Assembly: GCA_030602885.1 (NCBI GenBank)
Contig: JAUVYV010000015.1
Location: forward strand, 1-64,000
Direction: 5' to 3'
Length of the DNA: 64,000 bases
From: Phycisphaerales bacterium
Lineage (GTDB): Bacteria > Planctomycetota > Phycisphaerae > Sedimentisphaerales > Anaerobacaceae
Part shown: one piece after another, positions 1 to 64,000 of the stretch
Numbering within the stretch: the stretch's first letter is position 1
How the letters are laid out: every line of letters starts with the position of its first letter
Translations under genes and position numbers: made by a program
Notes under the pieces: generated by a model
The model's database searches: none
Seen by the model: the letters and a program-made list of their open reading frames with translations, nothing else
What the model was told of the DNA's origin: nothing

Positions 1-262
1 TGTCGAGGGCAGCGCAGATCCCCGCTTGTCCTCGGGAGATTGCTACTTTGGTCCTGCAGCAGAGGAACTGCTCCTCCAATGGCCCAGCAGCAGGGGACCC
101 AGCCGCCAGGGTCGCGCAGACCCCGGCAAACCGCAAACCCGGGACCCGGACTACCTTCTTACTTCTCACTTCTCACTACTCTCTCACATTCCCGCCACCG
201 CTACATTCGCCTCCGCTCCACCACACGCCCGTCCATACCGAATTTACAGAAAAGAATTTACA
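1..262. other. Left-edge intergenic stretch without a convincing gene
   Basis: The stretch lies downstream of the leftward TMTC-like gene. I see no frame with protein-like composition. It holds a GC-rich part and, at 155-187, a short tandem array of the ACTTCTC type that recurs at 41691-41709. A gene running off the left edge cannot be excluded, because a rightward frame is open from base 2 to 271. Confidence 0.5.
155..187. repeat. Short ACTTCTC tandem array
   Basis: The bases read as imperfect 7-bp steps (CTTACTT, CTCACTT, CTCACTA, CTCTCAC). A second copy of the same word family is at 41691-41709. Both sit in non-coding DNA close to a gene end. Confidence 0.6.
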
Positions 263-2308
263 CTACTTTAGTGCGAGAGCGGCGTTTAGCTGGTCGCGGG
301 CTTTTTGGGAGGCGGGGTCGATTTCGAGTGCTCGGCGGTAGCATGTAATCGCTTCATCGAGTCTTCCCTGGTGCTGGAGCAGGATGCCGAGGTTTGTGTG
401 CATTTCTGCATCGTCGGGTCGGGCTTTGAGTACGATGCGGCATTTTTCGATGGCTTCGTCGTATCGGCCGATAGAGGCGAGTGTGAGTGCCATTCGGCCA
501 TGGGTGATAATGTCGTTGGGGTCGGCGGCGAGTGCTTTTTGATAATACTCAAGTGCTCGGCTGTGCTCGCCTTTTTGTGCGAAGGCGTATCCGAGGTTGC
601 TGAGGGCTTCGACGCGGTCAGGGGTGAACTTGAGGGCCTTTTCATACTGTTCGATTGCCTCGGCCAGTTTGCCTTCGCTTGCCAAACGAGTTGCGACGTT
701 GTAGTGTGCGTCATCCTCGAAATCCGGGCCGAAGTAGATTTTGTAATGCTCGATGGCTTCGTCGTATTGGCCTTTTGCGACGAGGGCGAGTGCGAGGTTG
801 TAGTGAGTGAGGTGAGCTTTGGGATTGAGCTTTAGTGCTTTCTGGTAATGGCGGACGGCATCGTCGATACGGTCGAGTTTTTTCAGGGCGTTGCCGTAGT
901 TGTTGTGGACCTCGAAGGAGTCGGGCAGGAATCGCAGCGCCTCTTTGAAGTGTTCGACGGCCTCTGCGGGCCGCTCGAGGTTGTTGAGGACGTTGGCGTA
1001 GTTGTTGTGCATGACGTAGTTGTTTTCGGTGACAGCGAGGGTATGGTCGAAGAGGGTAAAGCCGTCTTTGAAGTACTTTAGCTGGATCGAAGTGACGACG
1101 GTGAGTGTGGTGAGGACGAGGAAAGCGGAGGCGGCGAGGATGTACTTTTTGGCGGAGAGATTTTTGAGCAGGTCGGCGGCGCCGAAGGCAACGATTAGAA
1201 ACAGGCCTATGAGGGGGACATAGGTGTACCTGTCGGCCATTGCCTGAACGCCGACCTGGACGATGCCGATGACGGGGACGAGAGTACCGAGGTACCATAG
1301 CCAGCCGAGGGCGAGGTATCTGTGTCGGCGGGCGTGATAGAGGAAAAATGCCGTCATCAGGAGCAGGAGAACGCCGAAGATTATCGCGCGTGCGACGGGT
1401 ATGCCGCCTGCGGGGTGGGGGTAGAGGACGGCGAGGCGGGTGGGGTAAATCATTTTGCCGATGTAGGCGAGGTATGAAACGACTGCGTTTGTGAGGCGTG
1501 ATTTGAAGCCGAGGGAGGCAAATGAGGGGACGGAGCCGCCCTTTTGCTGAACGATGAATGTGATGATGCTTGAGATGCCCGTAAGAAGAAGAAATGGCAG
1601 CTTCTCAAGAAGCAGACTGATAATTGATAATCGATAATTGATAGTGGGCGGTTTCGACGTTGTGCGGGAGTCCGGGAGCTCATCAAATTTGAATCGTTCG
1701 AGGGGCCAGTAGTCGAGTAATAGCAGAACGAAGGGAAGGGTGACGAGCATTGGTTTTGTCATAAGGCCGAGGGCAAAGACGGCGAGCGTGAGCAGGTATC
1801 GAGTGAGGTTTGGGCGTTCGGCGTATCGGGCGTAGGCGAGGATTGTGAGCAGCCAGAAAAGCGTGCTTAAAACATCTTTTCGTTCTGCGACCCAGGCGAC
1901 GGATTCGACGTGCAGAGGGTGAAGGGCAAAGAGAGCGGCGACGAATGCGGACGGCCAGATGCGTTTAGTCATTCGATGTAAGACGACGAAGAGCAGGAGC
2001 GTGTTGGCGATATGGAAGATAACGTTGATAAGATGGTGGGGGCCGGGGGTTTTGCCGAAGAGGGAGCAGTCGAGCATGTGTGAGAGCCAGGTGAGAGGGT
2101 GCCAGTTTGCGCCGTGGGGCGTGGTGAAGGCCCATCTGATATTCTCGATGGTCAGGCCGGAGAGGACATGGGGGTTGTCGGTGACATAGGTGTCGTCGTC
2201 ATAGTGGATGAATTCGTGGTTGCGGACGGGCAGGTAAATGGCGAGCGTCACTAAGGCCAAACACGCACATATCAGAAGATACCAATGTTTTTCGACTGGC
2301 TTATTCAT
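263..2308 (-). CDS. TMTC-like membrane glycosyltransferase with TPR repeats
   Basis: A 681-residue protein with two halves. Residues 1 to about 400 hold many membrane helices and the TMTC/PMT-like signatures HYDDDTYVTDN near residue 37 and HPLHVESVAWVAERKDVLST near residue 125. Residues from about 430 to the end are TPR repeats (for example AHYNVATRLASEGKLAEAIE). Such proteins are thought to move sugars from lipid carriers to proteins at the membrane; the substrate here is unknown. The ATG at 2308 is preferred to a TTG at 2341, since the N-terminal membrane segment follows it directly. It lies just downstream of purC on the same strand. Residues about 221-231 are encoded by an ATTGATA-type repeat that looks inserted in frame. 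Confidence 0.8.
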   Translation of the reverse strand: MNKPVEKHWYLLICACLALVTLAIYLPVRNHEFIHYDDDTYVTDNPHVLSGLTIENIRWAFTTPHGANWHPLTWLSHMLDCSLFGKTPGPHHLINVIFHIANTLLLFVVLHRMTKRIWPSAFVAALFALHPLHVESVAWVAERKDVLSTLFWLLTILAYARYAERPNLTRYLLTLAVFALGLMTKPMLVTLPFVLLLLDYWPLERFKFDELPDSRTTSKPPTINYRLSIISLLLEKLPFLLLTGISSIITFIVQQKGGSVPSFASLGFKSRLTNAVVSYLAYIGKMIYPTRLAVLYPHPAGGIPVARAIIFGVLLLLMTAFFLYHARRHRYLALGWLWYLGTLVPVIGIVQVGVQAMADRYTYVPLIGLFLIVAFGAADLLKNLSAKKYILAASAFLVLTTLTVVTSIQLKYFKDGFTLFDHTLAVTENNYVMHNNYANVLNNLERPAEAVEHFKEALRFLPDSFEVHNNYGNALKKLDRIDDAVRHYQKALKLNPKAHLTHYNLALALVAKGQYDEAIEHYKIYFGPDFEDDAHYNVATRLASEGKLAEAIEQYEKALKFTPDRVEALSNLGYAFAQKGEHSRALEYYQKALAADPNDIITHGRMALTLASIGRYDEAIEKCRIVLKARPDDAEMHTNLGILLQHQGRLDEAITCYRRALEIDPASQKARDQLNAALALK
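1616..1644. repeat. ATTGATA/ATCGATA tandem array inside a coding region
   Basis: Imperfect tandem ATTGATA/ATCGATA steps form an AT-rich patch inside the TMTC-like gene. It encodes the residues INYRLSII, which break an otherwise typical TMTC segment between LERF and LLLEKLPF. Confidence 0.6.
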
Positions 2309-2349
2309 TTGTGCGAATTCATAGAGCCGATCCGGCAGCAACGGCGAAA

Positions 2350-3246
2350 TCAGGTCGGGAATTCTTTACCGGTGAGGCGTTCGTAGCAATCGATGTATTT
2401 TCTGCTGGTTTTATTGACGATATCCGGGGGCAGGAGGGCGCCGGGTCCTGATTTATCGAAGTCGATGCTTTCGAGGTAGTTACGGACGAACTGCTTGTCG
2501 AAGGATTCCTGGTCGCGGCCTGGGTGGTATTTGTCGGCGGGCCAGAATCGCGACGAGTCCGGTGTGAGCATTTCGTCGATGAGGATGATTTTTCCGTCGG
2601 CTGTGCCTGTGCCCCACTCGAATTTTGTGTCGGCGAGGATGATACCTTTTGATTCGGCGTACCGGCTCGCTTTTTTGAAGATATCGATGCTCTTGTCGCG
2701 GACATAATGCGCGGCTTCTGAGCCGATGATTTCTATGGATTGTTCGAAGCTGATGTTCTCATCGTGGTCGCCGAGTTCGGCCTTTGTGGCGGGTGTAAAG
2801 ATTGGCTTTAGGAGCTTGTCGCACTGTTTTAGGCCCGGTGGTAGTTTGTGGCCGCAGATGGTTTGGGTTTGTTTGTATTCTTTATAGCCGGAGCCGGCGA
2901 GGTAGCCTCGGACGACGCACTCGACGGGCAGGGGCGTTAGCTTTTTGACGAGCATGGAGCGGCCTTTGAGGCGATCGGCGAATTCGTTGAAGGGGGCGGG
3001 GAAGTCGGCGACGTCGGCGCTGATGAGGTGGTTTTCGATATCGGATTTGAAGTAATCGAACCAAAAGAGAGAAATCTGGGTCAGGACAGCACCCTTGTGT
3101 GGGATGCCATTGGCCATGATGACGTCGAAGGCGCTGATTCGGTCGGTGGCGACGATGAGGAGCATATCGGCGAGGTCGTAGATATCCCGGACTTTTCCTC
3201 GTTTTGGCTCAACACCTGCTATGCTGGTCTGTAATACTGTTTCCAT
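2350..3246 (-). CDS. purC: SAICAR synthetase (PurC)
   Basis: A 298-residue phosphoribosylaminoimidazole-succinocarboxamide synthase, which joins aspartate to CAIR with ATP in purine synthesis in the cytoplasm. Family signatures are [20 protein letters not shown] near the N-terminus, [17 protein letters not shown], and [17 protein letters not shown]. The length suits the long (yeast-like) form. The ATG has AAAGGA just upstream and a leftward promoter at 3282-3310. The downstream TMTC-like gene may be read through from it. Nothing is odd in the sequence, and this is a safe call. Confidence 0.97.
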
Positions 3247-3281
3247 ATCAAATCCTTTCCCTGTGATTTCAACGAGGTGGT

Positions 3282-3310
3282 ATGTTAGGGCAGAAGCGGG
3301 ACGTAGTCAA
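3282..3310 (-). promoter_or_regulatory. Predicted sigma70-type promoter of purC
   Basis: On the minus strand TTGACT (3310-3305) is followed after 17 bases by TAACAT (3287-3282), which would start transcription about 25-30 bases upstream of the purC ATG. Confidence 0.5.
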
Positions 3311-3342
3311 GTGGCTGAGCGTTACAATCGGAAGATTTGGGG

Positions 3343-4137
3343 TTATTTGCCTTGTGCTATTCTCGAATCGACGCAGGCGAAGACTTTTTGGCGGATTTTG
3401 CGGATATCTTCGGTGTCGGGCAGAAATTCGAGGACCTGTTCAAGAAATCTTTTCTGCTTTATGCGTTTCAGGGTGGGTATGAAATTGACGTCATAGATCC
3501 AGGCGAGGTTTATGAGCTTCATATCGTTCCAGGTTTTTAGCCTGGTGTAGTCAACGTTTCGTTCGCTGAGTATATCGTCGATGACCTGGGGTGAATAGTA
3601 AGGGTCGTCGGGCAATTCGACTTCGAGGTAGAAGGAGTCGGGGTCGTCGCGATGGAGGCGGTAGTTTTCAATCATGACGCGGTAGATATCGAGCTTGTCG
3701 GCGTCTCGGATAAGTTTGCAGAAGAGGAGCGTGTCAGCATCGAGGCCTGCGGGGATTTCTTTTGCGCCGTGGAATTCGACGGCTTTCAGGATGATTTCTC
3801 TTTCGGTGGGGGCGAGGGGTCTGAGGATTTTGTTTTCGGTGAGGATTTGGACGGCGAGCGTGCAGTGGTTGATGCTGCGCGGGTCGTGGTAGGTACGGTG
3901 TTCGGCGAACTGTGGGAAGCGTGCGATGTCGTGGAGCAGGGCAATTGCGTGTGCGGTTCGGCGGTGGTTGTCGGGCAGGTCGAGCTGCTCGGCGAGGTAG
4001 TCCATCTCGTCGCAGACGCGCCGGCTGTGGTCTTCCTTGAGCTTCAGATTGGCGTTGACGTAGTCGTCGTCGCCGTAGTAAGAGGCGACATAGGCGTCGA
4101 ACCATTTATTAAAGTGGATTAGCTGTTGGTCGTTCAT
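3343..4137 (-). CDS. HD-domain phosphohydrolase
   Basis: A 264-residue soluble protein of the HD superfamily (metal-dependent phosphohydrolases). The ligand pattern is visible: a His in EDHSRRVCDEMD, the HD pair in AIALLHDIARFPQF, His residues in INHCTLAV and VEFHGAKE, and the distal Asp in KLIRDADKLDIYR. The substrate cannot be told; relatives act on nucleotides or other phosphate esters. The ATG at 4137 fits better than a TTG at 4182, which adds an unlikely extension. The gene stands alone between purC and the divergent cupin gene. Confidence 0.8.
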   Translation of the reverse strand: MNDQQLIHFNKWFDAYVASYYGDDDYVNANLKLKEDHSRRVCDEMDYLAEQLDLPDNHRRTAHAIALLHDIARFPQFAEHRTYHDPRSINHCTLAVQILTENKILRPLAPTEREIILKAVEFHGAKEIPAGLDADTLLFCKLIRDADKLDIYRVMIENYRLHRDDPDSFYLEVELPDDPYYSPQVIDDILSERNVDYTRLKTWNDMKLINLAWIYDVNFIPTLKRIKQKRFLEQVLEFLPDTEDIRKIRQKVFACVDSRIAQGK

Positions 4138-4261
4138 AAGAGGAGGATAATTTACAGGAAGGCAGCGGTATCGGCCAGACAAATCCTAAATTCGAAACAA
4201 GAATCGCAGGTTTGGATAAAGACTACGAAGATAGTATAATCCTCACGTGAATTGAATAGAC

Positions 4262-4313
4262 GAGATTGCCACGCCCCGTGCCCATAGGGGGTAAAAACGG
4301 GGCTCGCAATGAC
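4262..4313. repeat. REP-like palindrome GAGATTGCC...CTCGCAATGAC
   Basis: An imperfect inverted repeat: GAGATTGCCACGCCCCG on the left matches CGGGGCTCGCAATGAC on the right, around a loop with GGGGGTAAAAA. It resembles the widespread dispersed sequence GTCATTGCGAG...GCAATCTC known to me from many bacterial genomes. It lies in the divergent gap between the HD hydrolase and cupin genes. Confidence 0.65.
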
Positions 4314-4352
4314 ATTATTCTTACAGAAGATGATATTAAATGAGGTGAGACT

Positions 4353-4625
4353 ATGCCGAGTGTGAAGGATGTTGTAGTGCGGAAGCCGAGTGAGGAAGAG
4401 GCGGAGGAGTGCAAGAGCTGGCCGACGTGGGAGTGTGGGCCGAGTGAGTTTGACTGGGCTTATACGCAGACGGAGACGTGTTTGATTCTGGAGGGGCAGG
4501 TGACGGTGACGGACGGGGAGAGTGAGGTGAGTTTCGGGCCCGGGGACATGGTGGTTTTTCCGGTGGACTTAGAGTGCAAGTGGAAGGTCCGCAAGCCGGT
4601 GCGAAAGCACTATAAATTCGATTAG
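4353..4625 (+). CDS. Small cupin protein (cupin_3/DUF861 type)
   Basis: A 90-residue single cupin barrel. The pattern WPTWECGPSEFDWAY, then TETCLILEGQVTVTDGE and VSFGPGDMVVFPVDLECKWKV is that of the cupin_3 group, related to ureidoglycine aminohydrolase. Small members have no settled role and may bind a metal or a small ligand. The ATG has GAGGTGAG upstream. The gene stands ahead of a separately promoted secreted protein gene. Confidence 0.8.
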   Translation: MPSVKDVVVRKPSEEEAEECKSWPTWECGPSEFDWAYTQTETCLILEGQVTVTDGESEVSFGPGDMVVFPVDLECKWKVRKPVRKHYKFD

Positions 4626-4632
4626 CCGCCTC

Positions 4633-4661
4633 TTGTTTTTTGATGCAATTTTTGCTATAAT
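4633..4661 (+). promoter_or_regulatory. Predicted promoter of the beta-helix/dockerin gene
   Basis: TTGTTT (4633-4638), 17 bases, then a perfect TATAAT (4656-4661). The expected start near 4668 lies after the TTG at 4664, so it rules out that codon as the start of the next gene and supports the GTG at 4706. Confidence 0.65.
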
Positions 4662-4705
4662 ACTTGCATAAGCCCGACAAGTATTTCAATTGCTCTGGAG
4701 CAGTG

Positions 4706-6151
4706 GTGAAAGAGGCGACAATTCTGGTCTGTGTGGTTCTGGTGTTGTTTTGCGCTGTCGGTGTGTTCGGCGGGACGTATTATGTTTCGCCTGCCGGCAG
4801 CGACAGCAGTCCGGGCACCGAGGCCCAGCCGTGGGCGACGGTTCAGAAGGCGGCGAACACGCTGAATGCGGGGGATACGGTGCTAATCCGGAATGGGACA
4901 TACCCTGAGCTGGTGAATATAACGCGGTCGGGGGCGGAGGGACAGCCGATTACATTTGCGAACTATCCGGGGGAAGAGCCGGTGATAGATGCGAACGGGC
5001 TGAGCGGGGCATCAGGTATTTTTGTTTTACAGAACTGCAGCCACGTGGAGATTCTGGGTTTGCGGATATTCAATGCGACGGCACTGCACATGTCGGGGAT
5101 ATGGACATGGAACGTGAACGGCCTGCGAATAGAGGACTGCTATATTTACAACACGGCTTCATCGGGGATTAAGGTGAATTATTCATACAATGTTGTTATA
5201 ACGGGCAGCGAGATTGAGAAGGCGTGCGATATGGGCGGCGAGGAGGATATAAGCATCAAGCTGCACTCGGACGGGGTGGTGGTGAGCTACAACCATATTC
5301 ACCACGGGATGCACGAGGGTATCGATGTGAAGGAAGGCGCGAAGAACGTGCAGGTCATCGGCAACTACATTCATCGTATAGAGCGGCAGGGGCTTTATGC
5401 CGACTCGTGGAACGTGCCGACGTACAATATAGTGTACAGAGACAACATTATTCACGACTGCGGATTCGGGTTGGGGGCGTGTGCGGAGATGGGCGGGCTG
5501 TTGAGTAATGTGTGGTTTGTGAACAACCTTATCTATAACTGCGACGGGCCCGGTATGTTCTGCAAGGACTGGGGCGGTGACACAGCGCATCCGATTCAGA
5601 ACGTATATTACATCAACAACACGGTGTACAACTGCGCGTGGGGCTGGGGGGCAGGGATGGATATTGGCAACACCGAGGCGGAAAATGTGGTGGTGCGAAA
5701 CAACATCCTATCGCAGTGTGGCCAGGCGATACAGGTGAATCGCGAGCCGGTCAGTAAGATTATCGAATACAATCTTTGCGAGGACACAACGGGGCTGGAC
5801 CCGGCCTGGGCAATCGAAGGTTTGCCTATGTTTGTGGATGGGGCAGGTGGAGACTTTCATCTTCAGGGCGGTTCGGATGCGATAGATGCGGGCAGTGATG
5901 CGAATGCCCCGACGGTTGATTTGGACGGCGATCCGCGGCCGATGGGATACGGTTTTGATATAGGGGCTTATGAATGGCCTTTGGGTGACATTGACGGGGA
6001 TGGGCACATTAACTTTGTTGATTTTGCAATTCTCGGGAACGAGTGGGGACAAACAGGTGGGGGACTATCTGCGGATATAGCACCGCTGGGCGGTGACGGG
6101 GTAGTGGATGAACCAGACCTTGCCGAGCTGGTCGTGTGCTGGCCGAAGTGA
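4706..6151 (+). CDS. Secreted right-handed beta-helix protein with dockerin-like tail
   Basis: A 481-residue exported protein. A clear signal peptide (MKEATILVCVVLVLFCAVGVF, then GG/TYYV) starts at the GTG at 4706, which has GGAG five bases upstream. Next comes the DUF1565-like opening YYVSPAGSDSSPGTEAQPWA and a parallel beta-helix with many short turns (IEDCYIYNTASSGIKVNYS, VVRNNILSQCGQAI), as in pectate lyase-like and polysaccharide-binding proteins. The C-terminal 60 residues form a dockerin-like pair (GDIDGDGHINFVDFAILGNE and GGDGVVDEPDLAELVV). It probably acts on or binds a polysaccharide outside the cell; catalytic activity is not shown. Confidence 0.85.
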   Translation: MKEATILVCVVLVLFCAVGVFGGTYYVSPAGSDSSPGTEAQPWATVQKAANTLNAGDTVLIRNGTYPELVNITRSGAEGQPITFANYPGEEPVIDANGLSGASGIFVLQNCSHVEILGLRIFNATALHMSGIWTWNVNGLRIEDCYIYNTASSGIKVNYSYNVVITGSEIEKACDMGGEEDISIKLHSDGVVVSYNHIHHGMHEGIDVKEGAKNVQVIGNYIHRIERQGLYADSWNVPTYNIVYRDNIIHDCGFGLGACAEMGGLLSNVWFVNNLIYNCDGPGMFCKDWGGDTAHPIQNVYYINNTVYNCAWGWGAGMDIGNTEAENVVVRNNILSQCGQAIQVNREPVSKIIEYNLCEDTTGLDPAWAIEGLPMFVDGAGGDFHLQGGSDAIDAGSDANAPTVDLDGDPRPMGYGFDIGAYEWPLGDIDGDGHINFVDFAILGNEWGQTGGGLSADIAPLGGDGVVDEPDLAELVVCWPK

Positions 6152-6167
6152 AAGACCTCTGAGGCGA

Positions 6168-8306
6168 TTATTCGGATATGCTCTTAGTTTTGCGGGTGCT
6201 CCAGTATGGCTTGAATACACCGGTAAGGCCTGCTTCGGCCTTCTCGGGCTCGAAGCGGATATCGGTTAGGCGCCTGCCGCTGTGAGGGTCTGCGAGGCGG
6301 AGAAGCGCTCCGTAAACGCCCCGGCGGCTATTATAGACAAGCACGAGATTGTTGTCGCCTTTTTTGAGATTTCCCTTTTTGTCGGGGAGTATCTCGCCGT
6401 TCAGGAAGATGTATTGAGTGTTGTCCTGGCAGAGGAAATCAACGGGCCGGTCTTTTTGAGAATGGACGGAGGACTGGAGGAAGTAAAGAAGCGGGTCTTC
6501 ACAGATCCATCGACCAAACGTGCGGACGAGCTCGGGGCTGAGGTGAGGTCTGTGGAAGGGGCTATCCTTGAAGTCGAGCGTCCAATCGAGCACGCGGCCG
6601 TCGGGACACTGCCAGGAGTAGCGCCAGGGCTGCGAGGTGAGTTTGCCTGCTTCGATGTCTGCGACCATCTTGTCGAGTTGAATGCTGTCGGCGTGTATCG
6701 GCCCGAGCTTGAGGAATCCGCCCTGCGGGAAAGAGCGGTCGATGCAGTCGTTCCTGACTTTGCAGGTGGCGTAAAGCCGTGCGGCGTGGCCTGCTGTTTC
6801 GAAGTCAATCTGCGCGACATAATAGGCGATGCCGACCGTATATAGGTAGTCATCGGTTTGCGATTCCAAGGAAAGCTTTTGTTCGGTCTGTGTGCCGGCT
6901 GGGATGTCACCGACGGTTTGGGTTATCACACCTTTGGTGAAGGCCAGCGGCAATCGCCACGTGATAGTGAGATTTTCGATAGCTCTGGAGTCGGGGGCAG
7001 CTATCTTCAAGAGCAACTGGTCTTTCTGAGAGCAAAGCAGGGCTTTTAGGCCTGGGAAATCGGGGTCATGGTCTTCGGAAGTGATATTGGGGCGATTCGT
7101 CGGATTTTCGATAAGGCCGATTTTGCCGGGCAGCTTCATGGAGCGGTCATGAAAGACGTTAATCATAAGGGCATCGGTGGCTCTTTCAGAGATGCTGGTT
7201 TGTGCTGTGCTGCAGGTGACACTGAAACGATCGTCTTTGGAGGCGCCTTCTATGCGTAGTGTGATGGGGGTGGGGTCGTTTAGCTCACGTAATTCGGGGC
7301 GTTCGAGAGTGACTGTAATCGTGTCACCGTTGCGGTCGGTGGAAAGCTTGCTGTGGCGGAGCTGGTATCGATATGCGGCGTACTGATTCTGATTGCAGTA
7401 CCACCAGTCGGGATTGTGGGCGTATTTTTCGAGCTGCTGCTCGAAACGATGCCACATTTCGGGTGTTCGGTACCAAACGTGCATTGCATAGGACAGATGC
7501 GGATGCTTGCGGGCAAAGCTATTATCCTGAAAAGCGTCTTGAGCGAACTTGTCGATGTCGTCGCCGTCGGAGGGCATAATGGGGCTGATTATCATATCGG
7601 TCCGGAGGTGGTCGTCGTAGTGATGGTTGGCGATGTGGAAGAAGCCGGCGCGTTCGAGGGCACGGTCGATGTCTTTATGAACGCTGTCAGGTTCAATTTC
7701 GTTTCGGTAGTTACAGTATGAGAAGGCATAGGAATTGAGGAGGGTATCTGCGGCGGCTTCCCACTGCGCGCGGATGCCGGCAACTTCTTCGAAGATGCGG
7801 TTTCGGTTGAGGTGGGCGAGGCGCGGGTGAGTGAGGGAATGGCCGCCAATGGAGTGGCCGCCTTCGAGGAGCTTACGGGCGGTGGAGGTAAAATCGAACA
7901 GGTCGCCTTCACGGCTCTTGCCGTAGTCGTAGTCGGGGTCGAGATAGAAGTCTGTTTTGAAGTCGAAGTCCCAGCTTGCGTTGTGCTGGTCAAAGACGGC
8001 TGGCCGAGTGGTCTTTATCTCATTGAGATAGAAGGTACCTTTGTGACCGTGCTTGTTGAGGGCGTCGCGCATATCGAGGTTGTGGGCGTTGTTGTCGTCC
8101 CAGCGGCTGGAGATGGACCATTTGTATCCGTTGTAGAGCGTGGCGATGGTGACTCGGGCTTTTTCTGCGGTCTCAGCATCCTTAAAGGTGACCTGGAGTT
8201 GTTGTTGGTAGGTCAGGGCGGATGACTCGGTTTTAGCAAGAGGTTTGTCGGCGACAAAAGTTGTGAGAGTCACAAAGAAAGCGAGGAGAAAGCTGTGATA
8301 ATTCAT
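6168..8306 (-). CDS. Secreted polysaccharide deacetylase-like protein (NodB fold)
   Basis: A 712-residue protein with an N-terminal signal peptide (MNYHSFLLAFFVTLTTFVADK). The NodB-like domain covers roughly residues 50-300: SISSRWDDNNAHNLDMRDAL carries the Asp pair, KGTFYLNE follows, and GGHSIGGHSLTHPRLAHLN supplies the HxxxH metal ligands. It should remove acyl groups from a polysaccharide such as chitin, peptidoglycan or xylan. The long C-terminal half (about 400 residues) looks beta-rich and is not recognised. It ends close to the convergent dockerin gene. Confidence 0.8.
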   Translation of the reverse strand: MNYHSFLLAFFVTLTTFVADKPLAKTESSALTYQQQLQVTFKDAETAEKARVTIATLYNGYKWSISSRWDDNNAHNLDMRDALNKHGHKGTFYLNEIKTTRPAVFDQHNASWDFDFKTDFYLDPDYDYGKSREGDLFDFTSTARKLLEGGHSIGGHSLTHPRLAHLNRNRIFEEVAGIRAQWEAAADTLLNSYAFSYCNYRNEIEPDSVHKDIDRALERAGFFHIANHHYDDHLRTDMIISPIMPSDGDDIDKFAQDAFQDNSFARKHPHLSYAMHVWYRTPEMWHRFEQQLEKYAHNPDWWYCNQNQYAAYRYQLRHSKLSTDRNGDTITVTLERPELRELNDPTPITLRIEGASKDDRFSVTCSTAQTSISERATDALMINVFHDRSMKLPGKIGLIENPTNRPNITSEDHDPDFPGLKALLCSQKDQLLLKIAAPDSRAIENLTITWRLPLAFTKGVITQTVGDIPAGTQTEQKLSLESQTDDYLYTVGIAYYVAQIDFETAGHAARLYATCKVRNDCIDRSFPQGGFLKLGPIHADSIQLDKMVADIEAGKLTSQPWRYSWQCPDGRVLDWTLDFKDSPFHRPHLSPELVRTFGRWICEDPLLYFLQSSVHSQKDRPVDFLCQDNTQYIFLNGEILPDKKGNLKKGDNNLVLVYNSRRGVYGALLRLADPHSGRRLTDIRFEPEKAEAGLTGVFKPYWSTRKTKSISE

Positions 8307-8379
8307 AACAGACTCCGTGTTTTCGGTGGGTGTGGACTTTTTGTTTTTGCCTATGATAACACAATGAGGTCGTCTCGAC

Positions 8380-8553
8380 TCAAGAAAAAAGCTGCGTTTT
8401 CATTGTTGGCCGAAAAGTGGTCGATACACCCGCAGGGCCTTTATCATCAGAGGCCGACCGTCCGTGGGCGGGGTAATTCGGTTCCTGAGATGCCGAGGCG
8501 GAGATGGTTATAAGCAGAAGCGAGAGGACGGCGAGCGATTTTGTGTTAAGCAT
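8380..8553 (-). CDS. Possible small exported protein
   Basis: A 57-residue frame starting with ATG two bases after the stop of the rhomboid gene. The N-terminus MLNTKSLAVLSLLLITISAS is a textbook signal peptide; the remainder (about 37 residues) is polar and has no recognised domain. It could be a genuine small secreted protein co-expressed with the rhomboid protease or the 5' remnant of a lost secreted protein. The ribosome site is weak (AAAGG inside the rhomboid stop region). Confidence 0.35.
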   Translation of the reverse strand: MLNTKSLAVLSLLLITISASASQEPNYPAHGRSASDDKGPAGVSTTFRPTMKTQLFS

Positions 8554-8555
8554 AG

Positions 8556-9746
8556 TTAAGGCCTTTGGCGTTCGGGAATTTTATCAAGCTCATCGCGGCA
8601 CATTTTGAGCTGGCCCGGATCGGAGAGTTTTCGCTGAGCGGCCTGAAGGTGCTTTGCCGCAAGGTCGGGCTTACTGAGATAGCGCGAATATATTATACCG
8701 AGCATCAACCGGACCTGTTCGACATATTCGTAGTTAGGATAGTGTAAGAGGAACTTTTCGTAGGCCTGGACGGTCTCGCTGTGTCTTCCTTCGCTTGCGA
8801 GCTGATTGGCGATGTCGAGCAGGTACTGACGAGGGAGAAGCTGGTCGGGGTCGATTGCCATAAGGTCACGGTAGAGGTCGGCGGCGGCGGGGAGGTTTCG
8901 CTGAGCGATTCGTGCGGCGATGTCGGTTTTAATCTGCTCGGCTTGTTGCAGCCGTTGCCGCTGGGCGGGGGTTTGGGCGACTTCTTTGGCTTTTACCCGC
9001 TTTGGGGGGCCGAAACCGGCGAAGGGGTCATAGCCGGTTGAGACGACGCCTCGGTATTGGCGGCGTCTGTTCCATTGTTTGAGCATGGCCCAGAGGTCGG
9101 TGTGGGTGCTGGTAATCAGGCCGGTCGAGAGCATGAGCAGCATGGCGGCGATACCGAAGGCGTATCCGGCGAGGTGGGCGCTATAGGCAACGTTGGGGGT
9201 ATATCGGGCTATGACGTTATCGATGAGTATTAGTTTCAGGACGATGAAGTAGAGTGCGGGGATATCCATGGTTCCGATGAAGAAGAACCAGTAGATGACT
9301 GTTATGAGAGTCTTGGGGAAGATGACCACGTATGCGCCGGTGACGGCGGCGACGGCTCCGCTTGCGCCGAGGACGGGGTTGTTACTGAGTAAGGCGTGTC
9401 CGACGGCGCTGAAGACGGCACCGGCGAGATAGAAGCAGGTATATCCGATGTGGCCGAGCTTGTCGTTGACGTTGTTGCCGAAGAGATAAAGGAAGAACAT
9501 GTTTCCGATGATGTGAAGATAACTTCCGTGCAGGAAAGCGTATGTTACGAATTGCCACAAGAGTGGTCGGGCGGGTGTGAGCATGAACTGCTCGGCCCAC
9601 GGTCGAAGGATTTCGACAACGGCACCGGTATATGGGTCTTTTCGCTCCCAGTATGTAGCGACAAAGACGAGAGCATTGACAACTATGAGGGCATAGTTGG
9701 CGTAAGGCGTTCTGTACGGTCTGATATTTGTGCGAATCGGCAGCAT
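8556..9746 (-). CDS. Rhomboid family intramembrane serine protease
   Basis: A 396-residue protein. Residues 15-210 form the six-helix rhomboid core: HGSYLHIIGNMFFLYLFGN near residue 73, the catalytic Ser129 in VLGASGAVAAVTG, and the catalytic His191 in AHLAGYAFG. The C-terminal 170 residues are soluble, starting with a charged linker (PKRVKAKEVAQ) and continuing as TPR-like helices (RHSETVQAYEKFLLHYPNY). It should cut membrane proteins within the bilayer; the helical tail may recruit substrates. It has its own promoter at 9794-9822. Confidence 0.93.
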   Translation of the reverse strand: MLPIRTNIRPYRTPYANYALIVVNALVFVATYWERKDPYTGAVVEILRPWAEQFMLTPARPLLWQFVTYAFLHGSYLHIIGNMFFLYLFGNNVNDKLGHIGYTCFYLAGAVFSAVGHALLSNNPVLGASGAVAAVTGAYVVIFPKTLITVIYWFFFIGTMDIPALYFIVLKLILIDNVIARYTPNVAYSAHLAGYAFGIAAMLLMLSTGLITSTHTDLWAMLKQWNRRRQYRGVVSTGYDPFAGFGPPKRVKAKEVAQTPAQRQRLQQAEQIKTDIAARIAQRNLPAAADLYRDLMAIDPDQLLPRQYLLDIANQLASEGRHSETVQAYEKFLLHYPNYEYVEQVRLMLGIIYSRYLSKPDLAAKHLQAAQRKLSDPGQLKMCRDELDKIPERQRP

Positions 9747-9793
9747 AGTTTGCTCGGCAACACAGAGAGTATCGAATCAACCCAAAGGGGGTT

Positions 9794-9822
9794 ATTTTAA
9801 TAAGAAGGCGGGCAGCGAACAA
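9794..9822 (-). promoter_or_regulatory. Predicted promoter of the rhomboid gene
   Basis: Minus strand TTGTTC (9822-9817), 17-base spacer, TAAAAT (9799-9794). It lies between the upstream terminator at 9828-9854 and the rhomboid start at 9746. Confidence 0.5.
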
Positions 9823-9827
9823 GAGAT

Positions 9828-9854
9828 AAAAAAAAAGGACGACGGGCGCCGTCC
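9828..9854 (-). terminator. Intrinsic terminator, minus strand
   Basis: On the minus strand the stem GGACG...CGTCC with internal GC pairing (9854-9837) is followed at once by nine T residues (9836-9828). No protein gene ends before it, so it points to a transcript starting in the divergent gap. Confidence 0.75.
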
Positions 9855-9962
9855 CATTTGGTGAAATGAATTGTTGTCGAGAAGTTTTTTCCCCTCGCGG
9901 AGAAGCGAGGCCGCACGAATATCTTTTAACCGGCTTTCCCCCCCAGCCGAACCAGCTTAACT
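9828..9962 (-). ncRNA. Candidate small non-coding RNA, leftward
   Basis: A promoter-like pair at 9969-9997 and an intrinsic terminator at 9828-9854 bracket about 135 bases that contain no usable reading frame on this strand. The RNA would fold into a 5' hairpin (CGGCT/AGCCG around a G-rich loop), a second hairpin with CCTCGC/GCGAGG stems, and the terminator stem. It does not match any RNA family I can recall. It could also act as an attenuated leader, but the rhomboid gene has a separate promoter downstream. Confidence 0.4.
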
Positions 9963-9968
9963 ACGTAA

Positions 9969-9997
9969 AATATAGAAAACGAAATATGGATATCCAA
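9969..9997 (-). promoter_or_regulatory. Predicted promoter of the candidate small RNA
   Basis: Minus strand TTGGAT (9997-9992), 17 bases, TATATT (9974-9969). It faces the terminator at 9828-9854. Confidence 0.45.
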
Positions 9998-10092
9998 ACG
10001 GGCGGGCAAAAAAAACTTTATTTTTCTGCCGGGCGGTGCTAATGAATTGTCGGGGTAATCGTACGATGAACGGATGATATGGAAGGCAGAGT

Positions 10093-11163
10093 ATGAGAGA
10101 TGTGACGTTACAGAAACGCATCAGGGCGATTCGGGCCAAGCTGCAGGAGAAGAAGGGCGGCTGTCTGGTCGTAACGAAGCCAGGCAACGTAACTTACGTG
10201 ACGGGTTTTACAGGTGACGACAGCTGGGCGGTGATAACATCAAGGGCTATCTATCTAATCACGGACAGCAGGTACAGCGAGCAGGCAGAAAGTGATTGCG
10301 CCGGCTGCAGGGTCATTGAGCGTAAAGGGTCGATGGCAAAAGAAGCGGCTCGGCTACTGGCGGGCAGGAGAGCGGCTGGGAGGATATTGGTTGAGAGCAC
10401 GACTTCGGTGGCCGAATTCGAGGCGCTCCGAAAGAACGTGAAGCAGAGAATCAGGGCCGTTTCGAATATCATTGAATCGGTAAGGAGTATCAAAGACGCC
10501 GGCGAGGTCGCGGCGATTCGGAGTGCGGTGCGAATTGCAGCGAAGGCGTTGGAACGTGTGCGACGGCAGATGCGCAGGGGGATAACGGAGAACGAATTGG
10601 CAGGTGCTTTGGATTTTGAGATTCGCAGATTGGGCGGCCAGGCGAGTTTTGAGACGATTGTTGCGTTCGGGGCGAATGCATCTCGACCGCATCATCGGTG
10701 CGGGAACAGAAAGCTGAGAAAGAACGACACGATTCTGATCGACTTTGGGGTGCGATACAAGGGTTACTGCTGTGACTTGACTCGGTGTCTTGTTGTTGGG
10801 AAGACGGGTTCTCTTTACGAGAAGGCTTACGGAGCAGCGAAGGAAGCGCAGGCGGCTGCGATTTCGAGGGTGAGGGCGGGTGTTAAGATAAGTGAGGTTG
10901 ATGCGGCGGCAAAGGATGTCATACGAGGTTATGGTCTGCCGGTTTACGGGCACGGGACGGGTCACGGATTGGGGCTGGAGGTTCACGAATTGCCTGTGGT
11001 ATCGGCAAGCGTCAAGGCCAGGTTAGAGGCGGGTCAAGTGGTGACGATTGAGCCGGGGGTATATATTCCGGGGAAGTTAGGGGTCCGGATTGAAGACGAC
11101 ATAGTTGTTACCGAGACCGGATGCAGAGTATTGAGCAGCTACTGTGGGCGCCATGAAGGATGA
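10093..11163 (+). CDS. M24 family Xaa-Pro peptidase
   Basis: A 356-residue cytoplasmic metallopeptidase. Residues 1-130 are the creatinase-type N-terminal domain; residues about 135-356 the pita-bread catalytic domain. All five metal ligands are visible: Asp in ILIDFGVRYKG, Asp in CCDLTRC, His in GHGTGHGLGLEVHE, Glu in TIEPGVYIP, and Glu in VRIEDDIVV. It removes N-terminal residues ahead of proline. GGAAGG lies before the ATG. A translation elongation factor P gene often follows such peptidases in other bacteria, but here a structured leader and a surface protein gene follow instead. Confidence 0.93.
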   Translation: MRDVTLQKRIRAIRAKLQEKKGGCLVVTKPGNVTYVTGFTGDDSWAVITSRAIYLITDSRYSEQAESDCAGCRVIERKGSMAKEAARLLAGRRAAGRILVESTTSVAEFEALRKNVKQRIRAVSNIIESVRSIKDAGEVAAIRSAVRIAAKALERVRRQMRRGITENELAGALDFEIRRLGGQASFETIVAFGANASRPHHRCGNRKLRKNDTILIDFGVRYKGYCCDLTRCLVVGKTGSLYEKAYGAAKEAQAAAISRVRAGVKISEVDAAAKDVIRGYGLPVYGHGTGHGLGLEVHELPVVSASVKARLEAGQVVTIEPGVYIPGKLGVRIEDDIVVTETGCRVLSSYCGRHEG

Positions 11164-11306
11164 GAGGCATTTTGTGGCTGATTGGGGGCGCGGCAGGTAA
11201 GATTTCGGCAGGCATGGCCGCAAGGTCTTGTGAATAAAGGACTTAGACAGGTACAGGGGGCACGGTATTTGGAAATCGGGTGCCTTTGGAAACTACGAAC
11301 ATTTTC

Positions 11307-11335
11307 TTGACAACGGCAGGGGGATGTGATATTAT
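11307..11335 (+). promoter_or_regulatory. Strong predicted sigma70-type promoter
   Basis: A perfect TTGACA (11307-11312), 17-base spacer, TATTAT (11330-11335). Transcription would start near 11342, about 470 bases before the next coding start. Confidence 0.75.
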
Positions 11336-11341
11336 GGTGTT

Positions 11342-11480
11342 TGTAATGCCGGGCAGATAAGGTTTGCCAAGAGCTCGGGGTAATCTGCATGGTTCGGCGC
11401 GTGTACATAGAGCGCGAACCGGAGGAGGCGTTCTCGAGACGCCGGGGGCTTTGTAGTGTTCGGGAATCTTTTTTGCCCGA
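11342..11480 (+). ncRNA. Candidate structured leader RNA or small RNA
   Basis: Four consecutive hairpins follow the promoter: GCAGAT/ATCTGC (11353-11388); GGTTC plus CGC with one bulge, pairing with GCGCGAACC (11391-11420); GGCGT/ACGCC (11427-11443); and TCGGG/CCCGA around a T-rich loop (11460-11480). The first three are packed almost end to end, and only 16 bases separate the third from the fourth. I recognise no riboswitch consensus. It may control the large surface protein gene downstream or be a separate RNA. Confidence 0.35.
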
Positions 11481-11809
11481 GGACTTGGTATTAGATTTGT
11501 TTATTTTTGTGAAATCAGGACAGATGAGGAAAAACAAGGCTGGGATTTCAGCAGAAAGGAGGATGAAGCCATATCGAAAAAAGGTGTGCAGGGCAAGCAC
11601 AGATTCTTTCATATGTTTTTTTGCCCGATTTATTTCTGTTGTTGGCCAAGTTCCGTATTTGGACAGGCGCGAAACGTAGCACTGTAAATATGTTTTAAGG
11701 GTGTGCGAAGGGCCCTCGTGGTTGTCCATGCACTTTCAAAGAGGGTGGGATTTGGCACTTGTTGGAAGTTATTGAGTTATTTGAGTTATTAGTATTAAGG
11801 AGGAGTATT

Positions 11810-14800
11810 ATGTTTCGAAGATTTTTTATTTTGGCCTCTGTTGTTATAGTGCTGGCTTTGACGAACAGTGTTTGGGCAGTGGCTTACATATGGGACGGCG
11901 AGGACGCGAACAACTACTGGAACGCACCGAATAACTGGGACCCGAATGGGATACCCGACTCTGAGGACACAGCGACCATAGGTCTTGCCGACCCGTGTCT
12001 TCAGCCGGTGATTGGGGCCGGCACAGACGCCAACTGCAGTGAACTGACTGTAGGGGGAACCGTGGCTCTTCCGCTGCTGACCATTGAGAGCGGTTCAACG
12101 CTATCTGTTATTCCCGGGACATTTGGGGTAGGCGGCTGGGGTGGTGCCGACGGCAATTGTATAATGAATGGCGGGGATATCACTTGTGCACGGATGTGGG
12201 TAGGCTACCAGTCAAAAGGTGTTTTCGAGATGAAGAGCGGCAGCATCACCTGTACGACTGAGGGCTTTGACCTTTGTCGAGGGGATGACGAGTATGGGGG
12301 TGAGGGTTACTTCCATCTGGATGGTGGGACCCTCGATGCCGGTCCCTGGCTTGCGTTGCGAATGAGGGTTATTGACGGCCAATCCACGAGTGTTCCCGGA
12401 GATCCGGGCTTTATGGACATCACCGGTGGAACGCTGATAGTGAACTATTGGCATGGAATCCTGGGAATCCAGAATTACTTTGACGACGGGTGGCTCACCG
12501 CTTATGGCGTCGGCGTCCTGGAAGATGGTACTATGGTTACCCACGAAAGGGCCAGACTGGTGATGGATTTCGACCAGCGTAATCCCGGAAGGACGACTGT
12601 GACGGCTTACAAAACGCTGAACAACGGTGAGCCGTATGATTTGTATCCAGTTCCGTACGCGACGGGCGTGGACCCAACGGTGACGCTAAGCTGGAAGCCG
12701 GGCGACTATGTCGGCACCGGCGGAGACCCCTGTTCGCAGCAGGGCAACGGCCACCACGTGTTCATCTTTGAAGGGTCAGGAGAGGTAGGTTGGAACCTGA
12801 TGTATCCGGTCGGGACGCAATTCGGGCATATAGTCGGCGCCCAGGATGCCAATTTCCTCGATATCAGCGCGGACCATCCGGACGGCAGTCTTAAGCTCGG
12901 CACGGAGTACGCGTGGACGGTTATCGAGGCCAACGACGCCAACGGCGTCCCCGATAACACCAATCAGAACATCTCGTGGTGGAAGGCGCCGCTTCATTAT
13001 TTCCGTACGCTCGATCCAGAAGCGTATGCTCCAGTCCCGGCAGACGGTTCGACGCTCGGTATCAAGGTCGGTGTACCTATACCTTTGAGCACTCTGCTTG
13101 AGTGGCAGCCGGGTTATTACGTGTCGGACGTGAACGGACACGTGGTTTACTTCGGGACGGACTTCAACGATGTTAATGAGGCCAATACCTTAGACCCGGA
13201 GTACATAATTACCAGGACAGAGCCAAACTATACGGCGACGGATCTGGAGTTCGGCAAGGAATACTTCTGGCGTGTGGATGAGGTAAATACGGCAGGTCCC
13301 GACCCGTGCATCTGGCCTGGTGATACCTGGAGCTTTACGGTAGGCGAGTATCGTGTGATAGACGACTTCGACTACGCGAGCTGGGACGACATGAACGACT
13401 TCTGGCAGATCAATAAAGCTGATTATGATATCGACTGCTCTCCCTACGGTGGAGGTGCGGGACTGGCTCTCGCGGGCGGCGCGATGGCGTACACTTACAA
13501 CAACAATAACATGGCTCTCGGCCTTGATTACTTCTCAGAGGTCCGGTACGTATTTCCGGCTGAGGCTAACAACCTCACCGAAGGTGATGCCGAGACGACG
13601 CTGCGTGCATTGTCCCTTGACCACGTGGGAAATGCCGACAACGCGACAGACCCGAATTACGACAGGATGTACGTTGGGTTGGAGTCTTCGGACGGCAGTA
13701 TGGCGATAGTGTCGAATCCCGATGCCATCGCTCAAGAGAATCCGTCAGGGAACTGGAACATCGACCTTGACGAGTTCATCGACGCCGGAGTTGACGTTAA
13801 CGACGTGGCGTACCTGTACCTTGGCTTCGGAATTCGGTGTAACTACGACTACCCCCCCGAGGGCGGCGAGGGTGTTGTGACGTTTGACAACATCCGGGTG
13901 TATCCGCAGAGATGCGTCGGTCAGCCGGGCTACAGGCAGCTTGGCGATTTGAACGGCGACTGTACGGTCGATATCGGGGACGTAAAGCTGCTGTCGAACG
14001 CCTGGCTCGAGACCGATAGTATCACGGGTGAACCCGTAGCTGTAGCGCCCAACGACCCGTGTATGATGGCCCGCTGGGAGTTCGAGGATAACTGGGATAA
14101 CGACCCCAACGCCAGAATCAAAGCGGACTCAAATGGTATTGCGCATGGCACGCCGGTGTTTGTTCCTGACGAGACTCGGCCTCAGTCGCTGGCCGGTAAC
14201 AAGGTGGCGTATTTCGACCATGTTGACGTCAACGACTATGTGATTTGCGGCACGTGGGGCGACCGCCATGGCGACGCCAACTTCCTTGGCAAGTCGTTCA
14301 CCCTTATGGTCTGGACGAAGCAGACGCAGGCGCCCGGCTGGGCCTGCATGATAAGCAAGGGTGAGGCCTCCCAGAAGCTCGAGTACGCTTTTCCAATCCT
14401 TGAGAGGCAGATACACTTCGTAGCGACAGCTTCGGGTAACGCACCGGACACAAAGCTTGATCTCGATAAGTGGTATCACGTTGCCGGTACGTATGAGAAG
14501 CTGCCGGACGTCAATGGAGGCATTTCTCGGGTCTATATTGACGGGCGTTTGCATGGAGAAGATGACATCAATGATGAGGAATACAACCACTCGCACAACC
14601 CTGATTACGACCCGAACTGGTGCATCGGCGCTCAGGACTACGAGGGCGGTATGGTGGGCGAGACGCCTACTCCTATGCGTCCGCACATCGACCGTGTGTA
14701 CTACGGCTACCTTGACGACGTTCGTGTGTATGACCGGCAGCTTAGCGAGGAAGAGATTATGTGGCTGGTCGGCAAGACGGCGCCGAACTACTATGCGATT

Positions 14801-14926
14801 CTGCCGCCTGCCGGATATGCAGACATTCACAGTCCGGAGGCGAAGGGCGATAAGATAGTCAACTTCAAGGACATGGCAAAACTGGCTCAGGAGTGGCTTG
14901 AGTCAAAACTGTGGCCTGACCCTTAA
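11810..14926 (+). CDS. Large secreted LamG/dockerin surface protein
   Basis: A 1038-residue exported protein. The ATG at 11810 follows AAGGAGGAG and opens a signal peptide (FRRFFILASVVIVLALTNSV). Residues 25-260 are a beta-rich region starting AYIWDGEDANNYWNAPNNWD, typical of autotransporter-like planctomycete proteins. Two Fn3-like parts follow (EYAWTVIEAND; EYFWRVDEVNTAG). GDLNGDCTVDIGDVKLLSNAW near residue 712 is one dockerin half, then a LamG/concanavalin domain (KSFTLMVWTKQTQAPGWACM ... YLDDVRVYDRQLSEEEI), and the second half NFKDMAKLAQEWL near 1014. It is probably a cell-surface or polysaccharide-binding protein. No catalytic motif was seen. Confidence 0.88.
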   Translation: MFRRFFILASVVIVLALTNSVWAVAYIWDGEDANNYWNAPNNWDPNGIPDSEDTATIGLADPCLQPVIGAGTDANCSELTVGGTVALPLLTIESGSTLSVIPGTFGVGGWGGADGNCIMNGGDITCARMWVGYQSKGVFEMKSGSITCTTEGFDLCRGDDEYGGEGYFHLDGGTLDAGPWLALRMRVIDGQSTSVPGDPGFMDITGGTLIVNYWHGILGIQNYFDDGWLTAYGVGVLEDGTMVTHERARLVMDFDQRNPGRTTVTAYKTLNNGEPYDLYPVPYATGVDPTVTLSWKPGDYVGTGGDPCSQQGNGHHVFIFEGSGEVGWNLMYPVGTQFGHIVGAQDANFLDISADHPDGSLKLGTEYAWTVIEANDANGVPDNTNQNISWWKAPLHYFRTLDPEAYAPVPADGSTLGIKVGVPIPLSTLLEWQPGYYVSDVNGHVVYFGTDFNDVNEANTLDPEYIITRTEPNYTATDLEFGKEYFWRVDEVNTAGPDPCIWPGDTWSFTVGEYRVIDDFDYASWDDMNDFWQINKADYDIDCSPYGGGAGLALAGGAMAYTYNNNNMALGLDYFSEVRYVFPAEANNLTEGDAETTLRALSLDHVGNADNATDPNYDRMYVGLESSDGSMAIVSNPDAIAQENPSGNWNIDLDEFIDAGVDVNDVAYLYLGFGIRCNYDYPPEGGEGVVTFDNIRVYPQRCVGQPGYRQLGDLNGDCTVDIGDVKLLSNAWLETDSITGEPVAVAPNDPCMMARWEFEDNWDNDPNARIKADSNGIAHGTPVFVPDETRPQSLAGNKVAYFDHVDVNDYVICGTWGDRHGDANFLGKSFTLMVWTKQTQAPGWACMISKGEASQKLEYAFPILERQIHFVATASGNAPDTKLDLDKWYHVAGTYEKLPDVNGGISRVYIDGRLHGEDDINDEEYNHSHNPDYDPNWCIGAQDYEGGMVGETPTPMRPHIDRVYYGYLDDVRVYDRQLSEEEIMWLVGKTAPNYYAILPPAGYADIHSPEAKGDKIVNFKDMAKLAQEWLESKLWPDP

Positions 14927-14975
14927 TCGGGCAACGTTTTGAGCGGCATGTGAGCCGTTGCACAACGCAACAGTG

Positions 14976-15009
14976 CGGGGCCTATACGAAAGTGTAGGCC
15001 CCGTTTTTT
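14976..15009 (+). terminator. Intrinsic terminator after the LamG/dockerin gene
   Basis: The stem CGGGGCCTATAC pairs with GTGTAGGCCCCG around a GAAA tetraloop and is followed by six T residues. This ends the surface-protein transcript before the rpsB promoter. Confidence 0.93.
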
Positions 15010-15185
15010 ATTCAGATGCGAAGGGGCCGGAGGCGGCGATACGGACACGAAGACGTGCGGTTTACCGAAACACCGCAGGTTCAGGGGGCAAACAGAGGTC
15101 GTTTAGGTCGGCTGGTTCGATGGTCGGTCGGCACCCAAGCTCCAATTACCACTATATTTAGCGCAAATTCCCGGGATAAAAATTC

Positions 15186-15214
15186 TTGACATCGCCCGGG
15201 GTTTGGATTATTTT
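15186..15214 (+). promoter_or_regulatory. Predicted promoter of the rpsB-tsf-pyrH-frr operon
   Basis: TTGACA (15186-15191), 17 bases, TATTTT (15209-15214), leaving a leader of about 58 bases before the rpsB start. No gene lies in the 14927-15278 gap apart from this promoter and the terminator. Confidence 0.7.
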
Positions 15215-15278
15215 GCCGAGTCTGGTCGTCATTGTTTGGCGGCGGCTTGGAACCAGTTAAGCTTTTTTGGAGGTTTTT

Positions 15279-16145
15279 GTGGCTAAAGAATTAGCACGTG
15301 AACTAATCAACGCAGGGGTGCATTTTGGCCATAGTGCGAATCGATGGAATCCCAAGATGGCCCCTTTTATTTTCGCCAAGCGCGGCAAGATACATATTAT
15401 CGACGTGAAAAAAACGCTGAAGGGTCTGCTAATTGCCAGGAAGCTTATCGCAGAGGTTGTCAGCTCGGGCAGGGATGTTGTGTTTGTGGGGACGAAGCGT
15501 CAGGCGCAGAAGTCGGTAGAGGCGGCGGCAAAGAAGTGCGGGATGCACTATGTATCACAGCGTTGGCTTGGGGGGACACTGACGAACTTTCGGACGATTC
15601 GGTCGCGTCTTCAGCGTCTGGAGCAGCTGGAAGCGATGGCCGAGAGCGGGACCCTTGAGAGCGAGAGCAAGAAGCAGGCATCGCGGCTGAAACGTGAGAT
15701 GCGCAAGATTAAGAGCAACCTCGAAGGAATTCGGAAAATGTCGCGTTTGCCGGGCGCAGTGGTAGTAATCGATGCGAGAAAGGAGTATCTTGCCCTGTGT
15801 GAAGCGAAGAAGCTTGGGATAGCGACGGTTGGCGTTATCGATACGGATTCGGACCCTGATTCCGTTGACGTGGCGATAGCGGCAAACGACGATTCGATAA
15901 GAGCGATTGATTTGATACTGAACGAGCTGGCGGATGCAGCAGCGATTGGCAAGACGATGGCGCCGGTGCAGCAGGAAGTGAAGCCGCGGCCCAGGCGCGT
16001 TCGCTCGAGGAGAACGGTACTGGCTCGGGCAAACAAAGGGACAGGCAAGTCAGAGACGGCTGCCGCAGTGAAAGAGAAAGTGGTTGAAAGCAGCGAGCCG
16101 GTTTCCGGCGAGGGCAAGGCCGAACAGCAGGGGCCGGATGCCTGA
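15279..16145 (+). CDS. rpsB: 30S ribosomal protein S2
   Basis: A 288-residue S2 protein of the small ribosomal subunit. Conserved parts are INAGVHFGHSANRWNPKMAPF, DVVFVGTKRQAQKSVEAAAK, RWLGGTLTNFRTIRSR and GVIDTDSDPDSVDVAIAANDD. The GTG at 15279 is chosen because GGAGG stands five bases before it; an in-frame TTG at 15267 overlaps that site. The family is usually near 230-260 residues; here about 45 residues form a charged C-terminal tail rich in Arg, Lys, Glu and Ala. It heads the translation operon, and tsf follows as in most bacteria. Confidence 0.97.
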   Translation: MAKELARELINAGVHFGHSANRWNPKMAPFIFAKRGKIHIIDVKKTLKGLLIARKLIAEVVSSGRDVVFVGTKRQAQKSVEAAAKKCGMHYVSQRWLGGTLTNFRTIRSRLQRLEQLEAMAESGTLESESKKQASRLKREMRKIKSNLEGIRKMSRLPGAVVVIDARKEYLALCEAKKLGIATVGVIDTDSDPDSVDVAIAANDDSIRAIDLILNELADAAAIGKTMAPVQQEVKPRPRRVRSRRTVLARANKGTGKSETAAAVKEKVVESSEPVSGEGKAEQQGPDA

Positions 16146-16257
16146 AAAGCCGCCGAGGAGGTCCGGTTAGGTATATCAGTATCGCATAAGTATTTTGAAG
16201 CGGAAAGACAAAGTGAAGTCAGTTAGACAGAGGCAGTAACAAGCAGGAGCTCCTGAG

Positions 16258-17124
16258 ATGGCGGAAATATCGGCAGCGACGGTAATGAAACTTCGCAAGA
16301 TGAGCGGTCAGGGTATGATGGACTGCAAGAAGGCGCTTCAGGAGGCGGAGGGTGACATCGACGAGGCGATGGGGATACTGCGCAAGAAGGGCCTTGCGAC
16401 GCTGGCGAAACGCGGCGAGCGTGAGACGAGCGAGGGCGTGGTTGTGAGCAAGGTCGGTGAGGACGGCAGATGTGCGGTGCTTGCATCTCTTTGCTGTGAG
16501 ACGGATTTTGTCGCGAAGAGCGGGGATTTTTTGCGTGCAGCGGAGACGATGGCAGATTACGGTTTTGTGTCATCAGCAACGGAGGGCGCCGACGGAATTT
16601 GCGGCACGGCGGTAGAGGGCAGGAAGTTCAGCGAGGTTTTGACGGAGCTTGTGAGCAAGACGGGTGAGAAGACGGAAGTTGGTGATTTTGCGAAGTTTGA
16701 GCTTGACGGGCCGGGGCTTATAGGGACATACGTTCACTTTAACAAGAAAGTCGGCTCGATGGTGCAAATTGATACGAGCGAGGAGTCGGCGGCGTGCTCG
16801 GAGGCGATGAAGCGTGCGGCGGCGGATATAGCGATGCACATAACGGCGACGAAGCCGCTGGAGCTGGACAGGGGAAGCATTGATTCGGAGATGATAGAGC
16901 GGGAGAAAGGCATATTCGCCGAGCAGGTAAAGAACAAGCCGGCCAATATTATCGAAAAAATAGTCGAAGGCAAGATGAAGAAGTTCTATTCGGAGAACTG
17001 CCTCGTGGAGCAGCCGTTTGTGAAGGACGACAGCAAGAGTGTTGGTGGGTTTTTGGCGGAGGCGGCGAAGGAGGCAGGGGGACAAGCAAAGATAAAGAGG
17101 TTTGTTCGATTCGAGGCAGGTTGA
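16258..17124 (+). CDS. tsf: Elongation factor Ts
   Basis: A 288-residue nucleotide exchange factor that renews EF-Tu-GTP in the cytoplasm. The N-terminal UBA-like part is clear (VMKLRKMSGQGMMDCKKALQ), followed by the conserved CCETDFVAKSGDF and the helical region with HITATKPLEL. The gene follows rpsB by 112 bases, with AGGAG before its ATG, and precedes pyrH by 41. It is unexceptional for the family. Confidence 0.97.
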   Translation: MAEISAATVMKLRKMSGQGMMDCKKALQEAEGDIDEAMGILRKKGLATLAKRGERETSEGVVVSKVGEDGRCAVLASLCCETDFVAKSGDFLRAAETMADYGFVSSATEGADGICGTAVEGRKFSEVLTELVSKTGEKTEVGDFAKFELDGPGLIGTYVHFNKKVGSMVQIDTSEESAACSEAMKRAAADIAMHITATKPLELDRGSIDSEMIEREKGIFAEQVKNKPANIIEKIVEGKMKKFYSENCLVEQPFVKDDSKSVGGFLAEAAKEAGGQAKIKRFVRFEAG

Positions 17125-17165
17125 ATACAAAGAGCAGTTCGAGCGGGCGAAAGAGACATTAATAG

Positions 17166-17882
17166 ATGGGAGAGGGCAAATACAAACGAGTTCTGTTGAA
17201 ACTTTCCGGGGAGAGTTTTTGCGGGTCGGGAGGGTTCGGCATTGACGGGAAATCGCTTGAGTCGCTTGCGGTGCGGATATCAGAGATATGCAGGGTGACC
17301 CCTGAGGTAGCGGTTGTTGTGGGGGCCGGTAACTTTCTTCGCGGGGAGAGTTTTTCGCAGGCGAGCCGTATACCGCGGAACACGGCGGACTATATGGGGA
17401 TGCTTGCGACGATAATCAATGCGTGTGCTCTCCAGGAGACGCTTGAGAAGTCAGGGCAGCAGACGCGTGTACTGAGCGCGATAGAGGTAGCGGCATTGTG
17501 CGAGCCGTTCATACGGAGACGTGCCCTGCGGCATTTGGAGCATGGTCGGGTTGTGATATTGGCGGGAGGGACGGGCAATCCATTCTTTACAACGGATACG
17601 TGTGCTGCGTTGCGTGCGTCGGAGCTTGACGCGGATTTGCTAATCAAGGCGACGAAAGTGGACGGCGTTTACAGCGACGACCCTGAGAAGAACCCCGATG
17701 CAAAGCTCTATGAAAAACTGTCGTATGAGGATGTGCTGAATAAGAATCTCCGGATAATGGACCATTCGGCGATAAGTCTTTGCTGGGACAATAAGATTCC
17801 GATTATAGTTTTGAACATATTCAAGGAGGGGAATATAACGAAGGCGATTCGCGCCGAGCGTGTGGGGACGTTAATCTGTTAG
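17166..17882 (+). CDS. pyrH: UMP kinase
   Basis: A 238-residue amino-acid-kinase-fold enzyme that makes UDP from UMP and ATP. Motifs: RVLLKLSGESF at the phosphate site, VVGAGNFLRGE, the RNTADYMGMLATIINACALQ helix, VILAGGTGNPFFTTDTCAAL and IKATKVDGVYSDDP. Bacterial enzymes are hexamers controlled by GTP and UTP; this is family knowledge. It is third in the rpsB operon, followed by frr 16 bases later. Confidence 0.97.
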   Translation: MGEGKYKRVLLKLSGESFCGSGGFGIDGKSLESLAVRISEICRVTPEVAVVVGAGNFLRGESFSQASRIPRNTADYMGMLATIINACALQETLEKSGQQTRVLSAIEVAALCEPFIRRRALRHLEHGRVVILAGGTGNPFFTTDTCAALRASELDADLLIKATKVDGVYSDDPEKNPDAKLYEKLSYEDVLNKNLRIMDHSAISLCWDNKIPIIVLNIFKEGNITKAIRAERVGTLIC

Positions 17883-17898
17883 GAGCGGAGGTTTTTAT

Positions 17899-18459
17899 AT
17901 GCCGACAAAAGAGAGTGTTGCTGAAACCGAGGGCAAGATGGGCAAGGCGGTTGAGGTTTTGCACGACGAGCTGAGGACGGTTCGAACGGGGCGGGCCTCG
18001 ACGGGTCTGGTTGAGAACATGAGGGTTGAATATTACGGCAGTGCAATGCCGCTGAAGCAGCTGGCGACCATTGCGGCGCCTCAGGCGGATATGATAGTGA
18101 TAAAGCCGTTCGACCCCGCTTCAATCAAGGATATTGAGAAAGCGATAAAGAGCAGTAACTTGAGTCTTGCGCCGATGGTGGAAGGGAAACTGATTCGGCT
18201 GAGTATTCCGCCGCTCAGTGAGGAAAGACGCAGGCAGTTGGCCGGGCAGGTCAAGCAGCTGGGCGAGCAGGTGAAGGTGAGTATTCGGAATATCCGCAGA
18301 GATGCGAACAAACACTTAGAGCAGCAGCAGAAGGACAAGGTGATCACGGAAGACGACCTTGAGAAGGGCAAGAAGCAGATTGACGACGTCACAAAGGACT
18401 ATACCAACAAGATCGACGAGATGGTGAAGCACAAGTCGGACGAGATAATGCTGGATTAG
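17899..18459 (+). CDS. frr: Ribosome recycling factor
   Basis: A 186-residue protein that, with EF-G, splits the post-termination ribosome. The family pattern is full length: LRTVRTGRASTGLVENMRVE, YYGSAMPLKQLATIAAPQ, IRLSIPPLSEERRRQL and the C-terminal VKHKSDEIMLD. It closes the rpsB-tsf-pyrH-frr operon and is followed by a palindromic terminator at 18540. Confidence 0.97.
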   Translation: MPTKESVAETEGKMGKAVEVLHDELRTVRTGRASTGLVENMRVEYYGSAMPLKQLATIAAPQADMIVIKPFDPASIKDIEKAIKSSNLSLAPMVEGKLIRLSIPPLSEERRRQLAGQVKQLGEQVKVSIRNIRRDANKHLEQQQKDKVITEDDLEKGKKQIDDVTKDYTNKIDEMVKHKSDEIMLD

Positions 18460-18539
18460 CAGTGACGGGTCAGGAGAGCTTTTCTTAAAGGCGGCACCCT
18501 GGGAAGAGGTGAACAGTTGGTCGCGAGCAAAAGGAGGAG

Positions 18540-18563
18540 TCCCGGCGCGCCGGGATTGATTTT
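18540..18563 (+). terminator. Probable terminator of the rpsB operon
   Basis: The perfect 16-base palindrome TCCCGGCGCGCCGGGA is followed by TTGATTTT. The T run is interrupted, so efficiency is uncertain. Confidence 0.55.
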
Positions 18564-18641
18564 CCGCCGTTGCGGGTGTATTCTGCTGTTTGGTCGCTGC
18601 GGGTAGTTTTGAATTTGGACTACTTTTCGGGGGTCATTGCA

Positions 18642-21600
18642 ATGGGAACGGGAGTTGAAAGCGAAGGCAAAAAGAGGCCGAGGAAGAAGCTGCGAAGAGT
18701 GTTCCTGGCAATATTGGCTGTTTTGATTGTTCTGGTAATTGTAGTATTGCTGGCGATTCCCGTTTTCGTTTCGAGCGGCAGGGCACGGGCGATGATACTT
18801 GCGAAGGCGAACGAGTCGATGAGCGGGGAGCTGGATTTCGGGGCTTTGTCGATGAGCTGGTTTCGCGGGATACGGGTCGGCGACATCAGCTTCAATGACA
18901 TCGCGGCGGGGACGAGGGTGGCGGTGAAGGAGTTTTCGACTCGGCCTCATTATTTTTCGCTTTTGGTGGGCAGTCCCTCATTCGGCAAGACGGTGATAGA
19001 TGAGCCAAGGATAGAGATAGATTTGAGAAAGCCGGCGGCTGGAGCACCGGATGGGACGAGTCAGAAGACACCGGTGAGGGAAGAGAGTAAGACGGTTGGC
19101 ATTCCACTCAAACAAATCGACCTTGTTGTCAATGACGGCAACTTGAAGGTCAAGGGCGGAAAAGAGGCCGTTGAGCTTTCGGATATAAATACAAAGGTTG
19201 CGCTTCGCCCGCCGGGTCAGGAGAGTAACTTTGACATAAGTGCAACCGTCAAAGCTTCGGGTGGAGAATCAAAGATAAGTGCGGCGGGAAACGTAAAACC
19301 GGCGGCCAAGACCGGCTGGCGTCTCGAAGGGACGAGCGGCGATTTGGCAATCGAGATCAAAGACCTGGACCTTGCGTCACTGGGCCCGATTTTTGCGCTG
19401 GCGGGGGCGGAGGTGGAAGCAAAGGGAGTGCTTAATGCGAATATAAAGGGTGCGGTAAAAGATGGTGAGCTTGAGAAGCTGGACGGGATGATAAGAGGCA
19501 GAGAGTTGGAGGTGACCGCCGCTCAACTGCAAGGTGATACCCTGAGCACGAGCACACTGGATATGCAGGTTCAGGTAAAACGCCGGGGCAGCCTGATGGA
19601 CGTCGAAAAGCTTTTCGTACAGGCGGACTGGTTTAAGGCCCGGGCGAGCGGGGTTGCGCCGATGACGGTCGGTTCGCTGGAGGAGTTTGTCAAGCCGGAT
19701 TCGAAGTATGAATTGGAAGGCAATTTCGAGTGTGATGTTGCGGTAGCGATGAGCCAGTTGTCGCACACGCTGGGGGTGAAGGAGGGGATGAAGGTGACGG
19801 GTGGTAAGCTGAGCGGCAATGTCAATACGCTGACGGAAGCCGGGCAGAAAAAGCTCTATGCTCTGGTAAATCTTGCCGGGCTGGCAGGAGCCGTTGAGGG
19901 CAAGGCGGTCGCTCTGTCGGAACCGGTGACCGTTGAGGCAAAGGTCGCCGCCGAGGCAAAGGGCGTAAGAATCGACAAGCTTGGTGTATCGGCGGCATTT
20001 GCAAAGGTGGATTGTTCCGGCACAACCGAGCAGTTGGAATACAGTGTCAACGTGAACCTGGCGAAGCTGCAGGCGGAATTGGGGCAGTTTGTGGATTTCG
20101 GCAAGTACGGTGTTGCGGGTGAGGTAGCGAGTGACGGACAGATATCAGCCAAAGGTGAGAAGCTCACGGTGGCAGGGTCGGCGGGAGCGAAGAATATCCG
20201 GATTTCGGCGGACGGTAACAGCATCTCTGAGCCGGCGGCGGATATGACTTTTGCGGTTAGTGTTGACAGAAAGCAGAACGTTGTCCTGGTTGATTCGGTC
20301 GCTGCCAAGGCCAGCTTCGGGCAGGTCAATGTGCGTGACGCGGTCGTGCCGCTCAGTGAAAAGGCGGCGGGGCCGATGAAACTCGTTGCATCAGCGAGCG
20401 GTATCGACCTTGGGAAACTACAGCCGTACGCGGTGATGTTCGGCGGGTTACAAAAAGAGATGCAGCTTAGCGGGACGGCGGAATCTGTTGTAGTGGTCAG
20501 TGGCGTCGAAGGTGGATACCGGGTGAGAACAGATACGACGAAGCTGACGAATCTTCGGCTTATGGCGCCGGGCAAGGAACCGTTCGTTCAGGATTATGTG
20601 AATCTGGCATTCGACGGTGACTTCTATCCTTCACGGAAAAGTCGGCGGATACGAACGTTCGAGCTGACGAGTCCGAATATCAAGATCAAGGGCGACTTTC
20701 AGCAGGACTCGTCCGAAGAGGAAAGCACATTTGAGGGCAAGGCGCAGCTTGACTACGACTGGTCGGCAATCGGGGCATTGATTGGCGCGTTTATGCCGGA
20801 GGGGTTGAAACTGGAGGGTAAGAGGGCCGACACTATCAGTTTTTCGAGTAGGTACAAGGCGGGCCAGCCGGGCGGTTTGCTGGGCAATCTCAATACACAG
20901 GCCGGGCTGGGTTTCGACAAGGCCGAGTACATGGGGCTGAATGTCGGGGCGACGAATATTGACGCCAGGATAGAAAACGGGCTTTTTAGGATTGTGCCGT
21001 TTACTACGACGGTGAACAATGGGCGGCTCAGTTTCGGCGGAGAGGCGGATTTCAAGCAGAAGCCGGCGCTATTTGAGATTGCCAGGCCAATGCAAATCGT
21101 CAAAGATATCGAGATCAACGATGAGGTCTCAAGCAAACTGCTGGCGAAGCTGAATCCTATTTTCTCAGGGGCTGTGGGTGTCCGAGGCATTGCAAATTTT
21201 CATTGTGAGAAGCTTGCGGTGCCGATAAAGGACGGAAGGAAGGAAGATGTTGAGATAGTCGGGACGGTGTCACTTGCGCAGTTGAACATGCGGCCTACCG
21301 GTCTGCTGGGTACAATTCTGTCTGCGACCGGCGCTGCACGGGGACAGAGCATGACGATTCACCCGACCAAATTCACAGTCAGGAATGGTTATGTCAGCTA
21401 TGACAATATGCAATTAGATGTCGGTGACAATCCAGTCAAGTTCAGCGGGAGTCTGCCCCTTGAACCGGACAAGAGAATTGAGAATATGAGCATTACGCTG
21501 CCTTATACTTCAAGGGGCAGAACGGTGCGAGTGGGTGAAGAACCCAGTGGCCGGCTAATAACGGCACACATAAAGGGGACTCCAAGAAATCCCGAGCTGG

Positions 21601-21677
21601 ATTTGGAGAAGCTGCTTCAGGAAGAACTGATACAAACGGGTCTGGATCTTCTTTTTGAGAAGGTGCTTGAGAAATAA
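18642..21677 (+). CDS. AsmA-like envelope protein
   Basis: A 1011-residue protein with a single N-terminal membrane helix (FLAILAVLIVLVIVVLLAIPVF) after a basic stretch, then a long beta-rich body of repeated short strands, ending in LDLEKLLQEELIQTGLDLLF. The AsmA-like C-terminal part (KFTVRNGYVSYDNMQLDVGD and RGTPRNPEL-like ending) is visible. AsmA-type proteins are long periplasmic bridges thought to help move lipids between membranes. The ATG at 18642 is preferred to a TTG 72 bases upstream, as it directly precedes the basic-plus-hydrophobic start. It may be cotranscribed with the next YihY gene (34-base gap). Confidence 0.75.
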   Translation: MGTGVESEGKKRPRKKLRRVFLAILAVLIVLVIVVLLAIPVFVSSGRARAMILAKANESMSGELDFGALSMSWFRGIRVGDISFNDIAAGTRVAVKEFSTRPHYFSLLVGSPSFGKTVIDEPRIEIDLRKPAAGAPDGTSQKTPVREESKTVGIPLKQIDLVVNDGNLKVKGGKEAVELSDINTKVALRPPGQESNFDISATVKASGGESKISAAGNVKPAAKTGWRLEGTSGDLAIEIKDLDLASLGPIFALAGAEVEAKGVLNANIKGAVKDGELEKLDGMIRGRELEVTAAQLQGDTLSTSTLDMQVQVKRRGSLMDVEKLFVQADWFKARASGVAPMTVGSLEEFVKPDSKYELEGNFECDVAVAMSQLSHTLGVKEGMKVTGGKLSGNVNTLTEAGQKKLYALVNLAGLAGAVEGKAVALSEPVTVEAKVAAEAKGVRIDKLGVSAAFAKVDCSGTTEQLEYSVNVNLAKLQAELGQFVDFGKYGVAGEVASDGQISAKGEKLTVAGSAGAKNIRISADGNSISEPAADMTFAVSVDRKQNVVLVDSVAAKASFGQVNVRDAVVPLSEKAAGPMKLVASASGIDLGKLQPYAVMFGGLQKEMQLSGTAESVVVVSGVEGGYRVRTDTTKLTNLRLMAPGKEPFVQDYVNLAFDGDFYPSRKSRRIRTFELTSPNIKIKGDFQQDSSEEESTFEGKAQLDYDWSAIGALIGAFMPEGLKLEGKRADTISFSSRYKAGQPGGLLGNLNTQAGLGFDKAEYMGLNVGATNIDARIENGLFRIVPFTTTVNNGRLSFGGEADFKQKPALFEIARPMQIVKDIEINDEVSSKLLAKLNPIFSGAVGVRGIANFHCEKLAVPIKDGRKEDVEIVGTVSLAQLNMRPTGLLGTILSATGAARGQSMTIHPTKFTVRNGYVSYDNMQLDVGDNPVKFSGSLPLEPDKRIENMSITLPYTSRGRTVRVGEEPSGRLITAHIKGTPRNPELDLEKLLQEELIQTGLDLLFEKVLEK

Positions 21678-21711
21678 GTGTCTCTGCGTTCCAAAATGAA
21701 AGGGGATTTGA

Positions 21712-23031
21712 ATGTTTGAGAAGCTCTTGACGACACCGACCGCTCAGGTCGGCAGGGCAAAGCGGTTTGTAATACTTCAGGCCAAGCTCTGGTTTCACTG
21801 TTTTAGGTTATTGATGAAGAACCGGGCGGGTCAGCAGGCGGCGGCGCTGTCGTATCACACGATATTCGGACTGGTGCCGCTTTCGATTGTGGTACTGCTG
21901 ATATTTCAGTCGTTCGACGCCTATAGTGACATAGGGGAAAAAGTCAAGAATCTGGTTTATGAACAGCTTCACTTTAAGACGATTGAATACGAGGCCGACG
22001 GCGAGACCGTACAACTTACGGAGCATCTGGATAACATAGTAGGCAGGGTATTCACGGGATTCAACGAGGGGACAATAGCACTGGTAAGCGCGGTGATTAT
22101 CATCTGGGCGGCGCTGGCGCTTTTGGGGACTACAGAGAGGTCGTTCAACAATATATGGGGTGTGGGCAGAGGCAGAGGGTTTGTGCAGAGGGTGATCAAC
22201 TACTGGGCGGTCCTGACGCTTGGGCCGCTGCTTCTGGGTGTGGGGATATATGTCGGCACGCGGTATGCGACTATAAGCGAGATACAGAGGACGGTATTGT
22301 CGCATATAGCACCGGCTGTGTTGTCGTACATTATCGCAACGACGGTGTTTTTCCTTCTTTACTATCTCCTGCCAAACACGCGGGTGAAGGCGAAAGCGGC
22401 TGTATGGGGTGGTGCGGTGGCGGCTTTAGTATGGACGCTTGCCAAGTGGGGCTTCGCATTGTACGTGACGCAGTTTATTCCGTTTAGCAAAATCTATGGT
22501 GTGGTGGGGCTTATCCCGCTTGGAGTGTTTTGGATTTATATAAGCTGGTGGATCATACTGTTCGGTCTGCAATTGACATTTACAACTCAGCATTTGAAGA
22601 GCCTGGATGCTGCCGAGATAGCAGCGGCGAGGAAACGCGAGGAGTACTTTATTGCGAACGATATGACGGTTGTCAATATTCTGCGTGAGATAGCGGCGGG
22701 GTTTGAGTCGAGCAATGCACCGGTACAAGCGGAGGTGATAACGAGCAAGCTGGATATACCGGCGGAGTTTGGTGAGAAGATACTGAGGCATCTCGTCGAG
22801 AGCGGTCTGATAGTTCGGGTATCAGAGCCGCGTGACGGTTTTATGCCGGCGAAAGAGCCGGCGGATATTCGGCTGTCGGACATTTCGCGGGCGGTTGCTC
22901 AGGCGAGTCTCGGTCAGTCGGCTGCCAATGAGCCGGCGAGCATGAGGGAGATATCGCAGGCGCAGTTGAGTGCGCTTTCAGAGTACAGCCTGAAACAGAT
23001 TCTGGACGAGCCGAGACAGCAGCAGTGCTGA
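21712..23031 (+). CDS. YihY/BrkB family membrane protein with winged-helix tail
   Basis: A 439-residue protein. Residues 30-300 are the six-helix YihY/BrkB domain: AGQQAAALSYHTIFGLVPL, LFYYLLPNTRVKAKAAVWGG, and WIYISWWIILFGLQL. The remaining 130 residues look like a winged-helix fold (ILREIAAGFESSNAPVQAEV, ILRHLVESGLIVRVSEP). The family is a poorly understood group of inner membrane proteins, formerly mis-annotated as RNase BN. The added domain suggests a regulatory or DNA-linked role, which is inference. It ends 11 bases from the convergent phosphoesterase gene. Confidence 0.9.
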   Translation: MFEKLLTTPTAQVGRAKRFVILQAKLWFHCFRLLMKNRAGQQAAALSYHTIFGLVPLSIVVLLIFQSFDAYSDIGEKVKNLVYEQLHFKTIEYEADGETVQLTEHLDNIVGRVFTGFNEGTIALVSAVIIIWAALALLGTTERSFNNIWGVGRGRGFVQRVINYWAVLTLGPLLLGVGIYVGTRYATISEIQRTVLSHIAPAVLSYIIATTVFFLLYYLLPNTRVKAKAAVWGGAVAALVWTLAKWGFALYVTQFIPFSKIYGVVGLIPLGVFWIYISWWIILFGLQLTFTTQHLKSLDAAEIAAARKREEYFIANDMTVVNILREIAAGFESSNAPVQAEVITSKLDIPAEFGEKILRHLVESGLIVRVSEPRDGFMPAKEPADIRLSDISRAVAQASLGQSAANEPASMREISQAQLSALSEYSLKQILDEPRQQQC

Positions 23032-23042
23032 GTCCGTGATGG

Positions 23043-24623
23043 TCATTGCGATTTTGCAGTGACCTGATGGGTTACGGTTTGCTGTGTCTGCCCCACCTTG
23101 TATCGACAATCGAGCCAGAGCGCCGGTGTAATCGGCTGAAGTGCTCTGCGTTCGGCCGGGGATTGGTCGCTTTCGAGCACGAGCGTAGCATCCAGCCTGA
23201 CACTGACGGCCATGCCATGCTTCGGCACGGTAAGCGTTTCGGGTTCGGGCAAAACATAGCTGCCCTCACTGGAGCGGAGTGAGAATGTCAATTCGGCTGA
23301 GTCCGGCAGCGGCGGGACGGATAATTTGTATTCGACGGTGAAGAGCTGATTTTCCCGCGGCTGAGCGGGAAGAGGCCTGGGCAGGGTGTCGTGCAGGCGC
23401 TGGTGGAGATAAACGAGCTCCGTCGCCACGGCCTGCTGCAGGTACTCACTGTTCAATATCCCGTCGGTCCTGGTCAGTTCGAGATGGTCGATGGTCAGGC
23501 CGTTGATATCCACGGTATCCATGGTCAGTCTATCACCGTCGATTTCGAAGATGCAGAAGTGATGGGTTTTGGCGGCTTTGGCGTGGTACGTGGTGGGGGT
23601 GATGTCATAGAGAGGCGCGCCACCGCCACCGGCGGTTATGTAAGTTACGAAACTTCCGTCGGTTCCGGCGGGCGGGGCGAGCGGTCGGAATCGCTCGTAT
23701 TGATGTGAGTGGCCCGTTATGACGAAGTCGGCGCCGGCCTTTGCAAAGGCGCCGAAGGCCTGTGGGGCGGCCCAGTCGGAAAAGTGGCCTCCGAAGTTAA
23801 GGGAGGGTATGTGGTAGCTGATGAATTTCCAGACAGCACTGCTGTTCTTGACGCTATCTGCGATGAGGTCAATGAGTTTGTTGGTGCTTAGACCTCTGGA
23901 GTAGTTGTCGGCGCAGAAGTAGTGCAGCGGGCCGTAGTCAAAGCCAAAGTTGTTTCTTTCGCCGGGTGGCAGAAGAAGTTTTTCGTAAGTTCCGTTGTCG
24001 CCCTCGTGGTTTCCCTTTGCGATGTAGATGGGGACGGATTCTGCAAGGCCCTTTACGACGTTGAAGAACTGAGGGGTCCACTGCAGGTAGTCATTGCCGT
24101 TGGTGACAAGGTCACCGGTATTGACCACTAAATCGACGTCGGCTTCTATAATTTGCTCGACAATTTTGCGATGTCTTTGGGGGCGAGTTCGGCTGTCACC
24201 ATAGACGGCGAATTTGACGCGGTCGGCCTGGGCAGGGACAGTGTCAAAACGGTAGATATCGGTTTGGGTACCCGGTGCCGAGATGCGATAGGAATAGGTC
24301 AGGCCCGGCTGAAGATTAGGAAGCCAGACTTTATGAATGAAGGCGGTTTCCTTATCACCTTTTTGATTTTGGTACGCGAATCGATCAGGCGTTGTCAATA
24401 TGCGATAGTCCAGTTGGTCGCCTGGGCCGTACGCAATTTTTCCATGGCCTTCGGTGTCGGTTTCAAACATCACCGCAGCTTTGGTTTGATGGAGTCGCAG
24501 CAGGACCGGGCCCTTGGTAATCCTGGCCTGAATAACTGCGGGCAGCGACAGAAGTGAAAACAGTACTAATGGCAATATGCGCAGTGTTGAGAGGCGTTTG
24601 TTGTGCAAGTTTGTTCGATTCAT
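23043..24623 (-). CDS. Secreted metallophosphoesterase (purple acid phosphatase-like)
   Basis: A 526-residue exported protein. After the signal peptide (LRILPLVLFSLLSLPAVIQA) comes an Fn3-like part (KGPVLLRLHQTKAAVMFET) and a calcineurin-like domain with the usual metal sites: VYGDSRTRPQRHR, NTGDLVTNGND, AKGNHEGDNG, SYHIPSL and ITGHSHQYERF. The order suits purple acid phosphatase relatives that cleave phosphate esters outside the cytoplasm. The C-terminal 100 residues are beta-rich and unassigned. The ATG at 24623 precedes the signal peptide; longer frames upstream overlap the lysE-like gene and are not credible. Confidence 0.87.
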   Translation of the reverse strand: MNRTNLHNKRLSTLRILPLVLFSLLSLPAVIQARITKGPVLLRLHQTKAAVMFETDTEGHGKIAYGPGDQLDYRILTTPDRFAYQNQKGDKETAFIHKVWLPNLQPGLTYSYRISAPGTQTDIYRFDTVPAQADRVKFAVYGDSRTRPQRHRKIVEQIIEADVDLVVNTGDLVTNGNDYLQWTPQFFNVVKGLAESVPIYIAKGNHEGDNGTYEKLLLPPGERNNFGFDYGPLHYFCADNYSRGLSTNKLIDLIADSVKNSSAVWKFISYHIPSLNFGGHFSDWAAPQAFGAFAKAGADFVITGHSHQYERFRPLAPPAGTDGSFVTYITAGGGGAPLYDITPTTYHAKAAKTHHFCIFEIDGDRLTMDTVDINGLTIDHLELTRTDGILNSEYLQQAVATELVYLHQRLHDTLPRPLPAQPRENQLFTVEYKLSVPPLPDSAELTFSLRSSEGSYVLPEPETLTVPKHGMAVSVRLDATLVLESDQSPAERRALQPITPALWLDCRYKVGQTQQTVTHQVTAKSQ

Positions 24624-24649
24624 TTGGACCAGCCTTTCCGAATAACCGT

Positions 24650-25282
24650 TTACGCCACTTCTGTTATATATGTTTGTACAGCGTTGTAAATGAAGAAGAT
24701 TGCGAAAAAGAGCATCGCGGCGGCGCAGATTTTCAGGACGATGGTTTGCAGTTTCGGGCCCAGCAGTGTGGTGCCGTGGAAGCTGGCGAGTGACAGGGCC
24801 GAGACCCAGAGCAAATCGACGAGCCAATGGACAATTGCAAAAAGGGCAAATGCCCGGATGCCGAATTCGGTTGCGGTTGTGGCCAGCGTCAAGCCGACGG
24901 TAGCCCACCAGATGAGAAAGTATGGGTTGGAGGCCGTCAGGACGATGCCGGCGAGAACCGGCTTGTCTTTTCGTGCGCCTGCTTGAGGGTCTTCGACGTG
25001 TTTTGCGGACTTGAACATACCGTAAGCCATGTAGAGCAGGACGAGTCCGCCGGCCAGGCCGACAATGACCTGGGTTGTGGTGCGCTGAAACAGGGCGCCG
25101 ACGCCGAGCAGGATGAGGGCCATCAAGGGGAATTCAATAATACCGTGGCCGACGGCGATCAGTACCCCTGCCCAACGGCTGCGTGCGCCCATAGTGATTG
25201 CGGTGGCGGTAACAGGGCCCGGCTGCATTGCACCGGAGAACGATATGATGAATACCTGAATTAGGAATAGGATCAGAGCCAT
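24650..25282 (-). CDS. LysE/RhtB family amino-acid exporter
   Basis: A 210-residue inner membrane protein with six helices. The N-terminal SFSGAMQPGPVTATAITMGA contains the family PGPV motif; GLTLATTATEF and NPYFLIWWATVG are typical later segments. LysE-type proteins export lysine, threonine or related compounds; the substrate here is open. The ATG at 25282 lies 11 bases after yjbQ, and the phosphoesterase follows 26 bases later, so the genes likely share a transcript. Confidence 0.88.
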   Translation of the reverse strand: MALILFLIQVFIISFSGAMQPGPVTATAITMGARSRWAGVLIAVGHGIIEFPLMALILLGVGALFQRTTTQVIVGLAGGLVLLYMAYGMFKSAKHVEDPQAGARKDKPVLAGIVLTASNPYFLIWWATVGLTLATTATEFGIRAFALFAIVHWLVDLLWVSALSLASFHGTTLLGPKLQTIVLKICAAAMLFFAIFFIYNAVQTYITEVA

Positions 25283-25293
25283 CAAGCCGACCG

Positions 25294-25710
25294 TTATTCG
25301 CCGATGATTTTTACCAGCACCCGTTTTTTACGTTTGCCGTCGAACTCGCCGTAGAAGATTTGCTCCCATGGTCCGAAGTCGAGCCGGCCATCGGTAACGG
25401 CGACGACGACTTCGCGGCCCATGACGGTGCGTTTGAGGTGGGCGTCGGCATTGTCCTCGTAGCCGTTGTGTTTGTATTGGGAGTATGGTTTTTCGGGGGC
25501 CAGTTTCTCAAGCCAGACCTCGAAGTCGTGGTGCAAGCCCGATTCATCGTCGTTTATAAAAACCGAAGCCGTAATGTGCATCGCGTTGACTAAGCACAAC
25601 CCTTCCTTGATGCCGGACTCAGCGAGGCAATTCTCAACCTCGGCCGTTATATTAAGTAAGTCACGTCGGTGCGGGGTGTTGAACCATAATTCTTTTCTGT
25701 AGCTTTTCAT
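25294..25710 (-). CDS. YjbQ/UPF0047 family protein
   Basis: A 138-residue protein of the YjbQ group (secondary thiamine-phosphate synthase). Signatures: [19 protein letters not shown] with the His and the [17 protein letters not shown] segment, [17 protein letters not shown], and [19 protein letters not shown]. Members can make thiamine phosphate weakly in vitro; the true role is not settled. It lies in a leftward run with the sugar isomerase upstream and the LysE gene downstream. Confidence 0.93.
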
Positions 25711-25742
25711 CGGTATTTGCCTTTAGTGAATTCTGTTCGCTT

Positions 25743-26690
25743 TTAGGCGAATTCGGCGAAGATTTCTCTTGCATATTCTCCGCTTTTAGCAAGGGCGTCG
25801 TGTGCGGAGAGCGTATTGGGCGTACCATTCTCGGGGGCCTGCTCGACGACGAGGTGGGGCTTTACGCCGATATCAAGCAGATAGGCGGCAAGGACGCGGT
25901 AGTCGATGTCCCCATCTGTAAAGGTCTCGGTCCAGGTGCTGTTTTGCGATTGGCGCAGGTGCAGCTCGGAGATGCGCGGGCCGTAGAGCTTTAAGACGTC
26001 AAAGACGGCAACGGCTGAATTGCCGGAGCCGCGGTAAATCCAGTGGGCGTCGAGACAGAGTGTGACGTTTTGCCGGTCGGTGCCGACCATCATGTGATGG
26101 AACTCGCGGGCGGCATTTCGCAGCTCAATGTCGTGATTGTGGTAGGCGAGGGTAAGACCGAGGGCTTTGAGCTCGGCGCCGAGCTTATCGAGGGCCTTGG
26201 CCTGGATATTCAACTGCGAGTCGTCTTTGTCTTCGGGTCCGCCCCACCGGATGGGGTTGGGGTTGGTGACAATGATTTTAGTGCCGATGTCCTTTGCTTT
26301 TTTTGCGATGGCGAGGATTTGCTTGATGCTTTTCTCGGCCTGGGCCGGCGCGTGCAGGGTGCTGTTGACGTAGAGAGAACGCATCTGGACGTTGTGCTTT
26401 TGCAGCAGAGGTACAAGGCGGTCGAGTTCTCTTGGCTTGTTAATGAGGGACTCGAAGCCGTCAAAGCCGGCGGCGGCAACGTCAGCCAGGCCGTCGTCGA
26501 GGTTGGCATTGAAGTCGCGGTTCTCTCTCTGGTAGAAGGTAATCCACGAATACTGGTTGCAGGCTAAATGCAGCTTTTCTGTTAGTTTTGTTTCGGCGGA
26601 ATTTGCGTTTTGAGCGGCCATAAGGACAACTCCTGTAGTTAGGGTTGCTTTAGTAAGGAATTTTCGACGAGATATTCGTGCGTTTTTCAT
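25743..26690 (-). CDS. Tat-exported sugar phosphate isomerase/epimerase-like protein
   Basis: A 315-residue TIM-barrel protein of the xylose-isomerase-like group. The start MKNARISRRKFLTKATLTTG is a twin-arginine (Tat) signal, so the enzyme folds inside and is exported. Barrel features include KIIVTNPNPIRWGG, LAYHNHDIEL, LDAHWIYRGSG and SELHLRQSQ. Exported relatives are common in planctomycetes, probably acting on sugar derivatives; the reaction is unknown. The ATG at 26690 is chosen because the Tat motif follows directly. Confidence 0.87.
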   Translation of the reverse strand: MKNARISRRKFLTKATLTTGVVLMAAQNANSAETKLTEKLHLACNQYSWITFYQRENRDFNANLDDGLADVAAAGFDGFESLINKPRELDRLVPLLQKHNVQMRSLYVNSTLHAPAQAEKSIKQILAIAKKAKDIGTKIIVTNPNPIRWGGPEDKDDSQLNIQAKALDKLGAELKALGLTLAYHNHDIELRNAAREFHHMMVGTDRQNVTLCLDAHWIYRGSGNSAVAVFDVLKLYGPRISELHLRQSQNSTWTETFTDGDIDYRVLAAYLLDIGVKPHLVVEQAPENGTPNTLSAHDALAKSGEYAREIFAEFA

Positions 26691-26742
26691 AGAGAGGACT
26701 TTAGCAGATTGGAGCCATTGAATCAAGCACGGGTCTGGGCGA

Positions 26743-27927
26743 TCAGGATTCGTGGGAAAGAAGCTTGCTGTAAACGGTCTCGATGGTATCGACCATTGTG
26801 TTAGGTGCGAATTTTTGTTTGACAGAATCGCGGCCCTGTCTGCCGAGCTTTTCGCGCAAAGGCCTGTTTTCTATCAGTTCGGCACAGGCGGCGATTAGTT
26901 GTTCAACGTTTTTGGGCTCGATGAGTCGGCCAGTGCTATCGATTACGACTTCACGGGCGCCATCGACGTCGAAGCTGATAGCGGGACGGGAGCAGAGCAT
27001 TGCCTGTGGCAGCGTACGGGCCAGGCCTTCACGGAGCGAGCAGTGGACGAGGATATCGGACGACTGGATGACAAGCGGGATTTGGTCAGGCGGCAGCAGG
27101 CCCGTGAAGCGGAATCGGTTTTCGAGACCAAGCTCTTTGACCTGCTGCTTATACTGGTCTGTTAATATACCGTCACCGACGAAGAGCCAGGTGACATTCT
27201 CGAATTTCCTGGAGAGTTCTTTTGCGGATTCGATGATGAAATCGTGGCCCTTGAGGTGGAAAAGGCGGGCGATGGTGACAAGGACGACCGCATCGGCAGG
27301 GATATCGTACTTGCGTCGAAAGTCCTGGCGCTGTTGTTCCGGGATGGGACTTAGGAAATCATCTTCTTCGATGGCGGAGTATGCGGTGACGTACTTTTCG
27401 GGCGCGGCGATACCTGCGGCCAGTGCCTGATTAGTCATTGCATCGGCGACGGAGATAAAAAAATCGGTTCTTTCGGCGGCGGCTTTTTCGACGGCGATGT
27501 AGAACTTGTTGAGCATGGAGCTTTGGTATGGATGAAATGCAAGGCCGTGGATGGTGTGCACTATTCTTGTATTGCGTATTGCGTATTGCGTATTGCGTAT
27601 GCTGTGGGCGGCGAATCGACCGAGGATACCGGCCTTGGCAGAGTGTGTGTGGACGATGTCGGGCTTGAGGTCGCGGAGCAGCTTTTTGAGATGGAAGTAT
27701 GCGGGTACGTCGTGGAAAGGGTTTATCTGTCGGCGGAGATTATCGACGATGATGAATTCAAAGCCCTGGCCTTTTGCCTGGTCGTAGAGGTCCCCTTCCG
27801 GGCCGAGCGCAGGGCCCGTTATCAAGGTAACATCATGGCCTCGCTCGGCCAGGAGCTTACAGGTAATAAGCGTATTCTCCTGCGCCCCGCCAAGAATTAA
27901 TCGTGTTATCACATGTACGATTCTCAT
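26743..27927 (-). CDS. GT4 family glycosyltransferase
   Basis: A 394-residue enzyme with the GT-B fold. The N-terminal part starts MRIVHVITRLILGGAQENT and has DIVHTHSAKAGILGRFAA; the C-terminal part has TIARLFHLKGHDFIIESAK, WLFVGDGILTDQYKQQV, and the nucleotide-sugar site HCSLREGLARTLPQAMLCSR plus DGAREVV. It should add a sugar to a cell-surface glycan or lipid. The residues HSIRNTQYAIRNTRIVHTIH come from an ATTGCGT tandem array that replaces the short loop seen in relatives, keeping the frame. The ATG at 27927 is a clear N-terminus. Confidence 0.9.
   Translation of the reverse strand: MRIVHVITRLILGGAQENTLITCKLLAERGHDVTLITGPALGPEGDLYDQAKGQGFEFIIVDNLRRQINPFHDVPAYFHLKKLLRDLKPDIVHTHSAKAGILGRFAAHSIRNTQYAIRNTRIVHTIHGLAFHPYQSSMLNKFYIAVEKAAAERTDFFISVADAMTNQALAAGIAAPEKYVTAYSAIEEDDFLSPIPEQQRQDFRRKYDIPADAVVLVTIARLFHLKGHDFIIESAKELSRKFENVTWLFVGDGILTDQYKQQVKELGLENRFRFTGLLPPDQIPLVIQSSDILVHCSLREGLARTLPQAMLCSRPAISFDVDGAREVVIDSTGRLIEPKNVEQLIAACAELIENRPLREKLGRQGRDSVKQKFAPNTMVDTIETVYSKLLSHES
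27566..27600. repeat. ATTGCGT tandem array inside the GT4 gene
   Basis: Four perfect ATTGCGT units in a row followed by a partial unit (ATGCTG). On the coding strand they give the residues IRNTQYAIRNT. Confidence 0.85.
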
Positions 27928-27945
27928 CGTATAAGTACACAGAAA

Positions 27946-27966
27946 ACAGAATGCAGAATACAGAAT
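27946..27966. repeat. ATTGT-type heptad array, left inverted copy
   Basis: Three units that read on the minus strand ATTCTGT ATTCTGC ATTCTGT. The 21-base core is identical, in inverted orientation, to 29387-29407 and 29401-29421. It lies between the four-helix-bundle stop and the GT4 start. The more degenerate array covers about 27939-27968. Confidence 0.85.
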
Positions 27967-27982
27967 GTTAGTAGCTCTGATT

Positions 27983-28348
27983 TCACACGTTCCTCTTAAC
28001 TGCATTACGGTAAGCAAATAGAAGTTTACTGACTTCTTCAGTTTGATTCAACAGGCTTCGTGCATCGCCATAGCCGAGGTCATTGGATAGAATGAAGTAG
28101 TATCTACATTCTTCCAGGGAACTTTGGGCGATGTTCAGGAAACGAGCCTTCTCTGCCTTGCTGTGTTTCCTGAAACTCTCCGCGATGTTTGCAGGGACAG
28201 AGACAGCGGCCCGTTTGAGTTGGGAGGTGAGTCCGTACCTCTCATCACCTGGAAAGGATTTACTGAACCGATATACGTCAAGCACCAATTGATGAGCCTT
28301 TTGCCACACTATAAGCTCTGTAAATTTCTCTGCAGATTTTCTACACAT
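27983..28348 (-). CDS. Four-helix-bundle protein (23S-IVS-like)
   Basis: A 121-residue protein of the stand-alone group related to proteins encoded in 23S rRNA intervening sequences (also like Avd of diversity-generating retroelements). The pattern is typical: FTELIVWQKAHQLVLDVYRF, GLTSQLKRAAVSVPANIAE, SLEECRYYFILSNDLGY. The fold makes pentamers in known members and may bind nucleic acid; the cell role is unknown. AAAGG is near the ATG. It lies in the cassette bounded by inverted ATTCTGY arrays, downstream of the PIN-like gene. Confidence 0.9.
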   Translation of the reverse strand: MCRKSAEKFTELIVWQKAHQLVLDVYRFSKSFPGDERYGLTSQLKRAAVSVPANIAESFRKHSKAEKARFLNIAQSSLEECRYYFILSNDLGYGDARSLLNQTEEVSKLLFAYRNAVKRNV

Positions 28349-28392
28349 ACAGCACCTTTTCTTCTTTGCCTTGATAGAGTATTTTTACTGTC

Positions 28393-29367
28393 CTACAAGG
28401 AGAATCCCTGCTTTTTCAGGTGTTCCACTCCTTGAGCTGCATTTGAGAACACCTTAGACTTGTAGCTCCGGTCTGCCCAAAGGACAAAGTGTTTTAGCTC
28501 TTTCTCTGTTAAAACAAAGTCGGCATAAGGAATAACGGGAATAAACATGTAATCGTCAACATCATTGTCATCTGGTGCTTTACCGGTATTGATCCTGTTT
28601 TCCCTGATTGTCCAATAGAGCTTTACTGCCGGACAATTCTCTGCATCAATTCTCGCTAATAGAACATCAACATCAATTCCTTGGTTGAAAGCCGTGAGAA
28701 CTCTGTCAATCTTCAAGAAATTCTTCATCCAATTCTTCCGACAGTAACCACGATCGGCGAAATACTCATCCTTTCGTTCAATGTCCTCCGCCAAAGAGGC
28801 ATTGAAACCATCCACCCTCTCTTGATACCTCTCTGGATTATTCCCTTTCAATTTTAACGTTTCCTCTACCCATTCCTTTACTGAGGCCACAGGGATTTCA
28901 GTGTGTATCATCCCCTCGTGTTTGAGCCGCTCCAACTCCTCTTTGGTAAAATAATCAGGAACTTGATCCGCCAACATGTGCAGGGCTGAATGAAAAGTAC
29001 TATTGTCAGAGATATTCTGCAGAATCGGGAAATCAGGTACGTTAATCGTAGGGGCCACCCTCCGGCACTCGTCAAGTACCTCACGAGTATAGATGAGGTA
29101 GTCTGCTTCAAGTAGGTACTTGAGTTTTGCAGAATCCACAACGGCAGCTATCTCGCTGGCGGACTTCACTGTTGCTTTGCCTTCGACCCATTCCAGCGTG
29201 GCATATTCATTGAAAATAAGGCCGCCACAGCATGATTTGATGAACTTATCGAGATATTCATAGGCATTTTCTGATTGGCCTGGTGGAAGCTTCTGCCCCT
29301 TTCGTACCTTTGCAATGTTAACCAGGTGATTGGTGTCGAGGTAGATTTTGGGTGGTTTCAGAATGAT
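28393..29367 (-). CDS. PIN-like domain protein with no standard start codon
   Basis: The frame continues without a stop from within the repeat array at about 29430 to 28393. Only the part from 29169 (GTG, 258 residues) has an ordinary start, but this would cut off the PIN-like opening KIYLDTNHLVNIAKV that reads in the same frame upstream. The PIN fold is further supported by acidic patches in DDNDVDDYMFIPVI and ADFVLTEKELKHFV. A site like AAGGAG at 29382-29377 would suit an ATC (29367) or ATT (29364) start. PIN proteins cut RNA, often as toxins, but no antitoxin is seen. Base content is more AT-rich than in neighbouring genes. Confidence 0.6.
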   Translation of the reverse strand: MILKPPKIYLDTNHLVNIAKVRKGQKLPPGQSENAYEYLDKFIKSCCGGLIFNEYATLEWVEGKATVKSASEIAAVVDSAKLKYLLEADYLIYTREVLDECRRVAPTINVPDFPILQNISDNSTFHSALHMLADQVPDYFTKEELERLKHEGMIHTEIPVASVKEWVEETLKLKGNNPERYQERVDGFNASLAEDIERKDEYFADRGYCRKNWMKNFLKIDRVLTAFNQGIDVDVLLARIDAENCPAVKLYWTIRENRINTGKAPDDNDVDDYMFIPVIPYADFVLTEKELKHFVLWADRSYKSKVFSNAAQGVEHLKKQGFSL

Positions 29368-29380
29368 TCGCTTATTCTCC

Positions 29381-29421
29381 TTCTGTATTCTGTATTCTGC
29401 ATTCTGTATTCTGCATTCTGT
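29381..29421. repeat. ATTCTGY heptad array, right inverted copy
   Basis: Six near-perfect 7-base units, ATTCTGT alternating with ATTCTGC. The array starts exactly at the truA stop codon and ends at the 5' end of the PIN-like frame. Confidence 0.9.
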
Positions 29422-29422
29422 C

Positions 29423-30163
29423 TCAATATTTTACCCACATCAAACACAAGCCTTGTGGGGGGGCTATTGGGCCGGCGGCGGTGCGGTCTTTGGCGTCGAG
29501 GATATCGGTTATTCTTTCAGGAGCCATTCGGCCTATGCCCACTTCCACGAGGGTGCCAACAATATTTCTTACCATATTATACAAGAAGCCGTCGCCTTCG
29601 ACATCTATGTATACGCTCTGGCTTTCGGCGGTGACGCCGCAGCTAAAAATCGTGCGTACCGAACTTTCGCGTTTGTCTTTTGCGGCGGCGAAGGATTTGA
29701 AGTCGTGTGTACCGATGAGAAGTTTTGCCGCTTTATCCATAGCGGGGACATCGAGTTTTTTGGGTATGTGCCAGCAGTGCCGAATATTCAAGACGGGACG
29801 GTCGGGCGCGGTGCAGATTGTGTAACGGTATAGCTTACTCGTGACACCGCCCATTACGTTGAACTCTTTATCGGCCGGCTCAGCGAAAGTGACAACGATT
29901 TCGGGTGGGAGGCGGTCGTTGATGGCGCCGGCAAAGTTTTCGATGGGTATTGGTGAATTGACTTCAAAGACGGCAACCTGGCCAAGCGCACTGACGCTGG
30001 CGTCGGTGCGGCTCGCGGCACGGACGGTTATCTTGTGGCCGACGAGATTCGAGATGGCTTCGGAGAGTTCACCCTGGATGGTCCTTTTTCCCGGCTGGAT
30101 TTGCCAGCCGTGGTAATCATAGCCGTCGTACTGAACTGTTAACCTTATCTTGCGACGCTGCAT
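29423..30163 (-). CDS. truA: tRNA pseudouridine synthase A
   Basis: A 246-residue enzyme that makes pseudouridine at positions 38-40 of tRNA. The catalytic Asp54 is in SRTDASVSALGQV (usually GRTDAGVHA in the family, so three residues of the motif differ). Other parts are LTVQYDGYDYHGWQIQPGKR, KEFNVMGGVTSKLYRYTI, IGTHDFKSFAA and DGFLYNMVRNIVGTLVEVG. It follows asd by nine bases. The ATTCTGY array abuts its stop. Confidence 0.95.
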   Translation of the reverse strand: MQRRKIRLTVQYDGYDYHGWQIQPGKRTIQGELSEAISNLVGHKITVRAASRTDASVSALGQVAVFEVNSPIPIENFAGAINDRLPPEIVVTFAEPADKEFNVMGGVTSKLYRYTICTAPDRPVLNIRHCWHIPKKLDVPAMDKAAKLLIGTHDFKSFAAAKDKRESSVRTIFSCGVTAESQSVYIDVEGDGFLYNMVRNIVGTLVEVGIGRMAPERITDILDAKDRTAAGPIAPPQGLCLMWVKY

Positions 30164-30172
30164 CGCAGGTGA

Positions 30173-31174
30173 TTATAGCAGTTTTTCGGCGATTTGCACG
30201 GCGTTAAGGGCTGCTCCCTTGCGAAGCTGGTCGCCGGCGACCCAGATATTGATTCCGCGATTTTCAGGTACTGAAAAATCCTGGCGGATTCTGCCGACAA
30301 GGACGTCATCTTTGTCGGTGGCGTCGATGGGCATCGGGAATCGATTGTGTTCGCGGTCGTCGAGGACGGAAACGCCTGGAGCAACGCTGAGCAGGTCTCT
30401 GACCTGGTCCGGGGTGATCGGGTCGGTGAACTCGAGGTTGATGCTCTCGCAATGCGCTCTGAATACCGGGATGCGAACGCAGGTGCAGGTAATTGCGATG
30501 TCGGGACAGTCGAAAATCTTCCTGGTTTCTTTGACCATTTTGACTTCTTCGAGGTTATACCCGTCGGGGTCGAGCTGAGAGTTATGGCTGAAGATGTTGA
30601 AGGCAATCTGGTACGGAAACGCCTTGCAGGTGGGCGATTTTCCCTCAAGGATTTCTCTGGTCTGGCTTTCGAGCTCGAGCATTGCAGAGGTTCCTGCGCC
30701 GCTGGCGGCCTGGTAGGTAGAGACAATCATTCTCTTAACGGGGTTTGCCTTGTGCAGCGGCCAAACGGGGACAATGCCGATTATGGTCGAGCAATTCGGG
30801 TTGGCAATAATCCCTTTGTGCTGTTTGATTGCCTGGGGATTAATCTCAGGTATGACCAACGGGACATCCGGGTCCATTCTAAAGGCGGAAGAGTTATCGA
30901 CGACGACCGCACCTGCCTCGATGGCGGCGGGCGCGAACTCTTTGCTTCGGCTCGCACCTGCACTGAAAAGGGCGATGTTAACGCGGTCGAAGCTCTTTTT
31001 GGTCATCTCTTCGACGATGTATTCTTTTCTTTTGAAGGTGATTTTCTTGCCGGCTGAACGGCTGCTTGCGAGCATCCTGACCGAATCAAAAGGGAAATCA
31101 CGCTGTTCGATGATTTTTAAGAATTCCTGTCCTACTGCTCCGGTCACTCCTGCAATTGCGAGGTTGCAGCTCAT
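30173..31174 (-). CDS. asd: Aspartate-semialdehyde dehydrogenase
   Basis: A 333-residue enzyme that reduces aspartyl phosphate to aspartate semialdehyde with NADPH, on the way to lysine, threonine and methionine. The NADP site AIAGVTGAVGQEFLK opens the protein, Cys128 in ANPNCSTIIGIVP is catalytic, and FRAHCESINLEF and NIWVAGDQLRKGAALNA close the pocket. The ATG at 31174 puts the nucleotide site in the standard place. The promoter is at 31263-31291 and a hairpin lies in the leader at 31212-31239. Confidence 0.97.
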   Translation of the reverse strand: MSCNLAIAGVTGAVGQEFLKIIEQRDFPFDSVRMLASSRSAGKKITFKRKEYIVEEMTKKSFDRVNIALFSAGASRSKEFAPAAIEAGAVVVDNSSAFRMDPDVPLVIPEINPQAIKQHKGIIANPNCSTIIGIVPVWPLHKANPVKRMIVSTYQAASGAGTSAMLELESQTREILEGKSPTCKAFPYQIAFNIFSHNSQLDPDGYNLEEVKMVKETRKIFDCPDIAITCTCVRIPVFRAHCESINLEFTDPITPDQVRDLLSVAPGVSVLDDREHNRFPMPIDATDKDDVLVGRIRQDFSVPENRGINIWVAGDQLRKGAALNAVQIAEKLL

Positions 31175-31211
31175 AATTCTTACCCCTACAGCAAATTCAA
31201 CTGAAATCGAA

Positions 31212-31239
31212 GGGCAGTCGAACCATAGATCGACTGCCC
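31212..31239 (-). promoter_or_regulatory. Leader hairpin upstream of asd
   Basis: A perfect nine-base stem, GGGCAGTCG/CGACTGCCC, with a ten-base loop, sits between the promoter start and the asd ATG. It could control expression or be a REP-like remnant. Confidence 0.4.
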
Positions 31240-31262
31240 CAACGAGAAACATTAGTGTAGAG

Positions 31263-31291
31263 ATTATAGCGTATGAGCATATGAGATGCAA
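31263..31291 (-). promoter_or_regulatory. Predicted promoter of asd-truA
   Basis: Minus strand TTGCAT (31291-31286), 17 bases, perfect TATAAT (31268-31263); start near 31256. The remainder of the 413-base gap up to the Nramp gene end (31587) shows a TGGGAG/CTCCCA hairpin near 31525 and no gene. Confidence 0.7.
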
Positions 31292-31587
31292 CTGTCCCGG
31301 GTAGAAACGGTGGAAATTGGGGGTCAATGGCTGTTTTTTGCGGTTTTGAGTGCCGGCAAGAGCTTTAGATCGCCAGTTTTCGGGGGAACGGCTGAGGCAG
31401 GAGAGAGCGTTGTTTGAGGGAGGAAGAATATGGCGTAAATGGTGTTGGACGCATATCTGGGTGAATGGGCTTGAATTTCGGGCTGTTTATTGATAAGGTG
31501 AAGGATGTGGAGGCCGCTCGGTGGGAGCTTTCTCCCAGAAGGATTTTTTGAATCGTTCGATACTTTGTTGAAGCTGGTCGGAAGACT

Positions 31588-33003
31588 TCATTTGCCAAAC
31601 AACATAGCGGGTATTTTCACCACACAAAAATATGTAAATACTGTAAACGAGACTATCAGCCCTGTCGCCAGGATACGACTCGGCTTTAAGATTTTTGCCG
31701 CCTCAGCAGAAACAAGGCGAGGCAGGACAAAAAAGAGCCCCAGCAGACAACAGACTGCCTGTAGCGGCGTTAGCAGCAGGCCATCGAGGATGGAACCCAG
31801 TTTGACGAGAACGACGGGCTTGTAGCCGATGGTGTAGATGATGACCATTGATGTGAAGAAAAAGACGACCAGGAAAAACCGATACAGCACTTTCCACGAA
31901 TACCGCCGCCCCAGAGACGGAAAGCAGATTCTTACCGAGTCGGCAAACAGCCGGGGCCAGCCGGCTAATTGCCCTATCTGTGAACCTATCAGCGCAACAC
32001 CACCGGCAAGAATAAAAAGTACCGACCCGACCTTGCCCCAGTTCGCCGCAAATACCTGAGATAACGTAACCGCAACCGTGGCGCCCTCCGGCGCAAGCTC
32101 ACGAGGCCGCAGAACCCCGGCCCCTGCTATAAGAAATGCACATGTCACCACCACCGCTATCACCATCGCCAGCGTCGCGTCCACAAGCAGCACTCTGCAC
32201 CAGCCCTTGATTCTTTCAGCAGTGTCGGCGCTCATACCGCGCAGCTTCTCAACCTCCGCCGCCTCGCCGTCACCTCGTCCCGCAGCCGCGCCGTACCCTG
32301 CCCCTAATACCCAGTACGTGTACCATACCTGACTCGCAAATCCTCCCGCCCCCCAGCCGATCAGGGGCAGTATCTCGGCCCAGGCATTGTCGGCAAGCTC
32401 CGCATCCAGCGCCCATTGCGGAACGGCCGGGACAGCCGGAATCAAAGAATGAAGCAGCTCGGCGAATCCTGGAAACACCCGAAGAGCAACATAGATGGTG
32501 CCGACGACAATCACAAAAACAAACACCGACATGATGACCTTCAATACTTTGAACACACCCGACCAGACAACCGCCGCTGCAAAAAGCGACACCGCCCAGC
32601 CTAAGGTTATACGAACCGCCTGCGATTCACTGCCGAAAACGCCCGCGATAAACACGCCAGCCGCATTCGCAAGCGCCGCTATCGCTATCATCGCCGCAAA
32701 AAACTGCGCCACAAACACAACCCACACGACCCAGTGACGCGGACCGGGCATCCGGTCGAACATATCGACCATACCTTCGCCGGTGCAGACCGTGTATCGC
32801 GCACCGGCCAGACCGATTACGTATTTCAGAAATATCCCGAGGATAACAGCCCAAAGAATACCCGAACCCAGTATCGCGCCGGCTCGCGTCGCAAGAATGA
32901 CCTCCCCCGAGCCGATATACTCGCTGCACCAGATAAACGACGGCCCCAACAGCGCAAGAATCATCAACCCCTTAGGCGGTCTTGGTATCCCAATGTCACT
33001 CAT
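31588..33003 (-). CDS. Nramp-like transporter without the canonical metal motif
   Basis: A 471-residue protein with about 11 membrane helices in Nramp order. The first helix reads GPSFIWCSEYIGSGEVILAT, where true Nramp proteins have the metal-binding DPGN. The sixth-helix region GWGAGGFASQVWYTYWVLGA lacks the MPH motif. The substrate is therefore unlikely to be the usual Mn/Fe and cannot be guessed. It is transcribed away from the GLUG/dockerin gene, with 159 bases between starts. Confidence 0.8.
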   Translation of the reverse strand: MSDIGIPRPPKGLMILALLGPSFIWCSEYIGSGEVILATRAGAILGSGILWAVILGIFLKYVIGLAGARYTVCTGEGMVDMFDRMPGPRHWVVWVVFVAQFFAAMIAIAALANAAGVFIAGVFGSESQAVRITLGWAVSLFAAAVVWSGVFKVLKVIMSVFVFVIVVGTIYVALRVFPGFAELLHSLIPAVPAVPQWALDAELADNAWAEILPLIGWGAGGFASQVWYTYWVLGAGYGAAAGRGDGEAAEVEKLRGMSADTAERIKGWCRVLLVDATLAMVIAVVVTCAFLIAGAGVLRPRELAPEGATVAVTLSQVFAANWGKVGSVLFILAGGVALIGSQIGQLAGWPRLFADSVRICFPSLGRRYSWKVLYRFFLVVFFFTSMVIIYTIGYKPVVLVKLGSILDGLLLTPLQAVCCLLGLFFVLPRLVSAEAAKILKPSRILATGLIVSFTVFTYFCVVKIPAMLFGK

Positions 33004-33083
33004 AAATGCATACTTCTATCCGCAGAAAACGAAAATTGCACGCTTTTTCTCAGTTTTAGGGGCCAAACGGCAGATGTTTTGTC

Positions 33084-33112
33084 TTGACATTTATGGAATT
33101 ATGGTATATGAT
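33084..33112 (+). promoter_or_regulatory. Predicted promoter of the GLUG/dockerin gene
   Basis: TTGACA (33084-33089), 17 bases, TATGAT (33107-33112), giving a leader of about 45 bases. Confidence 0.7.
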
Positions 33113-33162
33113 AAATTGAATGTGAAACTTTACAGGCCCTGGGGGGGGCGGAGGATAGAACG

Positions 33163-34680
33163 ATGAGGAACGTCGTTTTCGGAATCGCAATTTTCAGCGT
33201 GCTGCTTGCCCTGCGCACCGCCCAGGCCAAATACAGCGGCGGTGCCGGCACACCCGAAGCCCCATACAGAATCGCCGACCACAACGACCTCTATGCGCTG
33301 GCAGACGACACGAACGACTACAACAAATGTTTCGTTATGACGGCAGATATCGATCTCGACCCGTGCCTCCCCGGCAGGCGATCACTCACAACCGCACTGA
33401 TCGCACCGGACCATTACCCATTCGACTATGTGTACGATGGTAATGGGTTTTTGGGAACATTTGACGGACAGGGTCATACTGTCAGCAATTTGATTTGTGA
33501 CGACAATGATGCCCATTATATCGGTTTGTTTGGATATACTGCCACTGGCAGTGAGATAAGGAACTTGAACTTAGCGAATGCTCAGCTGGAAGGCTATATG
33601 TATGTGGGCGCAGTGGCGGGGGAAAATGCTGGGAGTATCGCCAATTGTCATTCTGAGGTATATGTTCAGAGCTACTATGGGTATGCTGGCGGCATCGCTG
33701 GAGAAAACGATGGCAGTATTCTGCTTTCGAGTTCTTCCTCTACCGTTAATGGGTGCGTCGATCTTGGAGGGATTGTTGGATGGAATTACGGGATTATCGA
33801 AAAATGCAACTCCGAAGGCCTTGTTAGAATTAACATCGCAAACGGAAGTGCGATCGGTGGATTAGTAGGAATTAACGATAATCAATGTGTTATATCTGAT
33901 AGTTTTTCCACTTCAACTGTCCAAGGCAGCAATGTTAATGATTCCGCCGGCGGGCTTGTAGGAATTAATGAAGGGGTTATCGAGAGATGTTATGCAAGCG
34001 GAGATGTAAGTGCAACATGGCGTCTTGCTGGTGGTTTAATCGGGCTGAATAATTACGGTGATGTATCGCGGTCGTATGCCACTGGTAATGTGCATGGAGA
34101 AGAGGAGGTTGGAGGGTTGGTCGGATCTATTAATAATTGCGTATTAACGGACTGCTATTCAACGGGTGATGTTAATGGAATCATATATGTTGGAGGTCTA
34201 AGTGGAACCCTCTATCGGGGCGAGGTCAATAACAGTTATGCAATAGGGAATGTTATTGGTGTTGAAGATACAGGAGGCCTTTTTGGTGCCAACAATAGGG
34301 AAGTAATTGTTGCAAGCTTCTGGGATGTGAACACAAGCGGGCAGGCTACAAGTGCTGGCGAGCCTAATGCTGTCGGATTGACGACGTCTGAGATGCAGAT
34401 GGAGAACTCATTTACTGATGCGGGTTGGGATTTTAATGATGTTTGGGCGATATGCGAGGGGACTAATTATCCGAAGCTTTTATGGTCGATACCTGCGGCG
34501 GATTTTGTGTGTCCGGATGGTGTGAACTTTGTTGATTACTCGTACTTAGCGCCGCAATGGTTAGCGAGTGACTGCAATGAAGCGAACGGGTATTGCAGCG
34601 GGCGCGATCTCGATGAGTCCGGCATTATCGACGAAGAGGATTTGAAGATTCTCTACGGCCACTGGCTCGATGGAATTTAG
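33163..34680 (+). CDS. Secreted GLUG-repeat protein with dockerin-like tail
   Basis: A 505-residue exported protein. The signal peptide (RNVVFGIAIFSVLLALRTAQA) is followed by a short beta region with LGTFDGQGHTVSNL, then a series of GLUG repeats (for example GGLVGINEGVIERCYASGDV), and a C-terminal dockerin pair (NFVDYSYLAPQWLASD and LDESGIIDEEDLKILYGHWL). GLUG repeats form beta-structures on surface proteins and adhesins. It probably sits on the cell surface or binds polysaccharides. The gene is more AT-rich from about 33430 onwards than at the start. Confidence 0.88.
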   Translation: MRNVVFGIAIFSVLLALRTAQAKYSGGAGTPEAPYRIADHNDLYALADDTNDYNKCFVMTADIDLDPCLPGRRSLTTALIAPDHYPFDYVYDGNGFLGTFDGQGHTVSNLICDDNDAHYIGLFGYTATGSEIRNLNLANAQLEGYMYVGAVAGENAGSIANCHSEVYVQSYYGYAGGIAGENDGSILLSSSSSTVNGCVDLGGIVGWNYGIIEKCNSEGLVRINIANGSAIGGLVGINDNQCVISDSFSTSTVQGSNVNDSAGGLVGINEGVIERCYASGDVSATWRLAGGLIGLNNYGDVSRSYATGNVHGEEEVGGLVGSINNCVLTDCYSTGDVNGIIYVGGLSGTLYRGEVNNSYAIGNVIGVEDTGGLFGANNREVIVASFWDVNTSGQATSAGEPNAVGLTTSEMQMENSFTDAGWDFNDVWAICEGTNYPKLLWSIPAADFVCPDGVNFVDYSYLAPQWLASDCNEANGYCSGRDLDESGIIDEEDLKILYGHWLDGI

Positions 34681-34687
34681 TGCTCAA

Positions 34688-35578
34688 TTACCGCTCCAGC
34701 TTTTCAAGTGCTTCGCGGAGGATTTTGGCCATGCGTTCTTTGTTCAGCCGAATTGCCTCGCGCCCGCGTTCGGCACTTGCCATTGTCCGCGGGTCTCGAC
34801 CGCCCACGCCCACAGGCCAGCCTTGGTCAACCGCAGGCAGCCGTTCCATCTGGACTAATTCAGGCCGAAGAGCCATAACAAGACTCGTCTCATTCGCCGC
34901 CGCATGGTCAACCTGTATGCCGAGACCCTGCCTGTCGTAAGGCCCTCCCCAACAGTTGAATGTCTCCAAACCGTACTTGTCCTTCCACTCATCATGGTAT
35001 TGCTTAAAAGCATTTGTCGAAGGCCCATGGCCGTGCCCCACCACAATCCTAAATCCCGCCCTGCTCAATTGCTTCATCGTTGCATCAAGAATTGTGCCGA
35101 ACGTCTCATCCGGCACCCAGTACGCGCTGCCCGCAAGCTGCTGCGTCGGATACCCCTTCGCCTCCGGCATATTCTCGGCGATATCCATCCCATAATACTC
35201 AACGCCGTCAATCACGCGCTTGCGGTCAGGCCCGAGAAAATACATCGGACACACTATCCCACCAACCTCTTTGGCCAGCTCGATAAAGAACCCATACGAC
35301 TGCAAACCATCCGAACCAAGCGGCAGATGCTCCCCGTGCCACTCTAATGTCCCCAAAGGCAAATACGCAATAGGTACCGCCGCCACGCGCCGGCGAAATT
35401 CCTGCGGAGTCAGCTCCGCATACAAGACCTTCTGCTCACAGCCCAATTTCGACACATTACCTTTATTCATCGCACGACCTTTCTCGCTACTGCATCCCCA
35501 GACCATCAAAGAACCCACGCCCAGAACAACACACCAAATGAAAACTCGCATACAATTCATTATCTGTATCCCCTTCAT
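34688..35578 (-). CDS. Creatininase-family lipoprotein
   Basis: A 296-residue protein of the creatininase fold. The metal pattern is present: LGTLEWHGEHLPLGSDGLQ, HGHGPSTNAFK and DHAAANETSLV. An N-terminal hydrophobic segment with a lipobox-like VWGC (Cys29) suggests export and lipid anchoring. Family members are amidohydrolases acting on lactams and related amides. As the last gene of the SSS-nagB-nagA run it may release amino sugars from an amide-bonded compound; this is inference. Confidence 0.83.
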   Translation of the reverse strand: MKGIQIMNCMRVFIWCVVLGVGSLMVWGCSSEKGRAMNKGNVSKLGCEQKVLYAELTPQEFRRRVAAVPIAYLPLGTLEWHGEHLPLGSDGLQSYGFFIELAKEVGGIVCPMYFLGPDRKRVIDGVEYYGMDIAENMPEAKGYPTQQLAGSAYWVPDETFGTILDATMKQLSRAGFRIVVGHGHGPSTNAFKQYHDEWKDKYGLETFNCWGGPYDRQGLGIQVDHAAANETSLVMALRPELVQMERLPAVDQGWPVGVGGRDPRTMASAERGREAIRLNKERMAKILREALEKLER

Positions 35579-35587
35579 AAAAACCTG

Positions 35588-36577
35588 CTATCTCAAATAA
35601 AACAAGCCCCTCTGCTCATCATATTCCAGTACCCCGACCTCCGCAAGATTGTCCTCGCTCAACCCGATCAACGCCAGCGGATTGTAAAAACCAGCTTGCA
35701 CCAGTCCTTCAACGCTCAGCAGGTCAAGCGATGCTAAATAGTTCATGCAATCAAGCATTGTCGCCGACGACCCAACCAGATAACCTGTTTCCGGATTGTA
35801 TATGCGCCCGCTCTCATCGAGAACGACTTTATTCCCCGCGCTATCATATTCTCCCGGCCCCATCCTGCTCAGGGTCGTCGCATCGCTGGTGACAATGCAC
35901 TTGTCCGCCCCTTTTGTCCTGACGATAGTCTTTATCAGGCCCGCCGGCAGGTGGTGACCGTCGGTTATTATCATTGCCGAAAGCTCATCGACAGCGAGGC
36001 CGGCAAAGATGGGATTGTCGTGTCGCGGCACGGTAAGAGGGACACCATTTCCCAGATGCGTAAGCGCCCGGGCGCCGGCTTTGGCTAATCGCTGCAAATC
36101 CTCAACGCCAGCCGTTTGATGTCCTAACGATACCGCGATACCATTTTCGGCTGCGAACTGTGTCAGCTCATCGGCGCCGTCCGGCTCAGCCGCTATGGTA
36201 ATCAGTTTTACTCTGTGCCCGGCCAAATCGAGCAGATGCTTCAAATATGCAAGGTCGGGCTTTCGTACCCATTGTGCATTGTGCGCGCCTCTCGCGCCTT
36301 CAGCCGATGAGATAAAAGGCCCTTCCAGGTGAATGCCGAGGACTCGACCTCGGAACTCATCACTGTGTATCACCTTTGCCATAATCGGCAGATTGTGCTC
36401 ATACACGTCGCCGCCGCTGGTGATTATCGTCGGCAAAAATGCGCTCGCACCTTCTTTCAACATCTGCCGGCAGGCGCCGGCAAAGGAATCCTCCGTCAGG
36501 GCAGGGCTGAAAAAGTCCACACCCCTGTACCCGTTCACCTGCAAATCCACTAATCCCGGAACCACCATAATCTTCAT
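35588..36577 (-). CDS. nagA: N-acetylglucosamine-6-phosphate deacetylase
   Basis: A 329-residue amidohydrolase that removes acetate from GlcNAc-6-phosphate. Metal and catalytic motifs: [28 protein letters not shown] (Glu), [17 protein letters not shown], and [11 protein letters not shown] (Asp). It is shorter than the usual 380 residues, because the small N-terminal beta domain is nearly absent. Its start overlaps the nagB stop in ATGA (36574-36577), so the two are probably co-translated. Confidence 0.93.
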
Positions 36578-37317
36578 CTCGCCGAAAGAAGGGACGCCGA
36601 TTGTTCATCTAACAGCAGTTTACAGTTCGGATGCTCCTGCAGTATCGACGCCGGGCACTGCGGCGTCACCGGCCCTTCCAGAGCCGCCTTAACCGCCGAC
36701 GCCTTACGTAAGTCCGGCACCGAGACAATAAGCAATTCGCTTTTTAATATCTGCCTGATGCTCATCGATATCGCCCGCCCGGGGACATCCTCGAGCTTTT
36801 CAAACCAGCCCTCGCCTAACTGCTGTCGGCGGCATTTCTCGTCAAGAGTGACAACAATGTACGGTTGCTGCGTATCGAAGTCGGCCGGCGGGTCGTTAAA
36901 TGCGAGATGACCGTTTTCGCCTATTCCGGCTAAGGTGACATCAATCGGGCCTCGGCTTACCAGCTCGCCCAACCTTTCACATTCCTGCTCAGGGCTGGGT
37001 GCATCAGCATTTATGAAGTGCACGGCCTTTAGCTCTCCTGCTTTATCAACGAACCGCTGCCTGAGGTATTTTCTAAAGCTGGCCGGATGGTCGGGGCCGA
37101 GACCGATATATTCATCGAGATGAAACATACTGACTTTCGACCAGTCGATACCTTCGGCGACGACCAGTTCGGTGAGAACCTCGAACTGGCTGGCGCCGGT
37201 TGCGAGCGTGATATTGGCCTGACCTTTGCTCTGGATTGCACCGGTGATTTGTTCAGCAGCGAATTTAGCGACGGCTGCACCCAATTCGGCCCTGCCTTTA
37301 TAAATGAGTTTTTCCAC
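36574..37317 (-). CDS. nagB: Glucosamine-6-phosphate deaminase
   Basis: A 247-residue isomerase-deaminase that turns glucosamine-6-phosphate into fructose-6-phosphate and ammonia. Signature parts: [14 protein letters not shown] near the phosphate site, Asp68 in [17 protein letters not shown], and [14 protein letters not shown]. It starts three bases after the symporter gene ends and overlaps nagA. Together with nagA and the symporter it forms an amino-sugar catabolic operon. Confidence 0.95.
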
Positions 37318-37320
37318 AAT

Positions 37321-39021
37321 CTATAACCTTATAATCAAATAGATAGAAAGAACCAATACAGCGGCTAAGACCAGCCCGACGAGAAAGCCCGTTACCGACC
37401 TCAATGACGGCACGGGCAGCTCGATGTTCTTGCTTGGAAGCAGGTTTCGCCTGCGGCCGACGACGGCATCGGCGGGCAGCGTGCAGGGTGCGGGGACTTT
37501 CTCACCGGCTCTGACCGGGGTGCGGATGAGCGCGTAGAACCTGTCGAGCTTTTCAGCGACGACCGGCTTAGTGAAGAGACTGACAATGATGCCCGCCAGA
37601 GTCCCCGCGGCAAGATAGAAAACCATTTGCCAGGGCAGGTACATCGCGGCGGTGTCGTTTTTTACTACGACCAGACGGAGCGATTCGTTGGCGGAGAGAT
37701 TTTGCAGCAGCTCGATAAAGAAGACCTGAGCGGTGAGCCACCACACGGCGACCGCGGTGAGCGTTGCGGCCCAGGCGCCTGCCACTGTCATACGTCGCCA
37801 GAGCAGCCCAAGCCAGAAGGCGATACCGATGAGCGGCGGGATTTTCCAGAAGATTTCGAGGCCCTGGACGACACCCGAAAGCCGGTAAGCAAAGAAGACA
37901 CCGCCGGCAACGAAGGCGACGGATGCGATGCGGCCGATAAAGACATAATGACGAGGGGGCTTGTCCGGAACAAGAGGCCTGTAGATATTTTCGGTGAAAA
38001 GAGCCGAGCAGGAAACCATAAAGGCGTCGCACGAGCTCATCACAGATGCCAGCAGGGCCGCGATAAAGACACCCAGCAGTCCGGGCAGTACGTGGGGCAG
38101 AAAATCGCCGGCCAGAGCGCCGAAGACGTGGTCGGGTGCGATGTCCCTGCCGGCAAAATAAACTGTCGCGGCAACTCCGGTAAGACACCACGGAATGGTG
38201 CACAGGCGTTTGAGGAGCATCCCGCCCATAAAACCGACCTGACCATCGAGTTCGGTCTTTCCGGCGGCGCAGTTGCCGAGGATATGCGGCTGGGTCGCGA
38301 TACCCACCAGGCCGTTGAACGCGAGGACTGCGATGTAGAAGATGCCGATGTCGGCGGCTTCAACCAGACTGAGGATTTTTGTGTCGGTGGCGGCCTGTCT
38401 TATGCCGTCGAAACCACCTACTGCGTTGAGGACCAGGGGCAGCAGAAGGAACGAGAAGACGACGGTGAGAATGCCCTGCAGAAAGTCGGTGATAACAGCG
38501 GCGGCAAGACCGCCGGCAGCGCCATAGAAAACGAACATCACTGTCATAATTGCAATAACGAGGTTTGGGTGGAGCAGACCGCCGGTGGCCGCGGCGATGA
38601 CGGCGCCGGAGCCCTTGAGCATAAGGCCGATGCTGGCCACAAGGTTGAAGACACCGACGACTGTGTAGAGTATAGAGACGCTGCGGCTGAATCTTGCCTC
38701 GAAGATATCCGCCGTGGTAATGGCACGGCAGCGCCTTAAGACGGAGGCGATGAGCCAGTAGAAGGGTGTGATGGGAAGATACAGCCACTGGTACCAGATG
38801 CCGGAGAGCCCGTTGGTGAAGCTTTTGGCAGCGACACCGACGGCCTGGTCGGAGTGCGTCCCGGCGCCGAAGGAAAAGAACACCATCAGCACCTTGCCGA
38901 ACTTCCGCGGCATGAAAAAATCCGCGCTGCTCTTTATCTTCCTTGCCGTCCAGAAACCAATGGCGGTGACGATAACCAGGTACAGTACGAGAACACAGAT
39001 GTCCGCAATATGCAATCCCAT
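37321..39021 (-). CDS. SSS family sodium:solute symporter
   Basis: A 566-residue membrane transporter of the sodium:solute symporter family with about 13 helices. Typical parts: CVLVLYLVIVTAIGFWTARK, FGAGTHSDQAVGVAAKSFT, FEARFSRSVSILYTVVGVF and PGLLGVFIAALLASVMSSCDAF. A cytoplasmic insertion near residue 500 (KLDRFYALIRTPVRAGEK) is less usual. The genes for NagB, NagA and a creatininase-like protein follow within 12 bases each, so amino-sugar uptake is the likely role. The promoter is at 39062-39090. Confidence 0.9.
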   Translation of the reverse strand: MGLHIADICVLVLYLVIVTAIGFWTARKIKSSADFFMPRKFGKVLMVFFSFGAGTHSDQAVGVAAKSFTNGLSGIWYQWLYLPITPFYWLIASVLRRCRAITTADIFEARFSRSVSILYTVVGVFNLVASIGLMLKGSGAVIAAATGGLLHPNLVIAIMTVMFVFYGAAGGLAAAVITDFLQGILTVVFSFLLLPLVLNAVGGFDGIRQAATDTKILSLVEAADIGIFYIAVLAFNGLVGIATQPHILGNCAAGKTELDGQVGFMGGMLLKRLCTIPWCLTGVAATVYFAGRDIAPDHVFGALAGDFLPHVLPGLLGVFIAALLASVMSSCDAFMVSCSALFTENIYRPLVPDKPPRHYVFIGRIASVAFVAGGVFFAYRLSGVVQGLEIFWKIPPLIGIAFWLGLLWRRMTVAGAWAATLTAVAVWWLTAQVFFIELLQNLSANESLRLVVVKNDTAAMYLPWQMVFYLAAGTLAGIIVSLFTKPVVAEKLDRFYALIRTPVRAGEKVPAPCTLPADAVVGRRRNLLPSKNIELPVPSLRSVTGFLVGLVLAAVLVLSIYLIIRL

Positions 39022-39061
39022 AACTTATTTTGCCTTTCAGTACAACGAGCTGCGAGCATTG

Positions 39062-39090
39062 TAAATAGAACACGGGCGTACGAAAACCAA
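39062..39090 (-). promoter_or_regulatory. Predicted promoter of the amino-sugar operon
   Basis: Minus strand TTGGTT (39090-39085), 17 bases, TATTTA (39067-39062), ahead of the symporter ATG. Confidence 0.45.
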
Positions 39091-39136
39091 AATCTCTTCG
39101 CTTTGTAGGATGCTCTCGATATGGTGATGTGGGTCC

Positions 39137-40315
39137 TTAGACGGACCTTGTGAAAATCCACGTCCCCGCTATCCATGTCCCGGCAACAGACCCCAGGTTC
39201 GCAAACGCAACGACCAGCAGTATCTTTGTCATCGGATTCGTCCACCACCCCTTGACCGTATTAATCGCGTTCGGTAAATCCTCTAAATCGCTCACCTTCG
39301 GCCGACGTACCCACACCTGAACCAGACCAGCCACCCACCCCGCTGCCATCAACGGATTTAAACTCGTCAGAGGGGCCGCCAAAAACGCTGACAAAATCGT
39401 AACCGGATGACCCAGCGCCGCCGCCGCTCCCAGCGCGGAAAGCAAGCCATTCACCAGAATCCAGATATAGATGTTCTCAACCGAATGCGCCGCCCCCTCC
39501 TTGAAAAACCCCCACACAATTATCCCGATTATCACCGCCGGCAAGCCCCACTTCAAAACCGTCGGCCAAATAGACCGAGGAGGCAAATCCTCCAGCTCGT
39601 CAATCGCCTCATCCTGTCCGATGTGATTCTTTATCCCCTCCACGTGACCCGCACCTACAACCGCCACCACCTTCTCACCCTTCGCATGTCGTATCTGCTG
39701 TGCAAGATACACGTCACGCTCGTCGATAAGACGCTTCTTTATCTCCGGATACTTCTCCGTAAACTCCGCCATCACCGCCTCTAACTGGTCCTTCTCCTTC
39801 AGCTTCTCAACCATCTCCTCATCTATCTTCTCGCTCACGAAGATACTTGCAGACAGTCCAAACAGCAGTCTCAGCTTCGTCCAGAACCCAAGATAACCGT
39901 ACGTCCGCTTCAGCGTTATCTGAATGTCCCTGTCCGCCAAAACCAGCTTCGCCCCACGCTCCTGTGCTAACCGCACCGCCTCAAGCATCTCCGCTCCCGG
40001 CTGAACACCCAACTTCTCGCCCAACCGCCGATAGAAGCTCGTCATAATCAACTGCGACAAAAGCAGCAAGCTCTTGCCCTGCCGCACAATCTTGAAAATG
40101 TCCATCTTCGCCCACGCATCACGCTGAGTCAGCGCCTCATGACGCGACCGGCAAAGCTCCACGCAAACCGTATCAGGCCCAACCTGCTCTATCGTCCGCC
40201 GAACGTCCTCCACGCTCTCTCTCGATACATGCGCCGTCCCCACAAGATAAACATCCCGCCCATCGACCTCTATCCGCTGCACACGCTCCGGCAACTGCAA
40301 CTGTTCTTCGCTCAT
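39137..40315 (-). CDS. TraB/PrgY family membrane protein
   Basis: A 392-residue protein. The soluble N-terminal half has the TraB signature: VYLVGTAHVSRESVEDVRR, VCVELCRSRHEAL, LVLADRDIQITLKRTY and VVGAGHVEGIKNHI. The C-terminal half has four or so membrane helices. In enterococci TraB/PrgY lowers peptide pheromone activity; a proteolytic role like that of Tiki proteins has been proposed. The ATG at 40315 has AAAGGCGG upstream and is better than the TTG at 40333. Confidence 0.9.
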   Translation of the reverse strand: MSEEQLQLPERVQRIEVDGRDVYLVGTAHVSRESVEDVRRTIEQVGPDTVCVELCRSRHEALTQRDAWAKMDIFKIVRQGKSLLLLSQLIMTSFYRRLGEKLGVQPGAEMLEAVRLAQERGAKLVLADRDIQITLKRTYGYLGFWTKLRLLFGLSASIFVSEKIDEEMVEKLKEKDQLEAVMAEFTEKYPEIKKRLIDERDVYLAQQIRHAKGEKVVAVVGAGHVEGIKNHIGQDEAIDELEDLPPRSIWPTVLKWGLPAVIIGIIVWGFFKEGAAHSVENIYIWILVNGLLSALGAAAALGHPVTILSAFLAAPLTSLNPLMAAGWVAGLVQVWVRRPKVSDLEDLPNAINTVKGWWTNPMTKILLVVAFANLGSVAGTWIAGTWIFTRSV

Positions 40316-40467
40316 CAACCGCCTTTCGTTCAATACGAAGGTGGAATAGTAGCACAGTCAGCCGCAAATCTCAATAGAGCCGATACACCGGCCGATCCCT
40401 TGCGCTCGTCAGCAGACATGCAGAAAATTACACACGGAATTCACACGAAGGCAATAGGCAGAAATAG

Positions 40468-40493
40468 AAAAGCCCCCCTTAGGGGGGCTTTTT
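40468..40493 (-). terminator. Bidirectional intrinsic terminator
   Basis: AAAAGCCCCCC TT GGGGGGCTTTTT-like perfect hairpin (eight-base or longer stem) works on either strand. It would end leftward transcription from the small membrane protein gene at 40712-40948. The bases 40494-40711 show no gene. Confidence 0.9.
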
Positions 40494-40711
40494 CTTACAA
40501 TCGCAGTTGAGCGTTAGCGGCAGAGCTGCTGACGGCTCACGATGGTGACTTATGTCGAACTCAACCCGGCACACACTTCTCGACTTCCACCGCCTCGTCC
40601 AGGCCGAGCAATTCTCTGACCCTCACCCCCCTTGGCCAACTTAACACTTTGATGGTCTATATGACCACAAGCTCCGGGCTGCACCAGCTATGAGGATCAG
40701 ACACCTGCCGC

Positions 40712-40948
40712 TTACGCAGCAACCCTTTTCTTGTGGAACAGCCACAGAATTATACCCAGAGCGACCAGGCCCACAAGACCATTCTCACCCAGAGTACCCA
40801 GCAGCACCGTCAGATTCCCGACGACCCCGCCAAACCACGGAACGGTACTGCCGAACAGAATCTCCGCAGCCACCCCAAGCGCAATCAAAAGCAGAGCAAT
40901 CTCAGTTATCTCGCCAATCCAGTTCTTCAATTCTTGCAGAAAACGCAT
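40712..40948 (-). CDS. Small two-helix membrane protein
   Basis: A 78-residue protein with an amphipathic start (RFLQELKNWIGEITE), two membrane helices (IALLLIALGVAAEILFG and GLVGLVALGIILWLF) and a basic end (HKKRVAA). AGGAG lies eight bases before the ATG and a terminator follows, which supports a real gene. I do not recognise the family. Confidence 0.7.
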   Translation of the reverse strand: MRFLQELKNWIGEITEIALLLIALGVAAEILFGSTVPWFGGVVGNLTVLLGTLGENGLVGLVALGIILWLFHKKRVAA

Positions 40949-41392
40949 CTTCGACTCTCCTAAACAAGACCATCAAAAAGACACACTCAAATTACCAACA
41001 TACGACAATTCTCCTCGGCTTACCCCTTTGCTTTCTTTAACATTTTTTGCCAAAACCATCACCACTCACATCCCCCCGCCAGCCGCTCCAAAACACCCCT
41101 CGGCACACCAAATACCACGAAAAGCCCATTTTTTAGCACTGATATCGCCCCCTTACCCTAACTAACCAGCCGACATAACCCCCAAATCACCCCCGCGGAA
41201 AATCTCCTCCCCCGCAATCCTTCCCCCAAAAATACTACCGCAAAACCGCCTACCCACTCCGCCACCCGACCGGCACCCCATCGCCTCCTTCACACCACGC
41301 TAACCACCTCTCCCGCCTCCCCTGCCTCACCACTGCTGCCGCCCCGGGACGCCCTTTCGCCTGCATATAATGTCAAAACAGGCAAAATGTAC
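40949..41392. other. C-rich intergenic stretch, nothing recognised
   Basis: About 440 bases, strongly C-rich on the plus strand, with runs such as CCGCCACCCGACCGGCACCCC. No frame has protein-like composition and no RNA gene was seen. Confidence 0.6.
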
Positions 41393-41422
41393 TTGACAGG
41401 CAATGTTAAAATGGGCTATAAT
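41393..41422 (+). promoter_or_regulatory. Strong predicted promoter of a leaderless gene
   Basis: Perfect TTGACA (41393-41398), 18 bases, perfect TATAAT (41417-41422). The expected start, about seven bases further on, falls on the ATG at 41429. Confidence 0.75.
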
Positions 41423-41428
41423 GGCCTT

Positions 41429-41602
41429 ATGTTCAAAGACCTCGTGATATTCTCCTTGCGCATCTGCCTTGTCGTGGTCGTCTGGACCGCCGCCTGGCGA
41501 CTCATCCAGCCCAAAACCCAATCCCTGCGAATACTACGGGCCGCCCTAATCGCGCTCACCATGCTCGCTGTCCTCGCCCTCGTCAGATTCACCACCGGCT
41601 GA
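41429..41602 (+). CDS. Small membrane protein, probably leaderless mRNA
   Basis: A 57-residue protein with two hydrophobic helices (DLVIFSLRICLVVVVWTAAW and AALIALTMLAVLALVRF) separated by a basic loop. A longer frame from the ATG at 41387 is unlikely, as that codon lies upstream of the -35 box. No ribosome site can precede the ATG if transcription starts as predicted. I do not recognise the family. Confidence 0.6.
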   Translation: MFKDLVIFSLRICLVVVVWTAAWRLIQPKTQSLRILRAALIALTMLAVLALVRFTTG

Positions 41603-41649
41603 CAAATCGCCTGCACCGACGCCACCATAAGCGGACGCTTCCCGTTTGA

Positions 41650-41675
41650 ACGCGATACGCGATACGCGATACGAG
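41650..41675. repeat. GATACGC tandem array
   Basis: Three units of GATACGC/GATACGA. A second array of the same word is at 52109-52136, in the same orientation and also preceded by GTTT-G-AACGC-like bases. Confidence 0.8.
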
Positions 41676-41690
41676 TTTCAATCCCTCCCC

Positions 41691-41709
41691 CTTCTCACTT
41701 CTCACTTCC
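41691..41709. repeat. ACTTCTC tandem array, second copy
   Basis: CTTCTCACTTCTCACTTC; the same family as 155-187. Confidence 0.65.
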
Positions 41710-41725
41710 TTGCCCCCCCTGCTTG

Positions 41726-41958
41726 CCCCGTGAGATGATTCATCTATCTCACCGGGGTCATTCCTTCTCGTAAATCGAAAACTTGTCCCCGCAGGCCGTA
41801 GGCGGGGATCGAAAATCCCTTCGCCTGCGTGGCAGGCGATGTATATAACCCCCGGTTTTACCGGTGGGTTGCAGGCGTGAGGCTCGCTTACCCTTTTACC
41901 GAAGTCCTTGACTTTGGGGATCATTCCGCTCGCTTGCCCGCAGGCGAAATATTTCGCC
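41726..41958. repeat. Cluster of palindromes sharing GCAGGCG
   Basis: Hairpins: CCCCGTGAGAT/ATCTCACCGGGG (41726-41757), CCCCGC/GCGGGG (41787-41807), TCGCCTGC/GCAGGCGA (41821-41839), CCCCCGG/CCGGTGGG (around 41850) and the perfect palindrome GGCGAAATATTTCGCC (41943-41958). GCAGGCG occurs at 41832, 41871 and 41940. The cluster is REP-like. Confidence 0.7.
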
Positions 41959-42144
41959 CCGCCTATCCGAAACCTACTACATGCTTTTACAGTCAGATAC
42001 AAGAGGGCCTTTAGTCCTTAGCTATAGCATTAGAGAATGGCTTACCTGTCAGTAAGATAAGACAATTTTGGTCTTCTGTTGAAGACAAAAAACCAGTAGG
42101 GCCAGATTGGGCAATGACATTCTCTGAGAAAGCTAAATGAGTAT

Positions 42145-42285
42145 TTATTTACATCGCTTACACTTGCGCCTTCCACCTGTTCCTTGTCTTAGATTGCGTT
42201 TTTCGATGTTGTTGTCTTCGGTGCATTTCGTGTCGTTGTGGTATACACCAGAATCTTTTGCGTGCCAAGGTTTCTTCCTTGCCAT
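42145..42285 (-). CDS. Small Cys/His protein, probable zinc ribbon
   Basis: A 46-residue basic protein. Its core VYHNDTKCTEDNN followed by NLRQGTGGRRKCKRCK recalls a small, widespread group of short proteins with one Cys near an NNIE patch and a terminal CxxC. Cys21, Cys42 and Cys45 with His16 could bind zinc. AAGGAG lies nine bases before the ATG, which supports translation. The function is unknown. It lies beside the possibly frameshifted gene at 42374-42741 on the same strand. Confidence 0.6.
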   Translation of the reverse strand: MARKKPWHAKDSGVYHNDTKCTEDNNIEKRNLRQGTGGRRKCKRCK

Positions 42286-42373
42286 GATTATTAACTCCTT
42301 ATCAATATTGACCATTGTATGAGGGATTGGATAACATTGTTAAAACCAATCCTGTATACCCGCTCAGAATGCC

Positions 42374-42741
42374 TCAGGCACGCGTGTCTGTAATCGCCTG
42401 GATGTCACCAAATGGTTCACGAATCTTGACCCAATTGCCGCGCTTCCGTTGGGCAACAATAACAGCTGCTAGAACGGACCCACTTATGCGTTTTCCGGTT
42501 AACCCCTTAAATCGATTTGCTAAGTCATCCATCATTTGTCTGTCGAAGAGATACTCGTCCGACGTTCTATCCAAGTCCAGGTAAACCTGCCTCAACGTAG
42601 CTAGCTCTTCACTTGTCAAGAGGTTCAGAACGGAATGGAATTTCTTGGCCTTGGCGCCTAGCTTTGGCCAATCCGCAACTTTTCGCAAATTTTTTCAATT
42701 TTTTTCACACTTTCGCGCGTTTTCGATACCTCAACCCTCAT
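42374..42741 (-). pseudogene. Unknown small gene, apparently frameshifted
   Basis: The frame ending at 42374 encodes a protein-like sequence (FHSVLNLLTSEELATLRQVY, YLFDRQMMDDLANRFKG) but lacks an ATG and begins at best with TTG at 42688. A different frame starts with ATG at 42741 and reads MRVEVSKTRESVKKIEKICE before a stop near 42661. The two parts would join smoothly by a one-base shift near 42675-42685 (CGAAAAGTT). It may be a broken gene, a sequencing error, or frameshifted expression. The family is not recognised. Confidence 0.45.
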
Positions 42742-43107
42742 TTTTGAGCTAAAAACGCAGGTCAGCGCGCAACCATGTACCCATAAGCCAAGTCAAAAAC
42801 CCTGTTTTTAGCCCAATATCGAACGTCGATTCATAAAAAGTCGCATCTGACTAGGTGTCCAATTACCCTAAACGCCCTCCCCATTCTACCCATTCCGCCC
42901 ACTCACACCCCTCGCAAATCACTCCAAAATTCATGCAATAATCGCCCCGCTTCAAAGCGTCTTATCGTATGTACAGATATATTTTGCGCGCCGGCACCTG
43001 GTATTGTCTGCTTTTTGCTCGTTTTCGGTGCTTTTGGCGTACTACAGAACATACAGCCGATACAATACGTACTGAGATTATTGCTCGTTGTCGTACTCAG
43101 CACGCAT
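42742..43107. other. Intergenic stretch ahead of the efflux operon
   Basis: No gene recognised. A hydrophobic frame at 43015-43203 overlaps the predicted promoter of the efflux operon and is not called. Confidence 0.5.
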
Positions 43108-43137
43108 TTGGGCTTTTATTCCGTAAGCTTTTATAAT
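43108..43137 (+). promoter_or_regulatory. Predicted promoter of the efflux operon
   Basis: TTGGGC (43108-43113), 18 bases, perfect TATAAT (43132-43137). The leader would be about 60 bases. Confidence 0.5.
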
Positions 43138-43203
43138 ACAATGGGATACGTACTAAAAGTGGAAGCAGCCCATACATTTGTGGCTGGTTCGGAGACCGGT
43201 TAA

Positions 43204-44892
43204 ATGCACAGTAAATCCCGGCTGGTAGTGGTCTTTTATTCCGCCCTGGTGGCAGTTCTAACTGCTTCTCTGCTAAGCAGTTGCAGCCCACAGTTTCACA
43301 AGGCCGATGCCGACGAAGAAGTCTATCAGATAATCGACAGCAAGTGGCAGGACGACTTTGGTCGGAAGGCAAACTACATAGTCAGTGACAGCAACATACC
43401 CTCGCCAAACGACATACGGATACAAAATGCCGTGCCGCCTTCAGGCGTTGTAAATATGGCACAGGCAGTCGGTATGGCAACCGCTCATAATCGGCAATAT
43501 CAGACACGCAAGGAGTCCTTATATGTCTCGGCATTGCGTCTGACCGGCACACGCCACAAATACGCGCTGCGGTGGTTCGGAACAATCGACAGCCGATACG
43601 TCGAAAGCCCGGAGGGGTACGATGCGAGCATTGGAACAGGCACGACAGGCAGTGGGGATTCGGGTATAGGCATAAAGAATACTCAACTGCTGGGCAACGG
43701 CATCGAAATAGGCACCGGCCTGGCCGTGGAATGGTTGCGGTTTCTCACCGGCGACCCACGGACATCCCTCAGCTCGGTTTTGACCGCAAGCATAACAATT
43801 CCACTACTGGGAAACAGAGCAGGAAAACTGGCCACCGAAGAGCTCACCCAGGCCGAACGCGACGTGCTTTATGAGATACGCACGTTCAACCGATATCGGA
43901 AGACATTTGTCGTATCAATCGTGGATGACTATTACGGCGTGCTGCAGCAAAGAGACGCAGTCACAAACGCCAGTAACAACTACAATCGAAGACTGGAATT
44001 CAGCAAGCAGGCAAAGATGGAGACCCGGACCGGCCGAACCTCCCCCTTCGAGGTGGACCAGGCAAAACAGCGAGAACTGGACGCCTACGACAACTACGTC
44101 GCAGCTCAGCAGCGATATGAGCTGGCTCTTGACCGATTCAAGATACGGCTGGCCCTGCCCACCGACGCGCAGGTCGAGCTGGACCAGAAAGAGCTGGAGG
44201 CGTTGCGACAGATAGGCGTAACCGAGCCGGACTACACGGCAGAGGTAGCGGTTGAGACTGCCCTGAGCAGACGCCTGGACCTGGCCACAAGCGCAGACAA
44301 AATCGATGACGCAGTGCGAGATATAACGCTGGCCGCCGAAGGACTCGGAGTACAGCTCGAGCTTTTCGGCAGTGCAAATGTGGATTCAACCCCGGATACC
44401 GACTTTACCCGGCTGGAGTTTCACAAGGGGCTTTACCAGCTTGGGCTCGACGCCGACCTGCCGCTCGACAGGAAGCTGCAGCGTAATGCCTACCGTGAGG
44501 CGCTTATCGGCATGGAGCAGCAGCGACGCAGCTATGACAACACGCTCGATACCGTTGTCCTCGAGGTGCGCCAGACGCATCGGCAGCTAAAGGCAACAGC
44601 CGAGCAGTATGTAACGCAGGAAAAGGCCCTCGTGCTGGCAGAAGAACGAGTGAGGAATATGCCCGTGCTCTTGAAATCAGGCAGGGCCAAAACAAGAGAC
44701 CTGCTCGAATCACAGGATGCACTGCTTCAGGCACAAAACAATCTCACGGCAGCACTGGTCAGTCACGCCATCGCAAAGTTGAGTTTTTACCGCGATGTCG
44801 GTATCTTAGAGGTCAGGCCCGACGGAATGTGGGCACAGTACGCAAGTACTGAGAATCAGCAAGGCGAAAAAATACATAGCGAGATACAATAA
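43204..44892 (+). CDS. TolC-like outer membrane efflux lipoprotein
   Basis: A 562-residue protein with a lipoprotein signal ending LLSSC (Cys27), then a long helical body with the outer membrane efflux pattern in two halves (SIVDDYYGVLQQRDAVTNAS; TVVLEVRQTHRQLKATAEQY). It should form the trimeric outer membrane channel of a tripartite exporter. GGAG lies eight bases before the ATG. The MacA-like gene starts at the base after its stop, so the genes are co-translated. Confidence 0.88.
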   Translation: MHSKSRLVVVFYSALVAVLTASLLSSCSPQFHKADADEEVYQIIDSKWQDDFGRKANYIVSDSNIPSPNDIRIQNAVPPSGVVNMAQAVGMATAHNRQYQTRKESLYVSALRLTGTRHKYALRWFGTIDSRYVESPEGYDASIGTGTTGSGDSGIGIKNTQLLGNGIEIGTGLAVEWLRFLTGDPRTSLSSVLTASITIPLLGNRAGKLATEELTQAERDVLYEIRTFNRYRKTFVVSIVDDYYGVLQQRDAVTNASNNYNRRLEFSKQAKMETRTGRTSPFEVDQAKQRELDAYDNYVAAQQRYELALDRFKIRLALPTDAQVELDQKELEALRQIGVTEPDYTAEVAVETALSRRLDLATSADKIDDAVRDITLAAEGLGVQLELFGSANVDSTPDTDFTRLEFHKGLYQLGLDADLPLDRKLQRNAYREALIGMEQQRRSYDNTLDTVVLEVRQTHRQLKATAEQYVTQEKALVLAEERVRNMPVLLKSGRAKTRDLLESQDALLQAQNNLTAALVSHAIAKLSFYRDVGILEVRPDGMWAQYASTENQQGEKIHSEIQ

Positions 44893-46806
44893 ATGCAGAC
44901 AGATAGCTCAGAAAGACTGACAGGCAACGTCGCACGCAAGTCGAAGCATAACAGACGGCAATGGCTGATTCTGGCAGGGGCCGTCGTGGTGCTTATGGTG
45001 CTCGGACTTCTGCTGGCTTCCAACAGAACACGAAGCTCGACTGCTGGAAACAAAAACCTGCGCACCTTTACCGTCCGCCGCGACGACTTGCCCATCACCG
45101 TCACCGAAAGCGGAAGCATAAAGGCGAGAAACTCGATAGACCTCAAATCTGAAGTCGAGGGCCGAGCCACGATAATCAGCATCGTCTCCGAAGGAAGCTA
45201 CGTAACTCAGGAGGATGTCAACAACGGCAAGATACTCTGCGAGCTTGACTCGGGTGACCTCGACGAGCAATTGGCTCAGAGGGAGATTGACTTCGCCGGC
45301 GCCGAGGCAAGCTATAAAGAGGCGGTGGAGGCATACGACATCCGGGTAAAGCAGAATGAAAGTGACATCACGGAGGACCAGCTTGAAGTGAAGTTTGCCC
45401 TGATAGATTTCAAGAAGTACCTGGGCGAGGAAGTCGCAAACAGAATCATTAAGGATGCGAATGAGGCATCGGGCTCAAACAGCCGTACGACCGCCGTCAT
45501 CGACATAGCGTCGCTTCTCAACGACCCAAACGATCTCGGCGGAGAGGCATCACAGAGATACAGAGAGCTGACCGACCAGATACGGCTGGCCGAGCTTAAT
45601 CACGCCAGAGCAGAATTCAAACTGGAAGGAACACAGGAGCTTTTCGACGCAAACTATGTGGCGGAACTCGAGCTCAAAGGTGATGAGCTCGAGATGGAAC
45701 GCTACGGCGTGCAAAAAATTCAGGCCGATATCGCACTGGACATCTGGATGCTCTACGAATTTCCCAAACAGACCGAAAAGCTGCTCAGCGATTACTACGA
45801 AGCCAACCGTGAGCTCGAAAGAACCGAAGCTCGCGCACGTTCGAAACTGGCCCAGGCACTTGCGCAAAAGAAGAGCGCCGAGGCAAGGTTTAACCTGCGA
45901 AGAGACCGATTGGCAAAAACAAAGGTACAGATTGAGGCATGCACGATTAAAGCACCGGCGCCCGGTCTGGTCGTGTACGGTTCGAGCGGCGACCATTACA
46001 GGAGATTCCGAGGCGGCGGTATCATCGCCGCAGGTGAGACGGTTTATCAGCGTCAGACCATCATATCGCTGCCCGATACCGCGGAAATGATGGCGGAAAT
46101 CAACGTGCACGAGTCGTCTGTTGACAAGGTCCGTCCGGGCCAGAGGGCAAAGATAGTGATGGATGCCTTTCCTGATGAGACCTTCCAGGGCGAGGTACTC
46201 AAGGTCGCGCCTCTGCCTGACCAGCAGAGAGGCTGGCTCAGCCCCGACATAAAAGTCTATACCACGCAGGTCACTATAGAAGGAACTCATGATTTCCTGA
46301 AGCCCGGAATGTCGGCAAAGGTCGAGGTACTTGTTGACCATCTCAAGGACGTTTTGATTGTTCCTGTACAGGTTGTCGCAAACCGAGGCGGCAAAAAAGT
46401 ATGCTACATGGTTAACGGCCAGGGCAGTGAAGAAAGAGAAGTGAAAACCGGCGCATTCAACGATACCTACGTCCAGATTCTCGAAGGCCTGCAGCAAGGC
46501 ACAGATGTCCTGATGAATCCGCCGCGAATAACCGAGTCAAAAACAGACGAGCAAACTGAGTCACCTCGCGAAGCCGTCGCGAAGCGGGACGATACTGAGG
46601 ACGAAGTCAAGACCCCCGACGACGAGAAAATGGTTGCGCAGTTCAGAGAAACGATGAAAGACGGCGCCGAACTCGACGACGAAACAAGAAAGAAAATGGA
46701 ACAGTTCAGAAAGGACATGCAGAGTGGACAGCGCCAGAGACCACCGGGGGGTGGGGATGGGCAGGGCAGAGCCAGGCCGCAACAGCAAAGACCTCGCAAT
46801 CAATAG
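44893..46806 (+). CDS. MacA-like periplasmic adaptor (HlyD family)
   Basis: A 637-residue membrane fusion protein. An N-terminal anchor helix (WLILAGAVVVLMVLGLLLA) is followed by the biotinyl-lipoyl halves (KARNSIDLKSEVEGRATIIS; IKAPAPGLVVYGSS), a long coiled-coil hairpin of about 220 residues between them, and a beta-barrel part (VDKVRPGQRAKIVMDAFPDE). The C-terminal 90 residues are charged and Gln/Arg-rich (QRQRPPGGGDGQGRARPQQQ) and unusual for the family. It joins the MacB-like transporter to the TolC-like channel. Confidence 0.92.
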   Translation: MQTDSSERLTGNVARKSKHNRRQWLILAGAVVVLMVLGLLLASNRTRSSTAGNKNLRTFTVRRDDLPITVTESGSIKARNSIDLKSEVEGRATIISIVSEGSYVTQEDVNNGKILCELDSGDLDEQLAQREIDFAGAEASYKEAVEAYDIRVKQNESDITEDQLEVKFALIDFKKYLGEEVANRIIKDANEASGSNSRTTAVIDIASLLNDPNDLGGEASQRYRELTDQIRLAELNHARAEFKLEGTQELFDANYVAELELKGDELEMERYGVQKIQADIALDIWMLYEFPKQTEKLLSDYYEANRELERTEARARSKLAQALAQKKSAEARFNLRRDRLAKTKVQIEACTIKAPAPGLVVYGSSGDHYRRFRGGGIIAAGETVYQRQTIISLPDTAEMMAEINVHESSVDKVRPGQRAKIVMDAFPDETFQGEVLKVAPLPDQQRGWLSPDIKVYTTQVTIEGTHDFLKPGMSAKVEVLVDHLKDVLIVPVQVVANRGGKKVCYMVNGQGSEEREVKTGAFNDTYVQILEGLQQGTDVLMNPPRITESKTDEQTESPREAVAKRDDTEDEVKTPDDEKMVAQFRETMKDGAELDDETRKKMEQFRKDMQSGQRQRPPGGGDGQGRARPQQQRPRNQ

Positions 46807-46846
46807 ACCAACGAAGAGAAAAGCAGTTCTCGACGCGTGAAAATCG

Positions 46847-47569
46847 ATGGAGGAGTTCCACAAAAATCTCGATTTCGACGACAACGACTCAATCCTGGTC
46901 TTTGAGAAGCTGTGCAAGCACTACCATCTCGGCCAGGTGGAATTGAAGGTCCTGCGCAACATCGACCTGACAATCAACAAAGGTGATTACGTGGCGATAA
47001 TGGGCCCGAGCGGCTCCGGCAAATCGACGCTTCTCAACATGATTGGCTGCCTCGACCGCCCGACAAGCGGAAAGTACATACTGGCCGGGCAGGATGTGTC
47101 CCTGCTCGACGACGACCGGCTTTCACTGATACGCGGGCTGCACATCGGGTTTATCTTTCAGTCATTCAATCTTATCTCGCAGCTTAACATAATCGAGAAC
47201 ATCGAAGTCCCCATGTACTATCAGGGCATTTCCGAATACGAAAGCGCAGCCCGTGCAGAGGAGTTGGCGGCATTGGTAGGACTTAGCGACCGGCTCAAAC
47301 ACCGCCCGACCGAATTAAGCGGTGGCCAGCAGCAGCGAGTCGCCATTGCCAGGGCCCTCGTCAATGACCCTTTGATAATCCTTGCGGATGAGCCGACCGG
47401 CAATCTGGACTCCGAGAGCGGCGCAGAAATACTCGCTATTCTGGAGCACCTACACGAGCAGGGCAAAACGCTGATTGTCATTACACATGACGACAACATC
47501 GCAAGACATTCGGAAAAACAGATACACCTTCTCGACGGCAGAATTCAGAGACAAGCGTATAGCAGGTAA
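46847..47569 (+). CDS. MacB-type ABC transporter ATPase
   Basis: A 240-residue ATP-binding subunit. Walker A is MGPSGSGKSTLLNMIGCLD, the Q-loop is GFIFQSFNL, the signature is ELSGGQQQRVAIARAL, and Walker B is LIILADEPTGNLDSE, with the switch His in VITHD. It belongs to the LolD/MacB group and powers the exporter by mechanotransmission. The permease gene follows six bases later; in MacB proper the two are fused. Confidence 0.96.
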   Translation: MEEFHKNLDFDDNDSILVFEKLCKHYHLGQVELKVLRNIDLTINKGDYVAIMGPSGSGKSTLLNMIGCLDRPTSGKYILAGQDVSLLDDDRLSLIRGLHIGFIFQSFNLISQLNIIENIEVPMYYQGISEYESAARAEELAALVGLSDRLKHRPTELSGGQQQRVAIARALVNDPLIILADEPTGNLDSESGAEILAILEHLHEQGKTLIVITHDDNIARHSEKQIHLLDGRIQRQAYSR

Positions 47570-47575
47570 CCAAAC

Positions 47576-48880
47576 ATGCTTTTATTTCGCCTCAAAAGAA
47601 CGGTCAAGCTGGGTATAAAGAGCTTGTGGATTCATCGCCTGCGCTCGACATTAACCACGTTGGGCATCATATTCGGTGTCTCCTCGGTCATTGCAATGCT
47701 TGCCATCGGAGAAGGCGCCAGCCAACACGCACAGGAACAGATTGCCCGGCTGGGCAGCCTGAATATCATCATCAGAACGGTCGAGCCGCCTGAAGAGCAG
47801 AATGTCACCGGACAGGAGCAGAGCTTCCAGGAATACGGGCTGACTTACAAGGACGCCGAGCGTCTTCGCAGCAGTATTCCAAACGTTGAGGTCGTGGTGC
47901 CCATCCGCCGGCTCGCCCAGCAGGCCTGGTATCGCAATCGCAAGGTCGCTGTCGAAGTAATAGGCACCGTACCGTGGCATCTCGAAACGTCACCGATTCG
48001 CCTCGAAAGGGGACGCTTTCTCGCCTCCGTCGATATGAACTACAAGCAGGATATCTGCATCATCGATGAAAGAGTCATCGACGAGCTCTTCGCCTTTGAC
48101 GACCCGCTGGACCAGGATCTCAAGATAGCCAGTGATTACTACCGCGTTGTCGGCATTGTAAGTGCTCAGAGCCCCGTCTCAACAGCCAGGGGGGTCGAAA
48201 ACGAGATTGCCGAAGTGAAGAGGCAAAGCGGCGCAAATGCCGGCAATATCTACATACCCTTGACCACCGTGAAGGACCGCTTCGGCGAGATGAAAATACA
48301 GCTCAGCGGAGAAAGCGGCGCCAGCGTGGAGAAAGTTGAGCTGCAGGAAATCATTATAAAAGTCGCCGCGATGGAGCAGGTGCTGCCCACACGAGAAACG
48401 CTGGATACGCTTCTGAACCGATTTCACAAGAAAGACGATTATCAGATTACCGTCCCCCTCGAGCTGTTGCGCCAGGCAAGGCGCACGCAGCGGATATTCA
48501 GCATCGTGCTCGGCTCAATAGCCGCAATATCACTTCTGGTCGGCGGAATTGGAATTATGAACATAATGCTCGCAACGGTAAGCGAGCGCACCCGCGAGAT
48601 CGGCATCCGCAGGGCCCTCGGTGCAAAAAAAAGAGACATCGTCTTTCAGTTTCTGTCCGAGACTCTTATCCTGACGCTTGCCGGCGGCTTGCTTGGTATC
48701 GTGCTGGGTTCGACAATACCCTACCTGGTCACGTACTTCGGGAATATGCCGACCGTCATAACCGGCGGCTCACTGCTGCTGAGCTTCGGGATCTCCGGCG
48801 CGGTGGGAATAACGTTCGGCCTGTATCCCGCATATCGCGCCGCCAACATGGACCCGATAGAATCGCTGCGACACGAATAG
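47576..48880 (+). CDS. MacB-type ABC transporter permease
   Basis: A 434-residue membrane protein with the MacB/FtsX layout: one N-terminal helix (STLTTLGIIFGVSSVIAMLA), a large periplasmic domain (residues about 60-280), then three helices (IVLGSIAAISLLVGGIGIMN, SETLILTLAGGLLGIVLGS, GISGAVGITFGLYPAYRAA). The cargo of this tripartite system is unknown; relatives export macrolides, siderophores or lipopeptides. Confidence 0.95.
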   Translation: MLLFRLKRTVKLGIKSLWIHRLRSTLTTLGIIFGVSSVIAMLAIGEGASQHAQEQIARLGSLNIIIRTVEPPEEQNVTGQEQSFQEYGLTYKDAERLRSSIPNVEVVVPIRRLAQQAWYRNRKVAVEVIGTVPWHLETSPIRLERGRFLASVDMNYKQDICIIDERVIDELFAFDDPLDQDLKIASDYYRVVGIVSAQSPVSTARGVENEIAEVKRQSGANAGNIYIPLTTVKDRFGEMKIQLSGESGASVEKVELQEIIIKVAAMEQVLPTRETLDTLLNRFHKKDDYQITVPLELLRQARRTQRIFSIVLGSIAAISLLVGGIGIMNIMLATVSERTREIGIRRALGAKKRDIVFQFLSETLILTLAGGLLGIVLGSTIPYLVTYFGNMPTVITGGSLLLSFGISGAVGITFGLYPAYRAANMDPIESLRHE

Positions 48881-48891
48881 CTGCCTCACAA

Positions 48892-49124
48892 CTACGGTTT
48901 TTTCACAATGTGCAACAGCCAATCTTTATACTGCAGTACCTCCGGGTAATCCTCCGGCGTGTGAAATTCTCTGACCGCCCCGTCATTATCCCAACAGCTT
49001 CCGGATAGTTCTCCGCAATAAATAGCTTTCCCGCAGCAAACCCCAGGCTCTCAAGCTCATTCTTCATCCGGTTGCGGTTCTCCCGCACCACTATCACCGC
49101 TATCCCCTGCTCCAATGCCGCAAG
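48892..49124 (-). pseudogene. Remnant of one or two truncated genes
   Basis: Two protein-like pieces lie in different frames. The first, entering from the KAP gene stop, reads ALEQGIAVIVVRENRNRMKN and KLFIAENYPEAVGI. The second, down to 48892, reads NDGAVREFHTPEDYPEVLQY then KDWLLHIVKKP. Neither has a plausible start or full length. The first resembles the C-terminal end of a DUF3326-like protein, from memory only. The pieces suggest that older genes were cut when the KAP gene arrived. Confidence 0.5.
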
Positions 49125-51797
49125 TCAACTATCCAACTCCTTCAATTCCTCGGCATACGCCGCCATCAAATGTTCAAAAGCTTTTGATGCCACCGGATCA
49201 GCAAATCGCCGATCCTCCCATCGTTTTAGCACCGGCAATACCATATCCATATTGAATGTTCTCCGATTCTCTGCTTTGTTCACACTGAATTCGTATCCCT
49301 CTATCAAGTCTGGTCTTCCTGCGTAATACTTGTATTCTACAAGTGATATCACAACACTCTCCGCGAAATACCCTGACTTGTCAACCTCTGCTCTTCCAAG
49401 TATACTCTCTGTGACTTGGTCTTTAATACTTTCATAGTCATCGTTATACTTGAGTGTGCCCAAGAGCCATCTGAGGTAATGGTTTTTTCCTTCAGCCTGC
49501 TCCCAGAAAGCCTCTTCGTTACCAAGAAATTCTCTCTTAACTTCAGCCCCCAATAGCTTCTTCGATTCCCTTTCCCCAAGTAAGTCCTTGGCTACATAAT
49601 TTTCGTATTGAATTCCCACGATTGTATCTTTTGACGCAAGCTTTTCTAACCGGTCTTTAGCCCATTCTTTTGTGTCCGTTGTTTCTACATCACTCCAACG
49701 GGCTTGCCTTTGAGCCAACGAAAATTCAAATTGCCCTGCACTTTCAACTATGGACTTTATATCGCTCATCACAGCCGATACATATTTAGATCCATCATCT
49801 TCGCCCCAGACACTCCAATGTTCGCGATCGCATATCCAGTCTAACATGCAGTCGCAGATATCTCTGGCAAGATCCTTGCTCAATAATCCACTGAATTGAA
49901 CAAATCTATTGAGGTCATTTCTCAGTTTTTCATAGCTGTCCAGATATCGTTCTTCAAAGCTTTCTTGATCAAAGCCATTCCTCTCAATATCTCGCACATA
50001 CTGCAAGATTCTTTGATCTGGAACCTCTGTACTCGGAACACATCCCGACATGTATCGCCTAAAATAGGATGTTCCGTAATTGGGTTTCAGTGCAATGCGT
50101 TGCTCCCACGGTTGTGGCTCTCTACGGGTCATCGACTGTGCTAATCCTCCCAATCCCTCCATGAAATTTGGAAACAAGTCAAGCAAAACCCTTTGAACAA
50201 GTTCCAGCCGTGGCTTTGTCTTAATCTCAATAAGTTCTCTTAGTTCCTTTTCAATCGCAATCCTGGCTTCACTTTTCTCATCTTCCGTTGGCTCTGTTAT
50301 ATGTATCTCCTCATCCAGGAACACTTCCTGTTCTCGCATAACCCATTCAAAGACTCCCGGCTCACCAACTTTCAGCGCACTCATTAACAGCAAGTCGTAC
50401 CAGGATATCTCACCGTTGAGCCCGTCATTCCATTTCTCGCGCATCTCACGTTCCACGCCCTTCAACTGCCTTGGCGTTTCGATCAGATTCACAAGCTTCG
50501 ATACTAATGTTGTATTGAGGAAATCTCTGTGAGGATAATATTGCAAAGGATCATCGTTCCCCTCCTTCTTCAAATCCCACGGGTAATACATCGCCTGTTC
50601 GCCCCTAATCGCCTCGTCTCGTTGCACCCGCATTCTTTCAACGACCTCCTCACCACGCACTTCCGGCATAAGTTCCTGGAATCGTGTTAACTTCAGAAGA
50701 TCGCCCCCCGACCCTTCCCGCATACGTCCAACACAGAGTAAGTATTGCACAGTTGTCAAATTCTGTAGTTGGTTTAGGGCCGCCGCAATAGCCTCTTGAG
50801 TCTCCGTCGACTTGCTTTCGAGTCTATCGAAATCATCGACGAACACGACCAGTCTCCTTCCAATCCGCAAGAGAACGTCTTGGACACTCTGAATAATCTC
50901 TTCTGGATTCCGCCTTTTGCTCAGCATCGCGGCAATCATGCCAACCCACCCATTCGGGCATGCCCTCAAAGCGTCCAAATACTCTTCGGGCAGCGAACCT
51001 AACCTTGAGCAATCAACCAGTTCCTGCACTTTGTTCACAATTTGATCAAGCAATCCTCTGACCGCGGCATCTGCCGTTAAGAATTGCCACGCCTCAAAAC
51101 GACAGAACACTAATGCGCTGTCACTCCTCTGCTCTTGCTTCTCCTGGCTAATATACTTAACGAGATTGCATAAACTGGTTTTCCCCGATCCGTATGGACC
51201 GATCACTGCCACATTTGGCCCCCTTCCTCCATTATCTCTGCCCAATTCAAGTCGTGTTAAAATCCGCCTCGCGGTCACCTCGTACTCCGGAAACAGGTTT
51301 TCCTTCAATTTATGGATAGGGCCATCGCCAGTTTTTGGGTTCCTTTCGCTGCGTGTTGATCTATCACGAAGCCCTAAATGAACTTTCGCCGCCAGGAAAC
51401 CAACAAATAACACTGCAATTTCAATAACTATTACCACAATTCCAAGAACCGCTAGTTGACCTCTTTCGACTTTGATCAATCCACTCAAGCAAGCTATAAA
51501 CAGGGTTAGTACACATACCAAATTCACTCTGACTACCAAGCCCCAATGCCTCGGTAACAATTTCAGTGAAATAACAGATGCCCTCACCTTCCTTGGAAGG
51601 CTCCAACCTACAACCGCAGAAATGCCGATGACACTAACTCCTATGTACACATACTCCACTTGCGCGATCCAAGCTATGACTACCTCGCAATAGGCATGTC
51701 CAAGCGTCCAGGCTACTAACACGATAGCTACCGCCAGTACGATCAGAAACATTGTGTCAACAATATGTCGAAGAATAGCCGCCGATTCCGCTTTCAC
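49125..51797 (-). CDS. KAP family P-loop NTPase, membrane-anchored
   Basis: An 890-residue protein. Residues 1-140 contain four membrane helices. Walker A is GPYGSGKTS (residues 200-208), the KAP-specific FEAWQFLTADA follows near residue 234, and Walker B is LVVFVDDFDRLE near residue 317. The C-terminal 500 residues are helical and not recognised. KAP NTPases occur in plasmids and phage-exclusion functions (PifA type), so defence is a reasonable guess but not shown. The GTG start at 51797 has GAGG nine bases upstream. Base content is more AT-rich than in the flanking operons, and gene remnants lie directly downstream. Confidence 0.85.
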   Translation of the reverse strand: MKAESAAILRHIVDTMFLIVLAVAIVLVAWTLGHAYCEVVIAWIAQVEYVYIGVSVIGISAVVGWSLPRKVRASVISLKLLPRHWGLVVRVNLVCVLTLFIACLSGLIKVERGQLAVLGIVVIVIEIAVLFVGFLAAKVHLGLRDRSTRSERNPKTGDGPIHKLKENLFPEYEVTARRILTRLELGRDNGGRGPNVAVIGPYGSGKTSLCNLVKYISQEKQEQRSDSALVFCRFEAWQFLTADAAVRGLLDQIVNKVQELVDCSRLGSLPEEYLDALRACPNGWVGMIAAMLSKRRNPEEIIQSVQDVLLRIGRRLVVFVDDFDRLESKSTETQEAIAAALNQLQNLTTVQYLLCVGRMREGSGGDLLKLTRFQELMPEVRGEEVVERMRVQRDEAIRGEQAMYYPWDLKKEGNDDPLQYYPHRDFLNTTLVSKLVNLIETPRQLKGVEREMREKWNDGLNGEISWYDLLLMSALKVGEPGVFEWVMREQEVFLDEEIHITEPTEDEKSEARIAIEKELRELIEIKTKPRLELVQRVLLDLFPNFMEGLGGLAQSMTRREPQPWEQRIALKPNYGTSYFRRYMSGCVPSTEVPDQRILQYVRDIERNGFDQESFEERYLDSYEKLRNDLNRFVQFSGLLSKDLARDICDCMLDWICDREHWSVWGEDDGSKYVSAVMSDIKSIVESAGQFEFSLAQRQARWSDVETTDTKEWAKDRLEKLASKDTIVGIQYENYVAKDLLGERESKKLLGAEVKREFLGNEEAFWEQAEGKNHYLRWLLGTLKYNDDYESIKDQVTESILGRAEVDKSGYFAESVVISLVEYKYYAGRPDLIEGYEFSVNKAENRRTFNMDMVLPVLKRWEDRRFADPVASKAFEHLMAAYAEELKELDS

Positions 51798-51916
51798 TTT
51801 CTATTACCTCGCCATCCCAGGCTCCCGTCTCGTTTCTCCCGCCTCCGCACACTACCATATCCCCTCTCTTCAGACCCGTCAAAGAAATTCTCAAACGACA
51901 ACTCTCTCGAACTAAG

Positions 51917-51939
51917 CCTGTCCTGAGCCTGCCGAAGGG
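51917..51939. repeat. Dispersed motif GCCTGTCCTGAGCCTGCCGAAGG
   Basis: The motif closely matches the CTTCGGCAGGCTCAGGACAGGC type short repeat that I recall from unrelated bacterial assemblies. Only one copy lies in this window. Confidence 0.6.
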
Positions 51940-52027
51940 CCCCATCACAACTGCTCCAACAAAGCGTGCTTGCGAGGTTTACCCGCCACTGGAGGGCACG
52001 CCAAATCAACTCAATTTTGAACACAAA

Positions 52028-52051
52028 TTATTACATATTACATATCACATC
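52028..52051. repeat. TTACATA/TCACATA tandem array
   Basis: ATTACATATTACATATCACAT-like steps in AT-rich DNA; of the same style as the other short arrays. Confidence 0.6.
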
Positions 52052-52108
52052 CCTCATACCCGTCAACCCAAAAAATCGAACCGAAATTTACCCGCCATCC
52101 GTTTGGCG

Positions 52109-52136
52109 GAACGCGATACGCGATACGCAATACGCT
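52109..52136. repeat. GATACGC/AATACGC tandem array, second copy
   Basis: ACGCGATACGCGATACGCAATACGC. It links the GATACGC family (41650) with the ATTGCGT family (27566), since the reverse complement of AATACGCAATACGC is the GCGTATT word. Confidence 0.8.
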
Positions 52137-52402
52137 CTTTAATCTCAGCGTCCTCGGCGGTGAAAATCTCACAATTCAAACATCCGTTTGGCGCAAATGC
52201 GCAACGCTCTGCGCCTTAAAATCCAAATTCCAAAATTTTTTTTTACCCTTGTTTGTATAAGCACTTACGCAAATCGGCTGCGCTGAAAAGGCCGAATTTC
52301 CGCACCAAACGCGCAACTCGAACCTAATTATAGAGGGGCGTTTTAGCCCCCGATGAAACGCATATGCAGAAAGTGAATATCCTAAATTCGGAGGACCAAA
52401 TC

Positions 52403-52948
52403 ATGGCTACAACGGCTCAAACCAAGGCAAACCGTCTTAACGCCCTAAAATCCACCGGCCCACGCACCCCCCGGGGCAAGGCCCTCGCCTCACAAAACTC
52501 CCTCAAACACGGCCTATCCGCCCGCCTGCCAGTAATCGCCGGCGAATCACAGGCCGACTTCGACCTCTACCGAGACCAGATGCTCACCGAGCTAAACCCC
52601 ATCAGCCCAATGGAATCAATGCTCGCAGACCGCGTTATCTCACTCTCATGGCGGCTAAAACGCTCCGTACGCTTCCAGAACCAGGCCATCGACGCCATGC
52701 TCCAGCGTAACGGCTCTAACCCGCTGGCCAAACTCACCCAGTCGCTCCACCTGAACCTCCCCGACCGCTCAAACCCCGGCCAAAACCCCTCAGACGATTC
52801 CTTAGCCCTCGGCCGGGCCGCCATAAACGACCTGTCAAATGCAAGGGTCCTCGAACGACTCCTCATGTACGAACGCAGAATCGAGCATAGTCTCTACAAA
52901 ACAATTCTCGAGATCCAAAGATTAAACATCATCCGCCAAACAGTGTAA
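52403..52948 (+). CDS. STGPRT-family protein of unknown function
   Basis: A 181-residue protein with the opening TKANRLNALKSTGPRTPRGKA followed by NSLKHGLSAR. This N-terminal pattern defines a large family that I know as multicopy in planctomycetes and some other phyla, without a function. The remainder is helical with paired basic and acidic residues (DRVISLSWRLKRSVRFQNQA). The ATG at 52403 is chosen for the GGAGG nine bases upstream. It is followed within a few bases by a tail rich in AAACCCAA, an arrangement I recall beside other copies. Confidence 0.85.
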   Translation: MATTAQTKANRLNALKSTGPRTPRGKALASQNSLKHGLSARLPVIAGESQADFDLYRDQMLTELNPISPMESMLADRVISLSWRLKRSVRFQNQAIDAMLQRNGSNPLAKLTQSLHLNLPDRSNPGQNPSDDSLALGRAAINDLSNARVLERLLMYERRIEHSLYKTILEIQRLNIIRQTV

Positions 52949-53048
52949 TTATGCAAAACAAACCCAATTTTCACAAGGCCCACAATGAACTTAACTCTAT
53001 ACTTGAAAAGGAATTACGAAAAATATTCACCCCTCCGAACGGTGAAAA

Positions 53049-53158
53049 GCAAACCCAAAGCAAACCCAATCAAACCCAATTCAAAGCCAATTTCAGCCCA
53101 AACAAACCCAAACAAAGCCAATTCAAACCCAAAACGAACCCAATATCAGCCCAAAAAT
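53049..53158. repeat. AAACCCAA-rich degenerate repeat tail
   Basis: About 110 bases of imperfect AAACCCAA/AAAGCCAA steps. A frame through it (Lys/Gln/Asn/Pro-rich) runs on antisense into tRNA-Ala, so I treat it as a repeat and not a gene. It follows the STGPRT-family gene directly. Confidence 0.75.
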
Positions 53159-53270
53159 CCATCCTTCGAAGCGAAACGCAGATTCCCGAGAAGCATTCCC
53201 CTCGGTCTCCCAGCGGGGAACCTAACCCCTTACATGAAAACAACTTACCCCCTACGAGATACGAGCTCAA

Positions 53271-53341
53271 TGGAGACGAAGGGAATCGAACCCTCATTCC
53301 CGCGATGCGACCGCGGTGTGCTCCCGTTACACCACGTCCCC
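53271..53341 (-). tRNA. tRNA-Ala (anticodon CGC)
   Basis: A 71-base cloverleaf: acceptor GGGGACG/CGTCTCC with the G3-U70 pair that marks alanine tRNAs, D arm GTGT/GCAC, anticodon stem CCGCG/CGCGG with loop GTCGCAT (anticodon CGC, codon GCG), T arm GAGGG/CCCTT with loop TTCGATT, discriminator A. The CCA end is not encoded. The D loop is short (AACGGGA). Confidence 0.88.
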
Positions 53342-53387
53342 AATACTACCCGTTAAACTTGTCTCTAACTGCTTCGCTGCAAACGAC

Positions 53388-53900
53388 TTAAAACTGCCAC
53401 TTATCGTAGCACACTACTCTTTCTATCGGCTCCCGCTCCGTTGCGCACTTACCATTTACCGGATACCCAACCGCCATAAGCTCAATTATAGCCACCTCTT
53501 TCGGTATGCCAAGTATCTGCCGCACTTTTTCCGCATCGAACGCCCCAATCCAGCACGTCCCCAACCCTAACTCCGTTGCCATCAAGCAGATATGTTCAAG
53601 CGCGATCGACACATCGATAGGCCCAACCGCCTGCCCGCACCGCATTATATGGTCGCTGTTACTACACGCAGCGATGATAACACCCGCTCTGCCGAACGCA
53701 TCAGACTGATTCGTACACTCAGCCACCTGCCGCCTGATATCCTCCTGCCGCACCACAACGAACCGCCAGTCCTGCAGATTCTTCGCCGAGGGCGCAAGCC
53801 GGGCTGCCTCAACTAATTGCGCAAGTTTCTCCTCCTCGATTGCCTTGTCCTCGTACGCCCTGCACGAATATCGCTTTTTTATCAGCTCCATCAAACCCAT
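53388..53900 (-). CDS. Nitroreductase family protein
   Basis: A 170-residue FMN-dependent enzyme. The FMN contacts are in the opening KKRYSCRAYEDKAIEEEKL and in LAPSAKNLQDWRFVVV; later AFGRAGVIIAAC, IDVSIALEHICLMATELGLG and the CWIGAFD end are standard. Members reduce nitro compounds, quinones or other acceptors; the true substrate is open. A tRNA-Ala gene follows on the same strand 46 bases downstream. Confidence 0.93.
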   Translation of the reverse strand: MGLMELIKKRYSCRAYEDKAIEEEKLAQLVEAARLAPSAKNLQDWRFVVVRQEDIRRQVAECTNQSDAFGRAGVIIAACSNSDHIMRCGQAVGPIDVSIALEHICLMATELGLGTCWIGAFDAEKVRQILGIPKEVAIIELMAVGYPVNGKCATEREPIERVVCYDKWQF

Positions 53901-54062
53901 AACCGCACCTCACTATTCGTATCAGCTCTAAATCATCTTCTCCAACGTACAAGAACGCATTTTATACATCACATACGCCAAAGCAAGCTTTAAAAAGCGG
54001 TTTCACTTTTGTAGAATGGTGTTTCCGCCATACCCTTAACGTTATGCAAAGGCAGCATTGCT

Positions 54063-55499
54063 ATGACCAATTCAAACAGCAATCATCCATCAAACCCCCA
54101 AAAAATCTCCCGCCGCAGCTTCCTCGCCTCAACGGCTGCAACAGCCGGCTTCACCGTCCTGCCGCGTTATGTCCTTGGCGGCACCGGGTTTAAGGCCCCG
54201 TCGGAAAAGCTCAACGTCGCGGTCATCGGCGCCGGCGGCCAGGGAACTGTCGATATGAAACAGCTCCTGCTGTACGGCAACGTGCAGGTAATTGCCGTCT
54301 GTGACGTCGCAGAGAAAACCGAATCCCGCTGGCACGATGACGACGTAGGCCGAGCGCCCGCCCTGAAAATCGTCCAGGAACACTACGCAAATAATGACCG
54401 GACAAAGGATTACAAGCCCTGCACCGAGTATGTGGACTTTCGCAGAATGTTCGAAAAGGAGAAAAACATCGACGCCGTCCTGATAGCCACCCCCGACCAC
54501 AACCATGCAACGGCGACGACCTGGGCCATCAACCACAAAAAGCATGTCTTTTGCGAAAAACCACTCACCTACAGCATCTACGAAGCCAGAAAAATCACCG
54601 AAGCCGCTCGCCAAGCAGGCATCGTCACCCAGATGGGCAACCAGGGCCACTCGGGCGAAGGGATTCGCCTGACGGTCGAATGGATTCGCGCGGGCGCCAT
54701 AGGGGACATCCGAGAGGTCCATTCATGGAGTCACAACTCAGGCCGATATGGAAGAATCCCCGCCACCAGACCCGAAGAGACACCGCCTGTGCCCAAGGGT
54801 CTGAACTGGGACCTGTGGCTCGGACCACGGCCCAAGAGACCTTATCATCGCGCTTACCACCCGGGGGCATGGCGGTCATGGTGGGACTTCGGCAACAGCA
54901 CCTTAGGCGACATGGCCTGCCATAATATGGATCCTGCCTTCTGGGCACTCAAGCTCGGCCATCCCGAAACCGTCGAGGCCAGTTCTACCCGATTCAACGA
55001 AGAGACAGCTCCAGTGGCGGCGATGTACACCTACAAGTTCCCTGCTCGCGGCAAGATACCGCCGGTCAAACTCATCTGGTACACCGGTGGGATACTACCG
55101 CCTCTGCCTGATAAGTTAGAGAAAGGACGTGTGTTGACCGGCCATGGCAATGGCATACTGTTCGTCGGCGACAAAGGTGAAATTATGTGCGACGGCTGGG
55201 GCGGCAGCCCACAGTTGATACCCGCATCGAAGATGAAGGACTTCAAGCGCCCGCCAAGAACGCTGCCGAGAACAAGCGGAGACCACATAAGAGACTGGGT
55301 CGAGGCCTGCAGGAACGGCACAAAGGCCTGCTCGGACTTCTCCTACAGCGCCCACTTAACCGAAGTCGTCCTGCTTGGAAATGTTGCCCTCCGCACGGGA
55401 AAAAAGATACGCTGGGACGGCGAAAACGCCAAAGCCACCAACTGCCCCGAAGCCGATAAGTTTATCGACCAGGGATATTACAACGGCTGGACGCTGTAA
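54063..55499 (+). CDS. Tat-exported Gfo/Idh/MocA family oxidoreductase
   Basis: A 478-residue NAD(P)-dependent oxidoreductase. The start has a Tat signal (KISRRSFLASTAATAGF), then the Rossmann site LNVAVIGAGGQGTVDMKQ, the family Lys in HVFCEKPLTYS, and the GFO-like C-terminal domain (WWDFGNSTLGDMACHNMD). Exported members are common in planctomycetes and probably act on sugars in the periplasm-like space. The gene is followed at once by a tRNA-Val gene. Confidence 0.93.
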   Translation: MTNSNSNHPSNPQKISRRSFLASTAATAGFTVLPRYVLGGTGFKAPSEKLNVAVIGAGGQGTVDMKQLLLYGNVQVIAVCDVAEKTESRWHDDDVGRAPALKIVQEHYANNDRTKDYKPCTEYVDFRRMFEKEKNIDAVLIATPDHNHATATTWAINHKKHVFCEKPLTYSIYEARKITEAARQAGIVTQMGNQGHSGEGIRLTVEWIRAGAIGDIREVHSWSHNSGRYGRIPATRPEETPPVPKGLNWDLWLGPRPKRPYHRAYHPGAWRSWWDFGNSTLGDMACHNMDPAFWALKLGHPETVEASSTRFNEETAPVAAMYTYKFPARGKIPPVKLIWYTGGILPPLPDKLEKGRVLTGHGNGILFVGDKGEIMCDGWGGSPQLIPASKMKDFKRPPRTLPRTSGDHIRDWVEACRNGTKACSDFSYSAHLTEVVLLGNVALRTGKKIRWDGENAKATNCPEADKFIDQGYYNGWTL

Positions 55500-55505
55500 G
55501 TAGTG

Positions 55506-55533
55506 TTGCATAAGGCCTGCCGGTTGCTATAAT
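55506..55533 (+). promoter_or_regulatory. Predicted promoter of tRNA-Val
   Basis: TTGCAT (55506-55511), 16 bases, perfect TATAAT (55528-55533), 12 bases before the tRNA. Confidence 0.65.
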
Positions 55534-55545
55534 ACTGTTTACCCA

Positions 55546-55619
55546 GGGCGGTTAGCTCAGTTGGCCAGAGCACCTGCTTTACACGCAGGGGGTCACAGGT
55601 TCAAGTCCTGTACCGCCCA
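55546..55619 (+). tRNA. tRNA-Val (anticodon TAC)
   Basis: A 74-base cloverleaf: acceptor GGGCGGT/ACCGCCC, D arm GCTC/GAGC, anticodon stem CCTGC/GCAGG with loop TTTACAC (anticodon TAC), T arm ACAGG/CCTGT, discriminator A. The CCA end is not encoded. Confidence 0.97.
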
Positions 55620-55675
55620 TTCCAAAAAAATACCCACTTTCCACAGACACCGTTTCACCATAATAGATCAACTCA

Positions 55676-55690
55676 ACAGGACTTGAACCT
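55676..55690 (-). repeat. Inverted copy of the tRNA-Val T arm
   Basis: ACAGGACTTGAACCT is the exact reverse complement of 55597-55611 within tRNA-Val, 65 bases downstream of the original. Confidence 0.85.
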
Positions 55691-55995
55691 AAAAAGGTCT
55701 GGAAAAAGGATTTTTCCAGGTGGCCGGTGACACGAGCGAGCGTAAGCGAGTGAGGCCATAGGAAATTAGGGGTCCCCAAACGTGTCGTTCCGTTTGGGGG
55801 ATAGGCAGCGCCCCTATGGGCAGCGAGGTCCGGCTCGCCGGCCGAACGCTCAACACCGCTTTGTCTGCCAACATAAAGTGAACAGCGCGATTCTAACAGT
55901 TGCCACCGTTGTCCTTCGCACCGCAGGCCCAAGCCGTTCCCGGGCAGTCTGATCCGAAAGCGCACAAAGCCCTTCGAGTTCCCCGGAGCAGCTAA

Positions 55996-56042
55996 ATATT
56001 TCGCCTTTCTGTTCTTGTGCAGGTTTTTCGAAGGCGAAATAT
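55996..56042. repeat. Long hairpin ATATTTCGCCTT/AAGGCGAAATAT
   Basis: A perfect 12-base stem with a 23-base loop, 61 bases before the REC-PAS start. The 12-base word AAATATTTCGCC also occurs in the palindrome at 41943-41958. Confidence 0.75.
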
Positions 56043-56103
56043 AGGAAAATCCTACTTATTATCTTTCTCTGCCTTGTCGATGTAAGCTTCGTCGAATAAG
56101 GTT

Positions 56104-57264
56104 ATGGGGACGCAAATGCAAGAGACACACCTCGACTCAGAGAACGAGGCGGTAAGAGTCCTGTTTGTAGAGGACGATCCGATCGATAGGCGATTAGTAG
56201 AGCGCATTCTTTGTCCCTGTCTGAATCCTGTTCAATTCACGGTTAGCTCGGCTGAGAGTCTGGCCGAGGCCGCCGAGTCCCTCAAAGACAAAGAATACGA
56301 CGTCGTATTGCTCGACCTTGGTCTGCCGGACAGCGATGGTATTGAGACGCTCCGGGCAATTTCCAGGGAAAATCCGTACGTGCCCATTGTGGTGTTAACC
56401 GGGCTGAATGATGAAGATACGGGACTTCAGGCGATAGAAAACGGCGCAACTGATTACCTGGCCAAGGAACTTCCCCTCAACATGCTGCTGGTGCGAACAA
56501 TTCTTCTGGCCATTCAGCGCAAGAAAACCGAACAAAAGGCCAGGATAATGGCACGATTTCCACAAGAGAATCCTAATCCCGTCCTGAGAATATCGAAGGC
56601 TCGCAAACTCCTCGACGCCAATATTGCAAGTTCACCCATTCTGGAGAAATGGGGATGCCAGGTAGGAGAGTGCCTGCCTGAGACATTTTGCAAAAGTCTC
56701 TATGAGGCACTGACTTCGGATAAGGTGTGCAGTCTTGATTTTGGATGGCAGGACGGACGCATCTTTTCGCTGACCTTTGTGCCTGTGACGGAGGAAGACT
56801 ACGTTAATGTTTACGGCCTGGACGTCACCGATTACAGGAAGGCTGAGAAAGAATTGAAGGAGGCTGCTGAAGCATGGAATTCGACCTTCGACTCGATCAC
56901 AGACCTGGTTTCAGTGCACGACAAGGAATTCAAGCTTGTCAGGGTAAATAAAGCATTCGCCGATACGTTTGGAATGAAGCCGCAAGAGATAGTCGGCAGG
57001 ACATGTTACGAGCTGGTCCATGGAACAGATGAACCCTGGCCGGATTGTCCGTTGAAATGCCTGCTTGACGGCGGAAAACCACAAAGAAAAGAATTTTTTG
57101 AACCCCGCCTCGGACTTCGTCTCGAGGTTTCCTGCTCACCAATGTTGGATGAAGATGGCGAGCTTGTTGGATGCATCCACATTACGAAAGACATCACCAA
57201 TTGCAAGCCGGCCGAGGAAACGGCCGACAGCGCCTCTGGGACATCGCAGCACAGCAGTAATTAG
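56104..57264 (+). CDS. REC-PAS-PAS signalling protein without kinase domain
   Basis: A 386-residue cytoplasmic protein. The receiver domain (residues 17-130) has the acidic pair in LFVEDDPIDRR, phosphoacceptor Asp71 in VVLLDLGLPDSDG, Thr99 and Lys121. Residues 140-240 look like a PAS-type domain, and residues 255-370 are a clear PAS (FDSITDLVSVHDKEFKLVRV, GRTCYELVHGTDEPWPDCPL with paired Cys). The protein stops soon after ITKDITNCKPAEE, where a HisKA/HATPase unit would normally follow. It may be a stand-alone sensor module or a shortened kinase. Confidence 0.88.
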   Translation: MGTQMQETHLDSENEAVRVLFVEDDPIDRRLVERILCPCLNPVQFTVSSAESLAEAAESLKDKEYDVVLLDLGLPDSDGIETLRAISRENPYVPIVVLTGLNDEDTGLQAIENGATDYLAKELPLNMLLVRTILLAIQRKKTEQKARIMARFPQENPNPVLRISKARKLLDANIASSPILEKWGCQVGECLPETFCKSLYEALTSDKVCSLDFGWQDGRIFSLTFVPVTEEDYVNVYGLDVTDYRKAEKELKEAAEAWNSTFDSITDLVSVHDKEFKLVRVNKAFADTFGMKPQEIVGRTCYELVHGTDEPWPDCPLKCLLDGGKPQRKEFFEPRLGLRLEVSCSPMLDEDGELVGCIHITKDITNCKPAEETADSASGTSQHSSN

Positions 57265-57732
57265 CAGCACAATGCCTCGAATTGCCAATCCGCCGACATC
57301 AATTTACAGGTGCTCTCTTGCCAATGCCTGAGAAGCAGGGTTTACAAGCTCCTCGGCTGAGACGTTGCAAACCGAAAGCCGCAAAGCCGTTCAGCACTAC
57401 TACGCCACTCAGCTCGGCGATGACCTGGCCGGGGAAGTCTTCTCAACCCACGTGTGACCATTGGCAGTCAACCAAATAACGACTCAGCCGGGTTATTGAG
57501 ACGACAAAAACAGAACCGTACGTCCCTGCAAGCTCGCTACCGATGAACACATAGGCTATCCAGTCCGCTTCACCTCTTCAGCAAGTATCTCTATGCCTCT
57601 CTGCACCACGGTTGAGTCCAGCATATAACTGATCCTTGACAGGTTTATTGTTCGTATCTAAAATCCTTACTTCGATTCGCGCCAACGCCCGATAGATTAA
57701 CCTGTCATACGGATTTCTCAAGGAGCTGCAAA
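57265..57732. other. Intergenic stretch ahead of the esterase operon
   Basis: No gene recognised on either strand. It contains the promoter at 57636-57664 and no sign of the histidine kinase part that the upstream gene lacks. Confidence 0.6.
57636..57664 (+). promoter_or_regulatory. Strong predicted promoter of the esterase operon
   Basis: Perfect TTGACA (57636-57641), 17 bases, TAAAAT (57659-57664). The leader is about 60 bases and ends with AAGGAG before the ATG. Confidence 0.75.
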
Positions 57733-59637
57733 ATGAAAAACTCTTCGTCTCTTTCGTCAATTCTCGCCGCCGTACTGTTTATCATCACACTACCCAACTC
57801 CGCTGTAAAAGCCGCAGCCGTAAGCGATCGCATCAGCGCAGAGTCTTTCACTGGCCCGGTGACAAAAGCCGAGGTCAGATTTCAGATATACCTGCCCCAG
57901 GGCTATAACGAAAACAACAACCGATACCCTGTCATCTACTTCCTGCACGGCTTAGGCGGGACAGAGGCTTCTGACGGCATAGCGGTTTCAGGACCTATGG
58001 AAAAGGCTATCGATGAAGGAAAGCTCAGGCCAGTGATCGCGGTTTTTGCGAACGGCTATAAAAACTCCTGGTGGGCGGACAGCATCGACGGCACCAAGCC
58101 CGCACAGACAAATGTCATAAAGGAACTCATTCCTTATATAGACGAGAATTATCGCACGCTCAGTAACCGTGAGAACCGCGTCGTCACCGGTTTCTCTATG
58201 GGAGGTTTCGGGGCGGTAATGTACGCGGCTAAATTCCCGGAGCTTTTCAGCGTCGCCATGGGTTTTGACGCGGCGATATGGGGCTGGCCTCGAATTAAAG
58301 ATGGGAAAAACGGCGAAGAAATATTCGGCGGCGACGAAGAATACTACAAACAGTTCGACCCCTGGACGAACGTCAAGAATAACACCGACAATATCAAAGG
58401 CAAGGTCGCCTTCAGATTAGTTACCGCTGAATTCGTCACCGTGAACCAGAAGTTCCGCGATTTCCTCGCAAAACGCGATATCGAAGCTGACTACTTCGAG
58501 ACCGGCTGTGAGCACAACCCCGGCTGCATTTTTGAAAAGGACAATGGCGATAGCTGGGCCTTTATTGAGAAAAACCTGCCGCCACGGCGAAGACCACGAC
58601 AGAGAACACAGCAAATCGTATCACCCGAGGTCCACCCCGACAAAACAGTGACATTTCGCATAAAGGCCCCGGCAGCACAAAAGGTGCTGCTCGAAGCGCA
58701 GTTCGAAAAGCAGCCGCTTGCAATGGAGAAACAAAATGACAGCATCTGGACCGTCACCGCAGGGCCGGCCGACCCCGATATCTACGAGTACAACTTCGAT
58801 GTCGATGGCCTGAAAATCGCCGACCCCCTTAACCCAAGGGTCAAGGTCTGGAGGAAAACATCAAGGTCTGTCGTGGAAATTCCCGGCGACAAACCAATGT
58901 TCTTCCAGGAACAGAATGTCCCCCACGGCACTATCCACAGGCACAGATACCGGTCAAAGTCGTTTGGTGTAACGCGGGGACTATATGTCTATACCCCGCC
59001 CGGCTATGAAGCAGGCACGACCGCCGGATACCCGGTCCTCTACCTGCTGCACGGCAGCGGCGACACCGAGGATGCATGGACGCAAATCGGAGTCGCCAAT
59101 GTCATCGTTGACAATTTAATCGCGGCAGGCAAAGCAAAACCCATGATAATCGTTATGCCCTACGGACACATCCCCGCACCTGCCGAAACCGCCGCTGACC
59201 GCCAGACCTGGAATATGAAAGAATTTGAGAAAGACCTGCTGAACGACGTGATTCCATTCGCAGAGAAACACTACCGCACAAAAACAGACCAAAAGGACAG
59301 AGCCATTGTTGGCTTGTCAATGGGCGGAGGTCAGTCACTGACCATTGGAATCGGGCATCCTGAGCTGTTCAGCTGCGTCGGCGGTTTCAGCTCTTCGGCG
59401 AGAAGGACTATACCCGTGGTCAAGTCCATGGATAACCCCGGCCGGCTCAACGACAAGCTGAAGCTGTTGTGGGTCGGCTGCGGCAAAGACGATTTCCTTC
59501 TGGAAGAGAATATGAAATTTCTTGAATTGCTAAAGGACAGGAACATTAACCATACAAAGCGCATAACCGAGGGCGCCCACGAATGGCCCGTCTGGAGGCG
59601 TTACCTTAATGAATTTGTGCCGCTACTCTTTCAATAG
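57733..59637 (+). CDS. Secreted tandem esterase (two CE1-like domains)
   Basis: A 634-residue exported protein. After a signal peptide (SSILAAVLFIITLPNSAVKA) come two alpha/beta hydrolase domains of the esterase D/feruloyl type. The first has FLHGLGG and Ser155 in VTGFSMGGFG; the second has LLHGSGDTEDAW, a Ser near residue 529 in GLSMGGGQS, and the His in EGAHEWPVWRR. Between them is an Ig-like (CBM48-type) domain, EVHPDKTVTFRIKAPAAQKV. Both domains appear catalytically complete, although the His of the first (GCEHNPGC) is less certain. It probably removes acyl or feruloyl groups from plant polysaccharides. Confidence 0.88.
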   Translation: MKNSSSLSSILAAVLFIITLPNSAVKAAAVSDRISAESFTGPVTKAEVRFQIYLPQGYNENNNRYPVIYFLHGLGGTEASDGIAVSGPMEKAIDEGKLRPVIAVFANGYKNSWWADSIDGTKPAQTNVIKELIPYIDENYRTLSNRENRVVTGFSMGGFGAVMYAAKFPELFSVAMGFDAAIWGWPRIKDGKNGEEIFGGDEEYYKQFDPWTNVKNNTDNIKGKVAFRLVTAEFVTVNQKFRDFLAKRDIEADYFETGCEHNPGCIFEKDNGDSWAFIEKNLPPRRRPRQRTQQIVSPEVHPDKTVTFRIKAPAAQKVLLEAQFEKQPLAMEKQNDSIWTVTAGPADPDIYEYNFDVDGLKIADPLNPRVKVWRKTSRSVVEIPGDKPMFFQEQNVPHGTIHRHRYRSKSFGVTRGLYVYTPPGYEAGTTAGYPVLYLLHGSGDTEDAWTQIGVANVIVDNLIAAGKAKPMIIVMPYGHIPAPAETAADRQTWNMKEFEKDLLNDVIPFAEKHYRTKTDQKDRAIVGLSMGGGQSLTIGIGHPELFSCVGGFSSSARRTIPVVKSMDNPGRLNDKLKLLWVGCGKDDFLLEENMKFLELLKDRNINHTKRITEGAHEWPVWRRYLNEFVPLLFQ

Positions 59638-59650
59638 GGAGACTATTAGT

Positions 59651-60682
59651 ATGGAAATCACAAAGCAGCTAACAGACAAACGATGTATGAGAATCATACG
59701 AGCCCTGGTTTTGCCGGGCTTGGCAATGCTATTGGTTGCCGTTAGCTCCTGTGCAAATCTCAGCAGCTCACCTGACGGCACGTGCGGCAGGATTCCCGTT
59801 ATACTCGACACCGACATCTGTGATGATATTGACGACACCTGGGCGCTGGCTTTGCTTCTTGAATCGCCGGAATTTGATGTCAAGCTGATTACTACCGCTG
59901 TCGGTGACACGCCCGCCAAGACAAAAGTCGTTGCGAAGATGCTCGAGGTCGCAGGCAGAACCGACATCCCCATCGGTACCGGCCTTAAAGCGGGCGATAT
60001 GAGCAGAGGCCACAGGCAGGATGAGTGGGTCAAGGATTATGACCTCTCCAGGCACCCCGGCAAAATATATGACGACGGCGTCCAGGCCCTTATCGATACG
60101 ATAATGAACTCGCCGCAGCAGATAACGCTCATCGCTATAGGCCCCCTGCCCAACATCGCCGCCGCCATCGAACGAGAACCCCGAATAGTCGAAAAAGTGA
60201 AATTCGTCGGAATGCACGGCAGTATCCGCCGCGGATACGGAGGCGGCAGCAAGCCCGACAAGGAATACAACGTTGTGGCTTTCGCTAAAGAAGCACAGAA
60301 AGTCTTCACAGCCGACTGGGATATGACAATTACCCCGCTGGATACCTGCGGCATCGTGACACTTAAAAGAGAGAAATACCGCAGGGTCTTCATAAGTGAC
60401 AATCCTCCTGCCAAAGCCGTGATAGAAAACTACCGCGCCTGGGCGAAAGCGGGCGATATGGACCCGGCGCTGGTCAACAGGCAGAGCACAACACTTTTCG
60501 ATACCGTAGCGATTTACCTGGCAATCTCTCGCAATCTTGTGAAAATTGAAAACCTCGGCATCCGTGTCACCGACGACGGCTACACCGTAATCGACGACAA
60601 TGCAAAAAAAATCGACTGTGCAACAAAATGGAAAAACCTCGACGCCTTCGAAGACTTCCTGGTCGAACGCCTGACAAAATAG
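59651..60682 (+). CDS. Nucleoside hydrolase-like lipoprotein
   Basis: A 343-residue protein with a lipoprotein signal (LLVAVSSC, Cys34) and the nucleoside hydrolase fold. The calcium and ribose site IPVILDTDICDDIDDTWALA starts the domain, and LIAIGPLPNIAAAIERE and WDMTITPLDTC follow. Family enzymes split N-glycosidic bonds; exported planctomycete members lie beside glycan genes, so the substrate may be another glycoside. The ATG at 59651 is preceded by AGGGAG, 13 bases after the esterase stop. Confidence 0.87.
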   Translation: MEITKQLTDKRCMRIIRALVLPGLAMLLVAVSSCANLSSSPDGTCGRIPVILDTDICDDIDDTWALALLLESPEFDVKLITTAVGDTPAKTKVVAKMLEVAGRTDIPIGTGLKAGDMSRGHRQDEWVKDYDLSRHPGKIYDDGVQALIDTIMNSPQQITLIAIGPLPNIAAAIEREPRIVEKVKFVGMHGSIRRGYGGGSKPDKEYNVVAFAKEAQKVFTADWDMTITPLDTCGIVTLKREKYRRVFISDNPPAKAVIENYRAWAKAGDMDPALVNRQSTTLFDTVAIYLAISRNLVKIENLGIRVTDDGYTVIDDNAKKIDCATKWKNLDAFEDFLVERLTK

Positions 60683-60708
60683 TAACGCTGATTTGGAGAT
60701 TAAAAACC

Positions 60709-62133
60709 ATGAGACCGGGAACAATTCTTCTTGCCCTGTTTCTCCTCTCAACTACCCAGTTTGCCGATGCTGACGGAATCCCGCGCTCTGGCCCATCAGT
60801 TGATTTCAGTCACGGCGACCTGAAGGTATCGGATAACAATCGTTTCCTCGTTCACGAAGACGGCACGTGCCTCTTCTACCTCGGTGACACCGCGTGGGAG
60901 CTGTTTCATCGCCTCAATCGCGAAGAAACGGAAAAATACCTTGAGAACCGTCGCCAAAAAGGTTTTACGGTAATACAAGCGGTAGCTCTTGCAGAGCTTG
61001 ATGGCCTGCGCGTCCCCAATGCCTACGGACACAAACCGCTTATAGACAACAACCCCACGAAGCCGGACATCAAAGAAGGCCCGAATAACGACTACTGGGA
61101 CCACGTTGACTGGATTATTAAAAAGGCAAATGAAAAGGGAATATACATCGGCCTGCTCCCCACATGGGGTGACAAGTGGAACAAGAGATGGGGACTCGGG
61201 CCGAAAGTCTTCACCCCCGACAATGCCTGTATTTATGGCGAATGGCTCGGGCAAAGGTACAAAAACGCTCAACTCATCTGGATTCTCGGCGGTGACCGCA
61301 ATCCTGAGGGCAAAGAGCACATCATGATCACCGATGCCATGGCCGAAGGCATTATGAAAGGCGATGGAGGTACGCATCTGATTACGTTCCACCCTCAGGG
61401 CGGCGCCAGTTGCTCAAAATGGTTCCACAAAAAGGACTGGCTCAGCTTCAATATGCTCCAGTCGGGCCATGGCGGGCGGGATATCGCAAACTACAAGATG
61501 ATCGAGAAAGACTATCATCTCACGCCCATAAAGCCGTGTATCGACGGTGAGCCGCGCTACGAAGACCACCCGGTCAACTGGAAACCCGACCAGGGCTGGT
61601 TCGACGACCGCGACGTCAGGCAAGCCTGCTACTGGGGCATCTTTGCAGGCGGCATGGGCGTCACCTATGGCTGTCACGATATATGGCAAATGTGGCAGCC
61701 GGGCAGAGACCCTATCTCTGCGGCAAGAACCCCCTGGTATCTTACTCTCGATTTGCCGGGCGCCTGGGACATGACACACCTGCGAAACCTTATGGAGTCC
61801 CGCCCGATGCTCTCGCGCGTCCCCGACCAGTCACTTATCGTCGCAGGCCAGTCCGAAGGTCCCGACCATATCCAGGCGACAAGAGGTCGGACTTACGCCT
61901 TTATTTATGTCCCCTACGGCCAGAAGTTTGAGGTCGCACTGGGCAAGATTTCAGGCAACAAGGTCAGGGCATGGTGGTTCTGTCCCCGTGACGGCAAATC
62001 GACACTTATCGGCGAATTCGAGAATTCCGGAACGAAAAAATTGAACCCGTTCGGTGAGAAGGTAAAAGGAAACGACTGGGTGCTGGTCCTCGACGATGCG
62101 TCGAAAAATTACCCTGCACCCGGAACAGACTAA
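60709..62133 (+). CDS. Secreted GH140-like glycoside hydrolase (DUF4038)
   Basis: A 474-residue exported TIM-barrel enzyme. The signal peptide (GTILLALFLLSTTQFADA) is followed by the DUF4038 opening RFLVHEDGTCLFYLGDTAWE, HRLNREETEKYLENRRQKGF, and the acid region ILGGDRNPEGKEHI and CIDGEPRYEDHPVNW. A C-terminal beta domain has the collagen-binding-like pattern AWWFCPRDGKSTLIGEFEN. The best characterised relative (GH140) cleaves apiosyl links in pectin rhamnogalacturonan II. It ends by overlapping the uxaC stop. Confidence 0.9.
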   Translation: MRPGTILLALFLLSTTQFADADGIPRSGPSVDFSHGDLKVSDNNRFLVHEDGTCLFYLGDTAWELFHRLNREETEKYLENRRQKGFTVIQAVALAELDGLRVPNAYGHKPLIDNNPTKPDIKEGPNNDYWDHVDWIIKKANEKGIYIGLLPTWGDKWNKRWGLGPKVFTPDNACIYGEWLGQRYKNAQLIWILGGDRNPEGKEHIMITDAMAEGIMKGDGGTHLITFHPQGGASCSKWFHKKDWLSFNMLQSGHGGRDIANYKMIEKDYHLTPIKPCIDGEPRYEDHPVNWKPDQGWFDDRDVRQACYWGIFAGGMGVTYGCHDIWQMWQPGRDPISAARTPWYLTLDLPGAWDMTHLRNLMESRPMLSRVPDQSLIVAGQSEGPDHIQATRGRTYAFIYVPYGQKFEVALGKISGNKVRAWWFCPRDGKSTLIGEFENSGTKKLNPFGEKVKGNDWVLVLDDASKNYPAPGTD

Positions 62134-63551
62134 TCAAGCGACATCGGAAAATACTCGGCGGCGTTGTTGAAGCAAATGTCCTCGACCATCCGACCGAGCA
62201 GACCCATATCGTTCGGCAACAGTCCCCCCTCGACATCGCTGCCGAGAATGTTGCACAGAATTCTGCGGAAATACTCGTGCCGCGGGAACGAGAAGAAGCT
62301 TCGCGAATCCGTCAGCATACCAACAAATCTACTGAGTAGCCCCATATTGGAAAGCACTTCGATTTGCTTCTCGATGCCGTCTTTCTGGTCCAGGAACCAC
62401 CACGCAGAGCCGAACTGCATCTTGCCCGGCGCCGAGCCGTCCTGAAAATTCCCGACCATCGTCGCAATTACTTCGTTGTCTGTTGGATTAAGGTTGTAGA
62501 TGATTGTCTTGGGCAGTTTGCCGATGTTGTCGAGCCGGTCGAGAAACTTCGCCAAAGGTCGTGCTGTCTCGAAGTCACCTGTCGAGTCAAATCCCGTATC
62601 AGGCCCCAGCGTCTGCCGTCTCCGTGTATTTGCATTCCTAAGCGCTCCTAAATGAAGCTGCATCACCCAGCCACGCTCGGCATCCATCCTGGCGAATTCA
62701 AACATCATTGCCGACCTGAACTTAAGACACTCCTGGTCATTCAATGCCTTTCCGGTCCTTATCTTGTCAAATATTCCCCTAATCTCGGCCTCGGTGTAAT
62801 CCTCAGCGTGAGCGGTTTCAAGCCCGTAGTCGCTCAACCGACAGCCGTTCTCGTGAAAGTAGCAGTGCCGCTGCCACAGCGCCTCGACATAAGAGCCGAA
62901 GCCCTTTATCTCCATCCCGCAAAGCTCTTCCAGCTTATCAATAAAAGCATTCAGTGCAGACAAGTCTTCAACTGCCAGTCCCTTATCGGGTCGGTATGCA
63001 GCATATACCTTGACATCAAACGCCTCGTTCCAAAGTCTTTTGTGATGCTCCAGCGAATCCAGCGGCCCTTCCGTCGTGCATACCAGCTTCACGTTCATCT
63101 TCCTAAGCAGATTGCGAACGCTAAACTCCGGCGTCCCAAGCATATCGCCGCAGGCATCGTAAATGCCTCTTGCAGTGTCACCATCCAGCAGTCTGTCACC
63201 TATGCCGAAATAGCGTTTCAGCTCCAGATGCGTCCAGTGGTACAGCGGATTGCGAAGCGTATAGGGAACGGTCTGTGCCCACTTCTCGAATTTCGCATAG
63301 TCATCGGCCTCGCCCGTAATGTATTTCTCGTCAACGCCGTTGGCCCGCATCGCCCGCCATTTGTAGTGGTCCTCCCAAAGCCACGCCTGCGTCAAATTCC
63401 CAAACCGATGGTCACCGGCAATTTGGTCAGCCGCAAGATGGCAGTGATAGTCATAAACAGGCATCTTCGCAGCGTGCTCGTGATAAAGCGCTCTTGCCGT
63501 GTCGCTTTCAAGCAGAAAATCCTCGTCGAGAAACTTCTCAGTCATACTCAT
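62130..63551 (-). CDS. uxaC: Glucuronate isomerase
   Basis: A 473-residue amidohydrolase-fold enzyme that turns D-glucuronate and D-galacturonate into fructuronate and tagaturonate. The metal site YDYHCHLAADQIA (His36, His38) is near the start; LVCTTEGPLDSLEHH and MQLHLGALRNANTRRR, and TIIYNLNPTDNEV are conserved. It provides the step for pectin or glucuronoxylan uronates released by the neighbouring enzymes. The start overlaps the upstream small gene in ATGA (63548-63551). Confidence 0.96.
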   Translation of the reverse strand: MSMTEKFLDEDFLLESDTARALYHEHAAKMPVYDYHCHLAADQIAGDHRFGNLTQAWLWEDHYKWRAMRANGVDEKYITGEADDYAKFEKWAQTVPYTLRNPLYHWTHLELKRYFGIGDRLLDGDTARGIYDACGDMLGTPEFSVRNLLRKMNVKLVCTTEGPLDSLEHHKRLWNEAFDVKVYAAYRPDKGLAVEDLSALNAFIDKLEELCGMEIKGFGSYVEALWQRHCYFHENGCRLSDYGLETAHAEDYTEAEIRGIFDKIRTGKALNDQECLKFRSAMMFEFARMDAERGWVMQLHLGALRNANTRRRQTLGPDTGFDSTGDFETARPLAKFLDRLDNIGKLPKTIIYNLNPTDNEVIATMVGNFQDGSAPGKMQFGSAWWFLDQKDGIEKQIEVLSNMGLLSRFVGMLTDSRSFFSFPRHEYFRRILCNILGSDVEGGLLPNDMGLLGRMVEDICFNNAAEYFPMSLD

Positions 63552-63799
63552 CCGTTCTCTTGCTCACTCTTGTCCTGCTTTTCCTGCTGCTCCTTTATTC
63601 GCTCTGACGGAGACTTGAACTCTGCAAGCTTCTTCGCATAATCGGCCATATCATTTCTCGTTCGTTTATATTGCTCAGTCCTGACTTTCGGCCTTTGCTT
63701 CTCCAGCTTGCGCTCTCGCCATTCCCATATACCGTACGCTGTCCAGCAAACAACCAGCAGTACGCCGGCACCAATGATTATCTTCCAGAACAAATCCAT
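63548..63799 (-). CDS. Small single-helix membrane protein
   Basis: An 83-residue protein with one membrane helix (WKIIIGAGVLLVVCWTAYGI) and a long basic and acidic tail (YAKKLAEFKSPSERIKEQQE). The ATG at 63799 has a GAGG element upstream and is preferred to a TTG at 63826. Its stop overlaps the uxaC start, so the two genes are probably co-translated. The family is unknown. Confidence 0.7.
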   Translation of the reverse strand: MDLFWKIIIGAGVLLVVCWTAYGIWEWRERKLEKQRPKVRTEQYKRTRNDMADYAKKLAEFKSPSERIKEQQEKQDKSEQENG

Positions 63800-63809
63800 T
63801 TCTCTTTCC

Positions 63810-64000
63810 TCAATACTTTTTCCCAAACATGACCTTTTCGCTCCGGCGGCACAATATAACCATAGGCACCCGACAAGTCAAGCTTGCCGGCGCACTTACG
63901 CCGGGCAAATAACACTGCCGCCGCCCGACATCATGCAGTATATCCTTAAAAACAGAACCCACTTCTTCCACCAAAAGCAACTGAGTCGCCCTTCTCTGAT
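63810..64000 (-). CDS. Possible C-terminal end of a gene entering from the right edge
   Basis: A leftward frame is open from base 64000 to a stop at 63810-63812 (about 62 residues, including LLLVEEVGSVFKDILHDVG and VPMVILCRRSEKVMFGKKY). The composition is protein-like but a 62-residue open frame may occur by chance. The family is not recognised. Confidence 0.3.
   Translation of the reverse strand, partial: QRRATQLLLVEEVGSVFKDILHDVGRRQCYLPGVSAPASLTCRVPMVILCRRSEKVMFGKKY

Follow-up and report, generated by a model that had tools for sequence, protein, structure and literature searches.

The window analysed here is a 64,000-nucleotide stretch of a contig from a Phycisphaerales bacterium (JAUVYV010000015.1, positions 1 to 64,000). 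On its minus strand, an element of about 1.5 kb (27927..29420) separates two host genes of one operon, truA (29423..30163; PF01416) upstream and a gene for a GT4 glycosyltransferase (26743..27927; PF00534 and others) downstream, which occur in the order asd-truA-GT4 in relatives. The element begins with a 5′ arm of about 5.9 heptamer units (29381..29420; CAGAATG CAGAATA and so on). This is followed by a reading frame that is open for 325 codons (28393..29370), which we call the cargo ORF, and by a gene for a 121-residue IVP/S23 four-helix-bundle protein (27983..28348; hereafter IVP). The element ends with a 3′ arm of about 4 units (27939..27966), an inverted array that reads ATTCTGT ATTCTGC ATTCTGT on the minus strand, with an additional degenerate unit TTTCTGT.

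The original prediction placed inverted ATTCTGY arrays at both borders of this segment, and they lie where it put them. The two arms form an inverted repeat of 27 bp with one mismatch (alignment score 49), whereas the flank pairs of 47 other ORFs in the window score no more than 24 in the same test. No matches to the 21-base array core are expected in shuffled sequence, and a two-unit heptamer pattern detects both window arrays and one extra place (C56:493) in the 3.2-Mb host genome. The arrays border truA and GT4 as claimed, but the fit is looser than proposed: the right arm starts 2 bp past the truA stop codon (29423-29425) rather than exactly at it, and about a dozen bases separate the left array, adjacent to GT4 as it is, from the GT4 ATG (27925-27927).

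Assignment of the IVP gene is certain, with matches to PF05635 (1.6e-36) and TIGR02436 (2.7e-34). The protein also matches the structure of XCC0516 from Xanthomonas campestris (PDB 2gsc; 6e-20), a toroidal homopentamer of four-helix bundles according to the description cited in PMC4990558. Values of dN/dS between 0.06 and 0.19 in diverged pairs indicate purifying selection. IVP contains no known transposase, recombinase or nuclease motif and has no match in phage records, and profile searches of the element (the IVP gene and the unassigned ORF) identify no transposase domain. The element shares terminal inverted repeats with insertion sequences and DNA transposons but is without a recognised transposase domain.

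Two motifs read by eye in the cargo ORF, LDTN near the start and YADFVLTEKEL near the end, suggest a PIN-like protein. Of the predicted pair of a PIN-like and a four-helix-bundle gene, the latter is secure, whereas the PIN identity comes from motifs only, with no match in family, structure or defence (PADLOC) searches. A single-sequence AlphaFold2 model of the cargo ORF is unusable (mean pLDDT 38). The PIN-like motifs, and the presence of both genes together in the window, would be expected of a toxin-antitoxin or defence cassette in which a PIN-like RNase is paired with a four-helix-bundle partner and the repeats are incidental; VapBC systems have PIN-domain toxins, although the window ORF lacks a profile match. 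VapBC pairs are, however, conserved pairings, whereas most IVP genes have no companion between the arms, and homologues of the cargo ORF occur in only 2 of the 197 other genomes of the class that were searched, the better of which has no IVP gene among its listed ORFs. In addition to the absence of a PADLOC match, the full cargo ORF is without a canonical start codon, no ATG, GTG or TTG being present upstream of the first one at 29169. With a partner ORF so rare, and an IVP gene that generally occurs by itself, we rejected the two-gene toxin-antitoxin reading, which we regard as very improbable, and the original idea of a two-gene system falls with it. The cargo ORF is accessory cargo of the element and IVP is the only conserved gene.

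The truA and GT4 genes of eight relatives at the family level are overlapping or directly contiguous, so that the cassette is absent from the corresponding interval. Comparison of the empty site in one of these (L068; AATATTGAGAATCGT) with the window junctions (AATATTGAGA/CAGAATGC and ATACGA/TGAGAATCGT, where the slash marks the junction) points to a 5-bp target duplication, TGAGA, on either side of the element, with copy 1 overlapping the truA stop codon (29421..29425) and copy 2 overlapping the GT4 start codon (27922..27926). Presence and absence at matching sites support the original proposal that the inverted arrays are the ends of a mobile unit.

Five further filled and empty sites are found on the cyanobacterial side, on plasmids. 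In a three-gene region common to several Nostoc plasmids, an IVP element lies between genes 1 and 2 in three plasmids and a different IVP element lies between genes 2 and 3 in one plasmid, while others have neither; the apparent duplications are TTCTA at the first site and TAATG/TTATG (one mismatch) at the second. The border between cas10 and cmr3 in Picosynechococcus is filled in PCC 7003 and empty in PCC 7002. Plasmids of Calothrix and Tolypothrix offer the same contrast at the border of an integrase gene, as do those of Nostoc and Calothrix at the border of a TraM gene and at an nrd border. A target duplication is legible at two or three sites only and is illegible at plasmid sites 3-5 (Picosynechococcus, Calothrix/Tolypothrix and TraM/nrd), and part of the presence and absence on plasmids could come from recombination after a single insertion.

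These comparisons bear on whether any unit moves at all. Heptamer hairpins of Nostoc and Geobacter have been interpreted as regulatory (PMC2670836, PMC2700814), and the arrays could similarly be regulatory or structural repeats (hairpins, STRR or quadruplex-type sequences) that control IVP as a host gene. Such repeats do not account for the joint gain and loss of arms and gene at filled and empty sites, or for homologous plasmids that have distinct IVP elements at adjacent positions. This interpretation is already strongly disfavoured, and we consider it highly unlikely.

Arms are also found without a gene. The truA-GT4 junction of one relative (G019, L060) contains an 89-bp gene-less inverted array pair, gene-less armed inserts occur in frame inside truA of relatives, and a gene-less armed insert of 182 bp lies inside an IVP gene in pNPM1. 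If mobilised in trans, these short inserts with inverted ends would resemble MITEs. Six relatives (L048, L049, L052, L053, L058 and L059) have other inserts of 0.5-1.0 kb at the truA-GT4 junction, which therefore seems to be an insertion hot spot. At the 3′ end of L067 (G004:C231), truA continues into an array of CAGGAAACAGGAGACAG heptamers at the junction that the element occupies in the window; beyond this array the contig finishes in what is apparently leftover sequencing-adapter sequence.

The host genome encodes five IVP proteins, and reading of the flanks by eye places each gene between inverted period-7 arrays with a unit of its own (ACGAGNN, ACGAAAT, AAGTNNN, ATTCTGY and TCAAAAG). The expectation that other loci are framed in the same way is borne out for inverted period-7 arrays around other IVP genes but not for the ATTCTGY core, which is not general, the heptamer varying by protein clade. 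We measured framing by aligning the 300 bp upstream of each gene with the reverse complement of the 300 bp downstream, and compared the pairs belonging to a locus with pairs swapped between loci. Mean scores are 32.3 for own and 18.2 for swapped pairs at 34 loci of the host and its relatives, and 36.9 and 18.4, respectively, at 76 loci from a scan of genomes of many phyla, a sample that is not random because it was drawn from the 80 top-scoring hits to an alignment of proteins from the host group. Scores of at least 30 are reached by 48 of these 76 loci as against 2.3% of swapped pairs, and period 7 is prominent among the periods of 3 to 14 tested.

Matched inverted arrays are present at 71 of 112 IVP (PF05635) loci but at only 2 of 343 control positions, which were pseudo-gene positions within the same loci (p 7.6e-51). 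This agrees with the original suggestion that genes for four-helix-bundle proteins are associated with such repeats. The window element lies outside this count of 71, its cargo having placed one arm 1 kb away. The 41 loci below the framing threshold represent arm decay, a period of 9 or 10 (as in some gut Bacteroidetes), the end of a contig or a genuine exception. Heptamer framing is a general feature of IVP genes in many phyla. The window contains further heptamer arrays (ACGCGAT, CTTCTCA and GTATTGC), as might be expected if repeats born by slippage came to lie on both sides of the gene by chance, but this explanation is statistically refuted by the comparisons of own with swapped flanks and of IVP loci with controls, and its probability is negligible.

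Among 54 elements with clean arms, the heptamer correlates with protein relatedness (Mantel correlation 0.26), and does so when only cross-phylum pairs are considered (0.23, matched by 0 of 1000 permutations). Proteins that are at least 60% identical have a heptamer similarity of 0.65 against a baseline of 0.43, with no such sharing in the reverse orientation, and window-type proteins carry CAGRAKN-like units in Acidobacteria, Cyanobacteria, Nitrospirota, Ignavibacteria and Planctomycetes. The heptamer is element-specific and tracks the protein clade, with the 7-base period and the inverted layout as the shared features. Arms and protein are inherited together, although linked inheritance without recognition could be an alternative source of the correlation. 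The arms have a polarity: on the sense strand of the gene, G exceeds C in the upstream arm of 46 elements and C exceeds G in 6; the dinucleotide AG returns with a 7-base spacing in 42 of 54 elements as against 5 for the complement. Median arm length is 5.3 units, and 66 of 108 arms have 4-6 units.

Using the longest ORF on each side as a crude neighbour call, IVP shares its strand with the upstream neighbour in 46 of 48 cases and with the downstream neighbour in 40 of 43. Where both neighbours share a strand, IVP is in the sense orientation in 36 cases and antisense in none; the one antisense IVP is a plasmid case. In many elements the arms reach from the upstream gene's stop codon to the start codon of the gene that follows. 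None of 20 IVP loci of relatives is in rRNA, and five adjoin a tRNA. An IVP clade (FEKLLVYQKAVDFAD) lies around 170-180 bp from a tRNA gene in five genomes (L034, L035, L037, L038 and L042), where the arms are weaker.

This strict sense orientation within operons is also what might be seen if the element spread at the RNA level, with the arms pairing in the transcript, RNase III cutting the stem, and IVP acting as an Avd-like partner of a reverse transcriptase. Excision of the Coxiella rRNA IVS by RNase III has been observed in vitro (PMC4990558), and IVP, which belongs to the same four-helix-bundle fold class, is distantly similar to the Avd protein of diversity-generating retroelements (1.1e-5, a score under the Avd cut-off, and 6e-7 in another search). 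However, G-U and A-C mismatches between arms are balanced (47:43, p 0.75), without the excess of G-U over A-C that visible selection on the RNA stem would leave. The host genome (97.6% complete), with its five IVP genes, has no match to the reverse transcriptase profile PF00078 that a diversity-generating retroelement would call for, and neither do several relatives with 7-13 IVP genes. We therefore discarded both selection on an RNA stem and the requirement for a resident reverse transcriptase. These two absences count against the RNA route, which we judge unlikely.

A mobile origin of the 23S rRNA IVS has been proposed previously. The IVS of Leptospira and Coxiella resembles the window element in containing one small ORF of the same protein family, S23p, between inverted terminal repeats. 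It differs in that the window element lies between protein-coding genes of an operon, carries a cargo ORF, has clade-specific arrays at both ends and has identifiable empty sites; a search of 27000-30500 against Rfam gives no match and the flanking genes are truA and GT4, placing the element outside 23S rRNA. The Coxiella IVS has tandem heptamers (GACAGAT) upstream of the S23p ORF and a 28-bp terminal stem (PMC4990558), from which it follows that the rRNA IVS is probably the same element at another location.

Heptamer repeats have been described in Xanthomonas (GGGAATC), as cyanobacterial STRR and as five-unit hairpins in Geobacter. They comprise 4-5 heptamers, often in inverted pairs, are mostly intergenic between co-oriented genes, and are found at different genes in related species (PMC4692102, PMC2700814). 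About 70 inverted pairs of GGGAATC arrays are reported from the Xanthomonas campestris genome. The heptamer repeats of these three groups resemble the gene-less copies reported here, and their descriptions mention neither an enclosed gene nor any connection with IVP; our search for a Xanthomonas plasmid copy found none. The open-access literature that we searched contains no link between heptamer arrays and the IVP family, and an earlier description elsewhere is possible. IVP genes in CRISPR-cas loci have been discussed in terms of a CRISPR-associated function (PMC3936711). In our data such genes lie between cas10 and cmr3 and also between cas6 and cas4, and the empty cas10-cmr3 border of PCC 7002 suggests mere insertion. 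REP/RAYT systems likewise appear to pair one protein with a family of short repeats, some copies of which lack the gene, but IVP is without an HUH/Y1 transposase domain, and its arms are heptamer arrays where REP sequences are single palindromes.

Taken together, we think it likely that the window segment is a mobile, operon-dwelling element made up of inverted heptamer arms, an IVP gene and one cargo ORF, that IVP is the reader of the arms, and that the rRNA IVS is the same element in rRNA. That IVP reads the arms is the simplest inference because it is the sole conserved gene and its sequence predicts the arms. IVP would recognise the arms, perhaps with one AGNNNNN heptamer for each subunit of a five-bundle ring, and would join the two ends for transfer, with either IVP itself or an enzyme borrowed from the host cutting the strands. 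The match between a five-fold ring and around five heptamers per arm is suggestive. The element has no evident promoter; transcription that reads through from the host operon could express it and would account for both its sense orientation and its position at gene borders. Copies that landed in rRNA operons would be the 23S rRNA IVS. A bolder version, to which we give rather less than even chances, is that IVP is a new type of mobility protein, unlike known transposases, whose five-fold ring reads about five AGNNNNN units per arm, with one unit for each subunit, and carries an operon-resident element across numerous phyla, and that the over-represented heptamer repeats of bacterial genomes, 23S IVS and CRISPR-locus IVP genes are all its products.

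IVP elements that settle in operons behave as a little-recognised kind of mobile DNA. A great many genomes have an annotated IVP/S23 'four helix bundle protein', for which no function is known; a role at the core of a mobile element would supply one. Three old puzzles become testable, namely the origin of the 23S rRNA IVS, the over-representation of heptamers in many bacterial genomes and the presence of IVP in CRISPR loci. By the same token, the neighbours of IVP genes should not be taken as functional partners.

A second instance of a cargo gene was considered at a Nitrospira locus (L102) and rejected, the distant upstream array lying in the middle of an ORF that resembles a type I restriction specificity subunit, just upstream of the IVP gene. 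Within the window, a perfect GTATTGC heptamer array of 4.6 units (27569-27600), read as IRNTQYAIRNTR, lies in the GT4 coding region; a similar insert is present in the GT4 gene of one relative (G014, L066) and absent from those of others. Heptamer arrays with no IVP gene nearby are also present (CTTCTCA, ACGCGAT and TATTACA; 155-181, 41650-41708 and 52029-52135), with the ACGCGAT array at two places. A longer, degenerate tandem array of the AAATCAAACCC type at 53046-53155 has periods of 11-53 and is unlike the heptamer arrays.
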